This document shows, piece after piece, positions 1 to 64,000 of a stretch of 64,000 nt of DNA. The position numbers and the translations under genes were made by a program. Position 1 is the stretch's first letter. Every line of letters begins with the position of its first letter. Below the pieces are notes generated by a model. That model was given only the letters and a program-made list of their open reading frames with translations, did not search any database and had not been told where the DNA came from. Source of the DNA: Flavobacterium soli DSM 19725 (lineage in GTDB: Bacteria > Bacteroidota > Bacteroidia > Flavobacteriales > Flavobacteriaceae); the NCBI RefSeq assembly GCF_000422705.1, contig NZ_AUGO01000008.1, positions 62,001 to 126,000 on the forward strand. The letters run 5' to 3'.

Positions 1-1338
1 TCCCGGTTCATACCCCTTGTGTTCCATGATGTCAATTTCACCACATGCAGGCCAGCTAAGTTGCTCAAAACTTGCACCTAGCATCCAGAAAGCAGGCCAT
101 GTACCAACTCCTGCCGGAAGTTTGATTCTAGCTTCTACTTTACCATAGGTCCAATCTTGTTTTCCTTGCGTTTTAATTCTTGCAGAAGTATAAGCTGCAC
201 CACTGAAGGTTTGTTTTTTAGCTGTGATTTTTAGCATTCCACCTTCAACTTTTACGTTTTCGGCATTGTCGCGGTAGTACTGCAATTCGCCGTTACCCCA
301 ACCACCAGCACCGATGTCATAACCCCAGTTTGCAGGATTAGGTGCTCCAGCAACATCAAATTCATCTGCCCAAACTAGGGTTTCAAAAGTTTCGTCATCA
401 CCACCGCCTTGTTCCGGTTTTGTAGTGGTAAAGGTATGGTACCAAGCTAAAGCTGGATCATTACCCATGATGGCACGAACAATCATTCTGTTTTCGGTAA
501 TTGTCAGTATTTCATAAGTAGTTTGATTGATATAATATCCCATGAAACCACCATCTGAGAAGGTCATTGCAGTTTTACGGCTTTGATCAGCTGTTAATAC
601 GGATTGAGAAGGGCTCAGGAAGACACTTTTTTGACCAGATGTGTCAAGAGGAAGACATAAATCTCCACCTCCAAAACTATGGAAAGCAGCATTATAGAAG
701 GTGTTTCCTCCGTTGTTTAATTCAAATTTTAAAGCCCCATTATCATCAAGTGAAAAGGTCATTTCAGTATCATATAGACAACTGCTTTCTGGAGCACCAG
801 CTTTTTCGAATGGAGCTGCTGCATACCAAATTGGAGAGGCATTTTCTCCTGAGTTACCATTGTTTGGCCCAACACCTAAATGGCCAGGTTCATTTGCTGC
901 AAAATACCATTTTTTAGAACTTCCGCCAGTCAAAAATTCAACCGCTTGAGGATCTTTAAAGTCACTGAAAACCTTAATTTCAAAGCTCATACTTGAAGTT
1001 ACACCACCAGTTCCGCTTGCTAAAACTGTAACGGTATAAGTATTTGTTCCTTCCGTATTGAAACGCTTTCCAGCTAAAATTCCACTTGGTGAATTATCTT
1101 CTGTACCATCACTAAAAATATATTTATAGCTGATGGCATTTTTTGCTTTAGCGGTAAAGTCTACCAAACCAGATCCATCTCCGTCAGGAAATTCATCACT
1201 GACACCCAAAATTACCGCTTCCACTTCGATACCGCTCGGAGAATTGATATCTCCGAAAGTATTGTCGTCGTCCTGACAACTTGAAAGTGCAAGTACTGCT
1301 GAGAGTATTATTGCTAAATTCTTAATGTATTTTTTCAT
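1..1338 (-). CDS. GH16 family endo-beta-glucanase lipoprotein, laminarinase-like (C-terminal part off the window)
   Basis: Secreted glycoside hydrolase that probably cuts beta-1,3-glucan such as laminarin at the cell surface. I read 446 residues in one open frame up to base 1; the C-terminal part of the catalytic domain is missing. A lipoprotein signal ends at Cys21 (LALSSC). A PKD-like beta-sandwich follows (about residues 30-125), then a domain I do not recognise (about 130-330), then GH16. Visible GH16 signatures are WADEFD, GGWGNGELQYYRDN, and the active site CGEIDIMEH with Glu434 as nucleophile, Asp436, and Glu439 as acid/base. The WPACGEIDIME context is typical of laminarinases rather than agarases or carrageenases. 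It is the last gene of the SusC-SusD-lipoprotein-GH16 series seen here, starting 10 bp after the preceding stop. Start chosen at the ATG opening the signal peptide. The family is secure; the exact substrate is inferred. Confidence 0.93.
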   Translation of the reverse strand, partial: MKKYIKNLAIILSAVLALSSCQDDDNTFGDINSPSGIEVEAVILGVSDEFPDGDGSGLVDFTAKAKNAISYKYIFSDGTEDNSPSGILAGKRFNTEGTNTYTVTVLASGTGGVTSSMSFEIKVFSDFKDPQAVEFLTGGSSKKWYFAANEPGHLGVGPNNGNSGENASPIWYAAAPFEKAGAPESSCLYDTEMTFSLDDNGALKFELNNGGNTFYNAAFHSFGGGDLCLPLDTSGQKSVFLSPSQSVLTADQSRKTAMTFSDGGFMGYYINQTTYEILTITENRMIVRAIMGNDPALAWYHTFTTTKPEQGGGDDETFETLVWADEFDVAGAPNPANWGYDIGAGGWGNGELQYYRDNAENVKVEGGMLKITAKKQTFSGAAYTSARIKTQGKQDWTYGKVEARIKLPAGVGTWPAFWMLGASFEQLSWPACGEIDIMEHKGYEPG

Positions 1339-1348
1339 ATTATTTTTT

Positions 1349-2950
1349 TTAGTTGTGGAAATAAACGTTGTCAATATATACAGTAGCAGATCCAGTTGGG
1401 GCAGCTGCATATATAAGTTGTGCAATATGGGCTCGTGCAGTTAGTCCAGTAAAATCACTCAAAGGAATATCTAAACTTAACCATGTGTTTTGAGCAGGAG
1501 ATTCAATTACAATCTCGTGTTCAGAATCATCACCACCTTGATAAGCGCCATTTGCTCCAAAATCTACTAACTTAATTTTGAAAGTTGTGGCATTTCCAGT
1601 CCATATATCGGTATGGAAATGTGTCATGGCTGTGGCATCAATCATGTTAGCTCCTGTAGTTTCAATCCCAACAAAGTCTAAATTATAGTATCTTTTTGTA
1701 TCATTACCTTGAATTTGTAGGTCTTCAAGAGCGCCACCTGACCATGTGGTCAACCAAGTATTAACCGGAACATTTGTGTAAGCATTGCTAAACATTGAAA
1801 TTACTTGTGAAGCTGCCAATGTTGGAGTAGGAGCTGCAGTTTGTGGTGTTGCACTTTGCTTGTAAAAATATACATTATCGATATATACACTTGAAGTTCC
1901 TGCTGGAGCTCCAACATAGATCAATTGTGCAATATGAGCTCTAGTTGTTAAACCAGTAAAGGCACTTAAGGGAATATCGATTCCTACCCATTCTTCCTGA
2001 GCTGGATTTGAAATAATGATTTCGTGCTCAACATCATCACCACCACCATAGGCAGCATTGGCACCAAAATCTACTAATTTCACTCTGAATTCGGTTAAAT
2101 CAGCTGACCAAATATCGGTATGGAAATGAGTCATCTCTGTAGCATCAATCATTGAAGTTACAGTTTCGATACCTACGAATGTTAGACCAGAATATTTTTT
2201 AGTATCATTTCCATTGATTTGTAAATCTTCCAGTGTAGCACTAGACCAATCGGTTTTCCAAGTATCTACGGGAACATTATCAAAAGCATTACTGAATAAC
2301 GAAATGACATCTGCTTGATTTAGAAGAGGGTCTGGAGCGGCATCCAAATCAGATACAGTTACAGTTTGTGTTTCTTCTGCAGTAGCAGCACCTCCGCTTA
2401 AAGCGACAACTTTTACTTCATAAGTTCCTGCAACGGCATAGGTATGTGTTATAGTTTCACCCTGCATAAAGTCAACTGGAGTTTGATTTGGATCTTCACC
2501 AAAATAAACTTGGAAGAACGTTTCTAATTCAGCCTCAGCTTGAACAGTAATGGAACGACTGGCACCAGGAATGATGGTTACAACCAAACCAGTTGGTTGG
2601 AGAAATGAAACGGTTAATTCCTGAGTAAACTCGGTTTTTAGTCCGTTGATTCCAATGCCATAAATTGTAACGGTGTAAACACCTTCTGCATAAGTATGTT
2701 CAAAAACTTCTCCAGCAGCAATCGTTTCGGTTTCGACAGTTCCGTCACCATAATCTACTTCGTATGAAGTTATTCCATCACCATTTGGGCGAATGGTAAC
2801 TTCTCCTGAATTGTCCTGCTTGATAGTAAACAAGGCAGAAATATTAGAGGGTGCTTCGATACCATCCACATTGGTAACAGTATCATCTTCTTGACATCCC
2901 AAAAGGGCTGTTAGAAGAAAAAAGCTAAAAATATATTTTAAATTTTTCAT
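1349..2950 (-). CDS. Surface glycan-binding lipoprotein with PKD-like domains and two IDNVYF-type binding modules (SusE-position)
   Basis: Predicted outer-membrane lipoprotein of 533 residues with its lipobox ending at Cys19 (ALLGC). Residues about 28-205 form two PKD/Ig-like folds. Residues about 212-364 and 373-533 are two copies of one module that begins VISxFSNA, contains KLVDFGAN and GGDDxEHEI, and ends in YIDNVYF. The same module makes up almost all of the protein encoded at 10698-12527. It sits directly downstream of SusD (13 bp gap) and upstream of GH16 (10 bp gap), the usual place for a SusE-like surface glycan-binding protein, so it probably holds the polysaccharide for SusC/SusD. 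The open frame continues 49 codons upstream into susD, but the start at 2950 gives a clean signal peptide. No catalytic residues are evident. Confidence 0.85.
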   Translation of the reverse strand: MKNLKYIFSFFLLTALLGCQEDDTVTNVDGIEAPSNISALFTIKQDNSGEVTIRPNGDGITSYEVDYGDGTVETETIAAGEVFEHTYAEGVYTVTIYGIGINGLKTEFTQELTVSFLQPTGLVVTIIPGASRSITVQAEAELETFFQVYFGEDPNQTPVDFMQGETITHTYAVAGTYEVKVVALSGGAATAEETQTVTVSDLDAAPDPLLNQADVISLFSNAFDNVPVDTWKTDWSSATLEDLQINGNDTKKYSGLTFVGIETVTSMIDATEMTHFHTDIWSADLTEFRVKLVDFGANAAYGGGDDVEHEIIISNPAQEEWVGIDIPLSAFTGLTTRAHIAQLIYVGAPAGTSSVYIDNVYFYKQSATPQTAAPTPTLAASQVISMFSNAYTNVPVNTWLTTWSGGALEDLQIQGNDTKRYYNLDFVGIETTGANMIDATAMTHFHTDIWTGNATTFKIKLVDFGANGAYQGGDDSEHEIVIESPAQNTWLSLDIPLSDFTGLTARAHIAQLIYAAAPTGSATVYIDNVYFHN

Positions 2951-2963
2951 ATTAAATGAGGTA

Positions 2964-4433
2964 TTAATATTGAGGGTTTTGAGCCCAGTTTCCGTTTGAG
3001 AATTGTATTTCTTGAAAAGGAACGGGAAATATTTCATGTTTTCCAGCAATGAACCCATCGATTTCTTGAGCTGCTTTTCCTGTTCTAACCAAGTCAAAGA
3101 AACGGTGTCCTTCGCCTGCTAATTCAACTCTTCTTTCGGCTAGTATGGCATCCGTCAAGCTTGGTCCAGAAAAACTAATATCATGGTTGTTATCACCAAA
3201 AGCACGACGTCTAACTTCGTTTAAATAAAGACGAGCTTTTGCATCGTCGATACCACTTCTGTTAAATGCTTCGGCAGCCATCAACAAAACATCAGCATAG
3301 CGAATTGCTCTGTAGTTATTTGGATTTGTAAGGTTTTGATCTCCTGCTGCATCATTACTTCTAGTTCTTGGAAGGTATTTTCTGTTGAAGTAGCCTGTGT
3401 GCTTGAAGCCAGTACTATATGTAGCACCTGTTTGTGTAGCCCAAGCCTCGATATCTAAAATGGCAACATCTTTTCTTAAATCTCCCGTTTCGAAAGCATC
3501 TACTAATTCTTGTCTTGGAACATTAAAACTAAATCCTGATGCAAAAACAGGACCTGCATAGCTTCTAACACCGCTGAAACCAACTGCTACATTTCCTTCA
3601 CTACATTGAAGACAACCAAATCCAGCTCCTTCTAGTTCGCTATATTGTACTTCAAAAACCGATTCAGGACCGTTTTCGCCAGCCATTTCAAAAATTGTAT
3701 TGTAGTTTTGGACTAATGAATATGGAGAGTCAGTAATCATTGTATCTAAAATTTGTGCAGCAAGTGCAAACTTATCTTGATACAAATAGGCTTTGCCTAA
3801 TAATGCTTGTGCTGCACCTCTAGTTGCTCTACCAGTTTCGGATGCATTAGGATTTAAATTTTCTACTGCAAATTGCAAATCCGATTCTATCACGGCATAT
3901 ACTTCTTCGATTGGGGATCTAGGAATACTTGTCACATCTGAAGCAAGGAATCTTTTATCACCACTTAAAGGAATTGGACCAAACCATTTTACTAATTCGA
4001 AATTATAATATGCTCTTAAAAATCGAGCTTCTGCAATAACTTGATTTCTATTTGGAAAATCGGTTTTGTCTTTAAATTCTAAGATGTAGTTGCATCTGTT
4101 TACCCCAGCAAACATCCAATCCCAAAGGTTTTTAAGATTTTCGTTAACCGGTGTATGTACCATATCGTCAATTTGTTGAAAACCAATGACATCTGTTGCA
4201 CTTTCTCCTCCAGAGGCTGTATTGTCTGAAGCTATTTCTCCTAAAAGAACATTGATGTATGTAGATTGCAACAAATCGTAAGCTCCAATTAATGCTTGAT
4301 TGTAGTCAGTTTCTGAATTAAAATAGTTTTCAGAATCGATTGTATAGACTGGGTCTCTTTTTGTAAAATCATCATCACAAGAAGCAAAGAATGCCGCAAT
4401 GATTACTGTTGTTATAAAAATATATCTTTTCAT
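2964..4433 (-). CDS. RagB/SusD family nutrient-uptake outer-membrane lipoprotein
   Basis: SusD-type substrate-binding lid of a SusC/SusD glycan importer, 489 residues. The lipobox ends at Cys19 (AFFASC) and is followed by acidic residues (DDD), which fits surface export of lipoproteins in Bacteroidetes. Family features include the N-terminal NYFNSETDYNQALIGAYD segment, helical TPR-like repeats, EARFLRAYYNFELVKWFG, the C-terminal RYADVLLMAAEAFNRSG, and the final ILAERRVELAGEGHRFFDLVRTG segment. Length is normal for the family. It starts 12 bp after susC and is followed at 13 bp by the surface lipoprotein, so all are probably co-transcribed. The glycan is not readable from this protein; the neighbouring GH16 suggests beta-glucan oligosaccharides. 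Confidence 0.96.
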   Translation of the reverse strand: MKRYIFITTVIIAAFFASCDDDFTKRDPVYTIDSENYFNSETDYNQALIGAYDLLQSTYINVLLGEIASDNTASGGESATDVIGFQQIDDMVHTPVNENLKNLWDWMFAGVNRCNYILEFKDKTDFPNRNQVIAEARFLRAYYNFELVKWFGPIPLSGDKRFLASDVTSIPRSPIEEVYAVIESDLQFAVENLNPNASETGRATRGAAQALLGKAYLYQDKFALAAQILDTMITDSPYSLVQNYNTIFEMAGENGPESVFEVQYSELEGAGFGCLQCSEGNVAVGFSGVRSYAGPVFASGFSFNVPRQELVDAFETGDLRKDVAILDIEAWATQTGATYSTGFKHTGYFNRKYLPRTRSNDAAGDQNLTNPNNYRAIRYADVLLMAAEAFNRSGIDDAKARLYLNEVRRRAFGDNNHDISFSGPSLTDAILAERRVELAGEGHRFFDLVRTGKAAQEIDGFIAGKHEIFPVPFQEIQFSNGNWAQNPQY

Positions 4434-4445
4434 TTTGAATATTTT

Positions 4446-7400
4446 TTAGAAGTTAATGTTTACACCTAGCATATAGGTTCTTGGAATAGGGTATGTTCCG
4501 TTGTCAATTCCACCACCAATTGGTGCGGCACTAACAGCTCCTGGATCAAATCCTCTATATTTTGTAAATGTATATAAGTTGTTTACACCTAAATACATAC
4601 GAAATTTAGAAATGCCTATTCTATTGCTGAAATCCGGATTTAAAGTATAGCCCAACTGAACATTTTGAATTCTAAAATAAGAACCATCTTCTACAAAATA
4701 GTCAGAAAAAACGTTATTGCTAGTTGCATCAGTTGTCACTCTTGGAACGGTATTGCTTGTTCCTTCTCCTGTCCAACGGTCTAAAACATAGTTCAATCGG
4801 TTTACATCGGTTAATGTTCTTTCGTAGTTTCTGACGATATCATTTCCAATTGAAGCATAGGTATAGGCTGCAAAGTCAAATCCCTTGTAGGTTAAATTGA
4901 AATTGAAGCCCATAATCATATCTGGAATCGGATCTCCAAGATTTGTTCTATCATTTGCATCAATAACCCCATCGCCATTTATATCTTTAAATCTTATATC
5001 TCCTGGTTGTGCAACTGCACCAAGAGCTTGTTGAGATGGATGTGCATTAACTTCGGCTTGATTTTGGAAAATCCCATCAGTTTGATAGCCATAAAAATAG
5101 CCTATTGGTTGTCCTTCCTCCATTCTAGAGGTCAATAAAGTTTGGCCTACTCCAAAAGTTCCACCTTCAATAAAACCTGTTTCAGTATCTACAAGCTCTA
5201 CGACATTATCAATAGTTGAGATATTGTAATTCAATTCCACTTTGAAATCATCCGTAATTTGATTGTTGTAGTTAATTGCAAATTCAAATCCTGAATTTCT
5301 TGTCGTTCCAGCATTTACGGTTGAGTTTCCACTTCCTGGAGCTCCACCACCACCAATTCCAGATGCTGGGACACTTCCGATGAGTAAATTTTCTCTAACA
5401 TCATTATAATAATCGGCTACTATGTTCACTTTATTTTCAAAAAGGTTGAGGTCTAAACCAATATCTAATTTTTTACCTTTTTCCCATTTAAGATTTGGGT
5501 TTGGAAGAACCCCAACTGCTGTTCCGTTGATTAGACTTCCGTTAAATACATATGTAGCTTCTCCATTAAGCAAAGATGCGAATCGATTGTTACCAATTTG
5601 ATCGTTTCCTAAAACACCATAACTTGCTCTTAATTTCAAGAAATTAACAATATTATCAGTTCCAAAAAATTCTTCGTTTGAGATTAACCATCCAGCGGTC
5701 ATTGATGGAAAATAGGCGATAGTATTATTTGGACCAAACTTAGTAGAAGCATCTCTTCTATACATTCCAGAAATTAAATATTTACCTTTGAAATCATATT
5801 GAAATCTTGCAAAATAAGATAGTCTTCTTTCGTCATAATTGTAGGCTCCAACATCTCTTCCCTCTCTAAATCCATTAGCCAAAGAAATATCTGCAAATTC
5901 CCATGAATTATTTGGGACATCGTAACCCGAAGCATTTAACCCTGTGCCAAATTCTTTAAAAATAGTATTACCAACAGTAAAGGTTAGGTTGTGATTATCA
6001 GCAAATGTCTTTTTGTAAGTTGCAAAAAAGTCAAAAGAGTAGTTATTGTCTTCATTTTTGCTTTGATCTACACGGCTTCTTGGCACATTAAATACCTTTC
6101 CCTCAACATAAAAAAGCTCTTTTGCAAAAGTTTTTCCTCTACCATTCCCAGTATTAAAACCAATTCTAGAGGTTAATGTTAATCCCTCAATTAGTTCATA
6201 ATCTAGTCCAAATGTACCATTGATTTTTTTGTAACTTCCATCATTGTATGTGTTTTCAAGTTGAGCTAATGGATTGATGATTTCTATACCATAACCTTGG
6301 TTTGGAATTTGCGTAAATTCACCATTTTGATCATACGGAGTGAAAGTTCCAGGCAAGTTTATTGCATTAAATAATACAGATCCTAAACCATTATCGTTGA
6401 AACCCCTTGAATTATAATAGCTATAAGTAACATTTGTCTGTACTTTTAATTTTTCAGAGATATCAAATCCTAAAGCGATTCTAGCGGTATTTCTTTTAAA
6501 ACGTGATTTATCCCAATCACCGATGATTCCTTCCTGAGTCAAATCGGAAGCACTGATGGCATAGGTAACTTTATCGGTTCCTCCTGATACTGAAAAGTCA
6601 TGACTAATGATTGGAGCACCTTTGCGAAAAAGTTCATCCTGCCAATCAGTCCCTTTCCCTAAGCCAGAAACGTCTGGATAAGGTAATGGGTTTCCTGCAT
6701 TTGCATAGCTTTCATTAAGAATCAATGCATAATCGGTGGCATTCAATAAAGAAAGTTTTCTTGAAGTTTCTTGAAAACCAGTATAACCATTATAGGTTAC
6801 CATTGGTTTTGTATTTTTCCTTCCAGTTTTTGTAGTCACTAGGATGATACCGTTTGCTCCAATAACTCCATAAATTGCTGCTTGAGCATCTTTCAAAACG
6901 GTTAGTGTTTCGATATCACTTGGGTTTAAATCACTTAGATTACCTACATATCCATCAATGATAGCTGTTGGTCTGTTCACTTCATTTGAACCAACTCCTC
7001 TAATTTTAATGTCAAATCCTGCGTTTGGAGCACCTGTTCCTCCAGATACAATAACACCGGAAACTGTCCCTTGTAAGGCTTGATCTACTTTAATAGGTTT
7101 TATTTTTTCCATTGTTTTTGCATCTACAATAGAAACTGATCCCGTAACCTCACGTTTTTTCTGACTACCATAACCAATAACCACAACTTCGTCTAAGGTT
7201 TTGGTGTCTTCTTGCATGGCAATTGCAACATTGCTATTATTTGAAGTTACGGTATATTCAAAATTAGAATATCCTACATAACTAAATACAACCACGGATC
7301 CTGTTGGAATTCCTCCAAGCGAAAAATTTCCATCAAAATCCGATGTTGTTCCTTTAGTAGTATTCTTAATTTGAATGTTTACTCCAGGAAGCGGTAGTCC

Positions 7401-7499
7401 CGATCCTGATTCTTTAACTGTTCCTCCAATGTCATAACTTTGGGCAAAACCAAAAGCGGAGAGTAACAGAAAATAAATTAATAGATAATTTGACTTCAT
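4446..7499 (-). CDS. SusC/RagA family TonB-linked outer-membrane transporter
   Basis: TonB-dependent channel that carries the glycan captured by SusD across the outer membrane, 1017 residues. A signal peptide (cut near FGFAQ) is followed by a carboxypeptidase-regulatory-like domain (about 25-95, GLPLPGVNIQIKNTTKGT). Next come the TonB-box region (LDEVVVIGYGSQKKREVTGS), the plug with the family's ATAxYG-like segment as QAAIYGVIGANGIILVTTK, and the long 22-strand barrel ending in YMLGVNINF. It is the first gene of the susC-susD-lipoprotein-GH16 unit. About 250 bp separate it from the regulator gene and contain words shared with the region upstream of 12527, so I infer that the regulator controls this operon. 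Confidence 0.97.
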   Translation of the reverse strand: MKSNYLLIYFLLLSAFGFAQSYDIGGTVKESGSGLPLPGVNIQIKNTTKGTTSDFDGNFSLGGIPTGSVVVFSYVGYSNFEYTVTSNNSNVAIAMQEDTKTLDEVVVIGYGSQKKREVTGSVSIVDAKTMEKIKPIKVDQALQGTVSGVIVSGGTGAPNAGFDIKIRGVGSNEVNRPTAIIDGYVGNLSDLNPSDIETLTVLKDAQAAIYGVIGANGIILVTTKTGRKNTKPMVTYNGYTGFQETSRKLSLLNATDYALILNESYANAGNPLPYPDVSGLGKGTDWQDELFRKGAPIISHDFSVSGGTDKVTYAISASDLTQEGIIGDWDKSRFKRNTARIALGFDISEKLKVQTNVTYSYYNSRGFNDNGLGSVLFNAINLPGTFTPYDQNGEFTQIPNQGYGIEIINPLAQLENTYNDGSYKKINGTFGLDYELIEGLTLTSRIGFNTGNGRGKTFAKELFYVEGKVFNVPRSRVDQSKNEDNNYSFDFFATYKKTFADNHNLTFTVGNTIFKEFGTGLNASGYDVPNNSWEFADISLANGFREGRDVGAYNYDERRLSYFARFQYDFKGKYLISGMYRRDASTKFGPNNTIAYFPSMTAGWLISNEEFFGTDNIVNFLKLRASYGVLGNDQIGNNRFASLLNGEATYVFNGSLINGTAVGVLPNPNLKWEKGKKLDIGLDLNLFENKVNIVADYYNDVRENLLIGSVPASGIGGGGAPGSGNSTVNAGTTRNSGFEFAINYNNQITDDFKVELNYNISTIDNVVELVDTETGFIEGGTFGVGQTLLTSRMEEGQPIGYFYGYQTDGIFQNQAEVNAHPSQQALGAVAQPGDIRFKDINGDGVIDANDRTNLGDPIPDMIMGFNFNLTYKGFDFAAYTYASIGNDIVRNYERTLTDVNRLNYVLDRWTGEGTSNTVPRVTTDATSNNVFSDYFVEDGSYFRIQNVQLGYTLNPDFSNRIGISKFRMYLGVNNLYTFTKYRGFDPGAVSAAPIGGGIDNGTYPIPRTYMLGVNINF

Positions 7500-7641
7500 A
7501 AGTATGTTTTTTGTGAATTATAAAATTAGCCTACTTATTTGAGAATAATTCAAAATATACCACAACAAAAAACATACATCCTAAAAAAAGTAGTGCAAAA
7601 TTTCCATACCAACAAAACAATCCCAATAGATATGCAGAATG

Positions 7642-7721
7642 TTAGAGTAATGTTAAATCAAAAAAATCTTAAAAAAATCAAAAAAAAGAGCCAATACAAC
7701 GTTGTTGTTGTGGTAATGTAT
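7642..7721 (-). promoter_or_regulatory. Putative double operator upstream of susC
   Basis: Two related words lie on the plus strand: TTAGAGTAAT at 7642-7651 (within TGTTAGAGTAATGTT) and TGTTGTGGTAATGTAT at 7706-7721. Both words also occur upstream of the gene starting at 12527. The two words resemble each other (shared core TGTTnnnGTAATGT), which suggests one protein binding twice. A third partial copy, TGTTGTGGTATA, lies on the opposite strand at 7556-7567, close to the expected promoter. The binding protein is unknown; the adjacent HTH regulator is the obvious candidate. Confidence 0.55.
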
Positions 7722-7750
7722 AGGTAATTTTTACAGATGTAGTAGTGGTG

Positions 7751-10558
7751 CTATATGGATAGTATATACTCAACAAGCCCTTGTTCGTGAGGTAAATCCA
7801 TTTTTTTACGCAAACGATATCGTTTTATTTCAACACTTCTTACGGAAATATTCAATAATGGTGCAATTTCTTTCGATGAAAGGTTGAGTCTCAAATACGC
7901 ACAAAGCCTTAAATCATTAGGTGTTAGGGAAGAATGTGCAGCTTTTATTTTTTTCAAAAAGTCTTTATCTGCATTATTGAAAGCTTCCTTGAAGAGGTCC
8001 CAAGTATCTTCTTCACTGATGTTTTTATTGATTGTTGTGATTACGGTTTTGATATTTTTCGAATTATCATCTGTTTTTTTCAAATCTTCCTTGATGGATG
8101 TCAATAATTCATTTTTCTTAATCAGGCTCATAGTCGAAACAGCCAATTCGCGGTTCTTGCTATTTACATCAAGTTCCAATTGTTCATTCTTTATTTTTAG
8201 CAGTTCTTGTTCAACCTCCATTTCTTTTAATTCCAATTTTCTATTATTGTCTTCAATCAACTTGTTCTTTTGATTTTGATAATAAGAATTGTAAGCTTTA
8301 TGCACAAAAAATGCAATTATGAAGATAATGATCAGATAGATCAATATGGCTAAATTAGTAGCATACCAAGGTCGTTCAATTGTAAAGTGATAGACAATTG
8401 TATTTTCTGAAAGCGAATTCCCAACCCTAGCACGAACTTTAAAAGTATAATCTCCAAAAGGCAGATTTTTGAAACTTACATACGGTTTATTTGACCAAAC
8501 GCTCCATTCCTCAAAATAACCTTCAAGCAAGTATTGATATTCGGCTACAATATATTTGTTGTATTCTGGTACACTAAAATTGAACGTAAGATTATTGGAA
8601 ACAAAATCGATTTCTTCATCACCTGTAATGGAGATATAATGAATGTTCGAGTTGCTTTCATTTTTATAAACTGTATTTAAATTGATATTGAATTTATTGA
8701 AATTCAATTCATTAATGTTCATTGAATAGTAGCCGTCAGTAGTTCCAATAAAATAAATATTCTCTCCAATTCTCGAAATATTTTCATAACCAGGCATCGA
8801 ATTATTGAGTGAATAGGGGATAGGGATAGTGTTGAGTTTTGGCTCGCTACTCAATTTTCCTATAGTGAAATAATTAATATTATTTTTAGTAAAAAGCCAT
8901 AGTTTGTCGGATTTATCGACTATTAACTTCCCCGAACGATATTCGTCATTTTCAATCGCCTTGCTTAATATTAGGTCTTTTTCAAATTTTTTATTTTGGT
9001 TATTAAATTTGAAAATCCCTTCTTTTGAAGCATAAATTATCGTGTTGTTGAATTTTGCTAGACCTGCATTTTTTCCCTTTGCTGGCGATTTATAGGTTTC
9101 AAATTTTGTAACTTTTGTAAAATTACTGTTTAATAAAAGTCGGAAAATGGCTTTATATTCATGACTTACAATTATTTCGTTAGGCGAGTTAACTTCAAAA
9201 AATTTAGATGAATAATCAAAACCTGCAATTTTATTTTTGAATTTCCATCCTGAAGCCGTTTTCTCCAAAATACTAATTCCTGAATAATTCCCCTGAAGTA
9301 ATTGATTTGGATTATTAGGAAAGTTTTGAAACTTCCATGTTCCCGATTGGTTGTAAATCAAGCTCGAAGTACCCTCATTAATAACAAAAGTACCTGAATC
9401 ATGACCACAAAATAAGGTGTTGTCATATTCAAAAAGTGACCAAACTTGACCTTTCGTTCCGTTCACGATTTGATATTGCTCGTTTGAATTATTGGTTTTA
9501 TAAAATAATCCCTGATTTGTTCCTACATAGATTTTATTGTTAAATACCGTCGAAGAATAGACTGTTCCTAGAATTCCTGTCTTGTCGAAAAAGGTTTTTA
9601 TGGGAGAAGAAATATTCAAACAATCGATTCCATTATCAAGTCCAATCCAAAGATTTTTCTCCCGATCTTCAAATAATGAAAGGATTGTGTTATTGCTTAA
9701 TCCTTGATTTTGAGTGATATGGTATAATATTTTTCCTTCTGGACTTATGATAAAAACACCATTTGATATACTCCCTAAAGCAAAATTTCCATTATTCAAA
9801 ACGATACTTGCATAGATACTGGTAGAATTGAGCAAAGCATCAGCTTCAGTCGTCCATTTTAGAAGATTGCCATCTGAAAATTTATAAAATCCGCTGTATT
9901 GTGTTTGAATGAGGATGCCATCATTTGAAGAAAAAATATTCAAGACCTTTTTATTCTGCATGATTTTTTGATCGACTAAAATATGCGAATTCCCATTTTT
10001 AATTTCAAAAATACTTCCGTCAACGCTTTGAAAAAAGATACCGTCACGTGCTTTAAACGATTTTAAAATACCGCTTTTGGGTGTGATAATTTTGAACTGT
10101 TGGGTTTTGCTATCATAAATATAAATCCTATTCAATGATTGGAATATAACCCATTGATCATAGTTGATAATGTTCCAAAATTGTTCATCATCAATTAACT
10201 TTTCTTTTATTTTTTTGCTAAGAGAGGTATATTCGAGAATGCCTTTCTCATTCTTAATCCAAAAACCAAATTCCATGTAACATCCCGTATATACTGTGTT
10301 TTCAATCACTTTTACTGAACGAAGAATCGTTTCATTTGGTGATGGATAAAGTCTCCAATTTGCACCATTAAATTCTAGTAATCCTTCGTTGTTAGCAATG
10401 TAGATGAAGTTTTTTTTATCTTGATCAAGCATCCAATTTTGGTTTCCAGCACCATATTCTTCCGAACTATATTTCACAATAGACGGCAACTCTTGTGCAA
10501 CTCCAAGAAAAGAAACGGTAAAGAAAAGAAGCACTAATTTTAGAGGAAAAACTTTCAT
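7751..10558 (-). CDS. Membrane-bound one-component regulator: beta-propeller sensor, Y_Y_Y domain, TM, coiled coil, LuxR-type HTH
   Basis: Predicted inner-membrane transcription regulator of 935 residues that would sense glycan fragments in the periplasm. After a signal peptide (cut near LGVAQ) come two-component-propeller repeats (about 25-620, for example NLWIGLDNGIDCLN). A Y_Y_Y domain follows at about 665-745 (YQYLLEGYFEEWSVWS, FGDYTFKVRARVG), then one membrane helix at about 758-780 and a charged coiled coil to about 850. The C-terminal HTH (about 870-935) has LTPNDLRLCAYLRLNLSSKE and ISVRSVEIKRYRLRKKM. There is no histidine kinase or receiver domain, so sensing and DNA binding are in one chain, a layout comparable to SusR. 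It lies between susC and the secreted module protein and probably regulates both transcripts. Confidence 0.88.
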   Translation of the reverse strand: MKVFPLKLVLLFFTVSFLGVAQELPSIVKYSSEEYGAGNQNWMLDQDKKNFIYIANNEGLLEFNGANWRLYPSPNETILRSVKVIENTVYTGCYMEFGFWIKNEKGILEYTSLSKKIKEKLIDDEQFWNIINYDQWVIFQSLNRIYIYDSKTQQFKIITPKSGILKSFKARDGIFFQSVDGSIFEIKNGNSHILVDQKIMQNKKVLNIFSSNDGILIQTQYSGFYKFSDGNLLKWTTEADALLNSTSIYASIVLNNGNFALGSISNGVFIISPEGKILYHITQNQGLSNNTILSLFEDREKNLWIGLDNGIDCLNISSPIKTFFDKTGILGTVYSSTVFNNKIYVGTNQGLFYKTNNSNEQYQIVNGTKGQVWSLFEYDNTLFCGHDSGTFVINEGTSSLIYNQSGTWKFQNFPNNPNQLLQGNYSGISILEKTASGWKFKNKIAGFDYSSKFFEVNSPNEIIVSHEYKAIFRLLLNSNFTKVTKFETYKSPAKGKNAGLAKFNNTIIYASKEGIFKFNNQNKKFEKDLILSKAIENDEYRSGKLIVDKSDKLWLFTKNNINYFTIGKLSSEPKLNTIPIPYSLNNSMPGYENISRIGENIYFIGTTDGYYSMNINELNFNKFNINLNTVYKNESNSNIHYISITGDEEIDFVSNNLTFNFSVPEYNKYIVAEYQYLLEGYFEEWSVWSNKPYVSFKNLPFGDYTFKVRARVGNSLSENTIVYHFTIERPWYATNLAILIYLIIIFIIAFFVHKAYNSYYQNQKNKLIEDNNRKLELKEMEVEQELLKIKNEQLELDVNSKNRELAVSTMSLIKKNELLTSIKEDLKKTDDNSKNIKTVITTINKNISEEDTWDLFKEAFNNADKDFLKKIKAAHSSLTPNDLRLCAYLRLNLSSKEIAPLLNISVRSVEIKRYRLRKKMDLPHEQGLVEYILSI

Positions 10559-10644
10559 AATCGAATTTAAATAGGTTGCTAAAGATAGAAATATAAATAG
10601 GTTTTGTCAAAAAAAGCAACGTTATTTTACGGTGCTTCGTATAA

Positions 10645-10680
10645 TAAAAAAGCACGTTTTTTCGTAGAAAAAACGTGCTT
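10645..10680 (-). terminator. Rho-independent terminator of the three-module protein gene
   Basis: A perfect 14-bp inverted repeat (10650-10663 with 10667-10680, loop GTA) is followed on the minus strand by a run of six T. It lies 18 bp after the stop at 10698, so the transcript of that gene should end before the regulator gene. Confidence 0.88.
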
Positions 10681-10697
10681 GCTGACTAAAAAAAAAA

Positions 10698-12527
10698 TTA
10701 TTTTTTAATGATTCTTGATGTAGTTACTTTTCCTTCTACGGTTACTTTGGCGATATAAACTCCGCTTTGAAAACCTGAAAGGTTAATAGTTTCATTGTTT
10801 TTGAATGAATTTATTGATAGTATTTCTTGTCCAAGTAGGTTATAAAAGGTGATGTTGTCAATTGTTTTTTCAGCACTTACATGGAAGAAATCGCTAACTG
10901 GATTAGGATACATTTTCACTGAAGAAATTTTAAAATCCTCAGTCGCTAAAGCTCCATTACTGAAATAAACATTATCTACATATACTTTAGAACCCCCACC
11001 AACAAAGATCAACTGGGCAATATTTTCCATTGTTGTCAATCCTACAAAATCTGTTAAAGGAATACTCATCGTTACCCATAGGCTTTGAGCCGGATTGTCA
11101 AAAGTCAATTCATGTTCTACGTCATCGCCACCTTGAAAGATTCCGTTTGCACCAAAATCTACCAATTTAATTTTGAATTGCGTGAAAGTTGGCGACCAAA
11201 CATCTACATTGAAATGTGTCATACCCGTGATGTCAAGCTGAGAAGTAACGGTTTCGATACCCACAAAGTTTAGAGAGGTATATTTTTTCGTGTCGTTTCC
11301 TGCAACCTGAACATCCTCCAAAGTCGCATCCGACCAATCTGTTTTCCAAGTGTCAACCGTAACATTTGTATAGGCATTGCTAAACATCGAGATTACATTT
11401 GCAGCATCCATCGTTGGAGTAGGTGCTGCAACTGTTGGGTCTGAAGGGATAACAATAACTGTTTCGTTACTAAAATAGACATTATCAATATATACTTTTG
11501 CACCACTTGCTACAAAGATAATTTGGGAGATATGTTGCAATGAAGTTAGATTTTCAAATTCTGCCAAAGGAATGGTATAGGAATTCCAAGTAGATTGTGC
11601 AGGACTATTAAAAGTGATTTCATGTTCAGAGTCGTCACCGCCTTGAAAAACACCATTAGGGCCAAAATCAACCAATTTTATTTTGAAAACAGTGAAGTCA
11701 GGCGACCATACATCTACATTAAAAGCAGTCATACCCGAAGCATCGATTTGAGAAGTCACGGTTTCAACTCCTACAAAAACCAAAGGATCATATTTTTTCA
11801 CATCGTCTCCTGCAATTTGAACGTCTTCTAACGTAGCATCCGACCATTCTGTTTTCCACGTATCAACTGCAACGTTGGTATAGGCGTTACTAAATAGTGA
11901 AATTACATCAGCTTGCGGCAATATTGGAAGTGGAGCTGCTACTATAGGATCTGTTGGAACCGTACTTGCTTCGTTCGTAAAATATACATTGTCAATAAAT
12001 ACAGTTCCTGTACCAACTGGCATTCCTGAGAAAATAAGTTGTGCAATATGCTCTTTGTTTATCAAATTTGTAAAATTAGTCAAAGGGATGTCATAACTTA
12101 CCCAGCCATTTTGAGCAGGTGTTTCAAATATAATTTCATGCTCAGTATCATCGCCACCTTGAAAAGCACCATTTGCGCCAAAATCCACTAGTTTGATTCT
12201 GAAGGTTGTAAGGTTGGGTGTCCATATGTCAACATGAAAATAAAGCATGTCACCAGCATCAATAAGGTTAGGGCCAACCGTTTCAATACCAACGAAACTA
12301 AGGTTAGAGTACTTCTTTACATCGTTTCCTGCAATGGATAAATCTTCCAAGGCTCCAGCTGACCATTCCGTTATCCAAGTATCAACTGGAACATTGGTAT
12401 AAGTGTTGCTAAACATTGAAATAACATTCGCCGGATTTCGTGTAGGAACCGGTGGTGCATCTGTTGGAGCTTGCGAAAAGCCGTAAGAACAAATTAAAAG
12501 GAAAATCGTTTGCGTAATTTTTTTCAT
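10698..12527 (-). CDS. Secreted non-catalytic protein of three tandem IDNVYF modules with a T9SS type A sorting tail
   Basis: 609 residues. A signal peptide (cut near YGFSQ) is followed by three copies of the module also found twice in the lipoprotein at 1349-2950. Copies lie at about residues 30-185, 200-350 and 372-520. Each begins VISxFSN-YTNV-VDTW, contains KLVDFGxNGxFQGGDD-EHE, and ends YIDNVYF or YVDNVYF. The last 75 residues (MYPNPVSDFFHVSAE to TSRIIKK) are a type A T9SS sorting domain, so the protein should be released or anchored outside the cell. No glycosidase domain is present. I infer a soluble or surface polysaccharide-binding protein serving the locus. A matching -7 box (12553-12560) and operator-like words lie upstream. 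Confidence 0.85.
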   Translation of the reverse strand: MKKITQTIFLLICSYGFSQAPTDAPPVPTRNPANVISMFSNTYTNVPVDTWITEWSAGALEDLSIAGNDVKKYSNLSFVGIETVGPNLIDAGDMLYFHVDIWTPNLTTFRIKLVDFGANGAFQGGDDTEHEIIFETPAQNGWVSYDIPLTNFTNLINKEHIAQLIFSGMPVGTGTVFIDNVYFTNEASTVPTDPIVAAPLPILPQADVISLFSNAYTNVAVDTWKTEWSDATLEDVQIAGDDVKKYDPLVFVGVETVTSQIDASGMTAFNVDVWSPDFTVFKIKLVDFGPNGVFQGGDDSEHEITFNSPAQSTWNSYTIPLAEFENLTSLQHISQIIFVASGAKVYIDNVYFSNETVIVIPSDPTVAAPTPTMDAANVISMFSNAYTNVTVDTWKTDWSDATLEDVQVAGNDTKKYTSLNFVGIETVTSQLDITGMTHFNVDVWSPTFTQFKIKLVDFGANGIFQGGDDVEHELTFDNPAQSLWVTMSIPLTDFVGLTTMENIAQLIFVGGGSKVYVDNVYFSNGALATEDFKISSVKMYPNPVSDFFHVSAEKTIDNITFYNLLGQEILSINSFKNNETINLSGFQSGVYIAKVTVEGKVTTSRIIKK

Positions 12528-12552
12528 GATACTATTGTTTTTTGTTGTATCT

Positions 12553-12560
12553 CAAATTTA
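12553..12560 (-). promoter_or_regulatory. -7 promoter box for the three-module protein
   Basis: On the minus strand the sequence reads TAAATTTG, an exact match to the Bacteroidetes -7 consensus TAnnTTTG, 26 bp before the ATG at 12527. I see no good -33 TTTG at the expected spacing, which would fit a promoter that depends on an activator. Confidence 0.55.
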
Positions 12561-12660
12561 GGATTGAAATAGAAGATTTGTATAAAAACCAACTATATAA
12601 AAACTATACAAATTGTAAACTATTTAAAACACAACTAAAACATGGTTTTGCGAAAGATTT

Positions 12661-12729
12661 TTAGAGTAATATTCCATTAATAATAAGGTTTGATAATGAT
12701 GTAAAATGCAAAATGTTGTGGTAATGTAT
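12661..12729 (-). promoter_or_regulatory. Putative double operator upstream of the three-module protein gene
   Basis: TTAGAGTAAT (12661-12670) and TGTTGTGGTAATGTAT (12714-12729) are exact copies of words upstream of susC, in the same order and orientation relative to the gene. The distance between word starts is 53 bp here and 64 bp at susC, a difference of about one helical turn. Confidence 0.55.
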
Positions 12730-12984
12730 TGTTTTTTTAGAGAAAATTTTATAAGTATTTTTATGTATTTGATTAATTTTAATAGAAAAAAGTGTCAAAT
12801 TCTTATTTATATCCTATGGAATTGAATTAATGAGAATTACATTATTGCAATTATAAAGTCTAAATAGTTGATAATATGGCAATTGATTTATTGATTTTAA
12901 GAAATTAGTAATCTTTATTCAAATTTTAACAAATTAGATTGTAATAAATCCCTATTTTCGCTCGTTAACAATAAAAATTTAAAC

Positions 12985-13449
12985 ATGAAAAAGATGAAAA
13001 GAGCGATTTTAACAGCGTTTGTATTAGTAGGTTTAACGTTAACTTCTTGTGGAAGTGATGACAACGGAGGAGGTGCAGAAGCATCTATTGTTGGAAAATG
13101 GAATCCATTAAAAACAGAAACTAAAGTAGGAAATTCTCCTGCTCAAGTTGAAAACTATGATGGACATGAGCCTGGTTGTGATAAGGATTATTTTGAATTT
13201 GTTCAAAGTGGTAGCCTAAGAGAAGTGGTTTATTTCAAAAACGTTTCTGACGTTTGTACAGAAGATGAAGCTCAACCATCTAGTTGGGTGAAAAATGACA
13301 ATACCTTGACTATTAATGATGGTCAATATGATGGTGTTTATCAAATTAAAAGATTAACCAGTTCAGATTTACAGCTTTCTACTGAAGTTTCTTTTCCAGG
13401 TGGAACAACAACAACATTGACACTTTTTTTCAAAAAAGCTGCTAACTAA
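12985..13449 (+). CDS. Lipocalin-like lipoprotein
   Basis: 154-residue predicted lipoprotein. The signal ends at a lipobox Cys (TLTSC) followed by the acidic GSDDN typical of surface lipoproteins in this phylum. The mature part begins IVGKWNPLKTET, like the first strand of lipocalin-like (Lipocalin_4/5-type) domains, and continues as short alternating strands ending in FFKKAAN. Two Cys in the middle (EPGCDKDYF, VCTEDE) could form a disulfide. A second start lies three codons downstream (MKRAIL). Function is unknown; it is a single-gene unit closed by a strong terminator. Confidence 0.75.
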   Translation: MKKMKRAILTAFVLVGLTLTSCGSDDNGGGAEASIVGKWNPLKTETKVGNSPAQVENYDGHEPGCDKDYFEFVQSGSLREVVYFKNVSDVCTEDEAQPSSWVKNDNTLTINDGQYDGVYQIKRLTSSDLQLSTEVSFPGGTTTTLTLFFKKAAN

Positions 13450-13470
13450 AAAGAAGTTGTATTAAAAAAG

Positions 13471-13509
13471 AAAAGCCTTAAACTTAGAGTAGTTTAGGGC
13501 TTTTTTTTT
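13471..13509 (+). terminator. Rho-independent terminator of the lipocalin-like gene
   Basis: A 14-bp stem (13471-13484 with 13491-13504, one G-T pair) with a 6-base loop is followed by a run of nine T, 22 bp after the stop at 13449. Confidence 0.9.
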
Positions 13510-13526
13510 ATGACTAATAGGTTCTT

Positions 13527-13802
13527 TTAAACAATCTCAGCACTCAATCCTGCATCCAGGAGTTGGGTACACTGCGGTTTTAATTCGTCTAAAGATCCTG
13601 TTTTTACTGTACATTTTCCTTTGTAGTGTACTAATATTGCACATTGTTCAGCCTGTTCTGCTGTATGGTTGCAAACTCTGATGAGTGTTTCAATTACATG
13701 ATCAAATGTATTTACATCGTCATTAAATAAAACAATTTCGTTGTTTAGCCCTACAGCTTCTTCAACCAAAACCTCTTCTAAAACTTTTTCGATTGTACTC
13801 AT
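13527..13802 (-). CDS. clpS: ATP-dependent Clp protease adaptor ClpS
   Basis: 91-residue adaptor that delivers N-degron substrates to ClpA/ClpC-ClpP. The core signatures of the family are visible: EIVLFNDDVNTFDHVIETL (N-end recognition region), the helix around CNHTAEQAEQCAILVHYKGKC, and the final VKTGSLDEL segment. The length is typical. The gene starts 36 bp after prmA on the same strand, so the two are probably co-transcribed. Confidence 0.95.
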   Translation of the reverse strand: MSTIEKVLEEVLVEEAVGLNNEIVLFNDDVNTFDHVIETLIRVCNHTAEQAEQCAILVHYKGKCTVKTGSLDELKPQCTQLLDAGLSAEIV

Positions 13803-13838
13803 TTTAAATTGTATACTGATTTGAATCTGGAAACAAAT

Positions 13839-14675
13839 TTACGAATTTATATATTTTAAAGAAACCCAATTATTTCTTTTAAATTTCTTAACATACGTTA
13901 AACCTTGTTCTTTACAGGAGGCATCAATGAATGGAATATCCTCTTCATAAAAACCACTTAAAAGCAAAATACCCTCTTTATTGAGGCACTTCACATAAGC
14001 TTCCATATCATTCAAAAGGATGTTTCTGTTGATGTTGGCTATAATCAAGTCATATTTTTTACCTTCCAATATTGTTGCATCACCTTCATAAACAGTGATG
14101 TGACGGCAATTGTTCCGTTCGGCATTTTCGATAGAATTTAAGTAGCACCAGTTGTCAATATCAATGGCGTCAATTGGCTGAGCACCTTTCATTTCGGCTA
14201 AAATGGCTAAAATAGCAGTTCCGCATCCCATATCCAGGGTTTTTAGACCTCTAACATCTGTTTCCAGTAAATGCTGAATCATCATGTGGGTGGTTTCGTG
14301 ATGTCCGGTACCGAAACTCATCTTAGGCTCGATCACGATATCAAACTCGGCATTGGTTTTAGGATGAAAAGGTGCACGAACATGGCATTTTCCGTCCACA
14401 TCAATTGGTTCGAAATTTTTCTCCCATTCTTCATTCCAGTTTACTTGTTCTATTTCTTCAATTGTATAGGAAATCGTAAACTCAGGCGAACTCAGAATTT
14501 GAATATCTTCCAAAACATCTTCTGTCCACAGCTGCTTCTGGATGTAGGCAACCACACCAAAATCGCTTTCTGTAAAGCTTTCAAAAGGTTTTTCGCCCAA
14601 TTCGGCTACTAATATTTCTGAGCCAAGCTCTTTCGGTTCGACCGTAAAATGATATCCTAGATAGGTATTTGCCAT
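13839..14675 (-). CDS. prmA: Ribosomal protein L11 methyltransferase PrmA
   Basis: SAM-dependent enzyme that trimethylates ribosomal protein L11, 278 residues from the chosen start. The N-terminal substrate-binding domain contains WNEEWEKNFEPI. The catalytic domain has PKMSFGTGHHETTHMMI, the SAM motif LDMGCGTAILAILAEMKGA, and the NPPF-equivalent IANINRNILL. The open frame extends 11 codons further upstream, but the start at 14675 (MANTYLGYHF) matches the family and lies 15 bp after a good -7 box (TAccTTTG, minus strand at 14691-14698). Confidence 0.94.
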   Translation of the reverse strand: MANTYLGYHFTVEPKELGSEILVAELGEKPFESFTESDFGVVAYIQKQLWTEDVLEDIQILSSPEFTISYTIEEIEQVNWNEEWEKNFEPIDVDGKCHVRAPFHPKTNAEFDIVIEPKMSFGTGHHETTHMMIQHLLETDVRGLKTLDMGCGTAILAILAEMKGAQPIDAIDIDNWCYLNSIENAERNNCRHITVYEGDATILEGKKYDLIIANINRNILLNDMEAYVKCLNKEGILLLSGFYEEDIPFIDASCKEQGLTYVKKFKRNNWVSLKYINS

Positions 14676-14690
14676 AACATTAAATTTTTG

Positions 14691-14741
14691 CAAAGGTAAT
14701 ATTATCATAACATACGGTAAGTAAATTTAATATTAAGTTTG
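14691..14741. promoter_or_regulatory. Divergent -7 boxes for prmA and the porin gene
   Basis: TACCTTTG on the minus strand (14691-14698) faces prmA; TAAGTTTG on the plus strand (14734-14741) faces the porin gene. Both match TAnnTTTG and lie 15 and 24 bp before their start codons. No clear -33 element was found for either. Confidence 0.55.
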
Positions 14742-14765
14742 CATCAACTTAACACAACTGGTTTA

Positions 14766-15989
14766 ATGAAAAAAACAATTGCAATTTTTGCACTATTCTT
14801 CGCTTATTCGTTGAATGCTCAAGTTACTATTAAGCAAGCAACTGATGACAATGATTTAAAACTTTCCACTTTACCTTACTATAATTTCGGAAAAGGTATT
14901 GGATTGACTTCTCCCGACAGTTTATTTCAACTTAATATTCGATTCAGGATGCAAAATCGTGTTACCTATATCGAAAACGAAGACGAAAAACCGGCTTATG
15001 ACGGACAAATTCGCCGTCTTAGACTGCGTTTTGATGGTTATGTAGGAAATCCTAAGTTTTTGTATGCCATTCAATTATCTTTTTCTCCGGGAGATGTTGG
15101 CGAAGTAATCCCTGGCGAAAATATCAATATTATTCGTGATGCGGTAGTTTTTTATAGGCCTAATAAAAGCTGGAATATCAGTTTTGGGCAAACTAAGCTT
15201 CCAGGAAACCGTCAGCGTGTTAATTCCTCTGGAGGTTTGCAACTTACAGATCGTTCCATCAACAATGCAAGATTTACTATTGATAGGGATTTTGGGTTTC
15301 AGGTGCACAACTTGAATGAGTTTAAGGACAAATTTTCATACAATCTAAAAGGCGCTGTCTCTACTGGTGAAGGTCGAAATGTTACAGGAAAAGCCGATGA
15401 TGGGGTAGCGGTTACTGGAAAAGCAGAGATTTTTCCGTTTGGCGCATTTCAAAAAGATGGAACTTATTTTGAAGGTGATGTCCTTCGTGAGCCTAAGCCA
15501 AAGTTGATGCTTTCAGGTGCTTTTCAGCAAAATAATCACGCAAAACGCACACAAGGCCAACTAGGAAGTGACTTGTTTGAGGCACGAACAATGAAATCTG
15601 TAATGCTGGATGCTATGCTAAAATATAATGGTTGGGCAGCGATGACGAGCTATATGTCTAGAACAACCAATGAGAATGCGGTAACTTTTAACCCTGATGA
15701 TGCTACCAATTTTAATTATGCTTATATAGGGAGTGGGTTTGATTATCAATTGAGTTATGTTTTTCCGTCCAATTATGAAATTATTGGAAGATATTCGACT
15801 CAAAAAGTAGGAGACGACATCATGCTTCTCGCTCCAGATCAAAAACAATACAGTCTAGGAGTTACTAAATATATTTGGGAGCATACCTTCAAAATCCAAA
15901 CGGAATTGACTTTTGATAACCTTAATTACCACGAGGGAAGCACTAAAAACAATTGGTATTTGCGTTTTCAAGTCGAAATAGGAATATAA
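14766..15989 (+). CDS. OprP/OprO-like outer-membrane porin
   Basis: 407-residue predicted beta-barrel with a signal peptide cut near YSLNAQ. The barrel part resembles phosphate-selective porins O/P: RMQNRVTYIENED near the N-terminus, GQIRRLRLRFDGYVGNPKFLYAIQLSFS, SFGQTKLPGNRQRVNSSGGLQLTDRS, and a final strand ending in YLRFQVEIGI. The frame opens nine codons further upstream, but the ATG at 14766 gives the normal signal peptide. In Bacteroidetes such porins are often linked to phosphate or pyrophosphate uptake; the substrate cannot be read here. Confidence 0.85.
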   Translation: MKKTIAIFALFFAYSLNAQVTIKQATDDNDLKLSTLPYYNFGKGIGLTSPDSLFQLNIRFRMQNRVTYIENEDEKPAYDGQIRRLRLRFDGYVGNPKFLYAIQLSFSPGDVGEVIPGENINIIRDAVVFYRPNKSWNISFGQTKLPGNRQRVNSSGGLQLTDRSINNARFTIDRDFGFQVHNLNEFKDKFSYNLKGAVSTGEGRNVTGKADDGVAVTGKAEIFPFGAFQKDGTYFEGDVLREPKPKLMLSGAFQQNNHAKRTQGQLGSDLFEARTMKSVMLDAMLKYNGWAAMTSYMSRTTNENAVTFNPDDATNFNYAYIGSGFDYQLSYVFPSNYEIIGRYSTQKVGDDIMLLAPDQKQYSLGVTKYIWEHTFKIQTELTFDNLNYHEGSTKNNWYLRFQVEIGI

Positions 15990-16197
15990 TTCTGACAAGC
16001 TGGATATTTTTACGCTTCGTAAATCTCTTAAATAATGAAAATAAATCAAGTGAAGGAATTATATATTGAATTATATTTTTATATTTACTTAAAATATTTC
16101 ATTTTTGTTAAATAAGCTAAAAAAAATACATTATTCTTTGCGGTATTAATTTTTAAATATATTTTTACGTTAGTTAATTAAACCTTATTATTTTATT

Positions 16198-17076
16198 ATG
16201 AAAAAACTATTTTTATTTCTTGCCATGGCAAGTACGACAATGTTTGTATCATGCGGAAGCGATGATTCAGATGGAGGACCAGCAGTGACTGGAGTTGTAT
16301 TAACTGTAAGTTCTACTTCAGTTGATTTAGGACAATCTGTTACCTTAACAGCTAAAGACAACAATGGAGAAGATGTTACAGCTGATGTTGTGTTTTATGA
16401 CGGAACAACTGTTGTTACCTCTCCTTATACACTAACAACACCAGGAGCTCACTCTTTAACGGCTAAATTAGATACTTTTACAAGTCCAGCAGTTGTTGTT
16501 AATGGTAATGTAGCTGCAAATACTGTTTTTGCTAATGGAACTTCAAATGTTACAGACATTTCTATTATGTATTATTTAGGTTCAACAGAAGCTGGAGCAA
16601 ATGTTTTTGTAGCTAATCCTTACAATCAAGTAGGTACTGGTGAGACTGCTACATATCCAAATGATATTTATGTTTATTTTACTTCAGCTCAGGAAGCAGG
16701 ATCTGAATTTTTAACTTTACCTGAATTAGGTAATTATGCGTTTGGATTGCCTACTTCAAGTAAAGTAACTATTGATGCTAATGTATTTATTAACAGTCAA
16801 GAGATTTTAGAAACTGAGGTTACAACAGATGCTAATTGGAATTTGGAAGCTTTGACAGTAGATGAAACTGCTCAATCATGGGATTTTACATATGGTATCA
16901 AATTAGCTAATGGTTCTTATGTATATGGTGATTTTAGTGGTGACTTTGAGTTCGTTAATCAAGCAGGAAGAAATTCAGCAAGAAGTTCTGCAGGCTCGAA
17001 AATCAAAGTTGTTACGGTTACTCCTGCTGAATTGCAAGCAAATTTAGATGCAGTATTAGCAAAAAACAAGAAATAA
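16198..17076 (+). CDS. Ig-like domain lipoprotein of unknown function
   Basis: 292 residues. The lipoprotein signal ends at Cys20 (MFVSC) followed by GSDDSDGG, a surface-export type start. Residues about 32-105 form an Ig-like domain (VVLTVSSTSVDLGQSVTLTAKD to FTSPAVVV). The rest is a beta-rich region with no motif I recognise (SIMYYLGSTEAGANVFV, DIYVYFTSAQEAGSEFLTLPELGNYAFG), and the C-terminus is basic. It is probably a monocistronic unit ended by the hairpin at 17098. Similar lipoproteins are widespread in flavobacteria without assigned roles. Confidence 0.72.
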   Translation: MKKLFLFLAMASTTMFVSCGSDDSDGGPAVTGVVLTVSSTSVDLGQSVTLTAKDNNGEDVTADVVFYDGTTVVTSPYTLTTPGAHSLTAKLDTFTSPAVVVNGNVAANTVFANGTSNVTDISIMYYLGSTEAGANVFVANPYNQVGTGETATYPNDIYVYFTSAQEAGSEFLTLPELGNYAFGLPTSSKVTIDANVFINSQEILETEVTTDANWNLEALTVDETAQSWDFTYGIKLANGSYVYGDFSGDFEFVNQAGRNSARSSAGSKIKVVTVTPAELQANLDAVLAKNKK

Positions 17077-17097
17077 TCTAATTTTGAATTAGATTTT

Positions 17098-17129
17098 AAA
17101 ACCCGATTACGAAAGTAATCGGGTTTTTT
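17098..17129 (+). terminator. Rho-independent terminator, perfect 13-bp stem with GAAA loop
   Basis: The arms 17098-17110 and 17115-17127 pair perfectly around a GAAA tetraloop and end in a T run, 21 bp after the stop at 17076. Confidence 0.92.
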
Positions 17130-17395
17130 AATTTCAATCATTGTTATTTGATATTTTTTGATGTTCAAAAGTCCTTTGACGATACTATTTTTAATCTTCT
17201 CTTGAGAATATTGAAATTGTTGAGTTGCTAAAAAAATAAGATTATAGCATAATTTTTACAAACTATAGCATCAAACAGTAAGTAAATTAATATTGAATTA
17301 TTTCCAGTCAACATATCAATACATTTTGCTTAATTATAAAGTTATGAAATGATAGTAATAAATATTCTTCCTTACAACTAAATAATGGGAAGTGG

Positions 17396-17441
17396 TAAAA
17401 AAAAACACCAATTTCTCCATAATAATTTGAAGAAAATTGGT
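17396..17441 (-). terminator. Rho-independent terminator of the TerC-family gene
   Basis: A 9-bp stem (17405-17413 with 17433-17441, core CACCAATTT) is followed on the minus strand by a run of about nine T. It lies about 45 bp beyond the stop at 17487 and would end the long minus-strand gene series. Confidence 0.75.
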
Positions 17442-17486
17442 GCTACTATTTTTATTTAAATGAGTATTTGTTAAAAAAAAAAAAAA

Positions 17487-18260
17487 CTACTTCTTATTCC
17501 GATCCATCTTCATATTAATAAACTCCACAGCTAGCGAAAATGCAATGGCAAAATAGAGATAACCTTTTGGAACCGCTCCAACGCGTTGTCCTATTAATTG
17601 TGCATCGGAAAGGTGCATGCTTTCTGTGATTAGCATAAATCCTATCAAAATTAAGAAAGCAAGACCCAGTATTTGAATCGAAGGATTTGCATTCACGAAA
17701 TTCCCAACAGGAACTGCAAACAGCATCATGACTCCCACGGAAATCACTACTGCCGTTATCATGATATAAAGGGCTCCTTCTAGTCCGTTGGTCATCCCAA
17801 CCGCCGTTAAAATCGAATCAACTGAGAAAATCAGGTCGATCATCAGGATTTGCAGGATGACATTCGAAAAAGATTTTGTGGCACTGCTTCCCAATGTTTG
17901 TTCCTCATGGCCTTTGTGTTCCACTTTCTCCCTGATTTCTTTGGTACTCTTATAAATCAGGAACAATCCTCCTGCTAATAAAATCATGGCTTGACCTGTA
18001 ATATCGGCACTAAACCAGCCCCAATCGAATGAAAACCAGGGTGCTTTCATGGCAATTAGTAAGGTAATTCCAAACAGCAATCCAATTCGCATAAACATTG
18101 CCAAGAACAAACCAATTCTGGTGGCCTTTTTGCGTTTCTCCACGGGTAATTTCCCCGTTACGATCGAGATAAAAATGATGTTGTCAATTCCCAGAATAAT
18201 TTCTAAGAAGGTTAAGGTTAATAGGGCAATCCAAGCATCGGGATTTAAAAATACTTCCAT
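17487..18260 (-). CDS. TerC family integral membrane protein
   Basis: 257 residues, seven predicted membrane helices. TerC hallmarks are EIILGIDNIIFISIVTGKLP near the N-terminus and IDLIFSVDSILTAVGMT in the second half, the paired acidic segments inside the membrane. It ends LAVEFINMKMDRNKK. TerC/Alx-type proteins have been tied to manganese export and metal loading of secreted proteins, and more loosely to tellurite resistance. No ter operon partners lie nearby, so tellurite resistance is not implied. It is the last gene of the minus-strand series. Confidence 0.92.
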   Translation of the reverse strand: MEVFLNPDAWIALLTLTFLEIILGIDNIIFISIVTGKLPVEKRKKATRIGLFLAMFMRIGLLFGITLLIAMKAPWFSFDWGWFSADITGQAMILLAGGLFLIYKSTKEIREKVEHKGHEEQTLGSSATKSFSNVILQILMIDLIFSVDSILTAVGMTNGLEGALYIMITAVVISVGVMMLFAVPVGNFVNANPSIQILGLAFLILIGFMLITESMHLSDAQLIGQRVGAVPKGYLYFAIAFSLAVEFINMKMDRNKK

Positions 18261-18423
18261 TTTTTAGTTATGAATTATAAGTTATGAGTTTTTCAAGAAT
18301 TAGAAATTAAAGATAGTGATACAAACGGTGTATAGTTTATGAATTAATTTTTTTAAATTATAAGATAATCAAATGCTTTGCATAAAGCACACAACTTAGT
18401 AATTCATAATTTATAACTCCTGA
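18261..18423. repeat. Intergenic AT-rich repeat pair (TTATGAATTATAA type)
   Basis: AGTTATGAATTATAAGTTAT at 18266-18285 and TAATTCATAATTTATAACTC at 18400-18419 face each other as imperfect inverted copies just outside the neighbouring reading frames. A related stretch lies at 20221-20248. They look like short dispersed intergenic repeats rather than operators. Confidence 0.5.
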
Positions 18424-18798
18424 TTATTCAATCTTCACTACGGTTCCGGTTTGTTTTTCAGAACTTCCAACCATTCCGAACTCAAATGTATAAGAATTTT
18501 TTGAGGTGGAAAGGATTTTCATCGCAATTGCCTTTTTTTCCTGCATGTTTTTCGGGTTGATCTTTTGGATAACATATTCACAATCGTTGATCCATTTGAT
18601 AGAAGAAGTGTCCGATTTTCCTTCATAGAAATCAATTTCTTGATTTTCAGTACGAATGAAGGTAGTAGTTTTCTTTATGCCATCTACTTCATAGTCAAAT
18701 CGAAATTTCCCGGTTTTAAAATCCTTGCATTCCCTTTCTGGGGTTTCGAAGCAGGAACATAAAAGGAGTAGGGCCAGTAGTGAGGTTATTTTCTTCAT
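18424..18798 (-). CDS. Small lipoprotein of unknown function
   Basis: 124 residues with a lipoprotein signal (LLLLCSC, then FETPE). The mature domain is beta-rich: FKTGKFRFDYEVDGIKKTTTF, then WINDCEYVIQKINPKNMQEKKAIAMKIL and a final strand pair. Two further Cys (ECKDF, NDCEY) could pair. I do not recognise the family. The start codon overlaps the stop of the DinB-like gene by 4 bp, so the two are translationally coupled. Confidence 0.75.
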   Translation of the reverse strand: MKKITSLLALLLLCSCFETPERECKDFKTGKFRFDYEVDGIKKTTTFIRTENQEIDFYEGKSDTSSIKWINDCEYVIQKINPKNMQEKKAIAMKILSTSKNSYTFEFGMVGSSEKQTGTVVKIE

Positions 18799-19370
18799 TG
18801 TAAACGTCTTAGTTCTTCTTCGGTAAAATTTTTTATGGTTTTTTCTTTCGAGAATTTATCGACATTATAGGCTGTCGAGTTATTCTTCGGAATCGAAAGG
18901 CTGTTCCATTCGCTCTGCTTTAATAATTTGGCATAAAAAACAATCTGCCCGATATGATAGGGATAATGGGCTAGTTGCCTGTTGATGGCTTCGATTACCG
19001 TATGCCCTTCATTTCTGATATAAATAATTTGCGATAAATGATTGGTTTCTAGTGTGTTTAAGGTGGTTATAAAACAATCCCAACCTTTGTTCCAAAAAGA
19101 CAAAAGTTCCTCTTTTGTGGTAATGCTTTCCTCAAATTCAGCATCACGGTTTCTCCATTCTTTTTCGCCATCGGTAGTCAGAAAATCGGTCCATCTTGAA
19201 AGCATATTGCCCGAAAGATGCTTTACGATTACAGCAATCGAATTGGTATTTTCGTTTAAGGAGATAAAAAGTTGTTCGGGTTCTATTTGTTCAAAAGCTT
19301 TTTCCCCCAAGGTTTTATAATAGAGAAATTGCTTTTTGACACTTTCGAGATAAGCGGTATTGGCTTCCAT
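18795..19370 (-). CDS. DUF1572 / DinB-like family protein
   Basis: 191 residues, a predicted four-helix DinB-superfamily bundle. Signatures are MEANTAYLESVKKQFLYYKTLGEKAFEQI at the start, SIAVIVKHLSGNMLSRWTDFLTTDGEKEWRNRD in the middle, and HYPYHIGQIVFYAKLL near the end. The His residues (KHLSGN, HYPYHIGQ) match the usual three-His metal site of this fold. The actual reaction is unknown; some relatives are thiol transferases using low-molecular-weight thiols. The frame extends seven codons upstream, but MEANT is the family-like start and avoids overlap with the gene before it. Confidence 0.85.
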   Translation of the reverse strand: MEANTAYLESVKKQFLYYKTLGEKAFEQIEPEQLFISLNENTNSIAVIVKHLSGNMLSRWTDFLTTDGEKEWRNRDAEFEESITTKEELLSFWNKGWDCFITTLNTLETNHLSQIIYIRNEGHTVIEAINRQLAHYPYHIGQIVFYAKLLKQSEWNSLSIPKNNSTAYNVDKFSKEKTIKNFTEEELRRLQ

Positions 19371-19371
19371 A

Positions 19372-19944
19372 TTATTGAATTTTAATATCATATTTTTCTA
19401 AAAGTCCCGGAATTCCCTGTGTGGCAAATTTTGCTTTTCGCATCGGGTTGGATTCTGGGTCGATGGTATAATTATAAGCCGTTACAAAATCGACTTCCTT
19501 CAGTTCGGTATCATTGAAAATAGCGCCACTCAAGTCTGTAGTATCAAAGGTAGAGCCTGAAAGGTTGGTTCCAATAAAAATGACATCTTTCAAGGAGGAA
19601 TGGATGAATTCGGTCTTTGGCATTTTCTTATTGGCAAAGGATGAATAGTCTAGGATACATTCTACAAAATAAACACTAAAAAGGAAATCATCACATTCAT
19701 TGAATTGAATTCCAAGTAGTTTGCAGTTCTTGAAACTCGCATTTCGCATACTCGAACCTGAAAGTTTGGTCATCGAAAGATTGCAATCAATGAATTCACA
19801 ATCTACAAAAGTGTTATAGGAAAAATCACTGCTCGAGAAGTCGCAATTCTTGAAAATGCAACCTTCGAATTCACGGTTATTGATTTTCTTATCAAGATAA
19901 ATTACCTTTTCGAAGGTTTTGTAGAGGTGGATTAGGTTTTCCAT
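19372..19944 (-). CDS. Pentapeptide-repeat protein
   Basis: 190 residues consisting largely of A(N/D)LxX-type repeats: REFEGCIFKNCDFSSSDFSYNTFVDCEF, SMRNASFKNCKLLGIQFNECDDF, NLSGSTFDTTDLSGAIFNDTELKEVDF. Such repeats fold into a right-handed quadrilateral helix. Some relatives (Qnr, McbG) protect DNA gyrase, but most have no known role and nothing here points to drug resistance. It overlaps the stop of the upstream small membrane protein gene by one base. Confidence 0.9.
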   Translation of the reverse strand: MENLIHLYKTFEKVIYLDKKINNREFEGCIFKNCDFSSSDFSYNTFVDCEFIDCNLSMTKLSGSSMRNASFKNCKLLGIQFNECDDFLFSVYFVECILDYSSFANKKMPKTEFIHSSLKDVIFIGTNLSGSTFDTTDLSGAIFNDTELKEVDFVTAYNYTIDPESNPMRKAKFATQGIPGLLEKYDIKIQ

Positions 19945-20165
19945 TATTTATCAAACATGCTTTTAATAATCGTTTTAATTCCTAAGAAAACCATTACCAT
20001 TCCGGTAAGGCAAACCAAGATTCCAATACTCAAAATCAGCCAATAAATAGGCTGGAGCTTGTTGATAAAGGCAAAATGAACAATTGCAGGTCCTATAAAC
20101 AAAGCTGGCAAAGCCCATGACATATAAGATATTCCCTTGGATAATATTTTTCTATTGGTTCCCAC
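19944..20165 (-). CDS. Small two-helix membrane protein (DUF6095-like)
   Basis: 73 residues with two hydrophobic helices, SYMSWALPALFIGPAIVHFAFI and PIYWLILSIGILVCLTGMVMVFLGI, and basic ends. It resembles a small family conserved in flavobacteria (DUF6095, from memory). It lies between murQ and the pentapeptide-repeat gene in the same series. Function unknown. Confidence 0.75.
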   Translation of the reverse strand: MGTNRKILSKGISYMSWALPALFIGPAIVHFAFINKLQPIYWLILSIGILVCLTGMVMVFLGIKTIIKSMFDK

Positions 20166-20184
20166 AATTAATTTTAGATTTTAG

Positions 20185-20200
20185 TCCCGAAGCTTCGGGA
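20185..20200. repeat. 16-bp palindrome TCCCGAAGCTTCGGGA
   Basis: Perfect palindrome in the 68-bp gap before murQ's stop. Variants with a changed centre occur at 21834-21849 and 32814-32829. The GC-rich arms stand out in an AT-rich setting. Confidence 0.7.
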
Positions 20201-20233
20201 TTAGAGTTTAGATTGGAACTCATAACTCATAAT

Positions 20234-21046
20234 TTATAACTTATAATTTTCCACCGCTTTCCTCACGCTTCCATATTTTTTCAATAGTTCCGAAGCTTCT
20301 TCGTATGAAACATTGATTTCACTGATGATCATTTTTACACCCCGATCTACGAGTTTATCATTGCTCAATTGCATATCAACCATCTTGTTGCCTTTCACTT
20401 TCCCGAGTTGTATCATTGTGGAAGTGGAAATCATGTTTAAGACTAATTTCTGGGCAGTTCCGGCTTTCATTCGGGAGCTTCCAGTTACAAATTCAGGTCC
20501 AACAATTACTTCGATAGGGAATTTTGCAGTTTGCGATAACGGACTTCCAGCATTGCACGAAATGCTTCCCGTGGCAATGTTATTTTCGTTGCATTTTTGC
20601 AATCCGCCAATAACATAAGGTGTTGTTCCCGATGCCGCAATCCCAATAACCACATCGTTTTCAGCAATATTTTGCTCCTGCAAATCAATCCAGGCTTGGG
20701 TTGTATTGTCTTCGGCATTTTCTACAGCTCTACGGATGGCTTTGTCACCACCGGCAATGATTCCGTTTACCAAATCGAATGCAACGCCAAAAGTAGGAGG
20801 GCATTCGGAAGCATCCACAATTCCCAATCGTCCAGAAGTTCCAGCTCCGATGTAGAAAAGTCTTCCGCCTAATTTCAATTTCGAAACGATTTCAGTTATC
20901 AAAGTTTCAATCTGTGGCAATGCTTTTTCAACAGCAAAAGGAACAGTTTTATCTTCCTGATTGATGTTTGAAAGCAATTCAGCAACCGACATTTTTTCTA
21001 AATGTTCGTATTTCGATGATTGTTCGGTGGTTTTGGTGAAGGTCAT
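20234..21046 (-). CDS. murQ: N-acetylmuramic acid 6-phosphate etherase MurQ
   Basis: 270-residue SIS-domain lyase that splits the lactyl ether of MurNAc-6-phosphate in peptidoglycan recycling. Signatures: FYIGAGTSGRLGIVDASECPPTFG, the SIS loop VIGIAASGTTPYVIGGL, and VGPEFVTGSSRMKAGTAQKLVLNMISTSTMIQLGKV. It is somewhat shorter than the E. coli enzyme, as in many Bacteroidetes. No recycling partner (anmK, murP, nagZ) lies next to it. It starts 44 bp after the ZIP transporter gene. Confidence 0.96.
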   Translation of the reverse strand: MTFTKTTEQSSKYEHLEKMSVAELLSNINQEDKTVPFAVEKALPQIETLITEIVSKLKLGGRLFYIGAGTSGRLGIVDASECPPTFGVAFDLVNGIIAGGDKAIRRAVENAEDNTTQAWIDLQEQNIAENDVVIGIAASGTTPYVIGGLQKCNENNIATGSISCNAGSPLSQTAKFPIEVIVGPEFVTGSSRMKAGTAQKLVLNMISTSTMIQLGKVKGNKMVDMQLSNDKLVDRGVKMIISEINVSYEEASELLKKYGSVRKAVENYKL

Positions 21047-21090
21047 TTCTATTTTTTTTGATGCTTAAAGATAAGGATTTATAGCAAAAG

Positions 21091-21810
21091 CTAATGCGAA
21101 TGGGGTGCTTCAATTCCTAAAAAGTAAGCCAATACAATTCCAATGGCAATCATCGATAATTTTGCCAAATTGAACTTGTGGTTTTCGCTGCTTTCAAAAA
21201 TAATAGTGGATGAAATATGAAACAGAATTCCAATTACTACGGCTGTAATTTCAGTATAATAATGATTCAAAAAAGTAAAATATTCAGCAGCTAGTGTTCC
21301 AAGTGGTGTCATAATTGCAAAAGCAATCATAAAGAAAAATACAACTGTTTTATTCAGATGTGAATTCAGGAAAAAAGACGTCAAGATAACTGCAATCGGC
21401 AAATGATGAATGGCAATTCCTAAGGCCAGATCACTATGATGGCTAACGGGAAACCCTTCCATAAAAGCATGAATGCATAGGCTTATAAAAAGAGCCCAAG
21501 GCATCTTCGAGCTTTCATCGTGACCATGTGAGTGAACGTGACCATGTTCAGCACCTTTTGAAAAGAATTCCAATATAATTTGGAACAAAATTCCAAGCAT
21601 GATGTAAATCCCAACAGCACCTGAATGGTTATGATCACCATGATTTGTTGATTCATATACTTCTGGCAACAAATGCATTACGGTAATGGAAAGCAAAAAC
21701 GAACCGCTAAAAGCCATTAGCAATTTCAAGTTGGTTTTTTTAGTCGGTTTCAAGAATAATGCAATTCCATAACCAAGCAAAACCGAGAGTAGGGGTAAAA
21801 TATAAATCAT
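21091..21810 (-). CDS. ZIP family divalent metal transporter
   Basis: 239 residues with about eight membrane helices. A His-rich cytoplasmic loop (EHGHVHSHGHDES) and an earlier one (NHGDHNHSG) flank helix 3. The metal-site motifs HAFMEGFPVSHH and AIHHLPIAVILTS are the family's helix IV and V signatures. Likely substrate is zinc or another divalent cation entering the cytoplasm. It sits 51 bp after the methyltransferase gene in the minus-strand series. Confidence 0.93.
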   Translation of the reverse strand: MIYILPLLSVLLGYGIALFLKPTKKTNLKLLMAFSGSFLLSITVMHLLPEVYESTNHGDHNHSGAVGIYIMLGILFQIILEFFSKGAEHGHVHSHGHDESSKMPWALFISLCIHAFMEGFPVSHHSDLALGIAIHHLPIAVILTSFFLNSHLNKTVVFFFMIAFAIMTPLGTLAAEYFTFLNHYYTEITAVVIGILFHISSTIIFESSENHKFNLAKLSMIAIGIVLAYFLGIEAPHSH

Positions 21811-21833
21811 TCTTTAATTTCTGTATAAATCTA

Positions 21834-21849
21834 TCCCGAAGTTTCGGGA
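21834..21849. repeat. Near-palindrome TCCCGAAGTTTCGGGA
   Basis: Second copy of the 16-bp element seen at 20185, in the gap between the methyltransferase stop and the ZIP start. Confidence 0.65.
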
Positions 21850-21861
21850 CTGCAATCTAAA

Positions 21862-22605
21862 TTATTTAAAAACCATTATCAGTCTTTCGCTTTCATTTTT
21901 ATGGAATTTCTTCAATTTATAATCTCCAAAAGTGTCCAAAAGATAAATTCCGGCTTCTTCCATCAAATTTTCGAAATCTTCCAAGGTTAAAGCTCTTACT
22001 TTTTCAGTAAAATGAAATTTTTGACCTTTATCTTCAAAATCAATTTCCTTATAAATGTATCCGTCAATATGAAAACGCTTAATCTTAAAGTCGATTCCAT
22101 CCACAGTTTTCACTTCTTCGGCAACTAAGTTATTGATTACCTGATGCACATTCATAAAATCAATCACGGCAAAACCATATTCTGTAAGACTTTCTTTTAT
22201 TGCTTTTAGGGTTGTCAAGTTATCGGCGTCATTTTCGAAATAACCAAAACTTGTAAACAAATTCAAAATAGCGTCATACTTTTCGTTGCACGGTTTTCTC
22301 ATATCGTGCACTACAAAATGTAAACGGTCATTCTCGGATTTTTTAGCTTCAGCGATACTGTTTTCTGACAAATCCGCACCTGTAACATCAAACCCTAATT
22401 GATTCAGATAGATAGAGTGGCGTCCTTTTCCGCAGGCCAAGTCCAAAATTTTAGCCTCTTCGGGAAGATTCAAATAATTGGTAATGTTGTCCATAAACAA
22501 CTGGGCTTCGGTATAATCGCGGTCTTTATAAAGTATATGGTAATAGGGTGTATCAAACCAAGATTCAAACCAATTGGGTATACTAGGATTTTGTAATTCG
22601 GACAT
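21862..22605 (-). CDS. Class I SAM-dependent methyltransferase
   Basis: 247 residues with a Rossmann-type SAM site: KILDLACGKGRHSIYLNQLGFDVTGADLSENSIAEA (motif I and the acidic end of beta-2) and YDAILNLFTSFGYF (motif II). The N-terminus WFESWFDTPYYHILYKDRDY is typical of a conserved bacterial methyltransferase family of unknown substrate. First gene of the minus-strand series, preceded by a -7 box at 22633-22640. Confidence 0.9.
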   Translation of the reverse strand: MSELQNPSIPNWFESWFDTPYYHILYKDRDYTEAQLFMDNITNYLNLPEEAKILDLACGKGRHSIYLNQLGFDVTGADLSENSIAEAKKSENDRLHFVVHDMRKPCNEKYDAILNLFTSFGYFENDADNLTTLKAIKESLTEYGFAVIDFMNVHQVINNLVAEEVKTVDGIDFKIKRFHIDGYIYKEIDFEDKGQKFHFTEKVRALTLEDFENLMEEAGIYLLDTFGDYKLKKFHKNESERLIMVFK

Positions 22606-22632
22606 TTATCGTTTTCTATTAATTCAAGTCTG

Positions 22633-22651
22633 CAAATTTAGTGTATTTTTG
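22633..22651. promoter_or_regulatory. Back-to-back divergent -7 boxes
   Basis: TAAATTTG on the minus strand (22633-22640) faces the methyltransferase gene; TATTTTTG on the plus strand (22644-22651) faces the THUMP enzyme gene. Only three bases separate the boxes, so two polymerases could not bind at once. Confidence 0.6.
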
Positions 22652-22671
22652 CACACGAATAATAAAAGAAT

Positions 22672-22696
22672 TCCCCCTTTGGGGGATAGGGGGCTA
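22672..22696 (+). repeat. CCCCCTTTGGGGG-type dispersed repeat abutting a start codon
   Basis: The stretch reads CCCCCTTTGGGGG, then ATA, then GGGGGCTA, with the final A being the first base of the ATG at 22696. A close relative lies at 25501-25523, where its CTA forms a stop codon. The CCCCC/GGGGG arms could fold in the 5' leader. Confidence 0.65.
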
Positions 22697-23877
22697 TGGA
22701 AAATAATTTTAAAATGGTTGCCAAAACCTTTTTTGGTTTTGAAGAAATATTAGCAAAAGAACTGCAAATGTTGGGAGCTCAGGAAGTTGAGCAAGGAGTG
22801 AGAATGGTTAGTTTTAAGGGCGATAAGGGGTTTATGTATAAGGCCAATTTGTCTTTGAGGACAGCTTTGAAAATATTGAAACCCATTTATTTTTTCCGTG
22901 TCAATAATGAAGAAAGTCTTTACAAAGGAATTTCGGGAATCGATTGGTCGAAATATCTGAATTCAAATCAGACTTTTGTGATTGATGCTACAGTGCATTC
23001 TGAAAAATTCAACCACTCTGAGTTTGTTTCGCAAAAGTGTAAGGATGCAATCGTGGATCAGTTTAGAACTAGAACCGGACAACGACCAAGCATCGACAAG
23101 CAATATCCCGATTTGAGGATTAATATTCATATCGATAAGGATCAATGTTCAGTCGCTTTGGACACTTCGGGAAATTCTTTGCACCAACGAGGTTACAGGA
23201 CAGCTACAAATATCGCCCCAATCAACGAAGTTTTGGCAGCTGGAATGCTCTTGCTTTCGGGTTGGGACGGACAAGGAGATTTCATTGATCCGATGTGCGG
23301 TTCAGGAACTATTTTGGCGGAAGCCGCGATGATAGCCTGTAATATTCCAGCCAATATCAACCGAAAAGAATTTGCTTTCGAAAAATGGAACGACTGGGAC
23401 AATGATTTATTTGACCAAATTGTGACGTCTTGCTTGAAGAAAGTGCGTGAGTTTCATTATACGATAAAAGGTTATGACAAAGCACCTTCGGCAGTTAGCA
23501 AGGCAAAAGACAATATCAAGAATGCCAATTTGGATGAATATATAACCATTTCTGAAAACAATTTTTTTGATACCGAAAAAACTTCGAAAGGACCGTTACA
23601 CATGGTTTTCAATCCGCCTTATGGAGAACGTTTGGATATCCAGATGGAAAATTTTTACAAGAATATCGGTGATACCTTAAAGAAAAATTATCCCGGAACA
23701 AACGCTTGGTTTATTACTGCCAATCTCGAAGCTTTGAAATTTGTAGGTTTGAAACCATCAAGAAAAATCAAGCTTTTCAACGGAAGTCTGGAAGCAAGGT
23801 TGGTGAAATATGAAATGTATGAAGGAAGTAAAAGAACAAAGTTTCAAACTTCTAGCGATAATAATGATTTAAATTAA
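22696..23877 (+). CDS. THUMP-domain class I RNA methyltransferase (RlmL-type, N2-guanine)
   Basis: 393 residues. An N-terminal ferredoxin-like/THUMP region (about 1-160) precedes a Rossmann methyltransferase with FIDPMCGSGTILAEAAMIA (SAM motif I) and the catalytic NPPYGERL. This layout matches the 23S rRNA G2445 methyltransferase RlmL, without the second RlmK domain of the E. coli fusion, as in Gram-positive YpsC-like and Bacteroidetes enzymes. The exact target base is inferred from similarity. The 77-residue membrane protein gene follows after 6 bp. Confidence 0.88.
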   Translation: MENNFKMVAKTFFGFEEILAKELQMLGAQEVEQGVRMVSFKGDKGFMYKANLSLRTALKILKPIYFFRVNNEESLYKGISGIDWSKYLNSNQTFVIDATVHSEKFNHSEFVSQKCKDAIVDQFRTRTGQRPSIDKQYPDLRINIHIDKDQCSVALDTSGNSLHQRGYRTATNIAPINEVLAAGMLLLSGWDGQGDFIDPMCGSGTILAEAAMIACNIPANINRKEFAFEKWNDWDNDLFDQIVTSCLKKVREFHYTIKGYDKAPSAVSKAKDNIKNANLDEYITISENNFFDTEKTSKGPLHMVFNPPYGERLDIQMENFYKNIGDTLKKNYPGTNAWFITANLEALKFVGLKPSRKIKLFNGSLEARLVKYEMYEGSKRTKFQTSSDNNDLN

Positions 23878-23883
23878 AAAGAA

Positions 23884-24117
23884 ATGAGTTTAAAAACCAA
23901 AGCCTTTATCTACCAGCTATTAAGTTTTGCAATATTGTTTATTATTGTCCGTTTTTTAGTGGATGCTTATACGAATCTGGAAGGATTTTGGGTTCCTTTA
24001 ACAGCTTTTGTTGCAGGAACCATCTTGGCTCCACAATTTCAAGCGGTGAAAACCAATGAAGGTGAAAAGCTTTTTATGAAATGGATTCTTATGAAGGGAA
24101 TCAAGCAGATTAAATAA
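23884..24117 (+). CDS. Small two-helix membrane protein of unknown function
   Basis: 77 residues, two hydrophobic helices (YQLLSFAILFIIVRFLVDAY and FWVPLTAFVAGTILAPQF) and a basic C-terminus. It is encoded 6 bp after the methyltransferase gene, so it is co-transcribed. I do not recognise a family. Confidence 0.75.
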   Translation: MSLKTKAFIYQLLSFAILFIIVRFLVDAYTNLEGFWVPLTAFVAGTILAPQFQAVKTNEGEKLFMKWILMKGIKQIK

Positions 24118-24161
24118 AAGATTTAAATATTTAAAAGATTTTCATAAATTATGCATCAATA

Positions 24162-24190
24162 AAAAAAATGGGCAACTTGCCCATTTTTTT
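24162..24190. terminator. Bidirectional terminator between convergent genes
   Basis: Arms 24162-24175 and 24177-24190 are complementary (AAAAAAATGGGCAA type) and give T runs in both directions, serving the stops at 24117 (+) and 24198 (-). Confidence 0.9.
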
Positions 24191-24197
24191 ATACTTA

Positions 24198-24938
24198 TTA
24201 TTTCTTCCCTTCCTCAACAACAGGAACATTTTTCTTCTTATAGATAGGTAAAAGATAAGAAACCGTATAATTAAACCCAACGCCAAAATCACCATCATAG
24301 GTTCGGTTGAAACCTGGAATGTACAGATTATCGAAGCCTCCCGGTTGTTTGTTCGAAATCATTCGGTTCATTCTGAAACTGAAGCCTACAAAAACATTAT
24401 CAAAAACTCGGGTTTTCATCCCTACAACCACCTCAAGCCATTGTGCCGAAAGTCCGCTGAATTCAGCTCCTCCATTGGTTGCAGGAAGTTGTCCCCAATA
24501 AGGATTTGGATTATAAATATTATAATTATTGATTTGCTGACTAAACGAACTAACGCCATATCTCAAACCAACATGGATCATATTTTCCAGGTCGAGCCAG
24601 TTTTCGTGCATATTGTAATCAAAACCTACTTTAAAGAAAGTACCTTTTGTGGTGAAGTTCACCTGATCTTCATCAGTAGTTTTGTTCTCATTTCCAATTT
24701 CTCCCGCCAAATAATATTTTTTTGTTAAACGGTAATCACCAACGATTTCAAAACCTGTATAATCTTTGTCATAACCTGTTCGGGCTAATTTCAGTAAATC
24801 GACTCCAAAACGAATTCCATAACGTTGCGGTATAACAGGAACTGCTGATGAATCTTGCTGTTTTTCTTGTGCTACAATTACTGATGAACACAAAATCAAT
24901 ACAATGCTACAAAAAATAGATGTTGATATGTGTCTCAT
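24198..24938 (-). CDS. DUF6048 family outer-membrane-like protein
   Basis: 246 residues with a signal peptide (cut near VIVAQ). The mature part looks like a small beta-barrel: RYGIRFGVDLLKLARTGYDKDYTGFEIVGDYRLTKKYYLAGEIGNE, FFKVGFDYNMHE, MIHVGLRYGVSSF and FDNVFVGFSFRMNRMIS. It belongs to a Bacteroidetes-specific family placed next to rlmD and DUF6452 in many flavobacteria (from memory). The start overlaps the preceding frame by 32 bp, which suggests translational coupling. Function unknown. Confidence 0.8.
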   Translation of the reverse strand: MRHISTSIFCSIVLILCSSVIVAQEKQQDSSAVPVIPQRYGIRFGVDLLKLARTGYDKDYTGFEIVGDYRLTKKYYLAGEIGNENKTTDEDQVNFTTKGTFFKVGFDYNMHENWLDLENMIHVGLRYGVSSFSQQINNYNIYNPNPYWGQLPATNGGAEFSGLSAQWLEVVVGMKTRVFDNVFVGFSFRMNRMISNKQPGGFDNLYIPGFNRTYDGDFGVGFNYTVSYLLPIYKKKNVPVVEEGKK

Positions 24939-25452
24939 TTTCGTTGTCTAGGTTAGGTTCAATAACTTCAATATTTTCAATCCAATTTCCAGAAGTTGCA
25001 GCGTCATCATTGTTCAATACAAACGGACTTGCATTTGGAATTCCAAACAAGTCAAAATTGGTTTTAAATCCGCATGCTCTCGAAACATATTCGTCTCTTC
25101 TGGAATAGTTAAATGCAAGAGTGTCTATGGTTGCATTTGCAAGAAGTGTATCCTGTGCAAAGCGAATAAATCGAAATTTAGAAACATCTTCATTTATTTT
25201 TAGCGGAATATAGGCAACAGTATCATTCCAAAACTGGCTTCCATTATTATTTAAAACACCATTGTTATAATTCATTCCTTCACCAACGATTTTTAGATTG
25301 TTCATTCTCTTGACAACCGAAGGATTATTGAAGTCATAAAATTTGATAACCAATCGAGGCGTGGTAGGTGTTGAAGGATCACAAATATCATCCTTTTCAC
25401 AACCTGCCAATACAATACCGACTATAAATAGGACACAAAGTATTTTTTTCAT
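24907..25452 (-). CDS. DUF6452 family lipoprotein
   Basis: 181 residues from the chosen start; lipobox LAGC followed by EKDDICDPS. The mature part has TPRLVIKFYDFNNPSVVKRMNNLKIVGEG and YIPLKINEDVSKFRFI, consistent with a beta-sandwich. The frame opens 12 codons upstream, but only the start at 25452 gives a standard signal. Member of the rlmD-DUF6452-DUF6048 gene set. Role unknown; a cell-envelope job together with the DUF6048 barrel is a guess from the neighbourhood. Confidence 0.8.
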   Translation of the reverse strand: MKKILCVLFIVGIVLAGCEKDDICDPSTPTTPRLVIKFYDFNNPSVVKRMNNLKIVGEGMNYNNGVLNNNGSQFWNDTVAYIPLKINEDVSKFRFIRFAQDTLLANATIDTLAFNYSRRDEYVSRACGFKTNFDLFGIPNASPFVLNNDDAATSGNWIENIEVIEPNLDNENETHINIYFL

Positions 25453-25500
25453 TTTTTCATTTTTAATTTTCAAACCAAAAAAAGCCATAATATTGGAAAG

Positions 25501-25523
25501 CCCCTTTTGGGGTTTGGGGGCTA
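25501..25523. repeat. CCCCTTTTGGGG-type dispersed repeat overlapping the rlmD stop codon
   Basis: Plus strand reads CCCCTTTTGGGG, then TTT, then GGGGGCTA; CTA at 25521-25523 is the rlmD TAG stop on the minus strand. It is related to the repeat at 22672-22696. Confidence 0.65.
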
Positions 25524-26936
25524 ATCTCTTCTCTCCAAAAGTACAACATTTTCCACATGATGCGTTTGCGGAAACATATCGACTGGTCGAACACGAGTAA
25601 CTTTATATTTTTCGTCCATTAAGGCCAAATCACGAGCTTGTGTAGCCGAATTACAGCTCACATACACCACTTTTTCTGGAGCGATTTTCAGGATTTGTTC
25701 GATAACATCTTTGTGCATCCCGTCTCGTGGAGGGTCAGTGATGATCACGTCTGGTTTTCCGTTTTGGGCAATAAAGTTTTCGTTGAAAACGACTTTCATA
25801 TCACCAACAAAGAAATCACAATTGGTAATTTCGTTACGTTTTGCATTTTCCTTTGCATCAGCAATTGCTTCTGGAACAGCTTCAACACCAACAACTTTCT
25901 TCGCTTTTCTCGAAACGAATTGTGCAATGGTTCCCGTTCCTGTATACAAATCATAAACGATTTCATTACCGGTCAAGCCTGCAAAATCTCTTGTGATTTT
26001 GTATAACTCATAAGCTTGTTCCGAGTTGGTTTGGTAAAACGATTTGGCATTGATACTAAATTTCAAGCCTTCCATTTCTTCCAAAATATAATCACGACCT
26101 TTATATAGCATTACATTTTGGTCATAAATAGTATCATTTGGTTTTTCGTTAATGACATACTGCAAAGAAGTAATTTCAGGAAAACGCTCAGCCAAGAAAT
26201 TAAGCAAGAGCTCTCTTTTTTCTTTATTTTCTTTGAAAAATTGTATCAAAACCATGATTTCTCCTGTCGAAGCAGTTCTAATCATCAAGGTTCTCAACAA
26301 GCCCTCGTGGTTTCTTGGATCAAAGAATTCCAGATTATTTTCGTTTGCAAAATCACGAATCTCATTTCGAATGGCATTCGAAGGATCTTGTTGCAAATGA
26401 CATTTGGTAATATCCAAAATTTTATCCCACATTTTCGGAATGTGAAAGCCCAAAGCATTTCGGTTTCCTAAATCCTCCGTACTTTCAATTTCGCTTTCGG
26501 TCAACCAACGTGAATTCGAAAAACCAAATTCCATCTTGTTTCTATAAAAGAATTGCTCTTTTGAACCTAAGATATCTTCAAATTCAGGAAGTTCAATCTT
26601 CCCGATTCTTTGCAAATGGTTTTTTACCTCATTTTGCTTATATAAAAGTTGCTGAGAATATTTCATATTCTGCCATTTGCAACCTCCACAAACACCAAAA
26701 TGCTGGCAAACCGGTTCAATTCTATGCTCAGAAAATTCGTGAAAACGAACTGCTTTTCCTTCATAATAGGCTTTGCGTTTCTTGAATGTTTGCACATCCA
26801 CCACGTCGCCAGAAACAACATTTGGTATAAATATAACTTTTCCGTCTGGTGCTTTTGCTACCGAAACTCCTTTGGCTCCAGCATCTAGAACCTTTATATG
26901 ATTGAAAACGATCTTGTTTGTAATTTTTCTTGCCAT
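25521..26936 (-). CDS. rlmD: 23S rRNA (uracil-C5)-methyltransferase RlmD
   Basis: 471 residues. An N-terminal TRAM domain (about 1-60) is followed by the iron-sulfur ligands CQHFGVCGGC, a central domain, and the SAM-binding VYDLYTGTGTIAQFVSRKAKKVVGVEAV. The catalytic part has DPPRDGMHKDV and the nucleophilic Cys in VYVSCNSATQARDL. This is the family that makes m5U in 23S rRNA (U1939 in E. coli). First gene of an operon with DUF6452 and DUF6048. The -7 box ends only four bases before the ATG, so the mRNA may lack a leader. Confidence 0.93.
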   Translation of the reverse strand: MARKITNKIVFNHIKVLDAGAKGVSVAKAPDGKVIFIPNVVSGDVVDVQTFKKRKAYYEGKAVRFHEFSEHRIEPVCQHFGVCGGCKWQNMKYSQQLLYKQNEVKNHLQRIGKIELPEFEDILGSKEQFFYRNKMEFGFSNSRWLTESEIESTEDLGNRNALGFHIPKMWDKILDITKCHLQQDPSNAIRNEIRDFANENNLEFFDPRNHEGLLRTLMIRTASTGEIMVLIQFFKENKEKRELLLNFLAERFPEITSLQYVINEKPNDTIYDQNVMLYKGRDYILEEMEGLKFSINAKSFYQTNSEQAYELYKITRDFAGLTGNEIVYDLYTGTGTIAQFVSRKAKKVVGVEAVPEAIADAKENAKRNEITNCDFFVGDMKVVFNENFIAQNGKPDVIITDPPRDGMHKDVIEQILKIAPEKVVYVSCNSATQARDLALMDEKYKVTRVRPVDMFPQTHHVENVVLLERRD

Positions 26937-26940
26937 AGCG

Positions 26941-26970
26941 CAAAAATAAGGGTTTGATTAGTTTTTCAAA
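26941..26970 (-). promoter_or_regulatory. Full Bacteroidetes promoter of rlmD (TTTG-N18-TATTTTTG)
   Basis: On the minus strand TTTG (26970-26967), an 18-base spacer and TATTTTTG (26948-26941) match the -33/-7 consensus. Four bases (CGCT) separate the box from the ATG, so the start point should fall on or beside the start codon. Confidence 0.7.
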
Positions 26971-27023
26971 TTGAAATTGTGAATTATTTTTGAATTGATT
27001 TTATTTTAGAACCATTTTACAAC

Positions 27024-27031
27024 TATTTTTG
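27024..27031 (+). promoter_or_regulatory. -7 box for the histidine kinase gene
   Basis: TATTTTTG matches TAnnTTTG, giving a leader of about 60 bases. Confidence 0.45.
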
Positions 27032-27096
27032 CGTTCAAGTGTTGATAATGATAATAATACTATCTTTATCAGTAACTAATAAAGCCCCAAAGTTCT

Positions 27097-28149
27097 ATGA
27101 ATTTATACAAAAGTTTATCCAAAATTAAGTTTTTGAGAAAGAGCTATGTTGCCAAGTTCTTGTTTATAGCTTTTCTCGGTATCCATATTCCGTTAATTGG
27201 TTTGATTGTTTTTATCCTCAATTTCGAAAGTGCTTTTTCACCCACAACCATTTTTATACTCACTTTATTGTTGACATTGGTGGCTACTGCCATAACGCTT
27301 TTAGTATTGAACAACTTGATGCAACCTATAAAGGTGATGTCAAAAGCGTTGAACCTTTATCGAAGCAGTAAAATTGTACCCAACTTTTTAGGTGAATTTG
27401 ATGATGAAGCGGGAAAATTAATGCAGAATATTCAATCAACTGTTGTCGAAAATGAAACACTTTTGCAAAACAAGCAGGATTTGATTTTTTTGCTTTCGCA
27501 TGATTTAAAGAATTATGTGGAAAATGCCTCTTCATTGGCAAAAATAATTACAGACGAAAATGTTGAAGAAGATATCAAGAATTATGCACAGTTGATAATT
27601 GAAAATACAGATAAACAATCTTCTTTTATTGAAAAATTCATCAATTTTTTGAAAGAAGAAGAGAATATTCACAGGCAAGAAATCCAAGTGATATCAATTG
27701 ATGTTGAGGATTTAGTGGTTTCACTTCAAGAGAATTTTGATCATAAGCTAAACACTAAAAAAATAGATTTAATTATTGAAAAAAATATCGGGATAGTATA
27801 TTTAAAAGCCGATAAGGAACTTTTGTTTAGGGTGTTGTCCAATCTTCTTGGCAACGCCATCAAGTTTTCTTTTCCAGAAAGTAAAATCCTAATGTGTTTT
27901 ACAAAGAACGAAAAGCATTTTGAAATCATGATTCAAGATAGCGGAATTGGTTTTGAAAATTCTAAAAGCGAAGTGTTATTTGACAAGTTTACCAAGATGA
28001 GCAGAAGAGGAACCCAAGACGAGAAGTCAACCGGAATTGGACTTTATTTATCAAAACAGATCATCAAAAAATTTGGCGGAACTTTTACTGCCGAAAGCGA
28101 AGGAATCAATAAGGGTTCAAAATTCACGGTGAAGCTAAAGTTGTATTAG
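27097..28149 (+). CDS. Sensor histidine kinase (orphan)
   Basis: 350-residue inner-membrane kinase. Two membrane helices (about 20-42 and 52-73) flank a very short periplasmic loop, so it probably senses the membrane or cytoplasm. A HAMP-like linker is followed by the H-box LIFLLSHDLKNYVENASSLAKII. The ATPase domain has the N-box FRVLSNLLGNAIKFS, G1 IQDSGIGFENS and G2 EKSTGIGLYLSKQIIKKFGG. No response regulator gene lies next to it, so its partner is elsewhere. A -7 box TATTTTTG lies at 27024-27031. Confidence 0.92.
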   Translation: MNLYKSLSKIKFLRKSYVAKFLFIAFLGIHIPLIGLIVFILNFESAFSPTTIFILTLLLTLVATAITLLVLNNLMQPIKVMSKALNLYRSSKIVPNFLGEFDDEAGKLMQNIQSTVVENETLLQNKQDLIFLLSHDLKNYVENASSLAKIITDENVEEDIKNYAQLIIENTDKQSSFIEKFINFLKEEENIHRQEIQVISIDVEDLVVSLQENFDHKLNTKKIDLIIEKNIGIVYLKADKELLFRVLSNLLGNAIKFSFPESKILMCFTKNEKHFEIMIQDSGIGFENSKSEVLFDKFTKMSRRGTQDEKSTGIGLYLSKQIIKKFGGTFTAESEGINKGSKFTVKLKLY

Positions 28150-28218
28150 TAGAAAGGTGAAGTGTTTTATTTTTGTTAAAAATCATAATTTCATAACATG
28201 TTTCCTTTTTGAAAGGTT

Positions 28219-28226
28219 TAAATTTG
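28219..28226 (+). promoter_or_regulatory. -7 box for the osmC-like gene
   Basis: TAAATTTG matches TAnnTTTG, 31 bases before the ATG at 28258. Confidence 0.5.
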
Positions 28227-28257
28227 AGATAAAATAATCCAAAATACCTCAAAAATT

Positions 28258-28668
28258 ATGAAAAGAAATGCAACAGCAGTCTGGAAAGGATCTGTAAAAG
28301 AAGGAGAAGGAGCTTTAACAACACAAAGTAAGGTTTTAGACAGTGCTCAATATTCCTTCAAAACTAGATTTGAAAACGGAATTGGCACAAACCCAGAAGA
28401 ACTAATTGCAGCAGCACATTCAGGCTGTTTCACGATGCAATTATCGGCTTATATCACGGAGGAAGGTTTTGAAGTTGAAAGCTTGGAAACCAAATGTGAC
28501 GTAGATTTTCAAGATGGAAGTGTAGTTGGTTCACACTTAACAGTTACTGGAAAAGTAAAGGAAATTACAGACGAGAAGTTTCAAGAATTGGTTACTAAAG
28601 CCGAAAATAATTGTCCGATTTCTAGATTATTGGATACGAAAATTACATCTTCGGCTACTCTAGCTTAA
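28258..28668 (+). CDS. OsmC family peroxiredoxin
   Basis: 136 residues. Thiol peroxidase that reduces organic hydroperoxides. The two redox Cys are in the expected places: [12 protein letters not shown] in the central helix and [10 protein letters not shown] near the C-terminus. [13 protein letters not shown] is the OsmC signature. Length is typical for OsmC rather than Ohr-fusion types. It has its own -7 box, so it is probably a single-gene unit. Confidence 0.94.
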
Positions 28669-28789
28669 TTTTTATAAGAAATAATAATCCGTATTTATGA
28701 GCAATCATAAGTATGGATTTTTATTTTCTACAAATGCTAGGATTACACGAAACATTAAAGAATAATCAATTTATAAGATTTATTTTTAT

Positions 28790-28797
28790 TAATTTTG
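28790..28797 (+). promoter_or_regulatory. -7 box for rocD
   Basis: TAATTTTG matches TAnnTTTG, about 65 bases before the ATG at 28863. Confidence 0.5.
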
Positions 28798-28862
28798 TAG
28801 AAAATAGGGTGATTTCTCTCCACAAGTAGGAATTGTATAGCATTATTTAAAAAATAGTTATA

Positions 28863-30107
28863 ATGGCAGTCTTAGAAAAAACAAGTTCAGAAGCAATTAT
28901 CAATTTAGAAAACAAATACGGAGCTCATAATTATCATCCGCTTCCGGTTGTGTTGAGCAGGGGAGAAGGTGTATATGTTTGGGATGTTGAAGGAAAAAAA
29001 TATTATGATTTTCTTTCGGCATATTCAGCTGTAAATCAAGGTCATTGCCATCCAAAAATTGTAAATGCAATGATCAATCAGGCTCAAACGTTAACGCTAA
29101 CATCTAGAGCATTCTTTAACGATCAACTAGGACCATACGAAAAATACATCACTGAAACTTTTGGGCTTGATAAGGTTTTGCCAATGAATACAGGTGCAGA
29201 AGCGGTAGAAACAGCTTTGAAACTTTGTAGAAAATGGGCTTATGAAGTGAAAGGTGTAGCCGAACATGAAGCACAAATTATTGTGTGTGAAGGAAATTTT
29301 CACGGACGAACAACCACTATCATTTCGTTTTCTAATGATGAAAATGCCCGAAAAAACTTCGGTCCTTACACGGCCGGATTTATCAAAATTGCTTATGATG
29401 ATTTGGATGCTTTGGAAAAAGCATTGGCATCGACCAAAAATATTGCAGGTTTCCTTGTGGAGCCAATCCAAGGAGAAGCAGGAGTTTATGTGCCATCCGA
29501 AGGTTATTTGGCGAAAGCGAAAGCCCTTTGCGAAAAACACAACGCTTTGTTTATTGCAGATGAAGTGCAAACCGGAGTTGCAAGAACAGGAAAATTATTG
29601 GCAGTTCACCATGAAAATGTACAGCCAGACATTTTGATTTTAGGAAAAGCAATATCAGGTGGTGTTTATCCAGTTTCGGCGGTTTTGGCAAATGATAGCG
29701 TGATGAATGTCATCAAACCTGGACAACACGGTTCTACCTTCGGAGGGAATCCTGTTGCAGCTGCTGTTGCTGTTGCCGCTCTTGAAGTAGTTAAAGATGA
29801 AAACTTGGCTGAAAATGCGGAGAAATTAGGTATCATCTTCAGAGAAAAAATTGGTGAGTTTGTAGCCAATTCAAACATTGCAACACTTGTTAGAGGAAAA
29901 GGATTGTTGAATGCGATTGTAATCAATGATACAGAAGAAAGCGACACGGCTTGGAACATCTGCATGCGTCTTCGCGACAATGGCTTGCTTGCCAAACCAA
30001 CTCACGGAAACATCATTCGTTTTGCACCACCATTGGTTATGAACGAAGAAGAACTGCTCGATTGTGTGAACATTATCATCAACACTTTGAAAGAGTTTGA
30101 AAAATAG
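28863..30107 (+). CDS. rocD: Ornithine aminotransferase
   Basis: 414-residue class III PLP enzyme that moves the delta-amino group of ornithine to 2-oxoglutarate, giving glutamate semialdehyde in arginine breakdown or proline synthesis. Signatures: [27 protein letters not shown] near the start, [55 protein letters not shown], and the PLP lysine in [19 protein letters not shown]. Length and motif spacing fit RocD. No other arginine-catabolic gene is nearby. Confidence 0.95.
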
Positions 30108-30114
30108 AAATAAT

Positions 30115-30142
30115 AAAAAATCCGCTGAAAAGCGGATTTTTT
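30115..30142. terminator. Bidirectional terminator, perfect 12-bp stem with GAAA loop
   Basis: AAAAAATCCGCT and AGCGGATTTTTT (30115-30126, 30131-30142) pair around GAAA between the convergent stops at 30107 (+) and 30162 (-). Confidence 0.92.
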
Positions 30143-30161
30143 ATTGGTATAAATTTATTTA

Positions 30162-30491
30162 TTATTGAGCAGCTTGCATTTGTTCAATCCATTGCTGTTG
30201 CATTTCCATCAATCCTTCTTGACCAATAGTTACATAGAAGTAAATGTTTGCAATCAAATAAATTGTACTTAAAACGATTCCGATAATGGCAAGGATTCTA
30301 CCCGTATTTAAGTTTGAATAATTAGAGTAAAGTTCTGGATTTTCTAAATAAAGTGCTTTGTCTTTTTTGGCTAAAACTAGGGCAACAATTCCTAATATTA
30401 AGCCAATGATTCCATAACAACAGCAGGTTACAATTGATAAAATTCCAAGAACGAGAACAGCGGTAGCATTGGGTAATTTTTGATTTTCCAT
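30162..30491 (-). CDS. CCC-motif small membrane protein
   Basis: 109 residues. Two membrane segments: AVLVLGILSIVTCCCYGIIGLILGIVALVLA, containing the TCCCYG motif that names this group, and ILAIIGIVLSTIYLIANIYFYVTI. The cytoplasmic loop has KKDKALYLENPELYSNYSNLNTGR, the pattern shared with DUF4190-like proteins. Function unknown. It follows the DUF2752 gene after 23 bp and is probably co-transcribed with it. Confidence 0.85.
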   Translation of the reverse strand: MENQKLPNATAVLVLGILSIVTCCCYGIIGLILGIVALVLAKKDKALYLENPELYSNYSNLNTGRILAIIGIVLSTIYLIANIYFYVTIGQEGLMEMQQQWIEQMQAAQ

Positions 30492-30514
30492 GATTTGATG
30501 GTGGTTTTAAGTGA

Positions 30515-30799
30515 TTAATAATTTGAAATTTTAAATAAATAGGCAATAACCATGATCGATGCATTAATTATAGCCAAATTAATAATAATTTTATGATAAT
30601 TTCTTTTTTTGTCAATAAAATTCAAGGCAATACTTCCAAAAAGCAAAATTGTAGTATAAATGGCTGGAAACATGTGAAAAGCAGCTATAAAATCACCGTG
30701 AAACAGCAATGAAAGAGAACGTTGCATCCCACAGCCGGGACAATCCAAGCCAAAAAGTTGCTTGCTTAAACACGGAATCATATATTTTTCTAAATCCAA
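30515..30799 (-). CDS. DUF2752 domain membrane protein
   Basis: 94 residues. The family signature is LFGLDCPGCGMQRSLSLLFHGDFIAAFHMFPA, with the paired Cys (CPGC) followed by GMQR, and two membrane helices after it. Start codon by the first ATG (MDLEKYMIPC). Function unknown; DUF2752 and CCC-motif genes are commonly adjacent in Bacteroidetes, as here. Confidence 0.88.
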   Translation of the reverse strand: MDLEKYMIPCLSKQLFGLDCPGCGMQRSLSLLFHGDFIAAFHMFPAIYTTILLFGSIALNFIDKKRNYHKIIINLAIINASIMVIAYLFKISNY

Positions 30800-30877
30800 A
30801 ATGCTTTCTTTTTATTGCAATTTTACAAAATAAAAATAAACTTTTCGGATTTTAAAGGTTATTATTTTAAAGTTCTT

Positions 30878-30885
30878 TACTTTTG
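30878..30885 (+). promoter_or_regulatory. -7 box for the small membrane protein and Smr gene pair
   Basis: TACTTTTG matches TAnnTTTG and ends 12 bases before the ATG at 30898. An open frame begins with TTG inside this box, which argues against that upstream start. Confidence 0.5.
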
Positions 30886-30897
30886 GATTCCCAATTA

Positions 30898-31089
30898 ATG
30901 AATATGAAGAAGCTACTAATTCCTGTTCTGTTTGTTTCAGGATTTTTCCTGCTTTACGAACAAAGTAAGGATCAACCAAATATCTATATCATTGCAGCAT
31001 CCATCGTGGTTTTCATGTTTGGATTGATGCAACTCAATACTAAAATTCCACATAAAAATAACGACAAAGACGAAAACAATGTTCAATAA
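30898..31089 (+). CDS. Small membrane protein upstream of the Smr gene
   Basis: 63 residues from this start (MNMKKLLIP; MKKLLIP at 30904 is equally possible). Two hydrophobic stretches, LLIPVLFVSGFFLLYEQ and NIYIIAASIVVFMFGLMQL, then a charged tail (KNNDKDENN). Its 3' end overlaps the Smr gene by 11 bp, so they are coupled. Function unknown. Confidence 0.7.
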   Translation: MNMKKLLIPVLFVSGFFLLYEQSKDQPNIYIIAASIVVFMFGLMQLNTKIPHKNNDKDENNVQ

Positions 31090-31621
31090 AGGAGATAAAG
31101 TTACCGTATTGGATGATGCGATTGATGGTATTGTACTTTCCGTAAAAGCTAATAAAGTGACCATCGAAACCACGGATGGTTTTGATTTGACGTTTGACGC
31201 AAAGGAATTGATTAAAGTAGGAACTAATGATCTAAACTTCAACATTGGTCCTAATTTGAGTCAGATCATAAAAGAAAAAGAAATCCCGAAGCCTAGAAGT
31301 TTTGTCAAGGAAAAAAAACCGAAACATGAAGCGGGAGTTCCGGAATTCGACCTTCATATCGAAAAATTAGTCAAGAGTTTCAAGGGAATGAACAATTATG
31401 ACATTCTTTCCATACAAACAGAAACCGCCCAACGTCACATAGAATTTGCCATCAAAAACCGCATTCCAAAGATTGTTTTCATTCATGGAGTGGGGGAAGG
31501 CGTTCTAAAATCTGAACTCGATTTCCTTTTGGGAAGATATGATAATGTTGCTTTTCAGGATGCTAATTACCAAAAATATGGTCTTGGAGCTACCGAAGTA
31601 TATATCAAACAAAGTAAGTAA
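31079..31621 (+). CDS. Smr-domain protein (MutS2 C-terminal-like)
   Basis: 180 residues. An N-terminal small barrel (FNKGDKVTVLDDAIDGIVLSVKANKVTIET) is followed by a linker and a C-terminal Smr domain with its DLHIEKL motif and the HGVGEGVLKSEL loop. Smr domains are nicking nucleases or RNA-binding modules linked to recombination control and ribosome rescue. The layout is seen in many Bacteroidetes (DUF2027-like plus Smr). Its TAA stop is directly followed by the stop codon of the minus-strand lipoprotein gene with no gap. Confidence 0.88.
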   Translation: MFNKGDKVTVLDDAIDGIVLSVKANKVTIETTDGFDLTFDAKELIKVGTNDLNFNIGPNLSQIIKEKEIPKPRSFVKEKKPKHEAGVPEFDLHIEKLVKSFKGMNNYDILSIQTETAQRHIEFAIKNRIPKIVFIHGVGEGVLKSELDFLLGRYDNVAFQDANYQKYGLGATEVYIKQSK

Positions 31622-32629
31622 CTACGGAACAACAATGGTTTCAAATTCTCCAAAAACAAATTCGCTTTTCAGTAAAAAGTTTTGATTACCTCTTATCATT
31701 TTTACATTTCTTAAAGTGACAACATGAGAACGATTGCCTTCTGTGGTTTCAGATGTAACTACTTCAATCACACCGTTTTCACCCGAACCATTTTCGGCAA
31801 CCCAACTGTGTTTGATTGTCGGAAAATTAGGTGGATCGTTGTCACATAAAAACGCTTCTGTTACAGGAGTAGTTGCTGTTTTCGCATAAAGATTATGAGT
31901 GAGAACATTTTCACCACCCAAAAATCTTGTTTTAGGCTCATCAGTAGTTAGCACAGTCGAAAATAAAAACTCTGCATCTGCTTGACTTAATGTAAGAATC
32001 AAAGCCTGAGTTCCATTATTTTTAAAAAGAAAAGTCAAGTCATCACCACAAGTTTGAATAGCTGTTGCAGTATCAAAAGGCTCAAAAGGAGTAGCTGTTC
32101 TCTTAAAAGTTACTGTTGGAAGCGATTCATTTCGTTGTGATTGAAACGAAATATCTGAAAAATTTAGCGTATAAAGATATTCTGTAATTTTTGTTGCACC
32201 ATTAGCATCTGGCAACGATTTCAAAGCAGTAGTCACAACAGATATTTTACCACCTAGTGCTGTGCTTTCCTCTGTAACCACAGGATACGAAGCTGGAAAA
32301 CTCGAGCAAATAGTTGAGGAAGTTATGTCATCATTATACACTCTATAAATCAATTGGCCAGGATTCTGTGATCCAGAATTGTTGAGATCAATCACAAAAG
32401 GAGCACCTTGTAAAGTATCGACTGTAAGAGTTTGAGTGAAATTCTTTTCCAATACTTCTAAAATCAAAGCCCTTTGATCAGTAGTTTTATAGATAAAGAA
32501 TTTATTAGTAGTAGCATTACATTCTTGAGCAGCCGAATCATCAAACTCAAATGACACTTCGGCCAAATCGCCATCATCACAACTCGCAAATAAAACCGCT
32601 ACAGCCAAAAAAATAAAAAATCTTTTCAT
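31622..32629 (-). CDS. Lipoprotein of unknown function
   Basis: 335 residues. Lipobox VLFASC followed by DDGD (surface-type). The mature protein appears to hold two similar beta-rich halves, each starting near an ECNATTNKFFIYKTTDQRALIL- or TCGDDLTFLFKNNGTQALIL-like segment and containing LIYRVYNDD / NLYAKTATT and CSSFPASYPVV / CDNDPPNFPTI. So it looks like an internal duplication of a domain with one Cys pair. I do not recognise the family. Start placed at the ATG of the signal, not the longer frame. Confidence 0.78.
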   Translation of the reverse strand: MKRFFIFLAVAVLFASCDDGDLAEVSFEFDDSAAQECNATTNKFFIYKTTDQRALILEVLEKNFTQTLTVDTLQGAPFVIDLNNSGSQNPGQLIYRVYNDDITSSTICSSFPASYPVVTEESTALGGKISVVTTALKSLPDANGATKITEYLYTLNFSDISFQSQRNESLPTVTFKRTATPFEPFDTATAIQTCGDDLTFLFKNNGTQALILTLSQADAEFLFSTVLTTDEPKTRFLGGENVLTHNLYAKTATTPVTEAFLCDNDPPNFPTIKHSWVAENGSGENGVIEVVTSETTEGNRSHVVTLRNVKMIRGNQNFLLKSEFVFGEFETIVVP

Positions 32630-32727
32630 TATCCTATAAATATTTAAAGCAAAAGTAATCAAAAATAGCATAATTCATAAGCTACTTTTCATAATGAAAT
32701 CACAAAGAAACAATTTTGAATTCTAGA

Positions 32728-32845
32728 AGCATCGCCATGGCACTTTTTGAGCCATGTTCCCGCTGGAGCAACTCGCTTTGCAACAGCTCTTACGGCAGTT
32801 GCAAGAGCTCAAATCCCGAAACTTCGGGACACCATCGGGGCTAAA
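32728..32845. repeat. GC-rich structured intergenic element
   Basis: Contains GCAAC (32780-32784) with GTTGC (32798-32802), and AGCTCTT (32785-32791) with AAGAGCT (32803-32809). The two pairs interleave, so they are mutually exclusive hairpins or a pseudoknot-like fold. The palindrome-like TCCCGAAACTTCGGGA follows at 32814-32829. An open frame crosses it but its Cys- and Ser-rich translation looks non-protein. Confidence 0.55.
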
Positions 32846-32991
32846 TGAAATCTTTAGGCTTCTTTTAATCCTTGTTTTCCAATAGGAGTATAATTTTCCT
32901 TGCACCTTCACAATCATCATTTTAATCGATAATTCTTAATTTTTAATTCGAAGTTAACAATTCATAAGAAAGTACAAAACCAAAAAAGACC

Positions 32992-32999
32992 TAAATTTG
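32992..32999 (+). promoter_or_regulatory. -7 box directly before the cysteine desulfurase ATG
   Basis: TAAATTTG matches TAnnTTTG and ends five bases before the ATG at 33005, so the transcript may be leaderless. Confidence 0.55.
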
Positions 33000-33004
33000 C
33001 AACC

Positions 33005-34132
33005 ATGAAAAAAATATATCTAGACAACGCCGCTACGACACAAATCCGACCAGAAGTTATTCAAGAAATGGTCAAAGTAATGTCAGAAGAGTATGGAAAT
33101 CCATCTTCAACCCACAGTTTTGGTAGAAGTTCGAAGAGTATTTTAGAACTTTCTAGGAAATCCATTGCAAAATGTTTCAACGTAAGTTCTCAAGAAATCA
33201 TTTTCACATCTGGAGCTACAGAAGCCAACAACTGGATACTCAATAGTGCGATTGTCGATTTGAAAGTAGAACGAATTATTACTTCCAAAATCGAGCATCA
33301 TGCGGTTTTGCATACCATTGAAATTTTAGAAAAAAAGCATGCCATCAAAGTTGAGTATGTAAAAATAAAACCAGACGGAACAATTGATATCAATCATTTG
33401 GTAGAATTATTATCTGAAAATATTCCAACTTTGGTTTCCTTGATGCACGTTAATAACGAAATCGGGACTGTTTTAGATTTGGAAGAAATAGGGAAAATTT
33501 GCAAGCAGCATCATGCCTATTTTCATTCGGACACCGTTCAATCCATCGGGAAAACAACATTCGATTTACAGGAAATTCCAGTAGATTTTCTTGTGGCAAG
33601 TGCTCATAAATTTCATGGACCAAAAGGTGTTGGTTTCGCTTTTATTCGAAAAGGAGTATTGCTAAATCCTTTGTTTTATGGAGGCGAACAGGAAAAAGGT
33701 CTTCGTCCCGGAACAGAATCGGTTCATAATATCGTTGGGATGACAAAGGCTTTGGAAATGGCCTATCAGTTATTGGAAGAAGAAAAAAAACATATTTCAG
33801 ATTTAAAAAAATACACCATCAACCAACTTCAAGATAGTTTTGATGGAATAAAAGTGAACGGAAATCCAGACCACACTTTTTATAATATTTTGAATGTATG
33901 CTTGCCTTTTTCGGAAGCCAAAACTTCGATGATTTTATTTAATTTGGACATGAAAGGAATTGCCGTTTCAAGAGGAAGTGCTTGCCAATCAGGAAGTTTA
34001 AAGCCTTCTCACGTTTTGGCCGAAATTTTGAATGACGATGATATTAAAAAACCATCCTTACGAATTTCCTTCAGCCATTTCAATACAACCGAAGACATTG
34101 ATGCTTTTATTGAAGTATTAAAAGGGATTTAG
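33005..34132 (+). CDS. Cysteine desulfurase (NifS/IscS family)
   Basis: 375-residue PLP enzyme that takes sulfur from cysteine as a persulfide for Fe-S clusters or tRNA thiolation. Start MKKIYLDNAATTQIRPEV is typical. Signatures: NPSSTHSFGR, FTSGATEANNWIL, HHAVLHTIE, the PLP lysine in VASAHKFHGPKGVGF, RPGTESVHNIVG, and the sulfur-accepting Cys in SRGSACQSGSLKPSHVL. The loop around this Cys is long as in group I (NifS/IscS) enzymes rather than SufS. No isc or suf genes are adjacent, so the acceptor is unknown. Confidence 0.94.
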   Translation: MKKIYLDNAATTQIRPEVIQEMVKVMSEEYGNPSSTHSFGRSSKSILELSRKSIAKCFNVSSQEIIFTSGATEANNWILNSAIVDLKVERIITSKIEHHAVLHTIEILEKKHAIKVEYVKIKPDGTIDINHLVELLSENIPTLVSLMHVNNEIGTVLDLEEIGKICKQHHAYFHSDTVQSIGKTTFDLQEIPVDFLVASAHKFHGPKGVGFAFIRKGVLLNPLFYGGEQEKGLRPGTESVHNIVGMTKALEMAYQLLEEEKKHISDLKKYTINQLQDSFDGIKVNGNPDHTFYNILNVCLPFSEAKTSMILFNLDMKGIAVSRGSACQSGSLKPSHVLAEILNDDDIKKPSLRISFSHFNTTEDIDAFIEVLKGI

Positions 34133-34143
34133 ATACTATAATT

Positions 34144-34210
34144 TTTTTAAACCATTAAGGTATAAAGTAATAACTACTTAATGAAACTTAATGTCTTAAT
34201 GGTTTAAAAT
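34144..34210. repeat. Inverted repeat after the cysteine desulfurase gene
   Basis: TTTTTAAACCATTAAG (34144-34159) and CTTAATGGTTTAAAAT (34195-34210) are complementary over about 14 bp, with a 35-base centre made of further CTTAATG/CATTAAG-like words. It may act as a terminator but has no strong T run on the plus strand; it looks like a short dispersed repeat. Confidence 0.5.
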
Positions 34211-34213
34211 TTT

Positions 34214-34245
34214 AATAAAAAAACCGAAGACTTTCATCTCCGGTT
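34214..34245 (-). terminator. Rho-independent terminator of clpB
   Basis: AACCGAAGA (34222-34230) pairs with TCTCCGGTT (34237-34245), one mismatch, and is followed on the minus strand by seven T. Confidence 0.75.
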
Positions 34246-34276
34246 CAAACTAAAAACCAACCATCAAAACTTATTT

Positions 34277-36865
34277 TTACTGATTCCTGAAAACCAATTT
34301 TCCGTCGAATTCGTCAATCAAAATAATACTGTCTGTTTTGATACTTCCGCCAAGAATCTCTTTTGATAATTCATTCAGAACTTCTCTTTGGATCACACGT
34401 TTTACAGGTCGTGCTCCAAAATGAGTATCATAGCCTTTTTGTGCCAAATGGTCAATCGCCTCTGGTGTCGCATCCATCGTAATGCCTTGTTGCAATAACA
34501 TTTTGCTAACCGATTTTAATTGCAAACCAACAATCTGACGAATATTATCAGTAGAAAGTGGCGTGAACATTACGATTTCATCAATACGATTGATAAATTC
34601 AGGTCGAACGGTTTGCTTCAATAATCCCAAAACCTCTGTTTTAGCAGCTTCGGTTGCAGCTTCTATTCCTCCCTTGAGATTTTCAAATTTCTCCTGAATA
34701 ATATGGCTTCCCATATTCGAAGTCATGATGATAATCGTATTTTTAAAATCAGCCAATCGGCCTTTATTATCCGTCAATCGACCCTCATCTAAAACCTGCA
34801 ACAGTATATTAAAGGTATCAGGATGAGCTTTTTCGATCTCGTCCAATAAAATCACTGAATAAGGTTTTCTTCTAACGGCTTCCGTCAATTGTCCGCCTTC
34901 GTCATATCCCACATATCCCGGAGGTGCACCAACCAAACGGCTCACGCTGTGTCGTTCCTGATATTCACTCATGTCGATTCGGGTCATTGCGTTTTCATCA
35001 TCAAACAGATATTCGGCAAGTGCTTTCGCTAATTCGGTTTTTCCAACTCCAGTTGTTCCAAGAAAAAGAAACGTTCCGACAGGTTTTTTCATATCCTGCA
35101 AACCAGCCCGACTTCTTCTAACAGCATCACTAATCGCTTGAATGGCTTCTTCTTGACCTACAACGCGATGATGTAATTCGTCTTCAAGTTTCAATAATTT
35201 TTCTCTTTCGCCTTGCAACATTTTCATTACTGGAATTCCGGTCCATTTGGCTACGACTTCAGCAATATCTTCACGGGTTACTTCTTCTTTTATCAGTGAA
35301 TTTCCACTCTGGTTTTCCTGCAATTGTTTTTGCAACACATCTAGTTTTTCCTGAGCTTCCTTGATTTTTCCGTAACGAATTTCGGCTACCTTTCCATAAT
35401 CGCCTTCTCGTTCGGCACGTTCGGCATCGAATTTTAAATTCTCAATATCCGTTTTAATGGCTTGGATGTTATCTACAACATCTTTTTCGGATTTCCATTT
35501 GGCGTAGATTTCATTTCGATCTTCCTTCATATTCGCCAAATCGATACCTAGAATCTTTAATTTGCTTTCGTCATTTTCACGTTTTATAGCTTCAATTTCG
35601 ATTTCAAGTTGCATGATTTTTCGATCCAAAACATCTAATTCTTCTGGCTTTGAATTGATTTCCATCCTTAATTTGGAAGCGGCCTCGTCCATCAAATCGA
35701 TGGCTTTATCGGGCAAAAATCGGCTGGTGATGTAGCGTTGTGATAATTCGACAGCAGCAATAATCGCATCATCTTTGATTCTCACTTTATGATGTGTTTC
35801 ATATTTTTCCTTGATACCTCTAAGGATCGAAATCGCACTTTCAGTATCGGGTTCATCCACAATTACTTTTTGAAAACGTCTTTCAAGAGCCTTGTCTTTT
35901 TCGAAATATTTTTGATATTCGTCAAGAGTCGTAGCCCCAATGGCTCTCAATTCGCCACGAGCCAAAGCGGGTTTCAAAATATTGGCGGCATCCATTGCTC
36001 CATCGCCACCTCCAGCACCAACTAAAGTGTGGATTTCATCAATGAACAGTACAATATCGCCTTCGGCAGAAGTGACTTCTTTCACCACCGATTTCAAGCG
36101 TTCTTCAAATTCACCTTTGTATTTTGCACCAGCGATCAAGGCTCCCATATCCAGAGAATAAACAATTTTATCCTTTAAATTATCAGGAACATCGCCATCC
36201 ACAATCCTATGGGCTAAGCCTTCGGCAATTGCAGTTTTTCCAACTCCAGGTTCTCCAACTAGCATGGGGTTGTTTTTAGTTCTTCGGGTTAGGATTTGCA
36301 AAACACGTCGAATTTCTTCATCCCGACCAATAACGGGGTCTAATTTTCCGTTTCGGGCGAGCTCATTCAGGTTTTTTGCATATTTGTTTAAGGAATTATA
36401 GTTTTCCTCAGCCGATTTAGAAGTTACTCGTTCGCCTTTTCTCAACTCTTCGATTGCTGCTTTCAAGCCTTTTTCGGTAACTCCTTGATCTTTCAAAACT
36501 TGTGCAATCTTGCTTCGTGAACCGAAAATGGCAAGAATTAGATGTTCAATCGAAACAAATTCATCATTCATTTTTTTGGCGATGATCTCAGCTTCATTCA
36601 AGGCCGAATTTGCATCACGCGAAAGTGTTAAAGTTCCGCCGGAAACTTTTGGAAAGCCCTGAATCATGCTATCTAGAATTTGTTGGAACAAATCAACATT
36701 AACATTCAGCTTTTTTAATAAATAGGGTGCGACATTTTCGTCGACTTCAAAAATGGCCTTTAGCAAATGCTCGTTTTCAATTTGCTGTTGGCCGAAACTT
36801 TGAGCCAGCAATTGGGCTTGCTGCAAAGCTTCTTGTGATTTGATTGTGAAATTATTTAAGTTCAT
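34277..36865 (-). CDS. clpB: ATP-dependent chaperone ClpB
   Basis: 862-residue AAA+ disaggregase working with DnaK. An N-terminal Clp_N repeat domain (about 1-145) precedes NBD1 with Walker [14 protein letters not shown] and Walker [15 protein letters not shown]. The long coiled-coil middle domain (about 400-520) distinguishes ClpB from ClpA. NBD2 has [20 protein letters not shown] and [16 protein letters not shown], then the D2-small domain. Key arginines and the aromatic pore loop ([19 protein letters not shown]) are present. Single-gene unit facing ytxJ across a region with repeated GACAAAATGTC motifs. Confidence 0.98.
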
Positions 36866-36953
36866 ATTTTTATTTTAAGTTTAACAGTTTAGAGATTTGG
36901 TTTTTTTAAATTTGATGAATGGATTTCAAAATACATTCCAATACGTAAAAACC

Positions 36954-37016
36954 GACAAAATGTCTGTAAATAAAGGAATTGTAACGACAAAATGTCCTAA
37001 AACAAGACAAAATGAG
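36954..37016. promoter_or_regulatory. Three GACAAAATGTC-type repeats in the clpB-ytxJ gap
   Basis: GACAAAATGTC occurs exactly at 36954-36964 and 36986-36996, with a third incomplete copy (GACAAAATGAG) at 37006-37016 that overlaps the ytxJ start codon. The exact copies are palindromes (GACA-AAA-TGTC). The spacings of 32 and 20 bp are close to three and two helical turns. Likely operator for a stress regulator; regulator unknown. Confidence 0.55.
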
Positions 37017-37404
37017 TTTATTTAATATTTTCGGAAATGATTCTAGTAAAGATAATGCCTCTTCAAATATGGAATGGAATAAATTGGAACATATTGATCA
37101 AATTGCCAATATGATTATTCCGCAGTCTTGGGAAATTCCTATTTTGATTTTCAAACACAGTACCAGATGCAGTATCAGCCGTTTTGCTTTGAAACAATTT
37201 GAAAAAGAATTTGATTTGCAAGGAAAAGTCAAGCCTTATTTTTTAGATTTATTGGAACATCGCGATATATCCAATGAAATTGCACATCAATTTGGAGTCC
37301 AACATCAATCGCCTCAACTAATTGTAATACAAAATGGAGTTGCAGTTTATGATACTTCGCATGATAGCATTGATGCTTCAGCCTTGAAAAGATTTACTAT
37401 ATAA
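37012..37404 (+). CDS. ytxJ: Bacillithiol system redox-active protein YtxJ
   Basis: 130-residue thioredoxin-fold protein of the bacillithiol pathway, thought to act as a monothiol bacilliredoxin. The single active-site Cys lies in PILIFKHSTRCSISRFALKQFE, in the position of the first Cys of a CxxC; the second is replaced by Ser. VQHQSPQLIVIQNGVAVYDTSHDSI carries the conserved cis-Pro region. Start chosen at the ATG beginning MSLFNIFG, inside the third GACAAAATG repeat. Bacillithiol use is documented for flavobacteria. Confidence 0.9.
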   Translation: MSLFNIFGNDSSKDNASSNMEWNKLEHIDQIANMIIPQSWEIPILIFKHSTRCSISRFALKQFEKEFDLQGKVKPYFLDLLEHRDISNEIAHQFGVQHQSPQLIVIQNGVAVYDTSHDSIDASALKRFTI

Positions 37405-37411
37405 AAATAAA

Positions 37412-37438
37412 AAATCCGAAGCCATAAACTTCGGATTT
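37412..37438. terminator. Bidirectional terminator between ytxJ and the lipoprotein gene
   Basis: AAATCCGAAG (37412-37421) and CTTCGGATTT (37429-37438) pair perfectly around a 7-base loop; A/T tracts on both sides serve both converging genes. Confidence 0.85.
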
Positions 37439-37447
37439 CTTGTTTTC

Positions 37448-38632
37448 TTATTTTCTAAATTTATTCTTGACGATAATATCTTTCAGCTTTAGCTTCAAAT
37501 CTTCTCCTGTATCATATACCATTTGTTCATTGGAAGGGAAAGGAACAGGTCGGTTTTTAAAAAACGGATGGTATTCTTTTTCAATTGCTCTTAGATCTCC
37601 TCTGTATTTTGCATAAATATTTTCAAAAACAAACTCGCTCGAAATTGGAAACGTTTGAATCAATTGGTTGGTAGTAAGGTCTAAATAATCCACTTTTGCT
37701 ACTACTTGAGCTGTTTTAAATTGACGGAATTCATTGATTTTAATTTTTACAATCTTGATATTATCTACCATTACATCTTTGCCAAGGCTATCTTTTACGA
37801 CTCTTCCTCTTGCATCTAAAAGTTTCTTTTTTCCGTCAACGATTTCTTTCTCATTTACAAATTCACGTTCTTTTATTTGTTCAGGCGAAATGTTTATCTG
37901 ACGGAAATTTACCAGCATAGCATAGTCATAGGTTATATTTTTTTGTTTGCTGCTATGGTAAGCAGTCCATTTATCATTCAAACCATACGTGCTAAAATCC
38001 AAAAGAGCAGTTTGCAAGTCCATTGGAATCATCATTTTGGTTTCGTTTTTTGTATAAACGTGTACAAAATCAGTTCCTTTGAATTTTGCATCTTCCATCA
38101 GTTTTCGCACGTCCTTATAATTTGGAGTCAATTGTTCCAAATAAACCAAATCATCATAAGCACGACGGTAATTAGCCTTATCTCTCGTGCCTAAAAGACC
38201 TTTTGCATTATCATACAAATGACGTGAAAGTGCATTTTTACTGTCGATTATCTGATCTGTATAATCATCAAAAGGGAAATTAGCATTTCGGCCTTCTTTC
38301 AAAAGTTTCAATGGAAGTAGAGGTCTGATTTTTTCCTGACGATTGTTCAATTGAACATACGTATTAAAAACCTCTTCAAAATTCCTTGGATTAGCATCTT
38401 TAACTAGCATCGAAATGTTTCGCAAATCACGATCCTTTGCTTTTGCGAAAGCTTCTTCCAGTAAATAAACATAGTCTTGTTTTCCTTTTTTGTCCTTGTT
38501 ACTCCTTAAACTTGAAACTGCTTTGTCTATTGCAGCATCATAATCTCCAGAGCCCACAAAATTTTGTGTTTGTTTTACTCCACAACCAGCAGCGATTATC
38601 AGTAAAAATAAGAGTAGGGTAGTTTTTTTCAT
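37448..38632 (-). CDS. TPR-like lipoprotein of unknown function
   Basis: 394 residues; lipobox AAGC after MKKTTLLLFLLII. The N-terminal third looks helical and TPR-like (FVGSGDYDAAIDKAVSSLRSNKDKKGKQDYVYLLEEAFAKA). The rest mixes strands and helices (DFVHVYTKNETKMMIPMDLQTALLDF, AQVVAKVDYLDLTTNQLIQTFPISSEFVFEN). Bacteroidetes genomes carry this protein as a single conserved gene; I know no assigned role. Start at the signal peptide ATG. Confidence 0.8.
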   Translation of the reverse strand: MKKTTLLLFLLIIAAGCGVKQTQNFVGSGDYDAAIDKAVSSLRSNKDKKGKQDYVYLLEEAFAKAKDRDLRNISMLVKDANPRNFEEVFNTYVQLNNRQEKIRPLLPLKLLKEGRNANFPFDDYTDQIIDSKNALSRHLYDNAKGLLGTRDKANYRRAYDDLVYLEQLTPNYKDVRKLMEDAKFKGTDFVHVYTKNETKMMIPMDLQTALLDFSTYGLNDKWTAYHSSKQKNITYDYAMLVNFRQINISPEQIKEREFVNEKEIVDGKKKLLDARGRVVKDSLGKDVMVDNIKIVKIKINEFRQFKTAQVVAKVDYLDLTTNQLIQTFPISSEFVFENIYAKYRGDLRAIEKEYHPFFKNRPVPFPSNEQMVYDTGEDLKLKLKDIIVKNKFRK

Positions 38633-38665
38633 TTTTGGTAAGTTTTAGCAAATATAATTTTTTTA

Positions 38666-38756
38666 AGGAGCTATTTCCGGCTATCCGTTGCAATCTTTTA
38701 TTTTTTTAAAGAAAAAAAATAAAAGGATTTCCACTTCTATCCGGGCTAGGGCTTTT
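38666..38756. repeat. Long hairpin element of the GGAGCTATTTCCGGCTATCC type
   Basis: An inner stem pairs 38693-38707 (ATCTTTTATTTTTTT) with 38713-38728. The left flank is AGCTATTTCCGGCTATCCGT and the right flank is TTCCACTTCTATCCGGGC followed by TAGGGCT. The flanks recur, from memory, in many Flavobacterium intergenic regions. It lies between the lipoprotein start and the fahA terminator. Confidence 0.55.
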
Positions 38757-38779
38757 AGGTGCGAATTCAACAATAGTGC

Positions 38780-38817
38780 CAAAAAAAAGCCTAATCGTTT
38801 TGTCAACAATCAGGCTT
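38780..38817 (-). terminator. Rho-independent terminator of fahA
   Basis: AAGCCT (38787-38792) pairs with AGGCTT (38812-38817), extended by two more pairs inward, and a run of eight T follows on the minus strand. Confidence 0.75.
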
Positions 38818-38838
38818 GATTTATAATTAAAATAAAAA

Positions 38839-40122
38839 TTATTTTCGTGTAAAAGGAGGAAGTAATTTACTGCAAACTTCACCAAAACCAATTCTCACAT
38901 CTGAGTTTTGGCAATAGCCTTTTATTCTTACAGAATCACCATCATTAATAAATTTACGTTCTGTTCCATCTTTCATTTGTATTGGATTTTTTCCACCCCA
39001 AGTCAATTCAAGCATTGATCCAAAACTATCTGGAGTTGGTCCAGAGATTGTTCCAGAACCCATCATATCGCCAGAGTTTACGCGACATCCATTAGAAGTA
39101 TGGTGGGCCAATTGTTGACTCATCGACCAATACATATATTTGAAATTTGATTTGCTAACAAGTGTTTCCTCTCCATTTTCAGGTTCAATCGAAACTTCCA
39201 AGTGGATATCAAAAGCGTGTTTTCCTTTTTGTTGTAAATAGGGAAGAGGCGTTGGATCTTGTTTAGGACCTTTAACTCTAAAAGGTTCTAAGGCATCCAA
39301 AGTAACAATCCAAGGTGAAATGGAGGAAGCAAAGTTCTTGGCCAAAAATGGTCCAAGTGGTACATATTCCCATTTTTGGATATCTCTTGCACTCCAATCG
39401 TTCAATAATACCATCCCGAAAATATAATCTTCGGCTTCATGAACTGGAATGTTTTCGCCCATAATGTTGGCATCTGTTGTAATAAAAGCGGTTTCCAATT
39501 CAAAATCAATCAATCGTGAAGGGCCAAAAACAGGAGTCGTTTCGCCATTTGGCAAGGTTTGTCCCATTGGTCGGTGAACCGGAATTCCAGACGGAACTAT
39601 AGAAGAACTTCTTCCGTGATAGCCAACCGGAATGTGCAACCAGTTAGGTAACAAGGCATTTTCTGGGTCACGAAACATTTTTCCCACATTTGTAGCATGT
39701 TCTTTACTAGAATAAAAATCAGTGTAATCACCAATTAAAACGGGTAATTGCATCTCGATTTCATCTAAAGTAAAGATTACTATTTCACGGTGTTTTGCGT
39801 TATCTCGAAGTAAAGGATTCTCAGCATCAAAAATTTCGGCAATTCGGTTTCTAACCAAACGCCATGTTTTTTTTCCGTCAGAAATAAAGTCATTTAGGGT
39901 GTCCTGCATGAACATATCATCGGTTAATTCGATGCCTTCAAAATAATTCATCTGCTGTAAAGCACCTAAATCGATCGCACTGTCACCAATTCTGGTTCCA
40001 ATTGTGATGACGTCGTCTTTGGTTAAGAACACACCAAAAGGTATATTCTGTATTGGAAAATCGCTGTCATTTGGGACTTCCAGCCATGATTTTCTATTGG
40101 GGTCGTTTGCTGTAATCGGCAT
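38839..40122 (-). CDS. fahA: Fumarylacetoacetase
   Basis: 427-residue hydrolase for the last step of tyrosine catabolism, splitting fumarylacetoacetate into fumarate and acetoacetate. Signatures: [13 protein letters not shown] at the N-terminus, [20 protein letters not shown] (metal and catalytic residues), [51 protein letters not shown], and [12 protein letters not shown] near the C-terminus. Length matches the eukaryote-like FAH rather than the short FAH-domain proteins. A full -33/-7 promoter lies upstream. No other tyrosine-catabolic genes are adjacent. Confidence 0.96.
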
Positions 40123-40158
40123 TTTGTATGTTAGTTAGTTTGTTGAAAATTCAGTTAT

Positions 40159-40189
40159 CAAATATATCATTATATGTCAATTTAACAAA
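40159..40189 (-). promoter_or_regulatory. Full promoter of fahA (TTTG-N19-TATATTTG)
   Basis: On the minus strand TTTG (40189-40186), a 19-base spacer and TATATTTG (40166-40159) match the Bacteroidetes -33/-7 consensus, giving a leader of about 35 bases. Confidence 0.72.
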
Positions 40190-40198
40190 CGGTTTTCG

Positions 40199-40206
40199 TA
40201 TTTTTG
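40199..40206 (+). promoter_or_regulatory. -7 box for glyA
   Basis: TATTTTTG matches TAnnTTTG and lies 26 bases before the ATG at 40233. It supports the shorter start; the upstream part of the open frame (from 40128) would lie before the transcript start. Confidence 0.6.
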
Positions 40207-40232
40207 CGGAGTTTTTAACGAAAAATTATCAA

Positions 40233-41507
40233 ATGCAACACGACAAACAAATTTTCGACCTTATTCTTGAAGAACAAGACAGACAGATACACGGATTAGA
40301 GCTAATTGCTTCTGAGAATTTCGTGAGCGACCAAGTGATGGAAGCGGCAGGTTCTTGCCTAACAAATAAATATGCCGAGGGTTATCCGGGTAAACGATAT
40401 TATGGTGGTTGTGAAGTAGTGGATGTTGTAGAACAAATCGCTATTGATCGTGCTAAAGAATTGTTTGGAGCAGCTTATGCAAATGTTCAACCACACTCAG
40501 GTTCTCAAGCAAATACAGCAGTATTTGCTGCATGTTTAAAGCCAGGCGATAAAATTTTAGGATTTGATTTATCCCATGGCGGACATTTAACACACGGTTC
40601 TCCTGTGAATTTTTCAGGAAAATTATATTCGCCAGTTTTTTATGGTGTAGAAAAAGAGACAGGACAATTCGATTATGATAAAATCCAAGAAATAGCGACC
40701 AAAGAGCAACCAAAAATGATTATCGCTGGAGCTTCTGCTTACTGCCGTGATATGGATTTTGAGCGTTTCCGTAAAATTGCAGATAGCGTTGGAGCTCTTT
40801 TATTAGCTGATATTTCGCATCCAGCTGGTTTGATTGCAAAAGGTTTGATGAACGACCCAATTCCGCATTGCCATATCGTTACTACAACTACTCACAAGAC
40901 GTTGAGAGGACCAAGGGGAGGAATGATCTTGATGGGGAAAGATTTTGAAAATCCTTGGGGATTGACTACTCCAAAAGGCGAAATCAGAATGATGTCTTCG
41001 TTATTGGATTTATCTGTTTTTCCTGGAAATCAAGGCGGTCCGTTAATGCACATCATTGCCGCTAAGGCAGTTGCTTTCGGAGAGGCATTGAAGGATGAGT
41101 TTTTTACCTATTCACTTCAAGTGCAAAAAAATGCAAAAGCAATGGCAGAAGCTTTCGTGAAAAGAGGATACAACCTTATTTCTGGAGGAACTGACAACCA
41201 CATGATGTTGATTGATTTGAGAAACAAAAACATTACAGGTAAGGAAGCTGAAAATGCATTAGTTAAGGCCGAAATTACGGTAAATAAAAATATGGTTCCT
41301 TTTGATGATAAATCACCATTTGTAACTTCTGGAATCCGTATTGGAACTCCAGCTATAACAACTCGTGGTTTAGTAGAGTCAGATATGGAAACGATTGTGG
41401 ATATGATTGACCGAGTTTTGATGAATCATACAAACGAAGAAATCATTGAGCAAGTTGCAGACGAAGTGAATGAAATGATGGGAGAGCGAGCGATTTTCGT
41501 TTTTTAA
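40233..41507 (+). CDS. glyA: Serine hydroxymethyltransferase
   Basis: 424-residue PLP enzyme interconverting serine and glycine with tetrahydrofolate, the main source of one-carbon units. Signatures: [75 protein letters not shown], and the PLP lysine in [34 protein letters not shown] is near the C-terminus. The open frame continues 35 codons upstream, but [11 protein letters not shown] is the family start and lies downstream of the -7 box. Confidence 0.97.
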
Positions 41508-41533
41508 CAATTGTTTGATTGAATACATAAATT

Positions 41534-41560
41534 GCCCGTACTTTCTGTACGGGTTTTTTT
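41534..41560 (+). terminator. Rho-independent terminator of glyA
   Basis: CCCGTAC (41535-41541) pairs with GTACGGG (41547-41553) around TTTCT, followed by seven T. Confidence 0.92.
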
Positions 41561-41629
41561 ATGAAATGCAAAATCATTATTCAAGTGTATAAATGGTCGC
41601 TGCTATTCGTTAAAACTAGCAAAAAGCAA

Positions 41630-41637
41630 TACCTTTG
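41630..41637 (+). promoter_or_regulatory. -7 box for the TPR-AraC regulator gene
   Basis: TACCTTTG matches TAnnTTTG, 36 bases before the ATG at 41674. A weak -33-like TTCG lies 20 bases upstream (41606-41609). Confidence 0.55.
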
Positions 41638-41673
41638 CAGTTCATTTATCGCTCTATAAAGTTTACAATTTAG

Positions 41674-43260
41674 ATGGGAAAACCTATTATTCGCATTTGC
41701 ACCCGAGTTTTATTTTACACGCTATTTATTAGTATGGGTGTAGGTTCTTCTATTGCTCAAACCTTCCCTCAAAGCAAAGAATTATTAAAAAAGACATCTC
41801 AATTATTATATTCCAATCCAGATGAAGCGATTAAGATTGTCAAACATCTCTTAAAAAATAATTCAGATGACGATCAAAAGGCAATTTTAAATTTGCTTTT
41901 AGCAAAAGCTTATGCAACCAAAGGGAATTCAAATAGTGCGATTGTTTCAATATATGAGGCTGGAAAATATGCTAAAACTATTGATGATACAATAAAAATT
42001 CGTATTCTCTTGCTGAAATCTTCCCTTTTAAGAGGTTTGTATTTAGATTCACAGTCCGAAAAATATCTTGCAGATGCATTAGCCATCAATCAGCGGCAAC
42101 CTGAAAAATTGATGATGCAAATAACTGAAGCCCATATTGTTTTAAATAAAATTAAAATGCATTTAGAGCGACGAAGCAGCAGCAAAGCTCAAGATGTATG
42201 GGAGAAAAACACTCAGCTTTTTAAAGAAGTTTCGGAAAAAAATAAAAATATTGCTCAAGATATTCGAATGGTAAAGGCTGAAATATTCAGTTATGTTTCT
42301 GAACTAGATTCTGCTGTCATTTATTACAACAAGTCACTTCTATTTTCGCAAGAGCTAAAAAATCCAAATATTTTGGAACAAGCCATACTGTTTAATGAAT
42401 TAGGAAGGTTGTATTTTCAGAAAAAAGAACATCAAAAATCAATAGATATTCTTTTAAAAGCTCTTGACAAGGCTAAGAAAATTAACAATCCTGTCTTATT
42501 GAAATCAATTAATAGGTATTTGTCAATCAATTATCTAGCTTTAAATGACAGGCCCAATTATAAATTTTTCAACAATGAGTTTCTAAGATTAAATAATATT
42601 TTGGAACAATCAGAAGAAGAATCTGTTAACTCTGCCTATAACTTAATTAGTCAAGAGCAAGAATCTTTTTTTGAGGCTAAGAGAAAGGAATATGCTGTTC
42701 GTTTTTATTTCGTTTTGGCAGCTTCCATACTGATTATTTTGGTTTGTCTCGTTTTTTGGCTTAAAGCAAAATGGAGGAAAAAACGATTGAATGAAATTGT
42801 CAAATATCTGGAAATCAGTAAAAATGTTTTTTCTAAAATTGCTGTTGAAAGAAAAGAACCTAATAAAAAAATAATCATACCAGCCGAAACCGAACAAGCT
42901 ATTTTGACAAAGCTAAAGCGTTTTGAAGCCTCTACCAGGTTTACTTCAAAAGAAATGTCTTTGGCAGTTATGGCTGGCCAGTTTGAAACGAATACGAAGT
43001 ATTTATCAGAAATTATTAATAAACATTATCAGGATAATTTCAATACTTATATCAACAAGCTTCGTATTAATTTCATTATAGAGAAGCTAAAAAGCGATCC
43101 TAATTTTATGAACTACAAGATTAGCTATCTTGCAGAAAAGAGCGGTTTTTCGTCGCATAGTAGCTTTGCAACCGTTTTTAAATCGATAACGGGAATAGCT
43201 CCTGTGACTTTTATTGATCTTTTGAAAGAGGAAACCGAGCAAAACAAAAAAGAAGTTTAG
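41674..43260 (+). CDS. Membrane-bound TPR sensor with C-terminal AraC-type HTH
   Basis: 528 residues. Signal peptide or first membrane segment (cut near SSIAQ), periplasmic TPR repeats (about 45-320, for example ILFNELGRLYFQKKEHQKSIDILLKAL), one membrane helix (VRFYFVLAASILIILVCLVFWL), and a cytoplasmic AraC-family HTH at about 425-522 (MSLAVMAGQFETNTKYLSEIINKHY to ISYLAEKSGFSSHSSFATVFKSITG). Such proteins are one-chain regulators across the inner membrane and are common in Flavobacteria. The ligand is unknown. A paralogue without the HTH follows one base after its stop. Confidence 0.9.
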   Translation: MGKPIIRICTRVLFYTLFISMGVGSSIAQTFPQSKELLKKTSQLLYSNPDEAIKIVKHLLKNNSDDDQKAILNLLLAKAYATKGNSNSAIVSIYEAGKYAKTIDDTIKIRILLLKSSLLRGLYLDSQSEKYLADALAINQRQPEKLMMQITEAHIVLNKIKMHLERRSSSKAQDVWEKNTQLFKEVSEKNKNIAQDIRMVKAEIFSYVSELDSAVIYYNKSLLFSQELKNPNILEQAILFNELGRLYFQKKEHQKSIDILLKALDKAKKINNPVLLKSINRYLSINYLALNDRPNYKFFNNEFLRLNNILEQSEEESVNSAYNLISQEQESFFEAKRKEYAVRFYFVLAASILIILVCLVFWLKAKWRKKRLNEIVKYLEISKNVFSKIAVERKEPNKKIIIPAETEQAILTKLKRFEASTRFTSKEMSLAVMAGQFETNTKYLSEIINKHYQDNFNTYINKLRINFIIEKLKSDPNFMNYKISYLAEKSGFSSHSSFATVFKSITGIAPVTFIDLLKEETEQNKKEV

Positions 43261-43261
43261 T

Positions 43262-44419
43262 ATGCAGATATCCATTAAACATATTCTGTTGGTGTTGTTT
43301 CTGATTGCAAATTATTGCTGTATCGGTACTTTTGCTCAAAGTAACATCCAGTTAGACAGCCTCATTAGAGCAAGTACCTTAGAAATTTATGAAAATCCAG
43401 ACAAGGCAATTGCTGTAGGGAAATCTATTTTTGAAGATCCAAAAAACACTACAAAACAAAAAATTAGAGGGTTGACTTTGATGTCTGATGGCTATTCATC
43501 TAAACGCAACTATCAGAAATCTCTAGAAACTGTTTTAAAAGCTAAACAGATTGCAAATAAGATAGATGACGATTTGCTCAAGATTAGAATTGTATCAAAA
43601 TTAGCAGCTCAATACCAACAATTAAAAATTTATGATAAAGCAATTGCTTTTTTGGACGAGTCAGAAGCCTTGTGTTTGAGCTTTCCCGTTAGAGATTCAG
43701 TCCAATTTCTTTTGGGAAACAACTATGTTATTCGTGGTTTTATTTATAAAGAGCAACTCAATTGTGATATTGCCATTAATTATTTTCAAAAAGGAATTAA
43801 GGAATATCAAAAAATTGATGGTTCTCTGATGAATGCCAATCTTAGTATAACTTATTATAATATAGGGAATTGCTATATTTTGATGGCTAATCACGCAGCA
43901 GCAAAGAAAAGTTTTACCGAATCAATTTCAATTGCACACCAAATAAACGCTAAGAGTTTAGAAGGATTTTCTTTGAAAGGTCTTGCTGAAGTGTATACGC
44001 TTGAGGGAAGATATAATGAAGCCATTAAAAAGCTTGATGAAGCTTTAGTAGTTTCTAAAAATGTGGGGGATTTGGTTTTAAATCAAGGAATTTACAAAGG
44101 CTTATCAGAAAATTACCTAGCAATTAACGAATGGGAAAAGTATCGGAATTATCATTTGGATTATTTGCAAACCCAATTGCAAGTAAAAGAATCCGAACGT
44201 AAATCAATCAGTAATTCGTTGGATAAATCATTTGCCAACCATCATTTAATTTTGGAGGAATCCATTCCCAATTATTATTATGGAATTATAACATCAATTT
44301 TGATATGTATTGTGATTGTGATTATTTTTATTTTTAACACTATTAAAGTAAAAAAATCAAACCTTAATCTTGAAAAATTGATCAATAATTTGCAAAAAAG
44401 TAAGTCAAATCCCCTTTGA
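43262..44419 (+). CDS. TPR membrane protein, paralogue of the upstream regulator without the HTH
   Basis: 385 residues. Signal peptide (cut near GTFAQ), TPR repeats (about 60-310; YNIGNCYILMANHAAAKKSFTESISIA, EGFSLKGLAEVYTLEGRYNEAIKKLDEAL), and one membrane helix (YGIITSILICIVIVIIFIFNTI) followed by only about 30 cytoplasmic residues. The opening (LDSLIRASTLEIYENPDKAIAVGKSIFEDPKNTTKQKI) matches the start of the mature neighbour (LLKKTSQLLYSNPDEAIKIVKHLLKNNSDDDQKA), so they are a tandem duplication. It ends naturally with TGA and shows no frameshift remnant of an HTH just downstream. It may modulate the upstream regulator by pairing with it. Confidence 0.82.
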   Translation: MQISIKHILLVLFLIANYCCIGTFAQSNIQLDSLIRASTLEIYENPDKAIAVGKSIFEDPKNTTKQKIRGLTLMSDGYSSKRNYQKSLETVLKAKQIANKIDDDLLKIRIVSKLAAQYQQLKIYDKAIAFLDESEALCLSFPVRDSVQFLLGNNYVIRGFIYKEQLNCDIAINYFQKGIKEYQKIDGSLMNANLSITYYNIGNCYILMANHAAAKKSFTESISIAHQINAKSLEGFSLKGLAEVYTLEGRYNEAIKKLDEALVVSKNVGDLVLNQGIYKGLSENYLAINEWEKYRNYHLDYLQTQLQVKESERKSISNSLDKSFANHHLILEESIPNYYYGIITSILICIVIVIIFIFNTIKVKKSNLNLEKLINNLQKSKSNPL

Positions 44420-44578
44420 TTGCAAGATGCTATTCTAAGCATGTAAGTGTCGTGTTTTTAATAGTTTAAGGCGTCATTTGTCCTTTCAAATTTCGGTAAA
44501 TACACAAGACTTGTCTATAAATTACTCATTTTGTCACGCTATTTTTATGGCGAAACTAACCAAAATGATGTAATCATT

Positions 44579-47500
44579 ATGCAAGAAAAAGTACAATTAA
44601 CCAAGGTGATAAATCGTATTTCATCACCACCTATCTTCCCCAAAACGTTTTCGGAAGTTAGCAATTTTCTCCTACAAAGTTGTATAGGAAAAAAGGTAGC
44701 GTTACCTATGTTATTCTTTTTAGTAACCATTTCCAGTTATGGACAATTGGCAACTGAAAATTTTGAAAGTGGTATTCCTGCCACTTGGACACTATTTAAT
44801 AATTCAGTTGGAACATTACCATGGTCTATTTCTACTGATGGATATCTGGGTAGTGATGCTGCTACAATAAATCCATCGGCTGAAAATATTGGAGCTGGAA
44901 ATATAGCACAGTATTTCTTGGTAGCCCCATTAGTGACGGTTCCAGAGAATGCTGAAATTAGGTTTTATACCAAACGTGCCACAACAGATGCAAATCCTGA
45001 TATTGTATATCAAATAAGGGTTTCTACCGCAAGTCAGCCCGATATTAATGGTTTTTCAGTGGTGTTGCAAGAATGGCAAGGATCAGATCTAAATGTTGGT
45101 GCCGAAGACCAATACGAAGAAAAGATTGTTAGCATTCCGTCCAGTATTCCAACTGGTTTGGATATTTATATTGCCTTTGTAGCTGTAAATACACAAACCG
45201 GTGTAGTTGCAAGTGGTGATGCATGGTTTATTGATAATGTTCGAGTAATCGAATCTTGTCTAAAAGTAGTGGAAGCTGATTTTAATGTTGATGCTGTTAC
45301 GCCAATTTCGGCTCAATTATCGTGGACTCATCCAGACGCTTTTGATTTTGAAATAGTTGTAGTGCCACAAGGAGAAGTTCCTGGAACTACAGGAACAATT
45401 GTTTCTAATTCGCATCTAGCCGATGGTTTAGAAGGCGATACTTTTTATGATGTTTATATCAAAACCATTTGTGATGATACTACTAAAAGTGCTTGGGCTG
45501 GACCTTTCGGTTTCAAGACTGCTGTTTATGGTTTGTCTTGCGAAACACCAATTGTTATAACGGCTTCTCCAGGTGTTCCTTATTCGCTTGACGCTAATTT
45601 AAAGGATTTCCCAAATGCTGATACGGTACTTTATGCCAATCAAGGAACAAGTTGCTTATCGCCAGCTATAACCGAAAATTATTTGGAGGGAAACAAGATT
45701 TTTCTTTCCTATACAGCAACACAAAATGGTGTTATCAACATCAGCCAACTTACACTTCCTTGGTCTCAAGGGACTGAATGTTTTGGAAATGCAATTACTG
45801 GTGTTTTTGTTTATGAGAATTGTACCAATGTTGGTGTTGAATGTTTGGCAGGTTTGAATACTACACAAACAGATCAACCTAAATACATCGAAAATTTTCC
45901 TGTTGTAGCAGGAACAGAATATGTTATTGTAATTTCAACTTCTTTTGCAGGTACCGATACAAGTATTTGTTTTGAATTTGATTTGTCGTTCTCGACTTGT
46001 CCAGCTCCTTCCATTTTTACTTATAAGGATTTGGTTCAAGACAGCGTTTCTTTTTCTTGGAACAATCCAGTAAATATTGCAGATTCTTGGGAATATGCTG
46101 TTCAAACTGCAGGTTCTGGAATTCCTACATCAGGAACACCTACCAATACAAACGTTGATAACATAATCAATACAGGTCTTTCAGCAGGAACTCTTTATGA
46201 AATATATGTAAGATCAGTTTGTGATGGAGGTCCAGGAGAATGGAGTATGCCTTATACTTTCACAACACAATGTGCGATTTTGGCAACACCTTATTTTCAA
46301 GATTTTGTTGGTGCTACAGCAGCAAACCCAGAACCATGCTGGACTTCAATGGACTTGAATGCTGATGGCGTGAAATGGTCTTATCAAGGAGGTTGGGAGG
46401 ATGGCTATTTAGGTTATGCAACTTTAAATACCAGTACCAACCAAAATAACAATCATGATTATTTGGTTTCACCTCAAATTAATTTTAATGGAACTCAAAA
46501 GCGTTTGCGATATTCGCATCAAGTAGGCTGGGGTGGAAGTTCTAGTTATAGCATAAGAATCTCCACAACTGGAATTGGTGAAGAAAACTTCACTTATGAA
46601 TTACTGCCAGAAACTACAATTTCTAATGAATCTTGGCAAGAAGTAATCTACAATATTCCTGAAACCATCACGGGAACAGTTAATATTGCATGGGTAGTTT
46701 CTCCACTTGGTTCAGGACAAGAAGCCAGTAGAATTTCTATCACAAATGTATATATCGAAGACAAACCAGCTTGTCCAGATCCGATTGCTCCAATTGCAGA
46801 AGATGTAACTACAACAACTGCAACTTTATCTTGGACAAATGGAGAATCTGAAACACAATGGCAAGTAGCCATTCAGCCATTAAATACAGGGCTTCCAACA
46901 GGAGATGGAATACTTGTAGATTCTAATCCTTACATTGCAGATGTAGATCCAGCAACACGATATGAATATTATGTTAGGGCCTACTGTAATGAATTGGAAC
47001 AAAGTAACTGGGTTGGACCTTTTAATTTCACCACACAGTGTATATCATTCGATACTCCATTTTATGAAGGATTTAATGATGCTGATTCAGATACTAAAAA
47101 ATTCTGTTGGTCGATTAATAATGCCAATGCCGATGCTGCACAGTGGATAATGAATCCAGAATATCCATCTATTCAACCAAGTACTTCTTGGTTTAATCCA
47201 ACTACTGGCTATGATGATTACTTGATTTCTCCAGCTATAAATGCGGTTGGAACCAAAGAATTAAAGTTTGATTACAGAGCCGCTTTTTCAATTTTTGCTC
47301 CAACTTCTAGATTTGGTGTAGAAGTATTGATTTCTACAACCGATACCAATCCTGAAAGTTTTACAGTGTTGATGCCATTGATGGAGTTTACCAACACAGA
47401 CTTTGAAGAAAAATCACTTTACTTTGAAGGTACTGGAATTACTTATATCGCTTTCAGAGTTCCGCCAGCCTATAATTTAGCAGGAGGAAGTTCTATTTTG

Positions 47501-50500
47501 CAAATCGATAATGTTAGTATCACTGATGCACCAGCTTGTCCGATGCCATCTGCTTTAGCTGCTGCTAATATTTTACAGAACCAAGCATTATTGTCATGGT
47601 CTCCAGGTTACTTAGAAGAAACATGGAATGTAGTGGTGCAAGAAGCTGGACTTGGAACGCCAACAGTTGCTGGAACACCTGTGTCAGCTCCAAATTATAC
47701 ACCAAACACCTTAGAGCCAAACACGGATTATGAGTTTTATGTAAAAGCAAATTGTACAAGTGAAAACAGCGAATGGGCAGGTCCTTTTGTTTTCAGAACG
47801 CTTTGTACAGCTTTCAACACACCTTTCCAAGAAACATTTAATACTGACTCAACTTCCGAAGACTGCTGGAGAATCCTTAACGAGAACAGCGACGGAAACA
47901 TTTGGAGTATGCAGGTAACTGTAAACCCTTATGAAGGTAATCAAATGGCGGGAATGTTTACAGGAAGTAACGGTGCAAATGATGATTGGTTGATTTCACC
48001 AACAATCAATGTTACCGCAAATCAAAGACTACGCTTCTATTATAAAGTTTACGATAGCTTCTTTACTGAAGATTTGGAAATCAAACTTTCTACATCAGGT
48101 ATCGACCCAGAAAATTTTACAACCACATTATACAATACTGAAACAGAAACGGTTTTACTGAATAACGTGGAATACAAAGAGATGATTATCAATTTCCCAG
48201 AAGCTATAACAGGAAATATAAACATTGGATGGCATATACCAGAAATGGAACCAAGCTGGATGGGCTACAGAGGTCAATTATTATTTATTGATAATGTAAT
48301 TGTAGAGGATATTCCTGCATGTGCATCAGTATCAAATCCAGTTGTAACTTCTATAATTGATACCGAAGTTCAAATCACATGGGATGCAAACGGTTCGGAA
48401 ACTTCCTGGGAAATTTCGGTTCAACCGTATGACACCCCAGCTCCAGTAGGGAATACACTTCCAGAATATCTTTATACGGCAACTACAAATCCATATACAA
48501 TAACAGGATTGACTCCAGCTACAAAGTATGAATATTACATCAGAGCGATTTGTAGTGAAACACAGCAAAGCGAATGGGTGGGGCCATTTGAAGTTATTAC
48601 AAAATGTAGTTTCGAAAATTTATGTGAATATACCATCACCTTGAGTGGCGGGCCAACAGGAGGAATTGGTGGAGGAATCGATGTAATCCAAAACGGTTAT
48701 GTTATTCAAACACTTGATTTCCCAACTGTAGCTTGGAACGAAATTCCTGAGCCTCTAGATTTTACACTTTTCCTTTGTACAGGTGTTGAGTTTTCACTGT
48801 TTTGGGACTCTATAGGAACGGCTCCAGGGCAATTTCCAGGGGCAACTGTAACCGTAAAAAATAGTGAAGGAGTAGAAATTTCTTCTACAGATTTAGGTTT
48901 GCTTCCTGCTCCACGTTCTACTTTCTTTACAGGAATTGCAACTTGCGGAACGATTACTTGTCCACAACCAACGAACTTGGCAGTTAGTCCAACAACAGCT
49001 TTCACTTGGACAGCAGGAGGAACTGAAACACAATGGGAAGTTTTTGTTCAACCAGTAGGGAACAACACACTTCCACAATCGGGAACTATAGTAGATGTCC
49101 CAACTTATACTCCATCGGAGGCTGATTTTAATGATCCGACAACTACTACCTATGAATATTTTGTTCGTGCCATTTGTGGCCCAGATAATACTAGTTTTTG
49201 GTCGGGACCTAAAGTATTTGTTAGAAATGACGATGCCACAACAGCTTTAAAATTGCAAGTAAACGACGATGAAATTTGTAATATTTCAGCAAGTGATGTA
49301 ACTTTTCATGGTGCCAGTCCTTCAGCAGATCCAATGTCATGTGCAGGAACTAATAATGCTGATATTTGGTTTGAATTTGATGCAACAGCAAAAATTCATA
49401 TTATCGAAGCAAATGGATTTACAGGCAATTTCTACATTTCTTCGGGAGATGAAGCCTATCCAGATATGACCATGACTTTATACCATGTTGCAGAAGGTGG
49501 AACTTTGGTAGAAAAAGCATGTAGCAACAACAACTCAATTGTGGCGATGTACACTTCTGAACTAATTGTTGGTGATACTTATAAAATCCGCTTGACGCTA
49601 AATGCTCCAGCAACCAATACCAGAAAATTCAATGTTTGTATCAAGACTCCATTGGATTTCTGCAAGGTAAATGCCGTAAATTATGATTTTGAAACACCTC
49701 CGATGCAACAGGTTACCGGAGTTACCACTATAGGAACCGAATTTGTAGTGCCAGGTTGGAGAGTAAACGTTGATACTTGGGATGCTATTTTCTTTGCAGA
49801 AGCTCTGAATTCAATCAATTTTGCACCTTATTCTGGTGGACAATGCATTCAATTGTTATCTGATCCAGAAGAAGATTGGGATGCAAATGACCCAAATATC
49901 AAAGGACTCTACCAAGAATTTGATACCTCTGAAATTACCGTGATGGACTATAGTTTTGCTCATGCAACACGTTCTGAAGGAAATAGTATCCAGTTGTATG
50001 CAGGACCACCAACAGGACCTTTTACTTTAGTTACCGAAGAAGCTGCTGTTGGATTACAGTGGACTCTGAAAACAGGTGAATATGTTGTTCCAGCAGGTCA
50101 AACCACAACACGTTTTATATTTAGAACCAAAGAAAATAAAATCGGAAGCCTTTTGGATGTTGCTAATTTTACCGCAAATATCTCAATCAAAACGGCTCCG
50201 CAAACATTGGCTTGCCAAGAAACAGAAGTGGTTTTAGAAGCAGAAGGAATCGGAACTTGGTCAGCTGATGAAGCAAATCCAGCAATGACCTTGATTGCAA
50301 ATGCAACAACTAAAACAGCTACAATTTCTGGATTCAATACGCCAGGAATTTATACCTATCATTGGAAAACACGTTATTGTGACCAAACGGTTACCGTAAC
50401 CTATGAAGGTTTCGAAGATGTTCCAACGGTTACTACACCAGTTGAATATTGCTTGAATGCAACTGTTCAACCTCTAACGGCTACACCATCTGAAAATCAT

Positions 50501-52477
50501 ACGCTAAAATGGTTTACAGAAGAAATAGGAGGAACAGGAACTACAACGGCTCCAACACCAGTAACAACTGCTTTAGGAGAAACAGTTTATTATGTTGCGA
50601 ACGTAAATGCCGAAGGTTGTGAAGGACCAAGAGTAGCGATTTCAGTGATTATCAATGATACTGAAATGCCAGAAGTTGGTTTTGCTTATGATGAAAATCA
50701 ATACTGTATAATTGGAGAGAATCCAGTTATTACACTAAATGAAGATTTTGCTACAGGCGGAACTTTTACAGCAACTCCAACTGGTTTAGCCATTGATGCT
50801 ACAACTGGAGCAATAGATCTATCAACTAGTACTGCAGGAACTTATGAAGTGACCTATAGCGTGTTGCAAAACGAATGTGTCTTGGCAAATGAAAGTTCGG
50901 TTACCATTGTGATCGGTGTTACAACCGCACCAGTTGTTGGGTTTACCTATACAACTCCGGTTTGTACTAACAGTGCTAATTTACTTCCAACTTTAATAGA
51001 GAACTTTACTACAGGAGGAGCATTCAGTTCAACAACTTTAACAGTTAATGCTTCAACTGGAGAAATCGACATGACAACTGTAAGTGCAGGAACTCATGAG
51101 ATTGTTTATAACATTGATGCTTCAGTTGAAAATTGTCAAGCAACAGGGTCATCAACTTTCCAAATCGTGATTGAAGATTTGATAACGCCTGTAACAGGAT
51201 TTACTTTCAATATTGATTACTGTCAAGCAGATACTAATCCGTTGCCAACTTTGCCAGTCGGTTTCTACACAGGAGGTTTATTCAGTTCCTCAACAGGATT
51301 GATTATCGATGCTTCAACAGGTGAAATTGATTTAGAAAATAGTCCGGCTGGAGTTCATTCAGTAACCTATGATGTTCCGTCAAGCGGATGTGTTGCTGCT
51401 GGAACGAATACGGTTTCAATTACAATTAACGAATTATCTGCTCCAACAGTTTCATTCAGTTATGACGATGCTTGCGTAAATGCAACAGCAAGTCCATTGC
51501 CAATTTTAGAAGCAGGATTTGCTTCAGGAGGAACTTTCAGTTCACCAACATTAACAGTTGATCCAACAACTGGAGCAATTGACTTGACGTCAGCGACAGA
51601 AGGTGCACATGATGTAGTTTATACATTAGATTTAGATGTGACAATGTGTACAGATGCAGCCATTTTTACTGCTCAAATCATATTGATTGATGGTATCAAT
51701 GCAATTACATCATTTACTTATGATGCCACTTATTGTTCAGGTAGTTCAGATGCTTTACCAACATTGGCAAACGACTTTACTCTTGGAGGAACTTTCAGTT
51801 CAACCGATGGTTTAGTGATTGACCCTGCAACAGGAGCTATCAATATTACAGCAAGTACAGCCGGAACTTATGTCATTACTTATGAAGTAGAATCCGATGA
51901 GGAAACGTGTACTGTTGGAGGTTCAAATACATTCACGATAACCATTTTTGGAGCATTGAATGCTACTGTAATGGGTGGATGTGAGAACAAACAATATATT
52001 TTAAAAGCAACGCCAGTTGACGGTTCATTCAACCCATCAGATGTAGATTATACTTGGAGAGATGCTGCTGGAAACATAGTAGGAACAAATGCTGATACGT
52101 TCAATGTAACGGAATATGCAATAGGAAATCCAAATGCGATTTTCCCAATGGTATTTACGGTTACAATCGAAGCAGGTGCTTGTTCTATCGAAACACCTTT
52201 CACGGTAAACACGGTTACTTGTATGGAAATTCCACGCGGAATTTCGCCAAACGGGGATGAATTCAACCAGAATTTTGATTTGACCGATATGAATGTTCGT
52301 AGTGTTATCATTTTTAACCGATATGGTACTGAAGTGTATAGCTTTAGCGGAAACTACACCAATCAATGGTTTGGTCAAACTAATGGTGGAGACGATTTGC
52401 CAGTGGGTACTTATTTCTATAGTATCACAACCGAAAACGGAACTTCTGTAACAGGTTGGGTATACATCAATAGATAA
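44579..52477 (+). CDS. Giant modular adhesin with type B T9SS sorting domain
   Basis: 2632 residues from the chosen ATG (the frame runs back to a TTG at 44531). A long basic lead precedes the hydrophobic signal (VALPMLFFLVTISSYGQ). Next come four choice-of-anchor-J/MAM-like domains (ENFESGIPATW, CWTSMDLNADG, CWSINNANAD, CWRILNENSDG, each ending WFIDNVRV or LQIDNVSI-like) mixed with six fibronectin III domains of the ACPxP...YEYYVRAxC...WVGPF type. Then a pair of Cys-containing beta domains and five 85-residue repeats (YC...LPTL...GGTFSS...IDxxTGAI...AGTYxVTY; about 50660-51955). The last 85 residues (ISPNGDEFNQNFDL to SVTGWVYINR) are the gliding-motility C-terminal (type B) T9SS domain. Followed by PorP/SprF and OmpA genes, the arrangement of gliding adhesin loci such as sprB. 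Ligand unknown. Confidence 0.93.
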   Translation: MQEKVQLTKVINRISSPPIFPKTFSEVSNFLLQSCIGKKVALPMLFFLVTISSYGQLATENFESGIPATWTLFNNSVGTLPWSISTDGYLGSDAATINPSAENIGAGNIAQYFLVAPLVTVPENAEIRFYTKRATTDANPDIVYQIRVSTASQPDINGFSVVLQEWQGSDLNVGAEDQYEEKIVSIPSSIPTGLDIYIAFVAVNTQTGVVASGDAWFIDNVRVIESCLKVVEADFNVDAVTPISAQLSWTHPDAFDFEIVVVPQGEVPGTTGTIVSNSHLADGLEGDTFYDVYIKTICDDTTKSAWAGPFGFKTAVYGLSCETPIVITASPGVPYSLDANLKDFPNADTVLYANQGTSCLSPAITENYLEGNKIFLSYTATQNGVINISQLTLPWSQGTECFGNAITGVFVYENCTNVGVECLAGLNTTQTDQPKYIENFPVVAGTEYVIVISTSFAGTDTSICFEFDLSFSTCPAPSIFTYKDLVQDSVSFSWNNPVNIADSWEYAVQTAGSGIPTSGTPTNTNVDNIINTGLSAGTLYEIYVRSVCDGGPGEWSMPYTFTTQCAILATPYFQDFVGATAANPEPCWTSMDLNADGVKWSYQGGWEDGYLGYATLNTSTNQNNNHDYLVSPQINFNGTQKRLRYSHQVGWGGSSSYSIRISTTGIGEENFTYELLPETTISNESWQEVIYNIPETITGTVNIAWVVSPLGSGQEASRISITNVYIEDKPACPDPIAPIAEDVTTTTATLSWTNGESETQWQVAIQPLNTGLPTGDGILVDSNPYIADVDPATRYEYYVRAYCNELEQSNWVGPFNFTTQCISFDTPFYEGFNDADSDTKKFCWSINNANADAAQWIMNPEYPSIQPSTSWFNPTTGYDDYLISPAINAVGTKELKFDYRAAFSIFAPTSRFGVEVLISTTDTNPESFTVLMPLMEFTNTDFEEKSLYFEGTGITYIAFRVPPAYNLAGGSSILQIDNVSITDAPACPMPSALAAANILQNQALLSWSPGYLEETWNVVVQEAGLGTPTVAGTPVSAPNYTPNTLEPNTDYEFYVKANCTSENSEWAGPFVFRTLCTAFNTPFQETFNTDSTSEDCWRILNENSDGNIWSMQVTVNPYEGNQMAGMFTGSNGANDDWLISPTINVTANQRLRFYYKVYDSFFTEDLEIKLSTSGIDPENFTTTLYNTETETVLLNNVEYKEMIINFPEAITGNINIGWHIPEMEPSWMGYRGQLLFIDNVIVEDIPACASVSNPVVTSIIDTEVQITWDANGSETSWEISVQPYDTPAPVGNTLPEYLYTATTNPYTITGLTPATKYEYYIRAICSETQQSEWVGPFEVITKCSFENLCEYTITLSGGPTGGIGGGIDVIQNGYVIQTLDFPTVAWNEIPEPLDFTLFLCTGVEFSLFWDSIGTAPGQFPGATVTVKNSEGVEISSTDLGLLPAPRSTFFTGIATCGTITCPQPTNLAVSPTTAFTWTAGGTETQWEVFVQPVGNNTLPQSGTIVDVPTYTPSEADFNDPTTTTYEYFVRAICGPDNTSFWSGPKVFVRNDDATTALKLQVNDDEICNISASDVTFHGASPSADPMSCAGTNNADIWFEFDATAKIHIIEANGFTGNFYISSGDEAYPDMTMTLYHVAEGGTLVEKACSNNNSIVAMYTSELIVGDTYKIRLTLNAPATNTRKFNVCIKTPLDFCKVNAVNYDFETPPMQQVTGVTTIGTEFVVPGWRVNVDTWDAIFFAEALNSINFAPYSGGQCIQLLSDPEEDWDANDPNIKGLYQEFDTSEITVMDYSFAHATRSEGNSIQLYAGPPTGPFTLVTEEAAVGLQWTLKTGEYVVPAGQTTTRFIFRTKENKIGSLLDVANFTANISIKTAPQTLACQETEVVLEAEGIGTWSADEANPAMTLIANATTKTATISGFNTPGIYTYHWKTRYCDQTVTVTYEGFEDVPTVTTPVEYCLNATVQPLTATPSENHTLKWFTEEIGGTGTTTAPTPVTTALGETVYYVANVNAEGCEGPRVAISVIINDTEMPEVGFAYDENQYCIIGENPVITLNEDFATGGTFTATPTGLAIDATTGAIDLSTSTAGTYEVTYSVLQNECVLANESSVTIVIGVTTAPVVGFTYTTPVCTNSANLLPTLIENFTTGGAFSSTTLTVNASTGEIDMTTVSAGTHEIVYNIDASVENCQATGSSTFQIVIEDLITPVTGFTFNIDYCQADTNPLPTLPVGFYTGGLFSSSTGLIIDASTGEIDLENSPAGVHSVTYDVPSSGCVAAGTNTVSITINELSAPTVSFSYDDACVNATASPLPILEAGFASGGTFSSPTLTVDPTTGAIDLTSATEGAHDVVYTLDLDVTMCTDAAIFTAQIILIDGINAITSFTYDATYCSGSSDALPTLANDFTLGGTFSSTDGLVIDPATGAINITASTAGTYVITYEVESDEETCTVGGSNTFTITIFGALNATVMGGCENKQYILKATPVDGSFNPSDVDYTWRDAAGNIVGTNADTFNVTEYAIGNPNAIFPMVFTVTIEAGACSIETPFTVNTVTCMEIPRGISPNGDEFNQNFDLTDMNVRSVIIFNRYGTEVYSFSGNYTNQWFGQTNGGDDLPVGTYFYSITTENGTSVTGWVYINR

Positions 52478-52496
52478 ATTAATCATATAAAGACAG

Positions 52497-52519
52497 CCTG
52501 ACTGTATTGGTCAGTCAGG
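52497..52519 (+). terminator. Hairpin between the adhesin and porP genes (possible attenuator)
   Basis: CCTGACTG (52497-52504) and CAGTCAGG (52512-52519) form a perfect 8-bp stem with a 7-base loop, followed by the weak tract TTGTTATTT. The tail is not a clean T run, so partial read-through into the porP-like gene, or mRNA processing, is more likely than full termination. Confidence 0.55.
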
Positions 52520-52546
52520 TTGTTATTTAAAACAAAGCATCATATA

Positions 52547-53482
52547 ATGAAAAAAATATATTTTACACTAGCCTTTGCCTGTATGGGTATAATGAACATG
52601 GAGGCCCAGCAGGATCCACATTATACACAATACATGTATAATATGAATGTGATGAACCCGGCTTATGCAGGTTCGAAGGAAAGCTTGTCAGTAGGCTTGT
52701 TGTACAGAGCCCAATGGGTAGATGTCCAAGGTGCTCCAAAAACCGGAACATTGTCGATTCACAGTCCTGTAGGAAACAATGTAGGTTTGGGACTTTCAGC
52801 TGTTTCGGATAAAATTGGTCCAGTCGAAGAAAATAATGTCTATGCAGATTTCTCTTATACATTGAATTTAGGTGGGGAACATCGCCTGGCTTTGGGTATT
52901 AAAGCTGGAGCTACTTTCCATAAAGTTGGTTTGTTTAGTGACATTGGTAATGGTTTTGTACCGAATCCAAATGATCCCGCTTTTAGCGAAAATATGAGCA
53001 ATACGTATCTGAATTTTGGTACTGGAGCTTTCTACTACAACGAAAGATTCTATGCGTCTTTATCTGTTCCAAATATGCTAAAAAGCAAACACTTGGATGT
53101 TACACAAAATGGTCAAGAATATCAATTTGGTTCTGAAACACAACACTACTTTTTAACGAGTGGTTATGTATTCGATTTATCTGAAAATACAAAATTCAAG
53201 CCTTCGTTCATGTTGAAATCGGCTTTCAATGCACCAACTTCTTTGGATGTTTCTGCAAATGTTTTGTTTTTCGAGCGTTTCGAGATTGGGGCTTCCTACC
53301 GTCTGGATGATTCTTTTGGAGGTATGATCAATTTTGCTATAACTCCTGGTATCAGATTGGGGTATGCTTATGATCATATCGTTTCAGATTTGAATGTCAC
53401 AACCCCAGCTTCACATGAGTTTATGCTACTTTTCGACCTGAATTTCGCGAAAAAAGTTTCTATGTCTCCACGATATTTCTAA
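52547..53482 (+). CDS. PorP/SprF family T9SS outer-membrane protein
   Basis: 311-residue predicted outer-membrane barrel. Signal peptide (MKKIYFTLAFACMGIMNMEAQ) followed by the family opening QDPHYTQYMYNMNVMNPAYAGSKESLSVGLLYRAQWV. Later signatures: SIHSPVGNNVGLGLSAVSDKIGP and the C-terminal HEFMLLFDLNF. SprF-type proteins are needed to secrete or anchor type B CTD substrates, and this gene directly follows a type B adhesin, so the two are probably a dedicated pair. The start at 52547 is preferred over the nine-codon longer frame. Confidence 0.95.
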   Translation: MKKIYFTLAFACMGIMNMEAQQDPHYTQYMYNMNVMNPAYAGSKESLSVGLLYRAQWVDVQGAPKTGTLSIHSPVGNNVGLGLSAVSDKIGPVEENNVYADFSYTLNLGGEHRLALGIKAGATFHKVGLFSDIGNGFVPNPNDPAFSENMSNTYLNFGTGAFYYNERFYASLSVPNMLKSKHLDVTQNGQEYQFGSETQHYFLTSGYVFDLSENTKFKPSFMLKSAFNAPTSLDVSANVLFFERFEIGASYRLDDSFGGMINFAITPGIRLGYAYDHIVSDLNVTTPASHEFMLLFDLNFAKKVSMSPRYF

Positions 53483-53500
53483 CCACAACCGAGACTTAAA

Positions 53501-55366
53501 ATGAAGAAAATATATATTACAGCAGGCTTGCTTCTCAGTTTGATGACAGGCTACAGCCAAAATAAAAATACCGAAAAGGCCGATAAAATGTTCCAAAGTT
53601 ATCAATATGTTGGAGCTGTGGAGGAATATTTGAAATTGGCTCAAAACAAGAAAGGCGATGGGTATGTTTACAAGCAATTGGCAGACAGTTATTATAACGT
53701 TTTTAATATGGAAGAGGCTTCAAAATGGTATGCAAAAGCAGTCGAAACCAAACAAGATGCCGAAACCTTTTACCGTTATGCACAAACCCTGAGAACTTTA
53801 GGCAAATATCCAGATGCTAACAAGCAAATGGACAAATTTGCGTCAATGTCTCCAAACGATCAAAGGGCGAAAGATCATAAAGCCAATCCAAATTATATTC
53901 CGAGTCTTACCAACAAGGACAAATTATTTGATGTAAAAGACACTAAAATCAACAGTAAGGATCAGGCAGATTTTGGTGCTGTTTTAGCTAATGATAACAC
54001 TTTGTATTTTGTAAGTTCAAGAAATACCGGTAAAAAGACCGATAAGTGGATCGATCAGCCTTATCTGGACATCTATCAATCAACTCGTAGCGAAGATGGG
54101 ACTTTATCTGAACCAAAAGCGGTTGGTGATTTGAACACTCCTTTTCATGACGGACCTATAACCATCAGTGCGGATGGAAATACAATTTATTTTGCACGTG
54201 ACAGCCACAGTGAAGGTTCATACGAAAAAGATAAAAAAAATAAAGTAAAATTAGGACAGCAAGGTCTTTACAAAGCCACAAAAGTCGATGGAAAATGGAC
54301 CAATGTTCAAGCTTTGCCCATCAACAGCACCAAATATTCAGTTAGTAATCCGAGTTTGAGCAAGGATGGAAAGGTGTTGTATTTTGCTTCAAATATGCCG
54401 GGCGGTTTAGGCGAAACTGATATCTGGAAAATCAGTATAGGAAACAATAATTACGGAAAGCCTGAAAATTTAGGCAACAAAATCAATACTTCAGGTCGTG
54501 AAAGTTTTCCAAATATTACTGATGACAACGTGTTATATTTTGCGTCAAGCGGAAGACAAGGCTTCGGAGGATTGGATATTTTTAAAATCGATTTGAATGC
54601 AAATGATGAAGTCATCAACCTTGGAAAGCCTGTAAATACTGAGAAAGACGATTTTTCTTTTAGCTTAAATACTTCTAAAAATGTTGGTTATTTTTCATCA
54701 AATAGAAGCGGAAAGGATAACATTTATCAAGCTATTCCAGTGTGTGGAGTAGAAGCAATCGCCGTTGTAAAAGACAAAAAAACAGGAAAAGTTTTGGCGG
54801 ATGCCAAAGTTGCTATTTTGGATAGTAAGCAAAACGTGATTGCCACAAAGCAAAGTAATGCTTCGGGAGAAGTTGCCTACAAAGTTGAATGTGACACCGA
54901 ATATATTTTGCAAGCTTCCAAAGAAGATTATGATCCATCGACTTCCAATGTTACCAAAACAAAATCAGGAAAAGTAACAATCAATCTTGAATTGGAACCT
55001 GTTGAGGTTGTGATTACCGACAAGGAAGTATTGTTGAGTCCTATTTATTTTGAATATAACAAAAGCAATATCACTGCCCAAGGTGCTACTGAATTAGACA
55101 AGCTAGTGAAAGTTTTGAATAAAAATCCACAGATGAAAATCTTTGTAAAAGCACATACTGATACTAAAGGTGGTGCTGATTATAACTTGAAACTATCCGA
55201 CCAACGAGCTCAGGCAACTGTTCAATATGTGATTTCAAAAGGAATTAGCAAGGATAGGATTTCAGGAAAAGGTTTCGGATTTACTGAGCTAAAAGTCAAT
55301 TGTAAAGAGTGTACAGAAGAGCAAGATGCTCAAAACAGACGTTCGGAATTCCTGATTGTCAAATAA
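53501..55366 (+). CDS. OmpA-family protein with TPR, PD40 propeller and CarboxypepD_reg-like domains (PorE/SprE-like layout)
   Basis: 621 residues. Signal peptide (cut near MTGYSQ), TPR repeats (about 25-130), a PD40/WD40-like propeller (about 165-415; repeated DNTLYFVSSRNTG, DGNTIYFARDSH, DGKVLYFASNMPGGLGETDIW), a carboxypeptidase-regulatory-like domain (about 420-500), and a C-terminal OmpA domain. The OmpA part has YFEYNKSNITAQGATELDKLV and the peptidoglycan-binding YNLKLSDQRAQATVQYV. This four-domain order is that of PorE, which ties T9SS parts to the cell wall; the SprD-like member of gliding adhesin operons is another option. Gap to the PorP gene is 18 bp. Confidence 0.93.
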   Translation: MKKIYITAGLLLSLMTGYSQNKNTEKADKMFQSYQYVGAVEEYLKLAQNKKGDGYVYKQLADSYYNVFNMEEASKWYAKAVETKQDAETFYRYAQTLRTLGKYPDANKQMDKFASMSPNDQRAKDHKANPNYIPSLTNKDKLFDVKDTKINSKDQADFGAVLANDNTLYFVSSRNTGKKTDKWIDQPYLDIYQSTRSEDGTLSEPKAVGDLNTPFHDGPITISADGNTIYFARDSHSEGSYEKDKKNKVKLGQQGLYKATKVDGKWTNVQALPINSTKYSVSNPSLSKDGKVLYFASNMPGGLGETDIWKISIGNNNYGKPENLGNKINTSGRESFPNITDDNVLYFASSGRQGFGGLDIFKIDLNANDEVINLGKPVNTEKDDFSFSLNTSKNVGYFSSNRSGKDNIYQAIPVCGVEAIAVVKDKKTGKVLADAKVAILDSKQNVIATKQSNASGEVAYKVECDTEYILQASKEDYDPSTSNVTKTKSGKVTINLELEPVEVVITDKEVLLSPIYFEYNKSNITAQGATELDKLVKVLNKNPQMKIFVKAHTDTKGGADYNLKLSDQRAQATVQYVISKGISKDRISGKGFGFTELKVNCKECTEEQDAQNRRSEFLIVK

Positions 55367-55416
55367 AAATGAATAGTTTTTTTGATTGTTAGGGGTTTAT
55401 TTTTTTTAGGTTGTTC

Positions 55417-55453
55417 AAGTCGAGGCGTGTAGCAATATACGTCTTGGCTTTTA
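55417..55453 (+). terminator. Wobble-rich hairpin after the OmpA-family gene
   Basis: AAGTCGAGGCGTGT (55417-55430) can pair with ATACGTCTTGGCTT (55437-55450) over 14 positions, four of them G-T pairs, with a 6-base loop and then TTTT. In the DNA the arms are imperfect, but all differences keep RNA pairing on the plus-strand transcript. Probable end of the adhesin-porP-ompA unit. Confidence 0.6.
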
Positions 55454-55566
55454 CTTAAAAAGTAAAAAATATTAGCCTCTCTCAAGTATAAGTTAAATAA
55501 TTTTTCAATAGCTAATTTTTATGAAAATCATAAAAGTTGGCTATTCCAATTTAAAAAAAGTTGTTG

Positions 55567-58500
55567 ATGAAGATGAAAAAAATAATAGTAATACTCCTAT
55601 TGTCAATTTGTAATTTTATAGTCGCACAAGAACCAAACGATTGTGTGAATGCTATCGTTATTTGTGGCAATGGAACATTTTCCTCCAATGCAGATGGAAT
55701 AGGAACAACTCAGGAAGTTTCGGGTTGTGGAGGAATGGAACATAATTCTATTTGGTTGAAAATAAATGTAGTGCAATCTGGTAATTTAGGATTTCATATA
55801 AAGCCAAGCGATCCAGATCTGGCAGTAGATTATGATTTTTGGGTATATGGCCCTAACAAAACATGTGATAACCTAGGAAGCCCAATTCGTTGTGCAACTA
55901 CAAATCCGTTAGCTTCTCAAGCAGCTGGTAATGTGGTTGTCAATAATCATACGGGAATGTATGGAAGTACTACAGCCACAACAGCTGGACCTGGAGCGGC
56001 AGGAAATAGTTATGTTAGATGGTTAACTGTTACAGCCGGACAATCCTATTATATTGCCATTGACCGGCCAGAAGGAGACGGTGGTTTTGATCTCGAATGG
56101 ATAGGATCGGCAACAAATGGAACAGGTGCTTTTGCTCCAGCACCAACAGCCAATGATATTGTAGATATGAGAACGTGTAGTAATACACCCAACATTGGAA
56201 TTTTTGATTTGAATACTGTTCGACCAGACATCAATCCTGATTTGGTAAACAACACCATAACGTTTCATACCACTTTGGAAAACGCAGTCGATAATGTAGC
56301 TCCGCTTGGAAATATCCTCGGAAATTCCTCAAATCCACAGCAAATTTTTGCAAGAGTGACCGATAATGTCACAGGTTGTTCAAGCATTACGGATTTCGAA
56401 TTAAAAGTTTTTCCAGTTCCAACTGCAACAATTTCTGCCTCCCAAGCCACAATATGTGATGGAAGTGAGGTGGATATCATTTTTACGGGAACTCCCGAAG
56501 CTACAATTGATTACACCATAAATGGAGGTACAGTTCAATCCTTGATTCTAGATAATGCAGGAGTTTTCACGCTTCCGCAAATACTTTCCGGATCGACTAC
56601 CTATACTTTGGTTGCTGCAAAAATCGTCGGGGCTAGCAATATCGTTATTTGTTCACAGGTTTTGAGCGATGAAGTTACAGTTGATGTAACACCAGTCGTT
56701 ACACCAACTTTCACACAGGTTGCCCCAATTTGTGAAGGCGAAACACTTTTGGCTTTGCCAATGATTTCCAATAATGGAATTGCAGGAACATGGTCGCCAG
56801 CATTAGACAACACTGCAACAACAACCTATACTTTTACACCCGATACAGGCGAATGTGGGACAACTACATCAATGGAAATTGCAGTAAACCCAACTCAAAT
56901 GGCAACATTCAATCAGGTTGCACCAATTTGCGAAGGCGAGATTTTATCGGCTTTGCCTGTAACTTCCATTGAAGGAATTACAGGAACTTGGTCGCCAGCT
57001 TTGAATAATACAGCCACAACAACCTATACTTTTACACCAGCTACAGGTCAATGTTCGAATGCTGTAACAATGGAAATTGTGGTGGATCCAACTCAAATTG
57101 CAACTTTTAATCAGGTGGCATCCATTTGCGAAGGCGAAACCTTATTGGCTTTGCCCACAACTTCTATCGAAGGAATTATTGGAACTTGGTCGCCAGCCTT
57201 GAACAATACGACCACAACGACTTATACTTTTACACCAAATGCAGGTCAATGTGCCAATGCTGTCACGATGGAAATCATTGTCAATCCAACACAGATTGCA
57301 ACTTTCACGCCAGTTCCTCCAATTTGTCCTGGTGAAACTTTATCGGCTTTGCCAACGACATCTATCGAAGGAGTAACAGGAACTTGGTCGCCAGCTTTGG
57401 ACAATACAATTACAACTACTTATACTTTTACTCCTGATGCGGGTCAATGTTCTAATGCTGTAACGATGGAAATCGTGGTAAATTCGGCTCAATCGCCTAC
57501 TTTTACTCAGGTTGATCCAATTTGCGAAGGCGAAATCTTATCGGCTTTGCCCATGACTTCTACTAACGGAATTACAGGAACTTGGTCGCCAGCATTGGAC
57601 AATACAACTACAACCATTTATACTTTTACACCTGATGCAGGTCAATGTTCGAGTGCAGCTACAATGGAAATCGTGGTGAATCCAGCTCAAGTTGCAACTT
57701 TTACACAGGTTGCACCAATTTGCGAAGGCGAAACCTTATCGGCCTTACCAACGACTTCTATTAATGGAATCACTGGAACTTGGTCGCCAGCATTGGATAA
57801 TATGGTAACAACTACCTATACTTTTACACCAAATCCAGGCCAATGTGCCAATGTTGTTACGATGGAAATCGTGGTGAATCCAGCTCAAATTGTAACTTTT
57901 ACTCAGGTTGCACCAATTTGCGAAGGCGAAACCTTATCGGCTTTGCCAACAACTTCTACGAATGGTGTTACAGGAACTTGGTCGCCAGCTGTCAATAATT
58001 CGGCCACTACAACTTATACTTTTACTCCAGATGCTGGACAATGTTCAAGCAATGTCACGATGCAAATTGTGGTGCATCCTTATCCGATTTTGGCTTCCGA
58101 TGAATATACGATTTGCAATGCTGATGGTTCGGGTTTTGCAGCATTTGATTTGCAGGGAAACATTCCGGTATTTTTAGGAAGTACACAAAATCAGGCAAGT
58201 TTTACGGTTACTTTTTCGAAAGATGCTTCAAATGTAAATCCAATTACAACCAATCCGTATACGAATGAAACTGTAGATTCGGAGATTATTTTTATTACCA
58301 TCACCAACACTATTTCTGGTTGCAGTATAACCGAACCCATAACTTTGATTGTCGAATCCGGAACTCAAGTTACACAGCCTGCAGCTGTTTTGGTTTGTGA
58401 TACCGATGGAGAGGATGATGGAATTTCGACTTTTAATCTGGAAGATTTGGAAACCGAAATCTTAAACGGTCAAAATCCAGCCGATTTTAGTATTACCTAT

Positions 58501-59454
58501 CACTTATCTGCCTTTACAGCTGAAACTGGAGCGAATCCGATTGCGAATCCGCAAGTACATCAAAATACTGCTTCGCCCTATTTGCAGACGGTTTATATTC
58601 GTGTAAAAAATAATAATCTAGCCAATAATTGTGTCGGCTTAACCGAAGTAAATCTTATTGTTGAACCCATTTTAAAACCAAGAATCATCACAGGTCCTGA
58701 TAATAACAATACGATTTGTGTCAATTTTTTAACGGGAGAAGTAGAGCGTTCCTTGACGTTATTCAGCTTGATTCAAAGTGCTAGTTATACCTATAAATGG
58801 TTTTTGAATGGTGCAGAAATTCCTGGAGCAACTGCTGGAAGTTATGAAATTACAACGGCTTCACCTGGATTATATACTTTGGAAATTATGGATGCTACTT
58901 CAACTTCGATTTGTACTCCTGAACCAAGCGAGGTTTTTGAAGTGATTCAATCGGGGAGTGCAGTTGTGATTAGTGTGGAAACAACCACGGCTTTCAATAA
59001 TCAAAATACGATTACTGTTGTGGTCGAAGGACATGGAGAATATTGGTTCCAGTTGGATTACGGTCCAATAATGGATAACAATGGTATTTTTACAAACGTA
59101 AGTGCAGGATTGCATACTGTTCATATTTACGACCGAAAAACAGAAAAGCCTTCATGCGATGCTGTTGTAATTGAAGACATTCGAATCATTGATTATCCTA
59201 AATTCTTTACCCCAAATGGAGATGGTTATAATGATACTTGGAACATTGGCGGTTTAAACGAACAACTCAAATCTCAGATTTTTATCTTTGACCGATATGG
59301 GAAATTAATTACTGAAATCAAACCTTCGGGCGATGGATGGGACGGAAGTCTTAATGGAGAAAATCTTCCAGCAACTGATTATTGGTTTCTTATTCATTAT
59401 GAAGAACAAGGAATTGCTAAAGAATTTAAATCGCATTTTGCTTTAAAAAGATAA
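55567..59454 (+). CDS. Repeat-containing secreted protein with type B T9SS sorting domain
   Basis: 1295 residues. Signal peptide (IIVILLLSICNFIVAQ), then an N-terminal domain seen in type B adhesins (EPNDCVNAIVICGNGTFSSNADGIGTTQEVSGCGGMEHNSIWLKI to YYIAIDRPEGDGGFDLEWIG). Two beta domains follow, then seven 66-residue repeats (about 56695-58080) of the FTQVAPICEGETLSALPTTS and TGTWSPALDNTTTTTYTFTP type. After two more Ig-like stretches comes the type B CTD (FFTPNGDGYNDTWNIGGL to HFALKR). No own PorP partner lies downstream; it may share the one at 52547. The frame starts at TTG two codons earlier; ATG 55567 or 55573 are both possible. Confidence 0.9.
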   Translation: MKMKKIIVILLLSICNFIVAQEPNDCVNAIVICGNGTFSSNADGIGTTQEVSGCGGMEHNSIWLKINVVQSGNLGFHIKPSDPDLAVDYDFWVYGPNKTCDNLGSPIRCATTNPLASQAAGNVVVNNHTGMYGSTTATTAGPGAAGNSYVRWLTVTAGQSYYIAIDRPEGDGGFDLEWIGSATNGTGAFAPAPTANDIVDMRTCSNTPNIGIFDLNTVRPDINPDLVNNTITFHTTLENAVDNVAPLGNILGNSSNPQQIFARVTDNVTGCSSITDFELKVFPVPTATISASQATICDGSEVDIIFTGTPEATIDYTINGGTVQSLILDNAGVFTLPQILSGSTTYTLVAAKIVGASNIVICSQVLSDEVTVDVTPVVTPTFTQVAPICEGETLLALPMISNNGIAGTWSPALDNTATTTYTFTPDTGECGTTTSMEIAVNPTQMATFNQVAPICEGEILSALPVTSIEGITGTWSPALNNTATTTYTFTPATGQCSNAVTMEIVVDPTQIATFNQVASICEGETLLALPTTSIEGIIGTWSPALNNTTTTTYTFTPNAGQCANAVTMEIIVNPTQIATFTPVPPICPGETLSALPTTSIEGVTGTWSPALDNTITTTYTFTPDAGQCSNAVTMEIVVNSAQSPTFTQVDPICEGEILSALPMTSTNGITGTWSPALDNTTTTIYTFTPDAGQCSSAATMEIVVNPAQVATFTQVAPICEGETLSALPTTSINGITGTWSPALDNMVTTTYTFTPNPGQCANVVTMEIVVNPAQIVTFTQVAPICEGETLSALPTTSTNGVTGTWSPAVNNSATTTYTFTPDAGQCSSNVTMQIVVHPYPILASDEYTICNADGSGFAAFDLQGNIPVFLGSTQNQASFTVTFSKDASNVNPITTNPYTNETVDSEIIFITITNTISGCSITEPITLIVESGTQVTQPAAVLVCDTDGEDDGISTFNLEDLETEILNGQNPADFSITYHLSAFTAETGANPIANPQVHQNTASPYLQTVYIRVKNNNLANNCVGLTEVNLIVEPILKPRIITGPDNNNTICVNFLTGEVERSLTLFSLIQSASYTYKWFLNGAEIPGATAGSYEITTASPGLYTLEIMDATSTSICTPEPSEVFEVIQSGSAVVISVETTTAFNNQNTITVVVEGHGEYWFQLDYGPIMDNNGIFTNVSAGLHTVHIYDRKTEKPSCDAVVIEDIRIIDYPKFFTPNGDGYNDTWNIGGLNEQLKSQIFIFDRYGKLITEIKPSGDGWDGSLNGENLPATDYWFLIHYEEQGIAKEFKSHFALKR
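56695..58080 (+). repeat. Seven in-frame 198-bp tandem repeats
   Basis: The codon before the conserved Pro-Ile-Cys (or Ser-Ile-Cys) triplet falls at 56722, 56920, 57118, 57316, 57514, 57712 and 57910, a constant 198-bp period. Nucleotide identity between units is high but imperfect, with many third-position changes. Each unit encodes about 66 residues with two conserved Cys. Confidence 0.92.
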
Positions 59455-59479
59455 TTCGCTAGATTTTTTTTTCAGACAC

Positions 59480-59531
59480 GAATTCCACTAATTTTCACGA
59501 AATATTTGTGAAAATTAGTGGAATTCTTTTT
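59480..59531 (+). terminator. Perfect 19-bp hairpin after the repeat adhesin gene
   Basis: GAATTCCACTAATTTTCAC (59480-59498) and its complement (59508-59526) pair over 19 bp around a 9-base loop, followed by TTTTTATT. It works as a terminator of the adhesin gene; the long AT-rich palindrome also looks like a dispersed repeat. Confidence 0.8.
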
Positions 59532-59633
59532 ATTGAGACTAAATCTGTACAATCTTTTTTTCTGCATTTTTATCTGAAATTGTTTTTTTAGAAAATTTTA
59601 ACATCTAATAATTTAATCGTACGAAATTTTTCC

Positions 59634-59641
59634 TACCTTTG
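59634..59641 (+). promoter_or_regulatory. -7 box for the blaI-blaR1-like operon
   Basis: TACCTTTG matches TAnnTTTG, 18 bases before the ATG at 59660. The word TCTAATAA occurs on both sides (59604-59611 and 59647-59654), a possible operator for the BlaI-type repressor. Confidence 0.5.
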
Positions 59642-59659
59642 AATTGTCTAATAAAGTAA

Positions 59660-60052
59660 ATGAAAAGTACCATGCAATCTGAACCTACAAAATCCGAATT
59701 AGAAATCCTCCAAATCCTTTGGCGTTTTGGACCATCGACTGTTCGTTTTGTAAATGACGAACTGAACGAACAAAAAAGGGCTGTCCAATATTCATCTACC
59801 TTAAAATTGATGCAAATCATGACCGAGAAAGGAATGCTTGAAAGCGACAAGTCAAACATGAAACATATTTATAGTCCGACGATTGAAGAGAAAAAAACCA
59901 AAGGCTTCCTTCTTGAAAAATTTGTCGATACGATGTACAATGGTTCAAGCAGCAGCTTGATGATGCAACTTCTGGGGAATAAAAAGACTTCGAAACAGGA
60001 AATCGAAGAGATCAGAAAGATGCTTGATAAATTAGATAATAGTCAACTTTAA
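59660..60052 (+). CDS. BlaI/MecI/CopY family transcriptional repressor
   Basis: 130 residues. Winged-helix DNA-binding domain with PTKSELEILQILWRFGPSTVRFVNDELNEQKRAVQYSSTLKLMQIMTEKGML, and a C-terminal helix for dimerisation (LLGNKKTSKQEIEEIRKMLDKL). In the BlaI/MecI family the repressor is cleaved after the partner M56 protease is activated. The partner gene follows after 12 bp. No beta-lactamase is in the window, so the signal is probably envelope-related rather than an antibiotic. Confidence 0.95.
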   Translation: MKSTMQSEPTKSELEILQILWRFGPSTVRFVNDELNEQKRAVQYSSTLKLMQIMTEKGMLESDKSNMKHIYSPTIEEKKTKGFLLEKFVDTMYNGSSSSLMMQLLGNKKTSKQEIEEIRKMLDKLDNSQL

Positions 60053-60064
60053 AAATTCAATAAT

Positions 60065-61756
60065 ATGTTTAACATCAGCGACACATTATTAAAAGCAATT
60101 TCCTGGACACTTGTCCACACGATTTGGCAAGGTTTTATTCTGGCATTTTTGGCAGGAATTGTTGTTTTGATGACAAAAAAAACTACTTCGGTTGTAAGAT
60201 ACAACTTGCTTTCGGGTTTGTTCTTGGTTTTTATTGTAGTCGTTGGTCTGACTTTTAACTATGAATACGGTAACGAAAATGAAGAAAGCGTTACGTCCCT
60301 TAATTTTTCAATAGAGCATTTAAAGTCGGTTTGGTCAATCGAAAATGGCACTGTCAAGAATAATCTTTCAACGCTGATTATTGATTTTCTAAATAAAAAT
60401 GCGAATACAATCGTCTTGATTTGGTTCATCATTTTCTGCATAAAATGTTTCAATATAACGAGTAACCTGAGTCATATTTATAAGATTAGAAACTACCGAA
60501 ATCAACCTGTTTCTGACTATTGGAAAGAAAAATTGGAGGCTTTAAGTCAAAAAATCAATCTTAATAAACATATCGTTTTGTTGGAATCACAGCTCGTTAA
60601 AGTGCCTTCGGTAACTGGTTTTTTCAAGCCGATTATTTTGTTGCCAATTGGGATGCTTTCACAGCTTCCCCTGGATCAAATTGAAGCGATATTGTTGCAC
60701 GAATTGGCCCATATCAGGAGAAAGGATTATTTTGTAAACCTGCTTCAAAGCTTTGCTGAAATTGTCTTCTTTTTCAATCCAGGTGTACTGTGGTTGTCTT
60801 CTTTAATCAAGGAAGAAAGAGAAAATTGTTGTGATGATATCGCGGTTTCGGTGACAAAATGCAAGGCAAAATTTGTACACGCTCTGGTTTCGTTTCAAGA
60901 ATACAATATGAAGAACAACGAATTGATAATGGGATTTGGAGGAAAGAAAAATCATCTTTTAAACCGTGTGAAACGTATCATCAATAATGATACAAAATCA
61001 CTTAACGGAATAGAGAAAACGTTTCTCTCAATAGCTGTTTTTGCGGTATTGATCGTAATGTTTGCTTTTGGAAATTCTCAAATCTCAGTTCTAGAAAATC
61101 CTTCTGCAGAAAAGAAAATCGAGACTGTAGCTTCAGAAGAAATTACAACAAGCTATGATTCCACAACCAATTTGAAAGAAGTAACTAAGGTTACGGAAAC
61201 TACAGAAACTACTACTGCAACAACTGCGAAAAGTGAATATTGCGAAATTGTAGCTCCTAAACCAGATGTAATGACGGAAGCAGAAGCACAAGCCATATCT
61301 GAAATTGATGCAAGAAATGCAGCAATAAAAAGTGAAGAAGCTGAAATAAAAAAGCTTCAAACAGAAAAAATCAGGCAGGAAATGGAGAAAAAACATTCGG
61401 TTGCAAAGAAAAGCTCGACAATAACCACCTGCGAAACAATATCGGTTACTGATAATAAGAAACAAGAAAAGGAAAGAATCGTGATTACAGCCGACAAGGT
61501 TTGGGAATCTCCAGAAAAAATGGCTCAAGCAATAATCAATGATTTGACTGCTGAAAAGATAATTTCGGTAACGGTGAATTTATCCTATAATCTTTCGGAC
61601 ACAAAGCTTATTGTGAATGGAAAAGTACAATCCGATACTGTTCATAAGAAGTTCAAGCAAAAATACCTAAAGCAGATACAGGAAAAACATCTTGTTTCGG
61701 ATAAAATTTCAATTGTCTATAATTATGATGTTTCAAATCTTGTAGCCTGTAACTAA
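60065..61756 (+). CDS. M56 family membrane metalloprotease (BlaR1-like antirepressor)
   Basis: 563 residues. Four membrane helices (about 12-38, 43-63, 117-135, 318-338) and the zinc site HELAH (His212, Glu213, His216) in LLHELAHIRRKDYFVNLL, with ENCCDDIAV as the downstream ligand region. After the last helix come about 225 residues with low-complexity Thr-rich and Lys/Glu-rich stretches and no penicillin-binding SxxK/KTG domain, unlike true BlaR1. So it likely senses something other than beta-lactams. Pairs with the repressor 12 bp upstream. Confidence 0.92.
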   Translation: MFNISDTLLKAISWTLVHTIWQGFILAFLAGIVVLMTKKTTSVVRYNLLSGLFLVFIVVVGLTFNYEYGNENEESVTSLNFSIEHLKSVWSIENGTVKNNLSTLIIDFLNKNANTIVLIWFIIFCIKCFNITSNLSHIYKIRNYRNQPVSDYWKEKLEALSQKINLNKHIVLLESQLVKVPSVTGFFKPIILLPIGMLSQLPLDQIEAILLHELAHIRRKDYFVNLLQSFAEIVFFFNPGVLWLSSLIKEERENCCDDIAVSVTKCKAKFVHALVSFQEYNMKNNELIMGFGGKKNHLLNRVKRIINNDTKSLNGIEKTFLSIAVFAVLIVMFAFGNSQISVLENPSAEKKIETVASEEITTSYDSTTNLKEVTKVTETTETTTATTAKSEYCEIVAPKPDVMTEAEAQAISEIDARNAAIKSEEAEIKKLQTEKIRQEMEKKHSVAKKSSTITTCETISVTDNKKQEKERIVITADKVWESPEKMAQAIINDLTAEKIISVTVNLSYNLSDTKLIVNGKVQSDTVHKKFKQKYLKQIQEKHLVSDKISIVYNYDVSNLVACN

Positions 61757-61860
61757 TCTATTATTATTCGACTAATCAACGAATAAACAATCAAACAAAA
61801 AAAATCACACGAGCGTCAGCGAACTGGCGAAGCAATCATCAATCAAATCACGAACAATCA

Positions 61861-64000
61861 ATGCATTATTTATCCAAACTTCTATTACTGTACTTTTTAG
61901 TGCTGTGTACAACTTTTTTACAAGCACAAACCAATGGAAAAATCACTGGGAGTATAAAAGCTTCCAACAATGATCCATTAGAAATCGTATTAATCACACT
62001 GGTTTCTGCTTCAGACAATTCCTTAATCAAGAGTACTTTTCCAGAAGCCAATGGCAACTTTGAATTCGCCAATCTTTCAGATAACAGCTACCTTGTTGTA
62101 ATTGATAATTTGGGTTATAAAACCTATCAATCTCAACCTATTGCGATTTTGCAAAACACGGTTATTTTACCTGTTATCGAGTTGCAAGTTGAAGCTATCA
62201 ACAAGCTGGATGAAGTCGTTATCGAAAAGAAGAAGGCATTTGTAGAAAATAAAATCGATCGAACGGTTGTCAATGTTGACGCGATGATGTCGGTTGCAGG
62301 ATCAGATGCCATGGATGTTTTGGAGAAATCGCCTGGCATCATCATTGACCAAAACGGCACAATTACCTTCAAAGGGAAAAGCGGTGTCCAAGTATTTATA
62401 GACGACAAACCCACTTATCTTTCAGGTGCCGAATTGGAGGCTTATCTAAAATCACTTCCAGCTTCAACCCTCAACCAGATTGAATTGATGACCAATCCGC
62501 CAGCAAAATATGACGCTGCCGGAAGTGCGGGAATCATTAACATCAAAACCAAGAAAAGCAATGCAAGAGGTTTCAATGGGAGCTTTTCATCTCGCGTTTC
62601 GCAAGGAAAACGAATGGTAAACCGCAACAGTTTGAACTTGAATTATACGGATGGAAAAATCCGACTGTATGGAAATGTGAGTTATGCAAAGCAGCAATCA
62701 GTGACGGATTTATATATTTTCAGAAGGTATAAAAATGAAGATTTAACGACCAAAACGCTATTCGACCAGAACAGTTTGATGGAAGGCGAGAATAAGAATG
62801 CCAATGCCAAGATTGGTTTGGATTTTTATGCTTCGGAGAAAACTACTTTGGGTATCAGCTTGAATGGATTTACACGTTCTGGTTTCAATACTTCGGATGT
62901 TAGCAGTATGCTTTCAAATGCAGCTGGAGTTATAGATTCTACCATAATTGCTGATAATAGAACGGATAATAAATTTAGAAACGGTGGCGTTACCCTAAAC
63001 TACAGCCGTGATTTTGATGAAGGAAAAAGGCTTACCGCCGATGCCGATTTTTTGACCTATTCAGATAAAACCGATCAGCGTTTCCGAAATTACATCTATC
63101 AGCCCGATAATACCTTGAGCAACAGTGACGAATTGGTCGGAAAACTTCCGTCAAAGATTTCAATATATTCCTTTAAAACCGATTATTCGCATCCGCTAAA
63201 AAACGAAGGATTGTTAGAAGGTGGATATAAAATCAGTTACTCTGAAACCGATAATGTGGCAGATTATGCCGACATTATTGGTGGCGAAGCGGTACCAAAT
63301 TATGACACTAGCAACCATTTTCAATACAGCGAAATCATCAATGCGGCTTATTTGAATTTCAATAAAAGCTACAAGAGGTTTTCATTCCAGACAGGTTTGC
63401 GTCTTGAAACGACTATTTCTAAAGGAAATCAGTTGGGGAATATCATGAAACCAGCTTCGCAATTCAAGCGTGATTATACCAATCTTTTTCCGACGGTTTA
63501 TGTGATGTATAAATTGGATTCTATCGGCGATAATCAGTTGGTTGTGAATTATGGAAAACGTATCAACCGACCGTATTATCAGGACTTGAACCCGTTTTTG
63601 AGTCCGCTTGATAAGTTTACTTTCTACTCAGGAAATCCGTACTTGAATCCGTCATTTGGACATAATGTAGAACTTTCCTATCGTTACAAAGGGATTTTTA
63701 GTACAGCTTTAACCTACGGAAAAACAAAAGATGACATCAACGAAACCATCGAGATCAACGACGGAATCTATTACAGCCGTCCAGGAAATATTGGCAAGAG
63801 CCAATTCTTGAGCTGGACTGTACAATCGGATTTTGAAGTGACCAATTGGCTTACAACGAGTTTGTTTAGCGAAGTAGCCCACATGGATTTCAGGAGTGAA
63901 TTATACACAGAAGGATTGCATTCCTTTGGAACGTTCTTCCATTTTTCTTCCAATAATCGGTTCAAGATTGATAAAAAATGGTCGGCTGAATTGAGTGGAA
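61861..64000 (+). CDS. TonB-dependent receptor of the outer-membrane beta-barrel family (C-terminal part off the window)
   Basis: At least 713 residues. Signal peptide (LVLCTTFLQAQ), a carboxypeptidase-regulatory-like domain (about 25-100), then the plug with LDEVVIEKKKAFVENKIDRTVVNVDAM, AMDVLEKSPGIIIDQNGTITFKGKSGVQVFIDDKPTYLS and IELMTNPPAKYDAAGSAGIINIKTKK, then barrel strands running to the right edge. This is the outer-membrane beta-barrel (OMP_b-brl_3) group rather than SusC; no SusD follows in the window. It lies 104 bp after the M56 protease gene, so the BlaI-type repressor may control it. Confidence 0.92.
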   Translation, partial: MHYLSKLLLLYFLVLCTTFLQAQTNGKITGSIKASNNDPLEIVLITLVSASDNSLIKSTFPEANGNFEFANLSDNSYLVVIDNLGYKTYQSQPIAILQNTVILPVIELQVEAINKLDEVVIEKKKAFVENKIDRTVVNVDAMMSVAGSDAMDVLEKSPGIIIDQNGTITFKGKSGVQVFIDDKPTYLSGAELEAYLKSLPASTLNQIELMTNPPAKYDAAGSAGIINIKTKKSNARGFNGSFSSRVSQGKRMVNRNSLNLNYTDGKIRLYGNVSYAKQQSVTDLYIFRRYKNEDLTTKTLFDQNSLMEGENKNANAKIGLDFYASEKTTLGISLNGFTRSGFNTSDVSSMLSNAAGVIDSTIIADNRTDNKFRNGGVTLNYSRDFDEGKRLTADADFLTYSDKTDQRFRNYIYQPDNTLSNSDELVGKLPSKISIYSFKTDYSHPLKNEGLLEGGYKISYSETDNVADYADIIGGEAVPNYDTSNHFQYSEIINAAYLNFNKSYKRFSFQTGLRLETTISKGNQLGNIMKPASQFKRDYTNLFPTVYVMYKLDSIGDNQLVVNYGKRINRPYYQDLNPFLSPLDKFTFYSGNPYLNPSFGHNVELSYRYKGIFSTALTYGKTKDDINETIEINDGIYYSRPGNIGKSQFLSWTVQSDFEVTNWLTTSLFSEVAHMDFRSELYTEGLHSFGTFFHFSSNNRFKIDKKWSAELSG

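Follow-up and report, generated by a model that had tools for sequence, protein, structure and literature searches.

Why are two transcripts on either side of a regulator gene preceded by the same short words? The question is raised by a window of 64,000 nucleotides, the whole stretch of Flavobacterium soli DSM 19725 DNA that was analysed. Here susC, encoding a TonB-dependent receptor (4446..7499, minus strand), heads a susC-susD-PKD protein-GH16 operon. The second target (10698..12527, minus strand) encodes a secreted, three-module, carbohydrate-binding-like protein of 609 aa with a type IX secretion sorting tail. Between these two transcripts lies the gene for a 935-aa regulator (7751..10558, minus strand), the putative binder of the shared sites.

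Shared words and paired sites at two promoters

The sequence-only reading had reported two words upstream of both transcripts. The longer, the 16-mer TGTTGTGGTAATGTAT, was verified at 7706-7721 and 12714-12729, and these are its only exact copies in the 4.0-Mb assembly; a single copy with one mismatch lies inside a 648-aa open frame. When 20,000 Markov simulations were run, two 300-bp upstream regions shared a word of at least 16 letters 23 times; among about 20,000 pairs of AT-rich segments taken from the window, 11 did so. Because such sharing is rare in both the simulations and the segment pairs, it is improbable by chance, given two fixed upstream regions. The 10-mer TTAGAGTAAT also lies where it had been placed (7642-7651 and 12661-12670), but its role as a motif did not survive. 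Shared words of at least 10 letters arose in 9,836 of 20,000 simulations, the genome holds 9 copies against 12 for the control, and only 1 of 85 paired loci, necessarily the window's own, has the word within 400 bp past the regulator gene. These three results rule out TTAGAGTAAT as a second binding unit and, since the 10-mer is a chance match, the 64- and 53-bp spacings between the words are meaningless. Of the two words, the 16-bp one is genuine and conserved and the 10-bp one a product of chance; the actual element is larger.

Two broader patterns were dropped. The merged motif TGTTnnnGTAATGT, previously proposed for an enrichment scan, gave 5 matches against 9 for its control, and a genome-wide regulon drawn from a loose pattern (at most one mismatch) gave 38 against 58. 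With up to three mismatches, TGTTGTGGTAATGTAT matched 77 times genome-wide, as did the reversed control, showing no enrichment. Among the loose-pattern matches listed, the only facing pairs are the window's two.

Each promoter carries two 20-bp sites, and each site consists of two 9-bp half-sites (approximately ACCTATACA) placed 11 bp apart, although this tandem pattern is weak in the near site, whose self-similarity is 0.43 at 11 bp and at 13 bp alike. At the two window promoters, the far site lies 186-206 bp and the inverted near site 59-63 bp upstream of the start codon. At susC the far site (7706..7725, minus strand), which reads ACCTATACATTACCACAACA in gene orientation, starts 25 bp past the regulator stop codon. 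The near site, ACCACAACAAAAAACATACA (7559..7578, plus strand), is inverted relative to the far site and lies 59 bp before the susC ATG, at a start-to-start distance of 147 bp. An inverted third partial copy, noted earlier at 7556-7567, proved real and is part of this near site. A putative -7 promoter box, TAATTTTA (7521..7528, minus strand), lies 30 bp beyond the near site, and is identified by the promoter consensus TAnnTTT. The gene of the 609-aa protein repeats this arrangement, with far site AACAATACATTACCACAACA (gene orientation; 12714..12733, minus strand), inverted near site AACTATATAAAAACTATACA (12591..12610, plus strand; 63 bp before the ATG), a far-near distance of 123 bp, and putative -7 box TAAATTTG (12553..12560, minus strand), again 30 bp beyond the near site. 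The near site here, the fourth in all, had been overlooked, and is the same or almost the same before the corresponding gene in other genomes. Where two binding units had been proposed, the second is not TTAGAGTAAT at 53-64 bp, but an inverted site 123 or 147 bp away. Similarly, the suggested step of one helical turn is present in the far-near distance, but absent as such from the word-to-word distance in which it had been measured.

Conservation and helical spacing across relatives

Of 299 genomes sampled from the family, 159 contain a member of the regulator group. Duplicate loci with identical regulator DNA were removed (106 to 98 loci in a first set, 109 to 101 in a further, held-out set), and L226 was left out of the first set as too short. 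Using a site matrix trained on 26 loci, and a scan restricted to facing pairs, the far-near pair was located 3′ of the regulator gene at 85 first-set loci out of 97 (25 of these 85 had served for training) and at 84 held-out loci out of 101, or 169 of 198 scanned loci altogether, with none in 1.42 Mb of reversed sequence. Flavobacterium johnsoniae carries an orthologous locus (L173) whose spacing is 136 bp. The idea of a common regulator site before both transcripts was thereby upheld, the site being kept before the operon 3′ of orthologous Y_Y_Y-HTH regulator genes. Twelve loci of the first set and 17 of the further set have no scored pair; most of the 12 keep the far site, with the near site half present or missing. 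In some loci the target operon is headed by a glycoside hydrolase instead of susC, and the pair therefore goes with whichever operon follows the regulator rather than with susC itself. Further, one genome has the operon twice, and its second copy (L065) retains the pair, at 133 bp, behind a mere C-terminal remnant of the regulator. Upstream of the regulator gene itself, a site scoring at least 14 occurs within 400 bp in only 2 of 82 loci. This agrees with the earlier remark that the gene lacks the motif, and supports the view that it is probably not autoregulated through these sites.

The near site keeps a rigid distance to the promoter. Of 169 loci, 158 have a TAnnTTT -7 box 29-31 bp beyond it, and all 11 second promoters examined have one at 30 bp. 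These 11 come from 15 second-pair rows on the regulator strand, of which L065 (second susC copy), L183 and L214 (weak sites) and L190 (divergent gene) were left out. Minus-strand rows are the same pairs or overlapping alternatives read backwards, including excluded pairs after the regulator.

Spacing between far and near sites is quantised at about 114, 125, 136 and 147 bp. The sites thus stand at integral helical turns, as in a looping pair, with 152 of 162 spacings within 2 bp of these values, seven outliers aside; in the held-out set the figure is 75 of 82, against 43% expected. The outliers among the 169 (159, 171, 173, 173, 174, 175 and 217 bp) fall outside 108-153 bp and were set aside in the phase tests, five of them also in the 11.25-bp period estimate; those near 173 bp miss the helical phase by about one third of a turn. 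A period of 11.25 to 11.35 bp (about 11.3 bp) fits best. Drift simulations on the regulator tree never matched the observed phase concentration at either the fitted rate or the robust rate (0/1000 each), and did so in 6 of 1000 runs at one third of the fitted rate. Of 44 inferred spacing changes of at least 4 bp, 35 were within 2 bp of 11, 22 or 33, and nine were out of phase. Spacers of equal length are 42% identical, against 33% when shuffled, and therefore spacer length is kept but sequence is not. Because the far site is fixed to the regulator stop codon (20-25 bp past it in 156 of 169 paired loci) and the near site to the -7 box, it is the interval between them that changes. With both sites anchored in this way, half-site slippage is disfavoured as the source of the 11-bp steps.

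A candidate looping regulator and its rivals

From its periplasmic sensor (two propellers and Y_Y_Y), the regulator runs through a single membrane helix and a coiled coil to a C-terminal LuxR/GerE-like HTH domain at about residues 780-935. In Pfam, Y_Y_Y passes its cut-off, GerE just misses its own (21.8 bits, cut-off 23.5), and so does Reg_prop (19.8, cut-off 20.4). Its PDB sequence match is 3v9f (E 3.2e-38), and the best 15 Foldseek rows are all HTCS sensor chains, at TM-scores of only 0.28-0.35 on the query. The fold model is middling (mean pLDDT 73.7, pTM 0.43, HTH blocks around 60). Neither the PDB sequence search nor the fold model was informative on DNA contacts.

We think it likely that this regulator, encoded between both promoters, bridges the paired sites and activates the two transcripts via a DNA loop. 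The product of 7751-10558 probably binds the shared sites, and would do so through its C-terminal LuxR-type HTH. The two 9-bp half-sites share one helix face (11-bp period), and so each 20-bp site probably takes one dimer. Each promoter would present two facing sites: the -7 box would lie about 30 bp beyond one of them, and the other would stand 10 to 13 helical turns further upstream. The periplasmic propeller/Y_Y_Y sensor may bind an oligosaccharide, presumably from beta-1,3-glucan to judge by the GH16 enzymes encoded, whereupon the regulator would occupy both sites together. The intervening DNA would then be held as a loop, fixing what is presumably an activator rather than a repressor beside RNA polymerase, and the susCD-GH16 genes and the secreted 609-aa protein would be co-induced. 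Whole-turn spacing in many relatives suggests that a membrane-anchored sugar sensor switches genes on by looping.

Loop-free activation is an unlikely competitor. Two independent activator sites might suffice if the near dimer touched RNA polymerase and the far dimer added to it from the same face, or touched the alpha C-terminal domains. This would account for the rigid near-site-promoter distance, partly for the helical phasing, and for the several loci in which the far site is retained and the near site decayed. It fits less well with the facing arrangement of all 169 scored pairs, though the search itself imposed that orientation, and with a far site whose centre is some 190 bp upstream, past the usual reach of RNA polymerase unless the DNA bends. 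We consider it improbable that some other transcription factor binds the sites and the neighbouring regulator is a bystander. A GerE match slightly below the Pfam cut-off would be in keeping with this, yet the pair tracks the regulator across genera at 44-64% protein identity, and a different word stands beside a paralogue with a different recognition helix. Moreover, four loci where no PUL-like operon follows the regulator (L165, L186, L190 and L195) also lack the pair behind it.

There is a very low probability that the far word merely belongs to an RNA structure, such as the transcription terminator of the regulator gene. Its second half-site forms an arm of a terminator-like hairpin with a T run behind it in 14 of 169 loci, so that the far site overlaps the hairpin there, and the far and near halves are able to pair (ACCACAACA with TGTTGTGGT). 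However, the hairpin is absent from 155 loci, the gene of the 609-aa protein has the same far site without a regulator gene ahead of it, and in L074 as much as 533 bp separates the regulator stop from the far site, which is nevertheless 134 bp from the near site. RNA structure would not predict helical spacing either, and the hairpin-free loci and far-site placement disfavour it as the main explanation. A chance repeat within AT-rich DNA has a negligible probability as an account of the whole. Chance-level counts for TTAGAGTAAT and for loose genome-wide matches speak for it, and retention of the pair in 169 of 198 loci, against none in reversed sequence, speaks against it; a chance origin is refuted for the 16-bp word and upheld for TTAGAGTAAT.

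The preferred looping reading can be put more broadly, and here we judge the case evenly balanced: a membrane-anchored one-component sensor may loop facing tandem sites, selection may hold them 10-13 turns apart across Flavobacteriaceae, promoters may record an in vivo repeat of about 11.3 bp, and paralogues may reuse the layout with other words. A vague repeat has in any case become a precise, testable predicted operator for a regulator group linked to glucan use. Searches for its arrangement, a far site and an inverted near site with a -7 box 30 bp beyond, could assign targets and words to similar regulators. If looping is true, this would be an unusual case in which evolution, rather than mutagenesis, records the DNA helical repeat in living cells, and a membrane protein bridges two chromosomal sites.

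Known systems and paralogous regulators

The closest precedent appears to be the long-spaced SusR-like motifs of Bacteroides, predicted in direct orientation with 67 or 77 bp, or 6 or 7 turns, between centres, according to Ravcheev et al. 2013 (PMC3878776). In architecture and layout, the two systems share a membrane protein with a periplasmic sugar sensor and a cytoplasmic C-terminal HTH and, before susC-like operons, a pair of conserved sites set whole turns apart by a long spacer that is not conserved (PMC3878776). Here, in contrast, in a scan that covered facing pairs, the sites are inverted, fall into four spacing classes mostly of 113-150 bp (10-13 turns), and are each a tandem of two half-sites.

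HTCS regulators share the two-propeller and Y_Y_Y periplasmic sensor, of the same fold (PDB 3v9f, 4a2l, 3ott). They unite a histidine kinase, a receiver and an AraC-type HTH within a single chain, whereas Pfam gives Y_Y_Y, weak Reg_prop and weak GerE in our regulator, which has no kinase or receiver and a LuxR-like rather than AraC-like HTH. HTCS motifs are described as direct repeats about 21 bp apart (PMC3878776). Repression loops of LacR also place two operators in helical register, and our period of about 11.3 bp agrees with the 10.95-11.60 bp per turn given for them in vivo (PMC1762422). LacR is a soluble repressor, unlike the membrane-anchored, probable activator proposed here, for which the evidence is evolutionary. 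The regulator literature within our view, mostly open-access, yielded no description of a flavobacterial operator with the facing-pair layout.

One paralogous regulator group has an identical layout with another word, ACTACATCA half-sites, and its recognition helix reads RGVELH instead of RSVEIK, so the site word seems to change along with the regulator. Its spacings, five values only, are 93, 96, 97, 108 and 112 bp. In paralogue group B, with a divergent susC (L117-L123, L128 and L129 among others), direct TTGATGTGTTTTTGTAA-like copies about 33 bp apart can be seen by eye.

Paired putative operator sites at a probable glucan cluster

The named regulator orthologues with the greatest identity put the window in Flavobacteriaceae, most likely Flavobacterium. 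The cluster lies on the minus strand and opens with the gene of a 609-aa secreted protein that has a type IX sorting tail and three modules similar to one another. The 935-aa regulator (7751..10558) comes next. SusC and SusD come after it, then a PKD-containing protein, with modules similar to the 609-aa protein's, and a GH16 protein. Past the window start, one product resembles a GH3 enzyme on inspection and another is a second GH16-like protein. Because the cluster encodes GH16 enzymes, its content suggests a beta-1,3-glucan substrate such as laminarin. In the gap that separates the regulator gene from the gene of the 609-aa protein, AGCACGTTTTTTCGTAGAAAAAACGTGCT at 10651-10679 appears by eye to form a hairpin, which is compatible with separate transcripts for the two genes.

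The sequence-only reading had proposed that two words shared upstream of susC and the 609-aa protein's gene, one of 16 bp (7706-7721 and 12714-12729) and one of 10 bp (7642-7651 and 12661-12670), are bound by one protein as two units. Both words are present, and the longer one is unusual: among 20,000 simulated pairs of 300-bp upstream regions, a shared 16-mer arose in 23. A shared 10-mer arose in 9,836 and is expected in about half of cases. Counts across the genome revealed no enrichment of either.

Two blocks past the regulator stop codon are conserved in 26 orthologous first-batch loci (25 from related genomes plus the window's own). The far block resembles ACTATACATTACCACAACA and the inverted near block ACCACAACAAAAAACATACA; variants such as ACCTATACATCACCTATACA reveal that a site consists of a 9-bp half-site repeated directly, the period being 11 bp. 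Across 169 scored pairs, self-similarity of the far site peaks at 11 bp (0.53, next 0.40), and the near site is A-rich with a less clear repeat (0.43 at 11 bp, equalled at 13). A matrix built from 50 sites of the 26 loci, then held fixed, finds four sites in the window, namely a far and a near site at susC, 147 bp apart start to start, and a further pair at the 609-aa protein's gene, 123 bp apart. One locus from another family (L085) has three sites. Its first, ACCACAACATTACCACAACA, is a perfect tandem; an inverted copy lies 23 bp further along and a near site 217 bp from that tandem.

Past the near site, a T-rich stretch follows immediately, and a TAnnTTT box begins at exactly 30 bp in 146 of 169 loci (29-31 bp in 158). 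Bacteroidota promoters have the consensus TAnnTTTG at -7 and TTG at -33; on this consensus, the near site would abut the -33 region, with the centre of the far site some 190 bp upstream of the start. This position relative to the promoter favours an activator.

Conservation and helical phasing

The paired sites are conserved in both sequence and geometry. A genome-contig scan supplied the best 80 of 566 loci as named loci, and the first set comprised 106 loci, reduced to 98 without identical regulators and to 97 that could be scanned. Two facing sites that each score at least 11 occur in 85 of the 97. The 97 include the 26 training loci, of which 25 have the pair; among non-training loci the pair occurs in 60/71. 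In most of the 12 pairless loci the far site is retained at 19-25 bp and the near site is half present or unscored. Four of the 12 (L165, L186, L190 and L195) have no PUL-like operon after the regulator, and no convincing far site was found there. When the first 98 loci (1.42 Mb) were scanned in reversed sequence, no pair turned up. Regulator matches at an E of 1e-200 or better occur in 159 of 299 sampled family genomes and 136 of 236 genera. The second set was drawn from this sample: 109 of the places listed were examined, 101 of them new, and 84 of the 101 have a pair at threshold 9.

Second pairs also precede a secreted-protein gene adjoining the regulator in other genomes. Among 11 examined, with four further rows left out, the -7 box lies at 30 bp in all, and spacings are 112-114 (seven), 123 (two), 134 (one) and 138 (one). 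At L077 (9055-12180) and similar loci, the post-regulator operon opens with a GH2-type TIM-barrel-domain protein, not SusC, and the operator pair is kept.

First-set spacings cluster around 125, 136 and 147, with one at 114. On the regulator tree, changes of at least 4 bp were inferred 23 times, and 21 of them fall within 2 bp of 11 or 22 (binomial 1.3e-5, under a crude uniform size model). The prediction fixed for the second set, a spacing of 114, 125, 136 or 147, +/-2, was obeyed by 75 of 82 spacings within 108-153, a range of which allowed values make up 43%; the seven misses (121, 122, 128, 139, 139, 150, 150) each lie at most 4 bp from a predicted value. With both sets joined, 152/162 obey, and a period of 11.35 bp fits best. 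When drift was simulated on the tree at three rates, 0, 0 and 6 of 1000 runs attained the observed concentration. On the joint tree, 35 of 44 larger changes are in phase, 9 not. Seven spacings outside 108-153 were set aside. These include a poorly fitting group near 173 of four first-set loci and one second-set locus; of the first-set loci, two are titled Lutibacter, and one titled Lutibacter sp. STE_174 was left in both counts. Equal-length spacers share 42% identity against 33% when shuffled, and most of the spacer sequence is therefore free while its length is kept.

We infer DNA looping between the sites. For E. coli LacR loops in vivo, fits of 10.95-11.60 bp per turn are reported in PMC1762422. 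SusR-like regulators of Bacteroides, as described in PMC3878776, have a predicted pair of distant sites that are directly oriented and separated by 67 or 77 bp, interpreted there as six or seven helix turns. Judged on site layout, the mode of working appears similar to that of the SusR-like regulators; in contrast, the sites here are inverted, the spacing is longer and each site is a tandem repeat.

The putative binder and its paralogues

The regulator combines a hybrid two-component system-like sensor, a membrane helix and a LuxR-like HTH, and would presumably respond to a ligand. Its recognition region reads RS(V/I)E(I/V)KRYRLRKK across twelve regulator sequences. Eleven paralogous loci (L137-L147, including F. 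soli's own copy, L138), 28-37% identical in the best segment, all have RGVEL(H/Q)RYRLRKK. Past their regulator stop, a far site resembling AATACATCATTACTACATCA is paired with an inverted near site, and a -7-like box sits 31-33 bp further on, with half-sites of the ACTACATCA type; this consensus was picked by eye from those same loci, and one near site is weak (15/20 with five free positions). Spacings are 96 in seven, then 93, 97, 108 and 112, which give no measure of phase. Downstream are susC-susD, a laminin-G-like protein, a Pfam 'Glycoamylase' protein and GH3. A word that shifts along with the recognition helix, in an otherwise constant layout, is the best hint of binding by the neighbouring regulator.

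At L065, a second glucan operon retains a far/near pair (133 bp) preceded only by a C-terminal regulator remnant. Retention beside a mere remnant is expected of action in trans, as if one regulator may serve both operons.

In another paralogue group (L117-L123, L128 and L129), by eye, direct TTGATGTGTTTTTGTAA-like copies about 33 bp (three turns) apart lie just before a divergent susC, with a ATGTAGTG word further up between it and the regulator. In L124, L125 and L127, ACCGTAGTCAAACCGTA, a tandem 11-bp repeat built on a further word, lies past the regulator stop and precedes a very large secreted enzyme-like protein.
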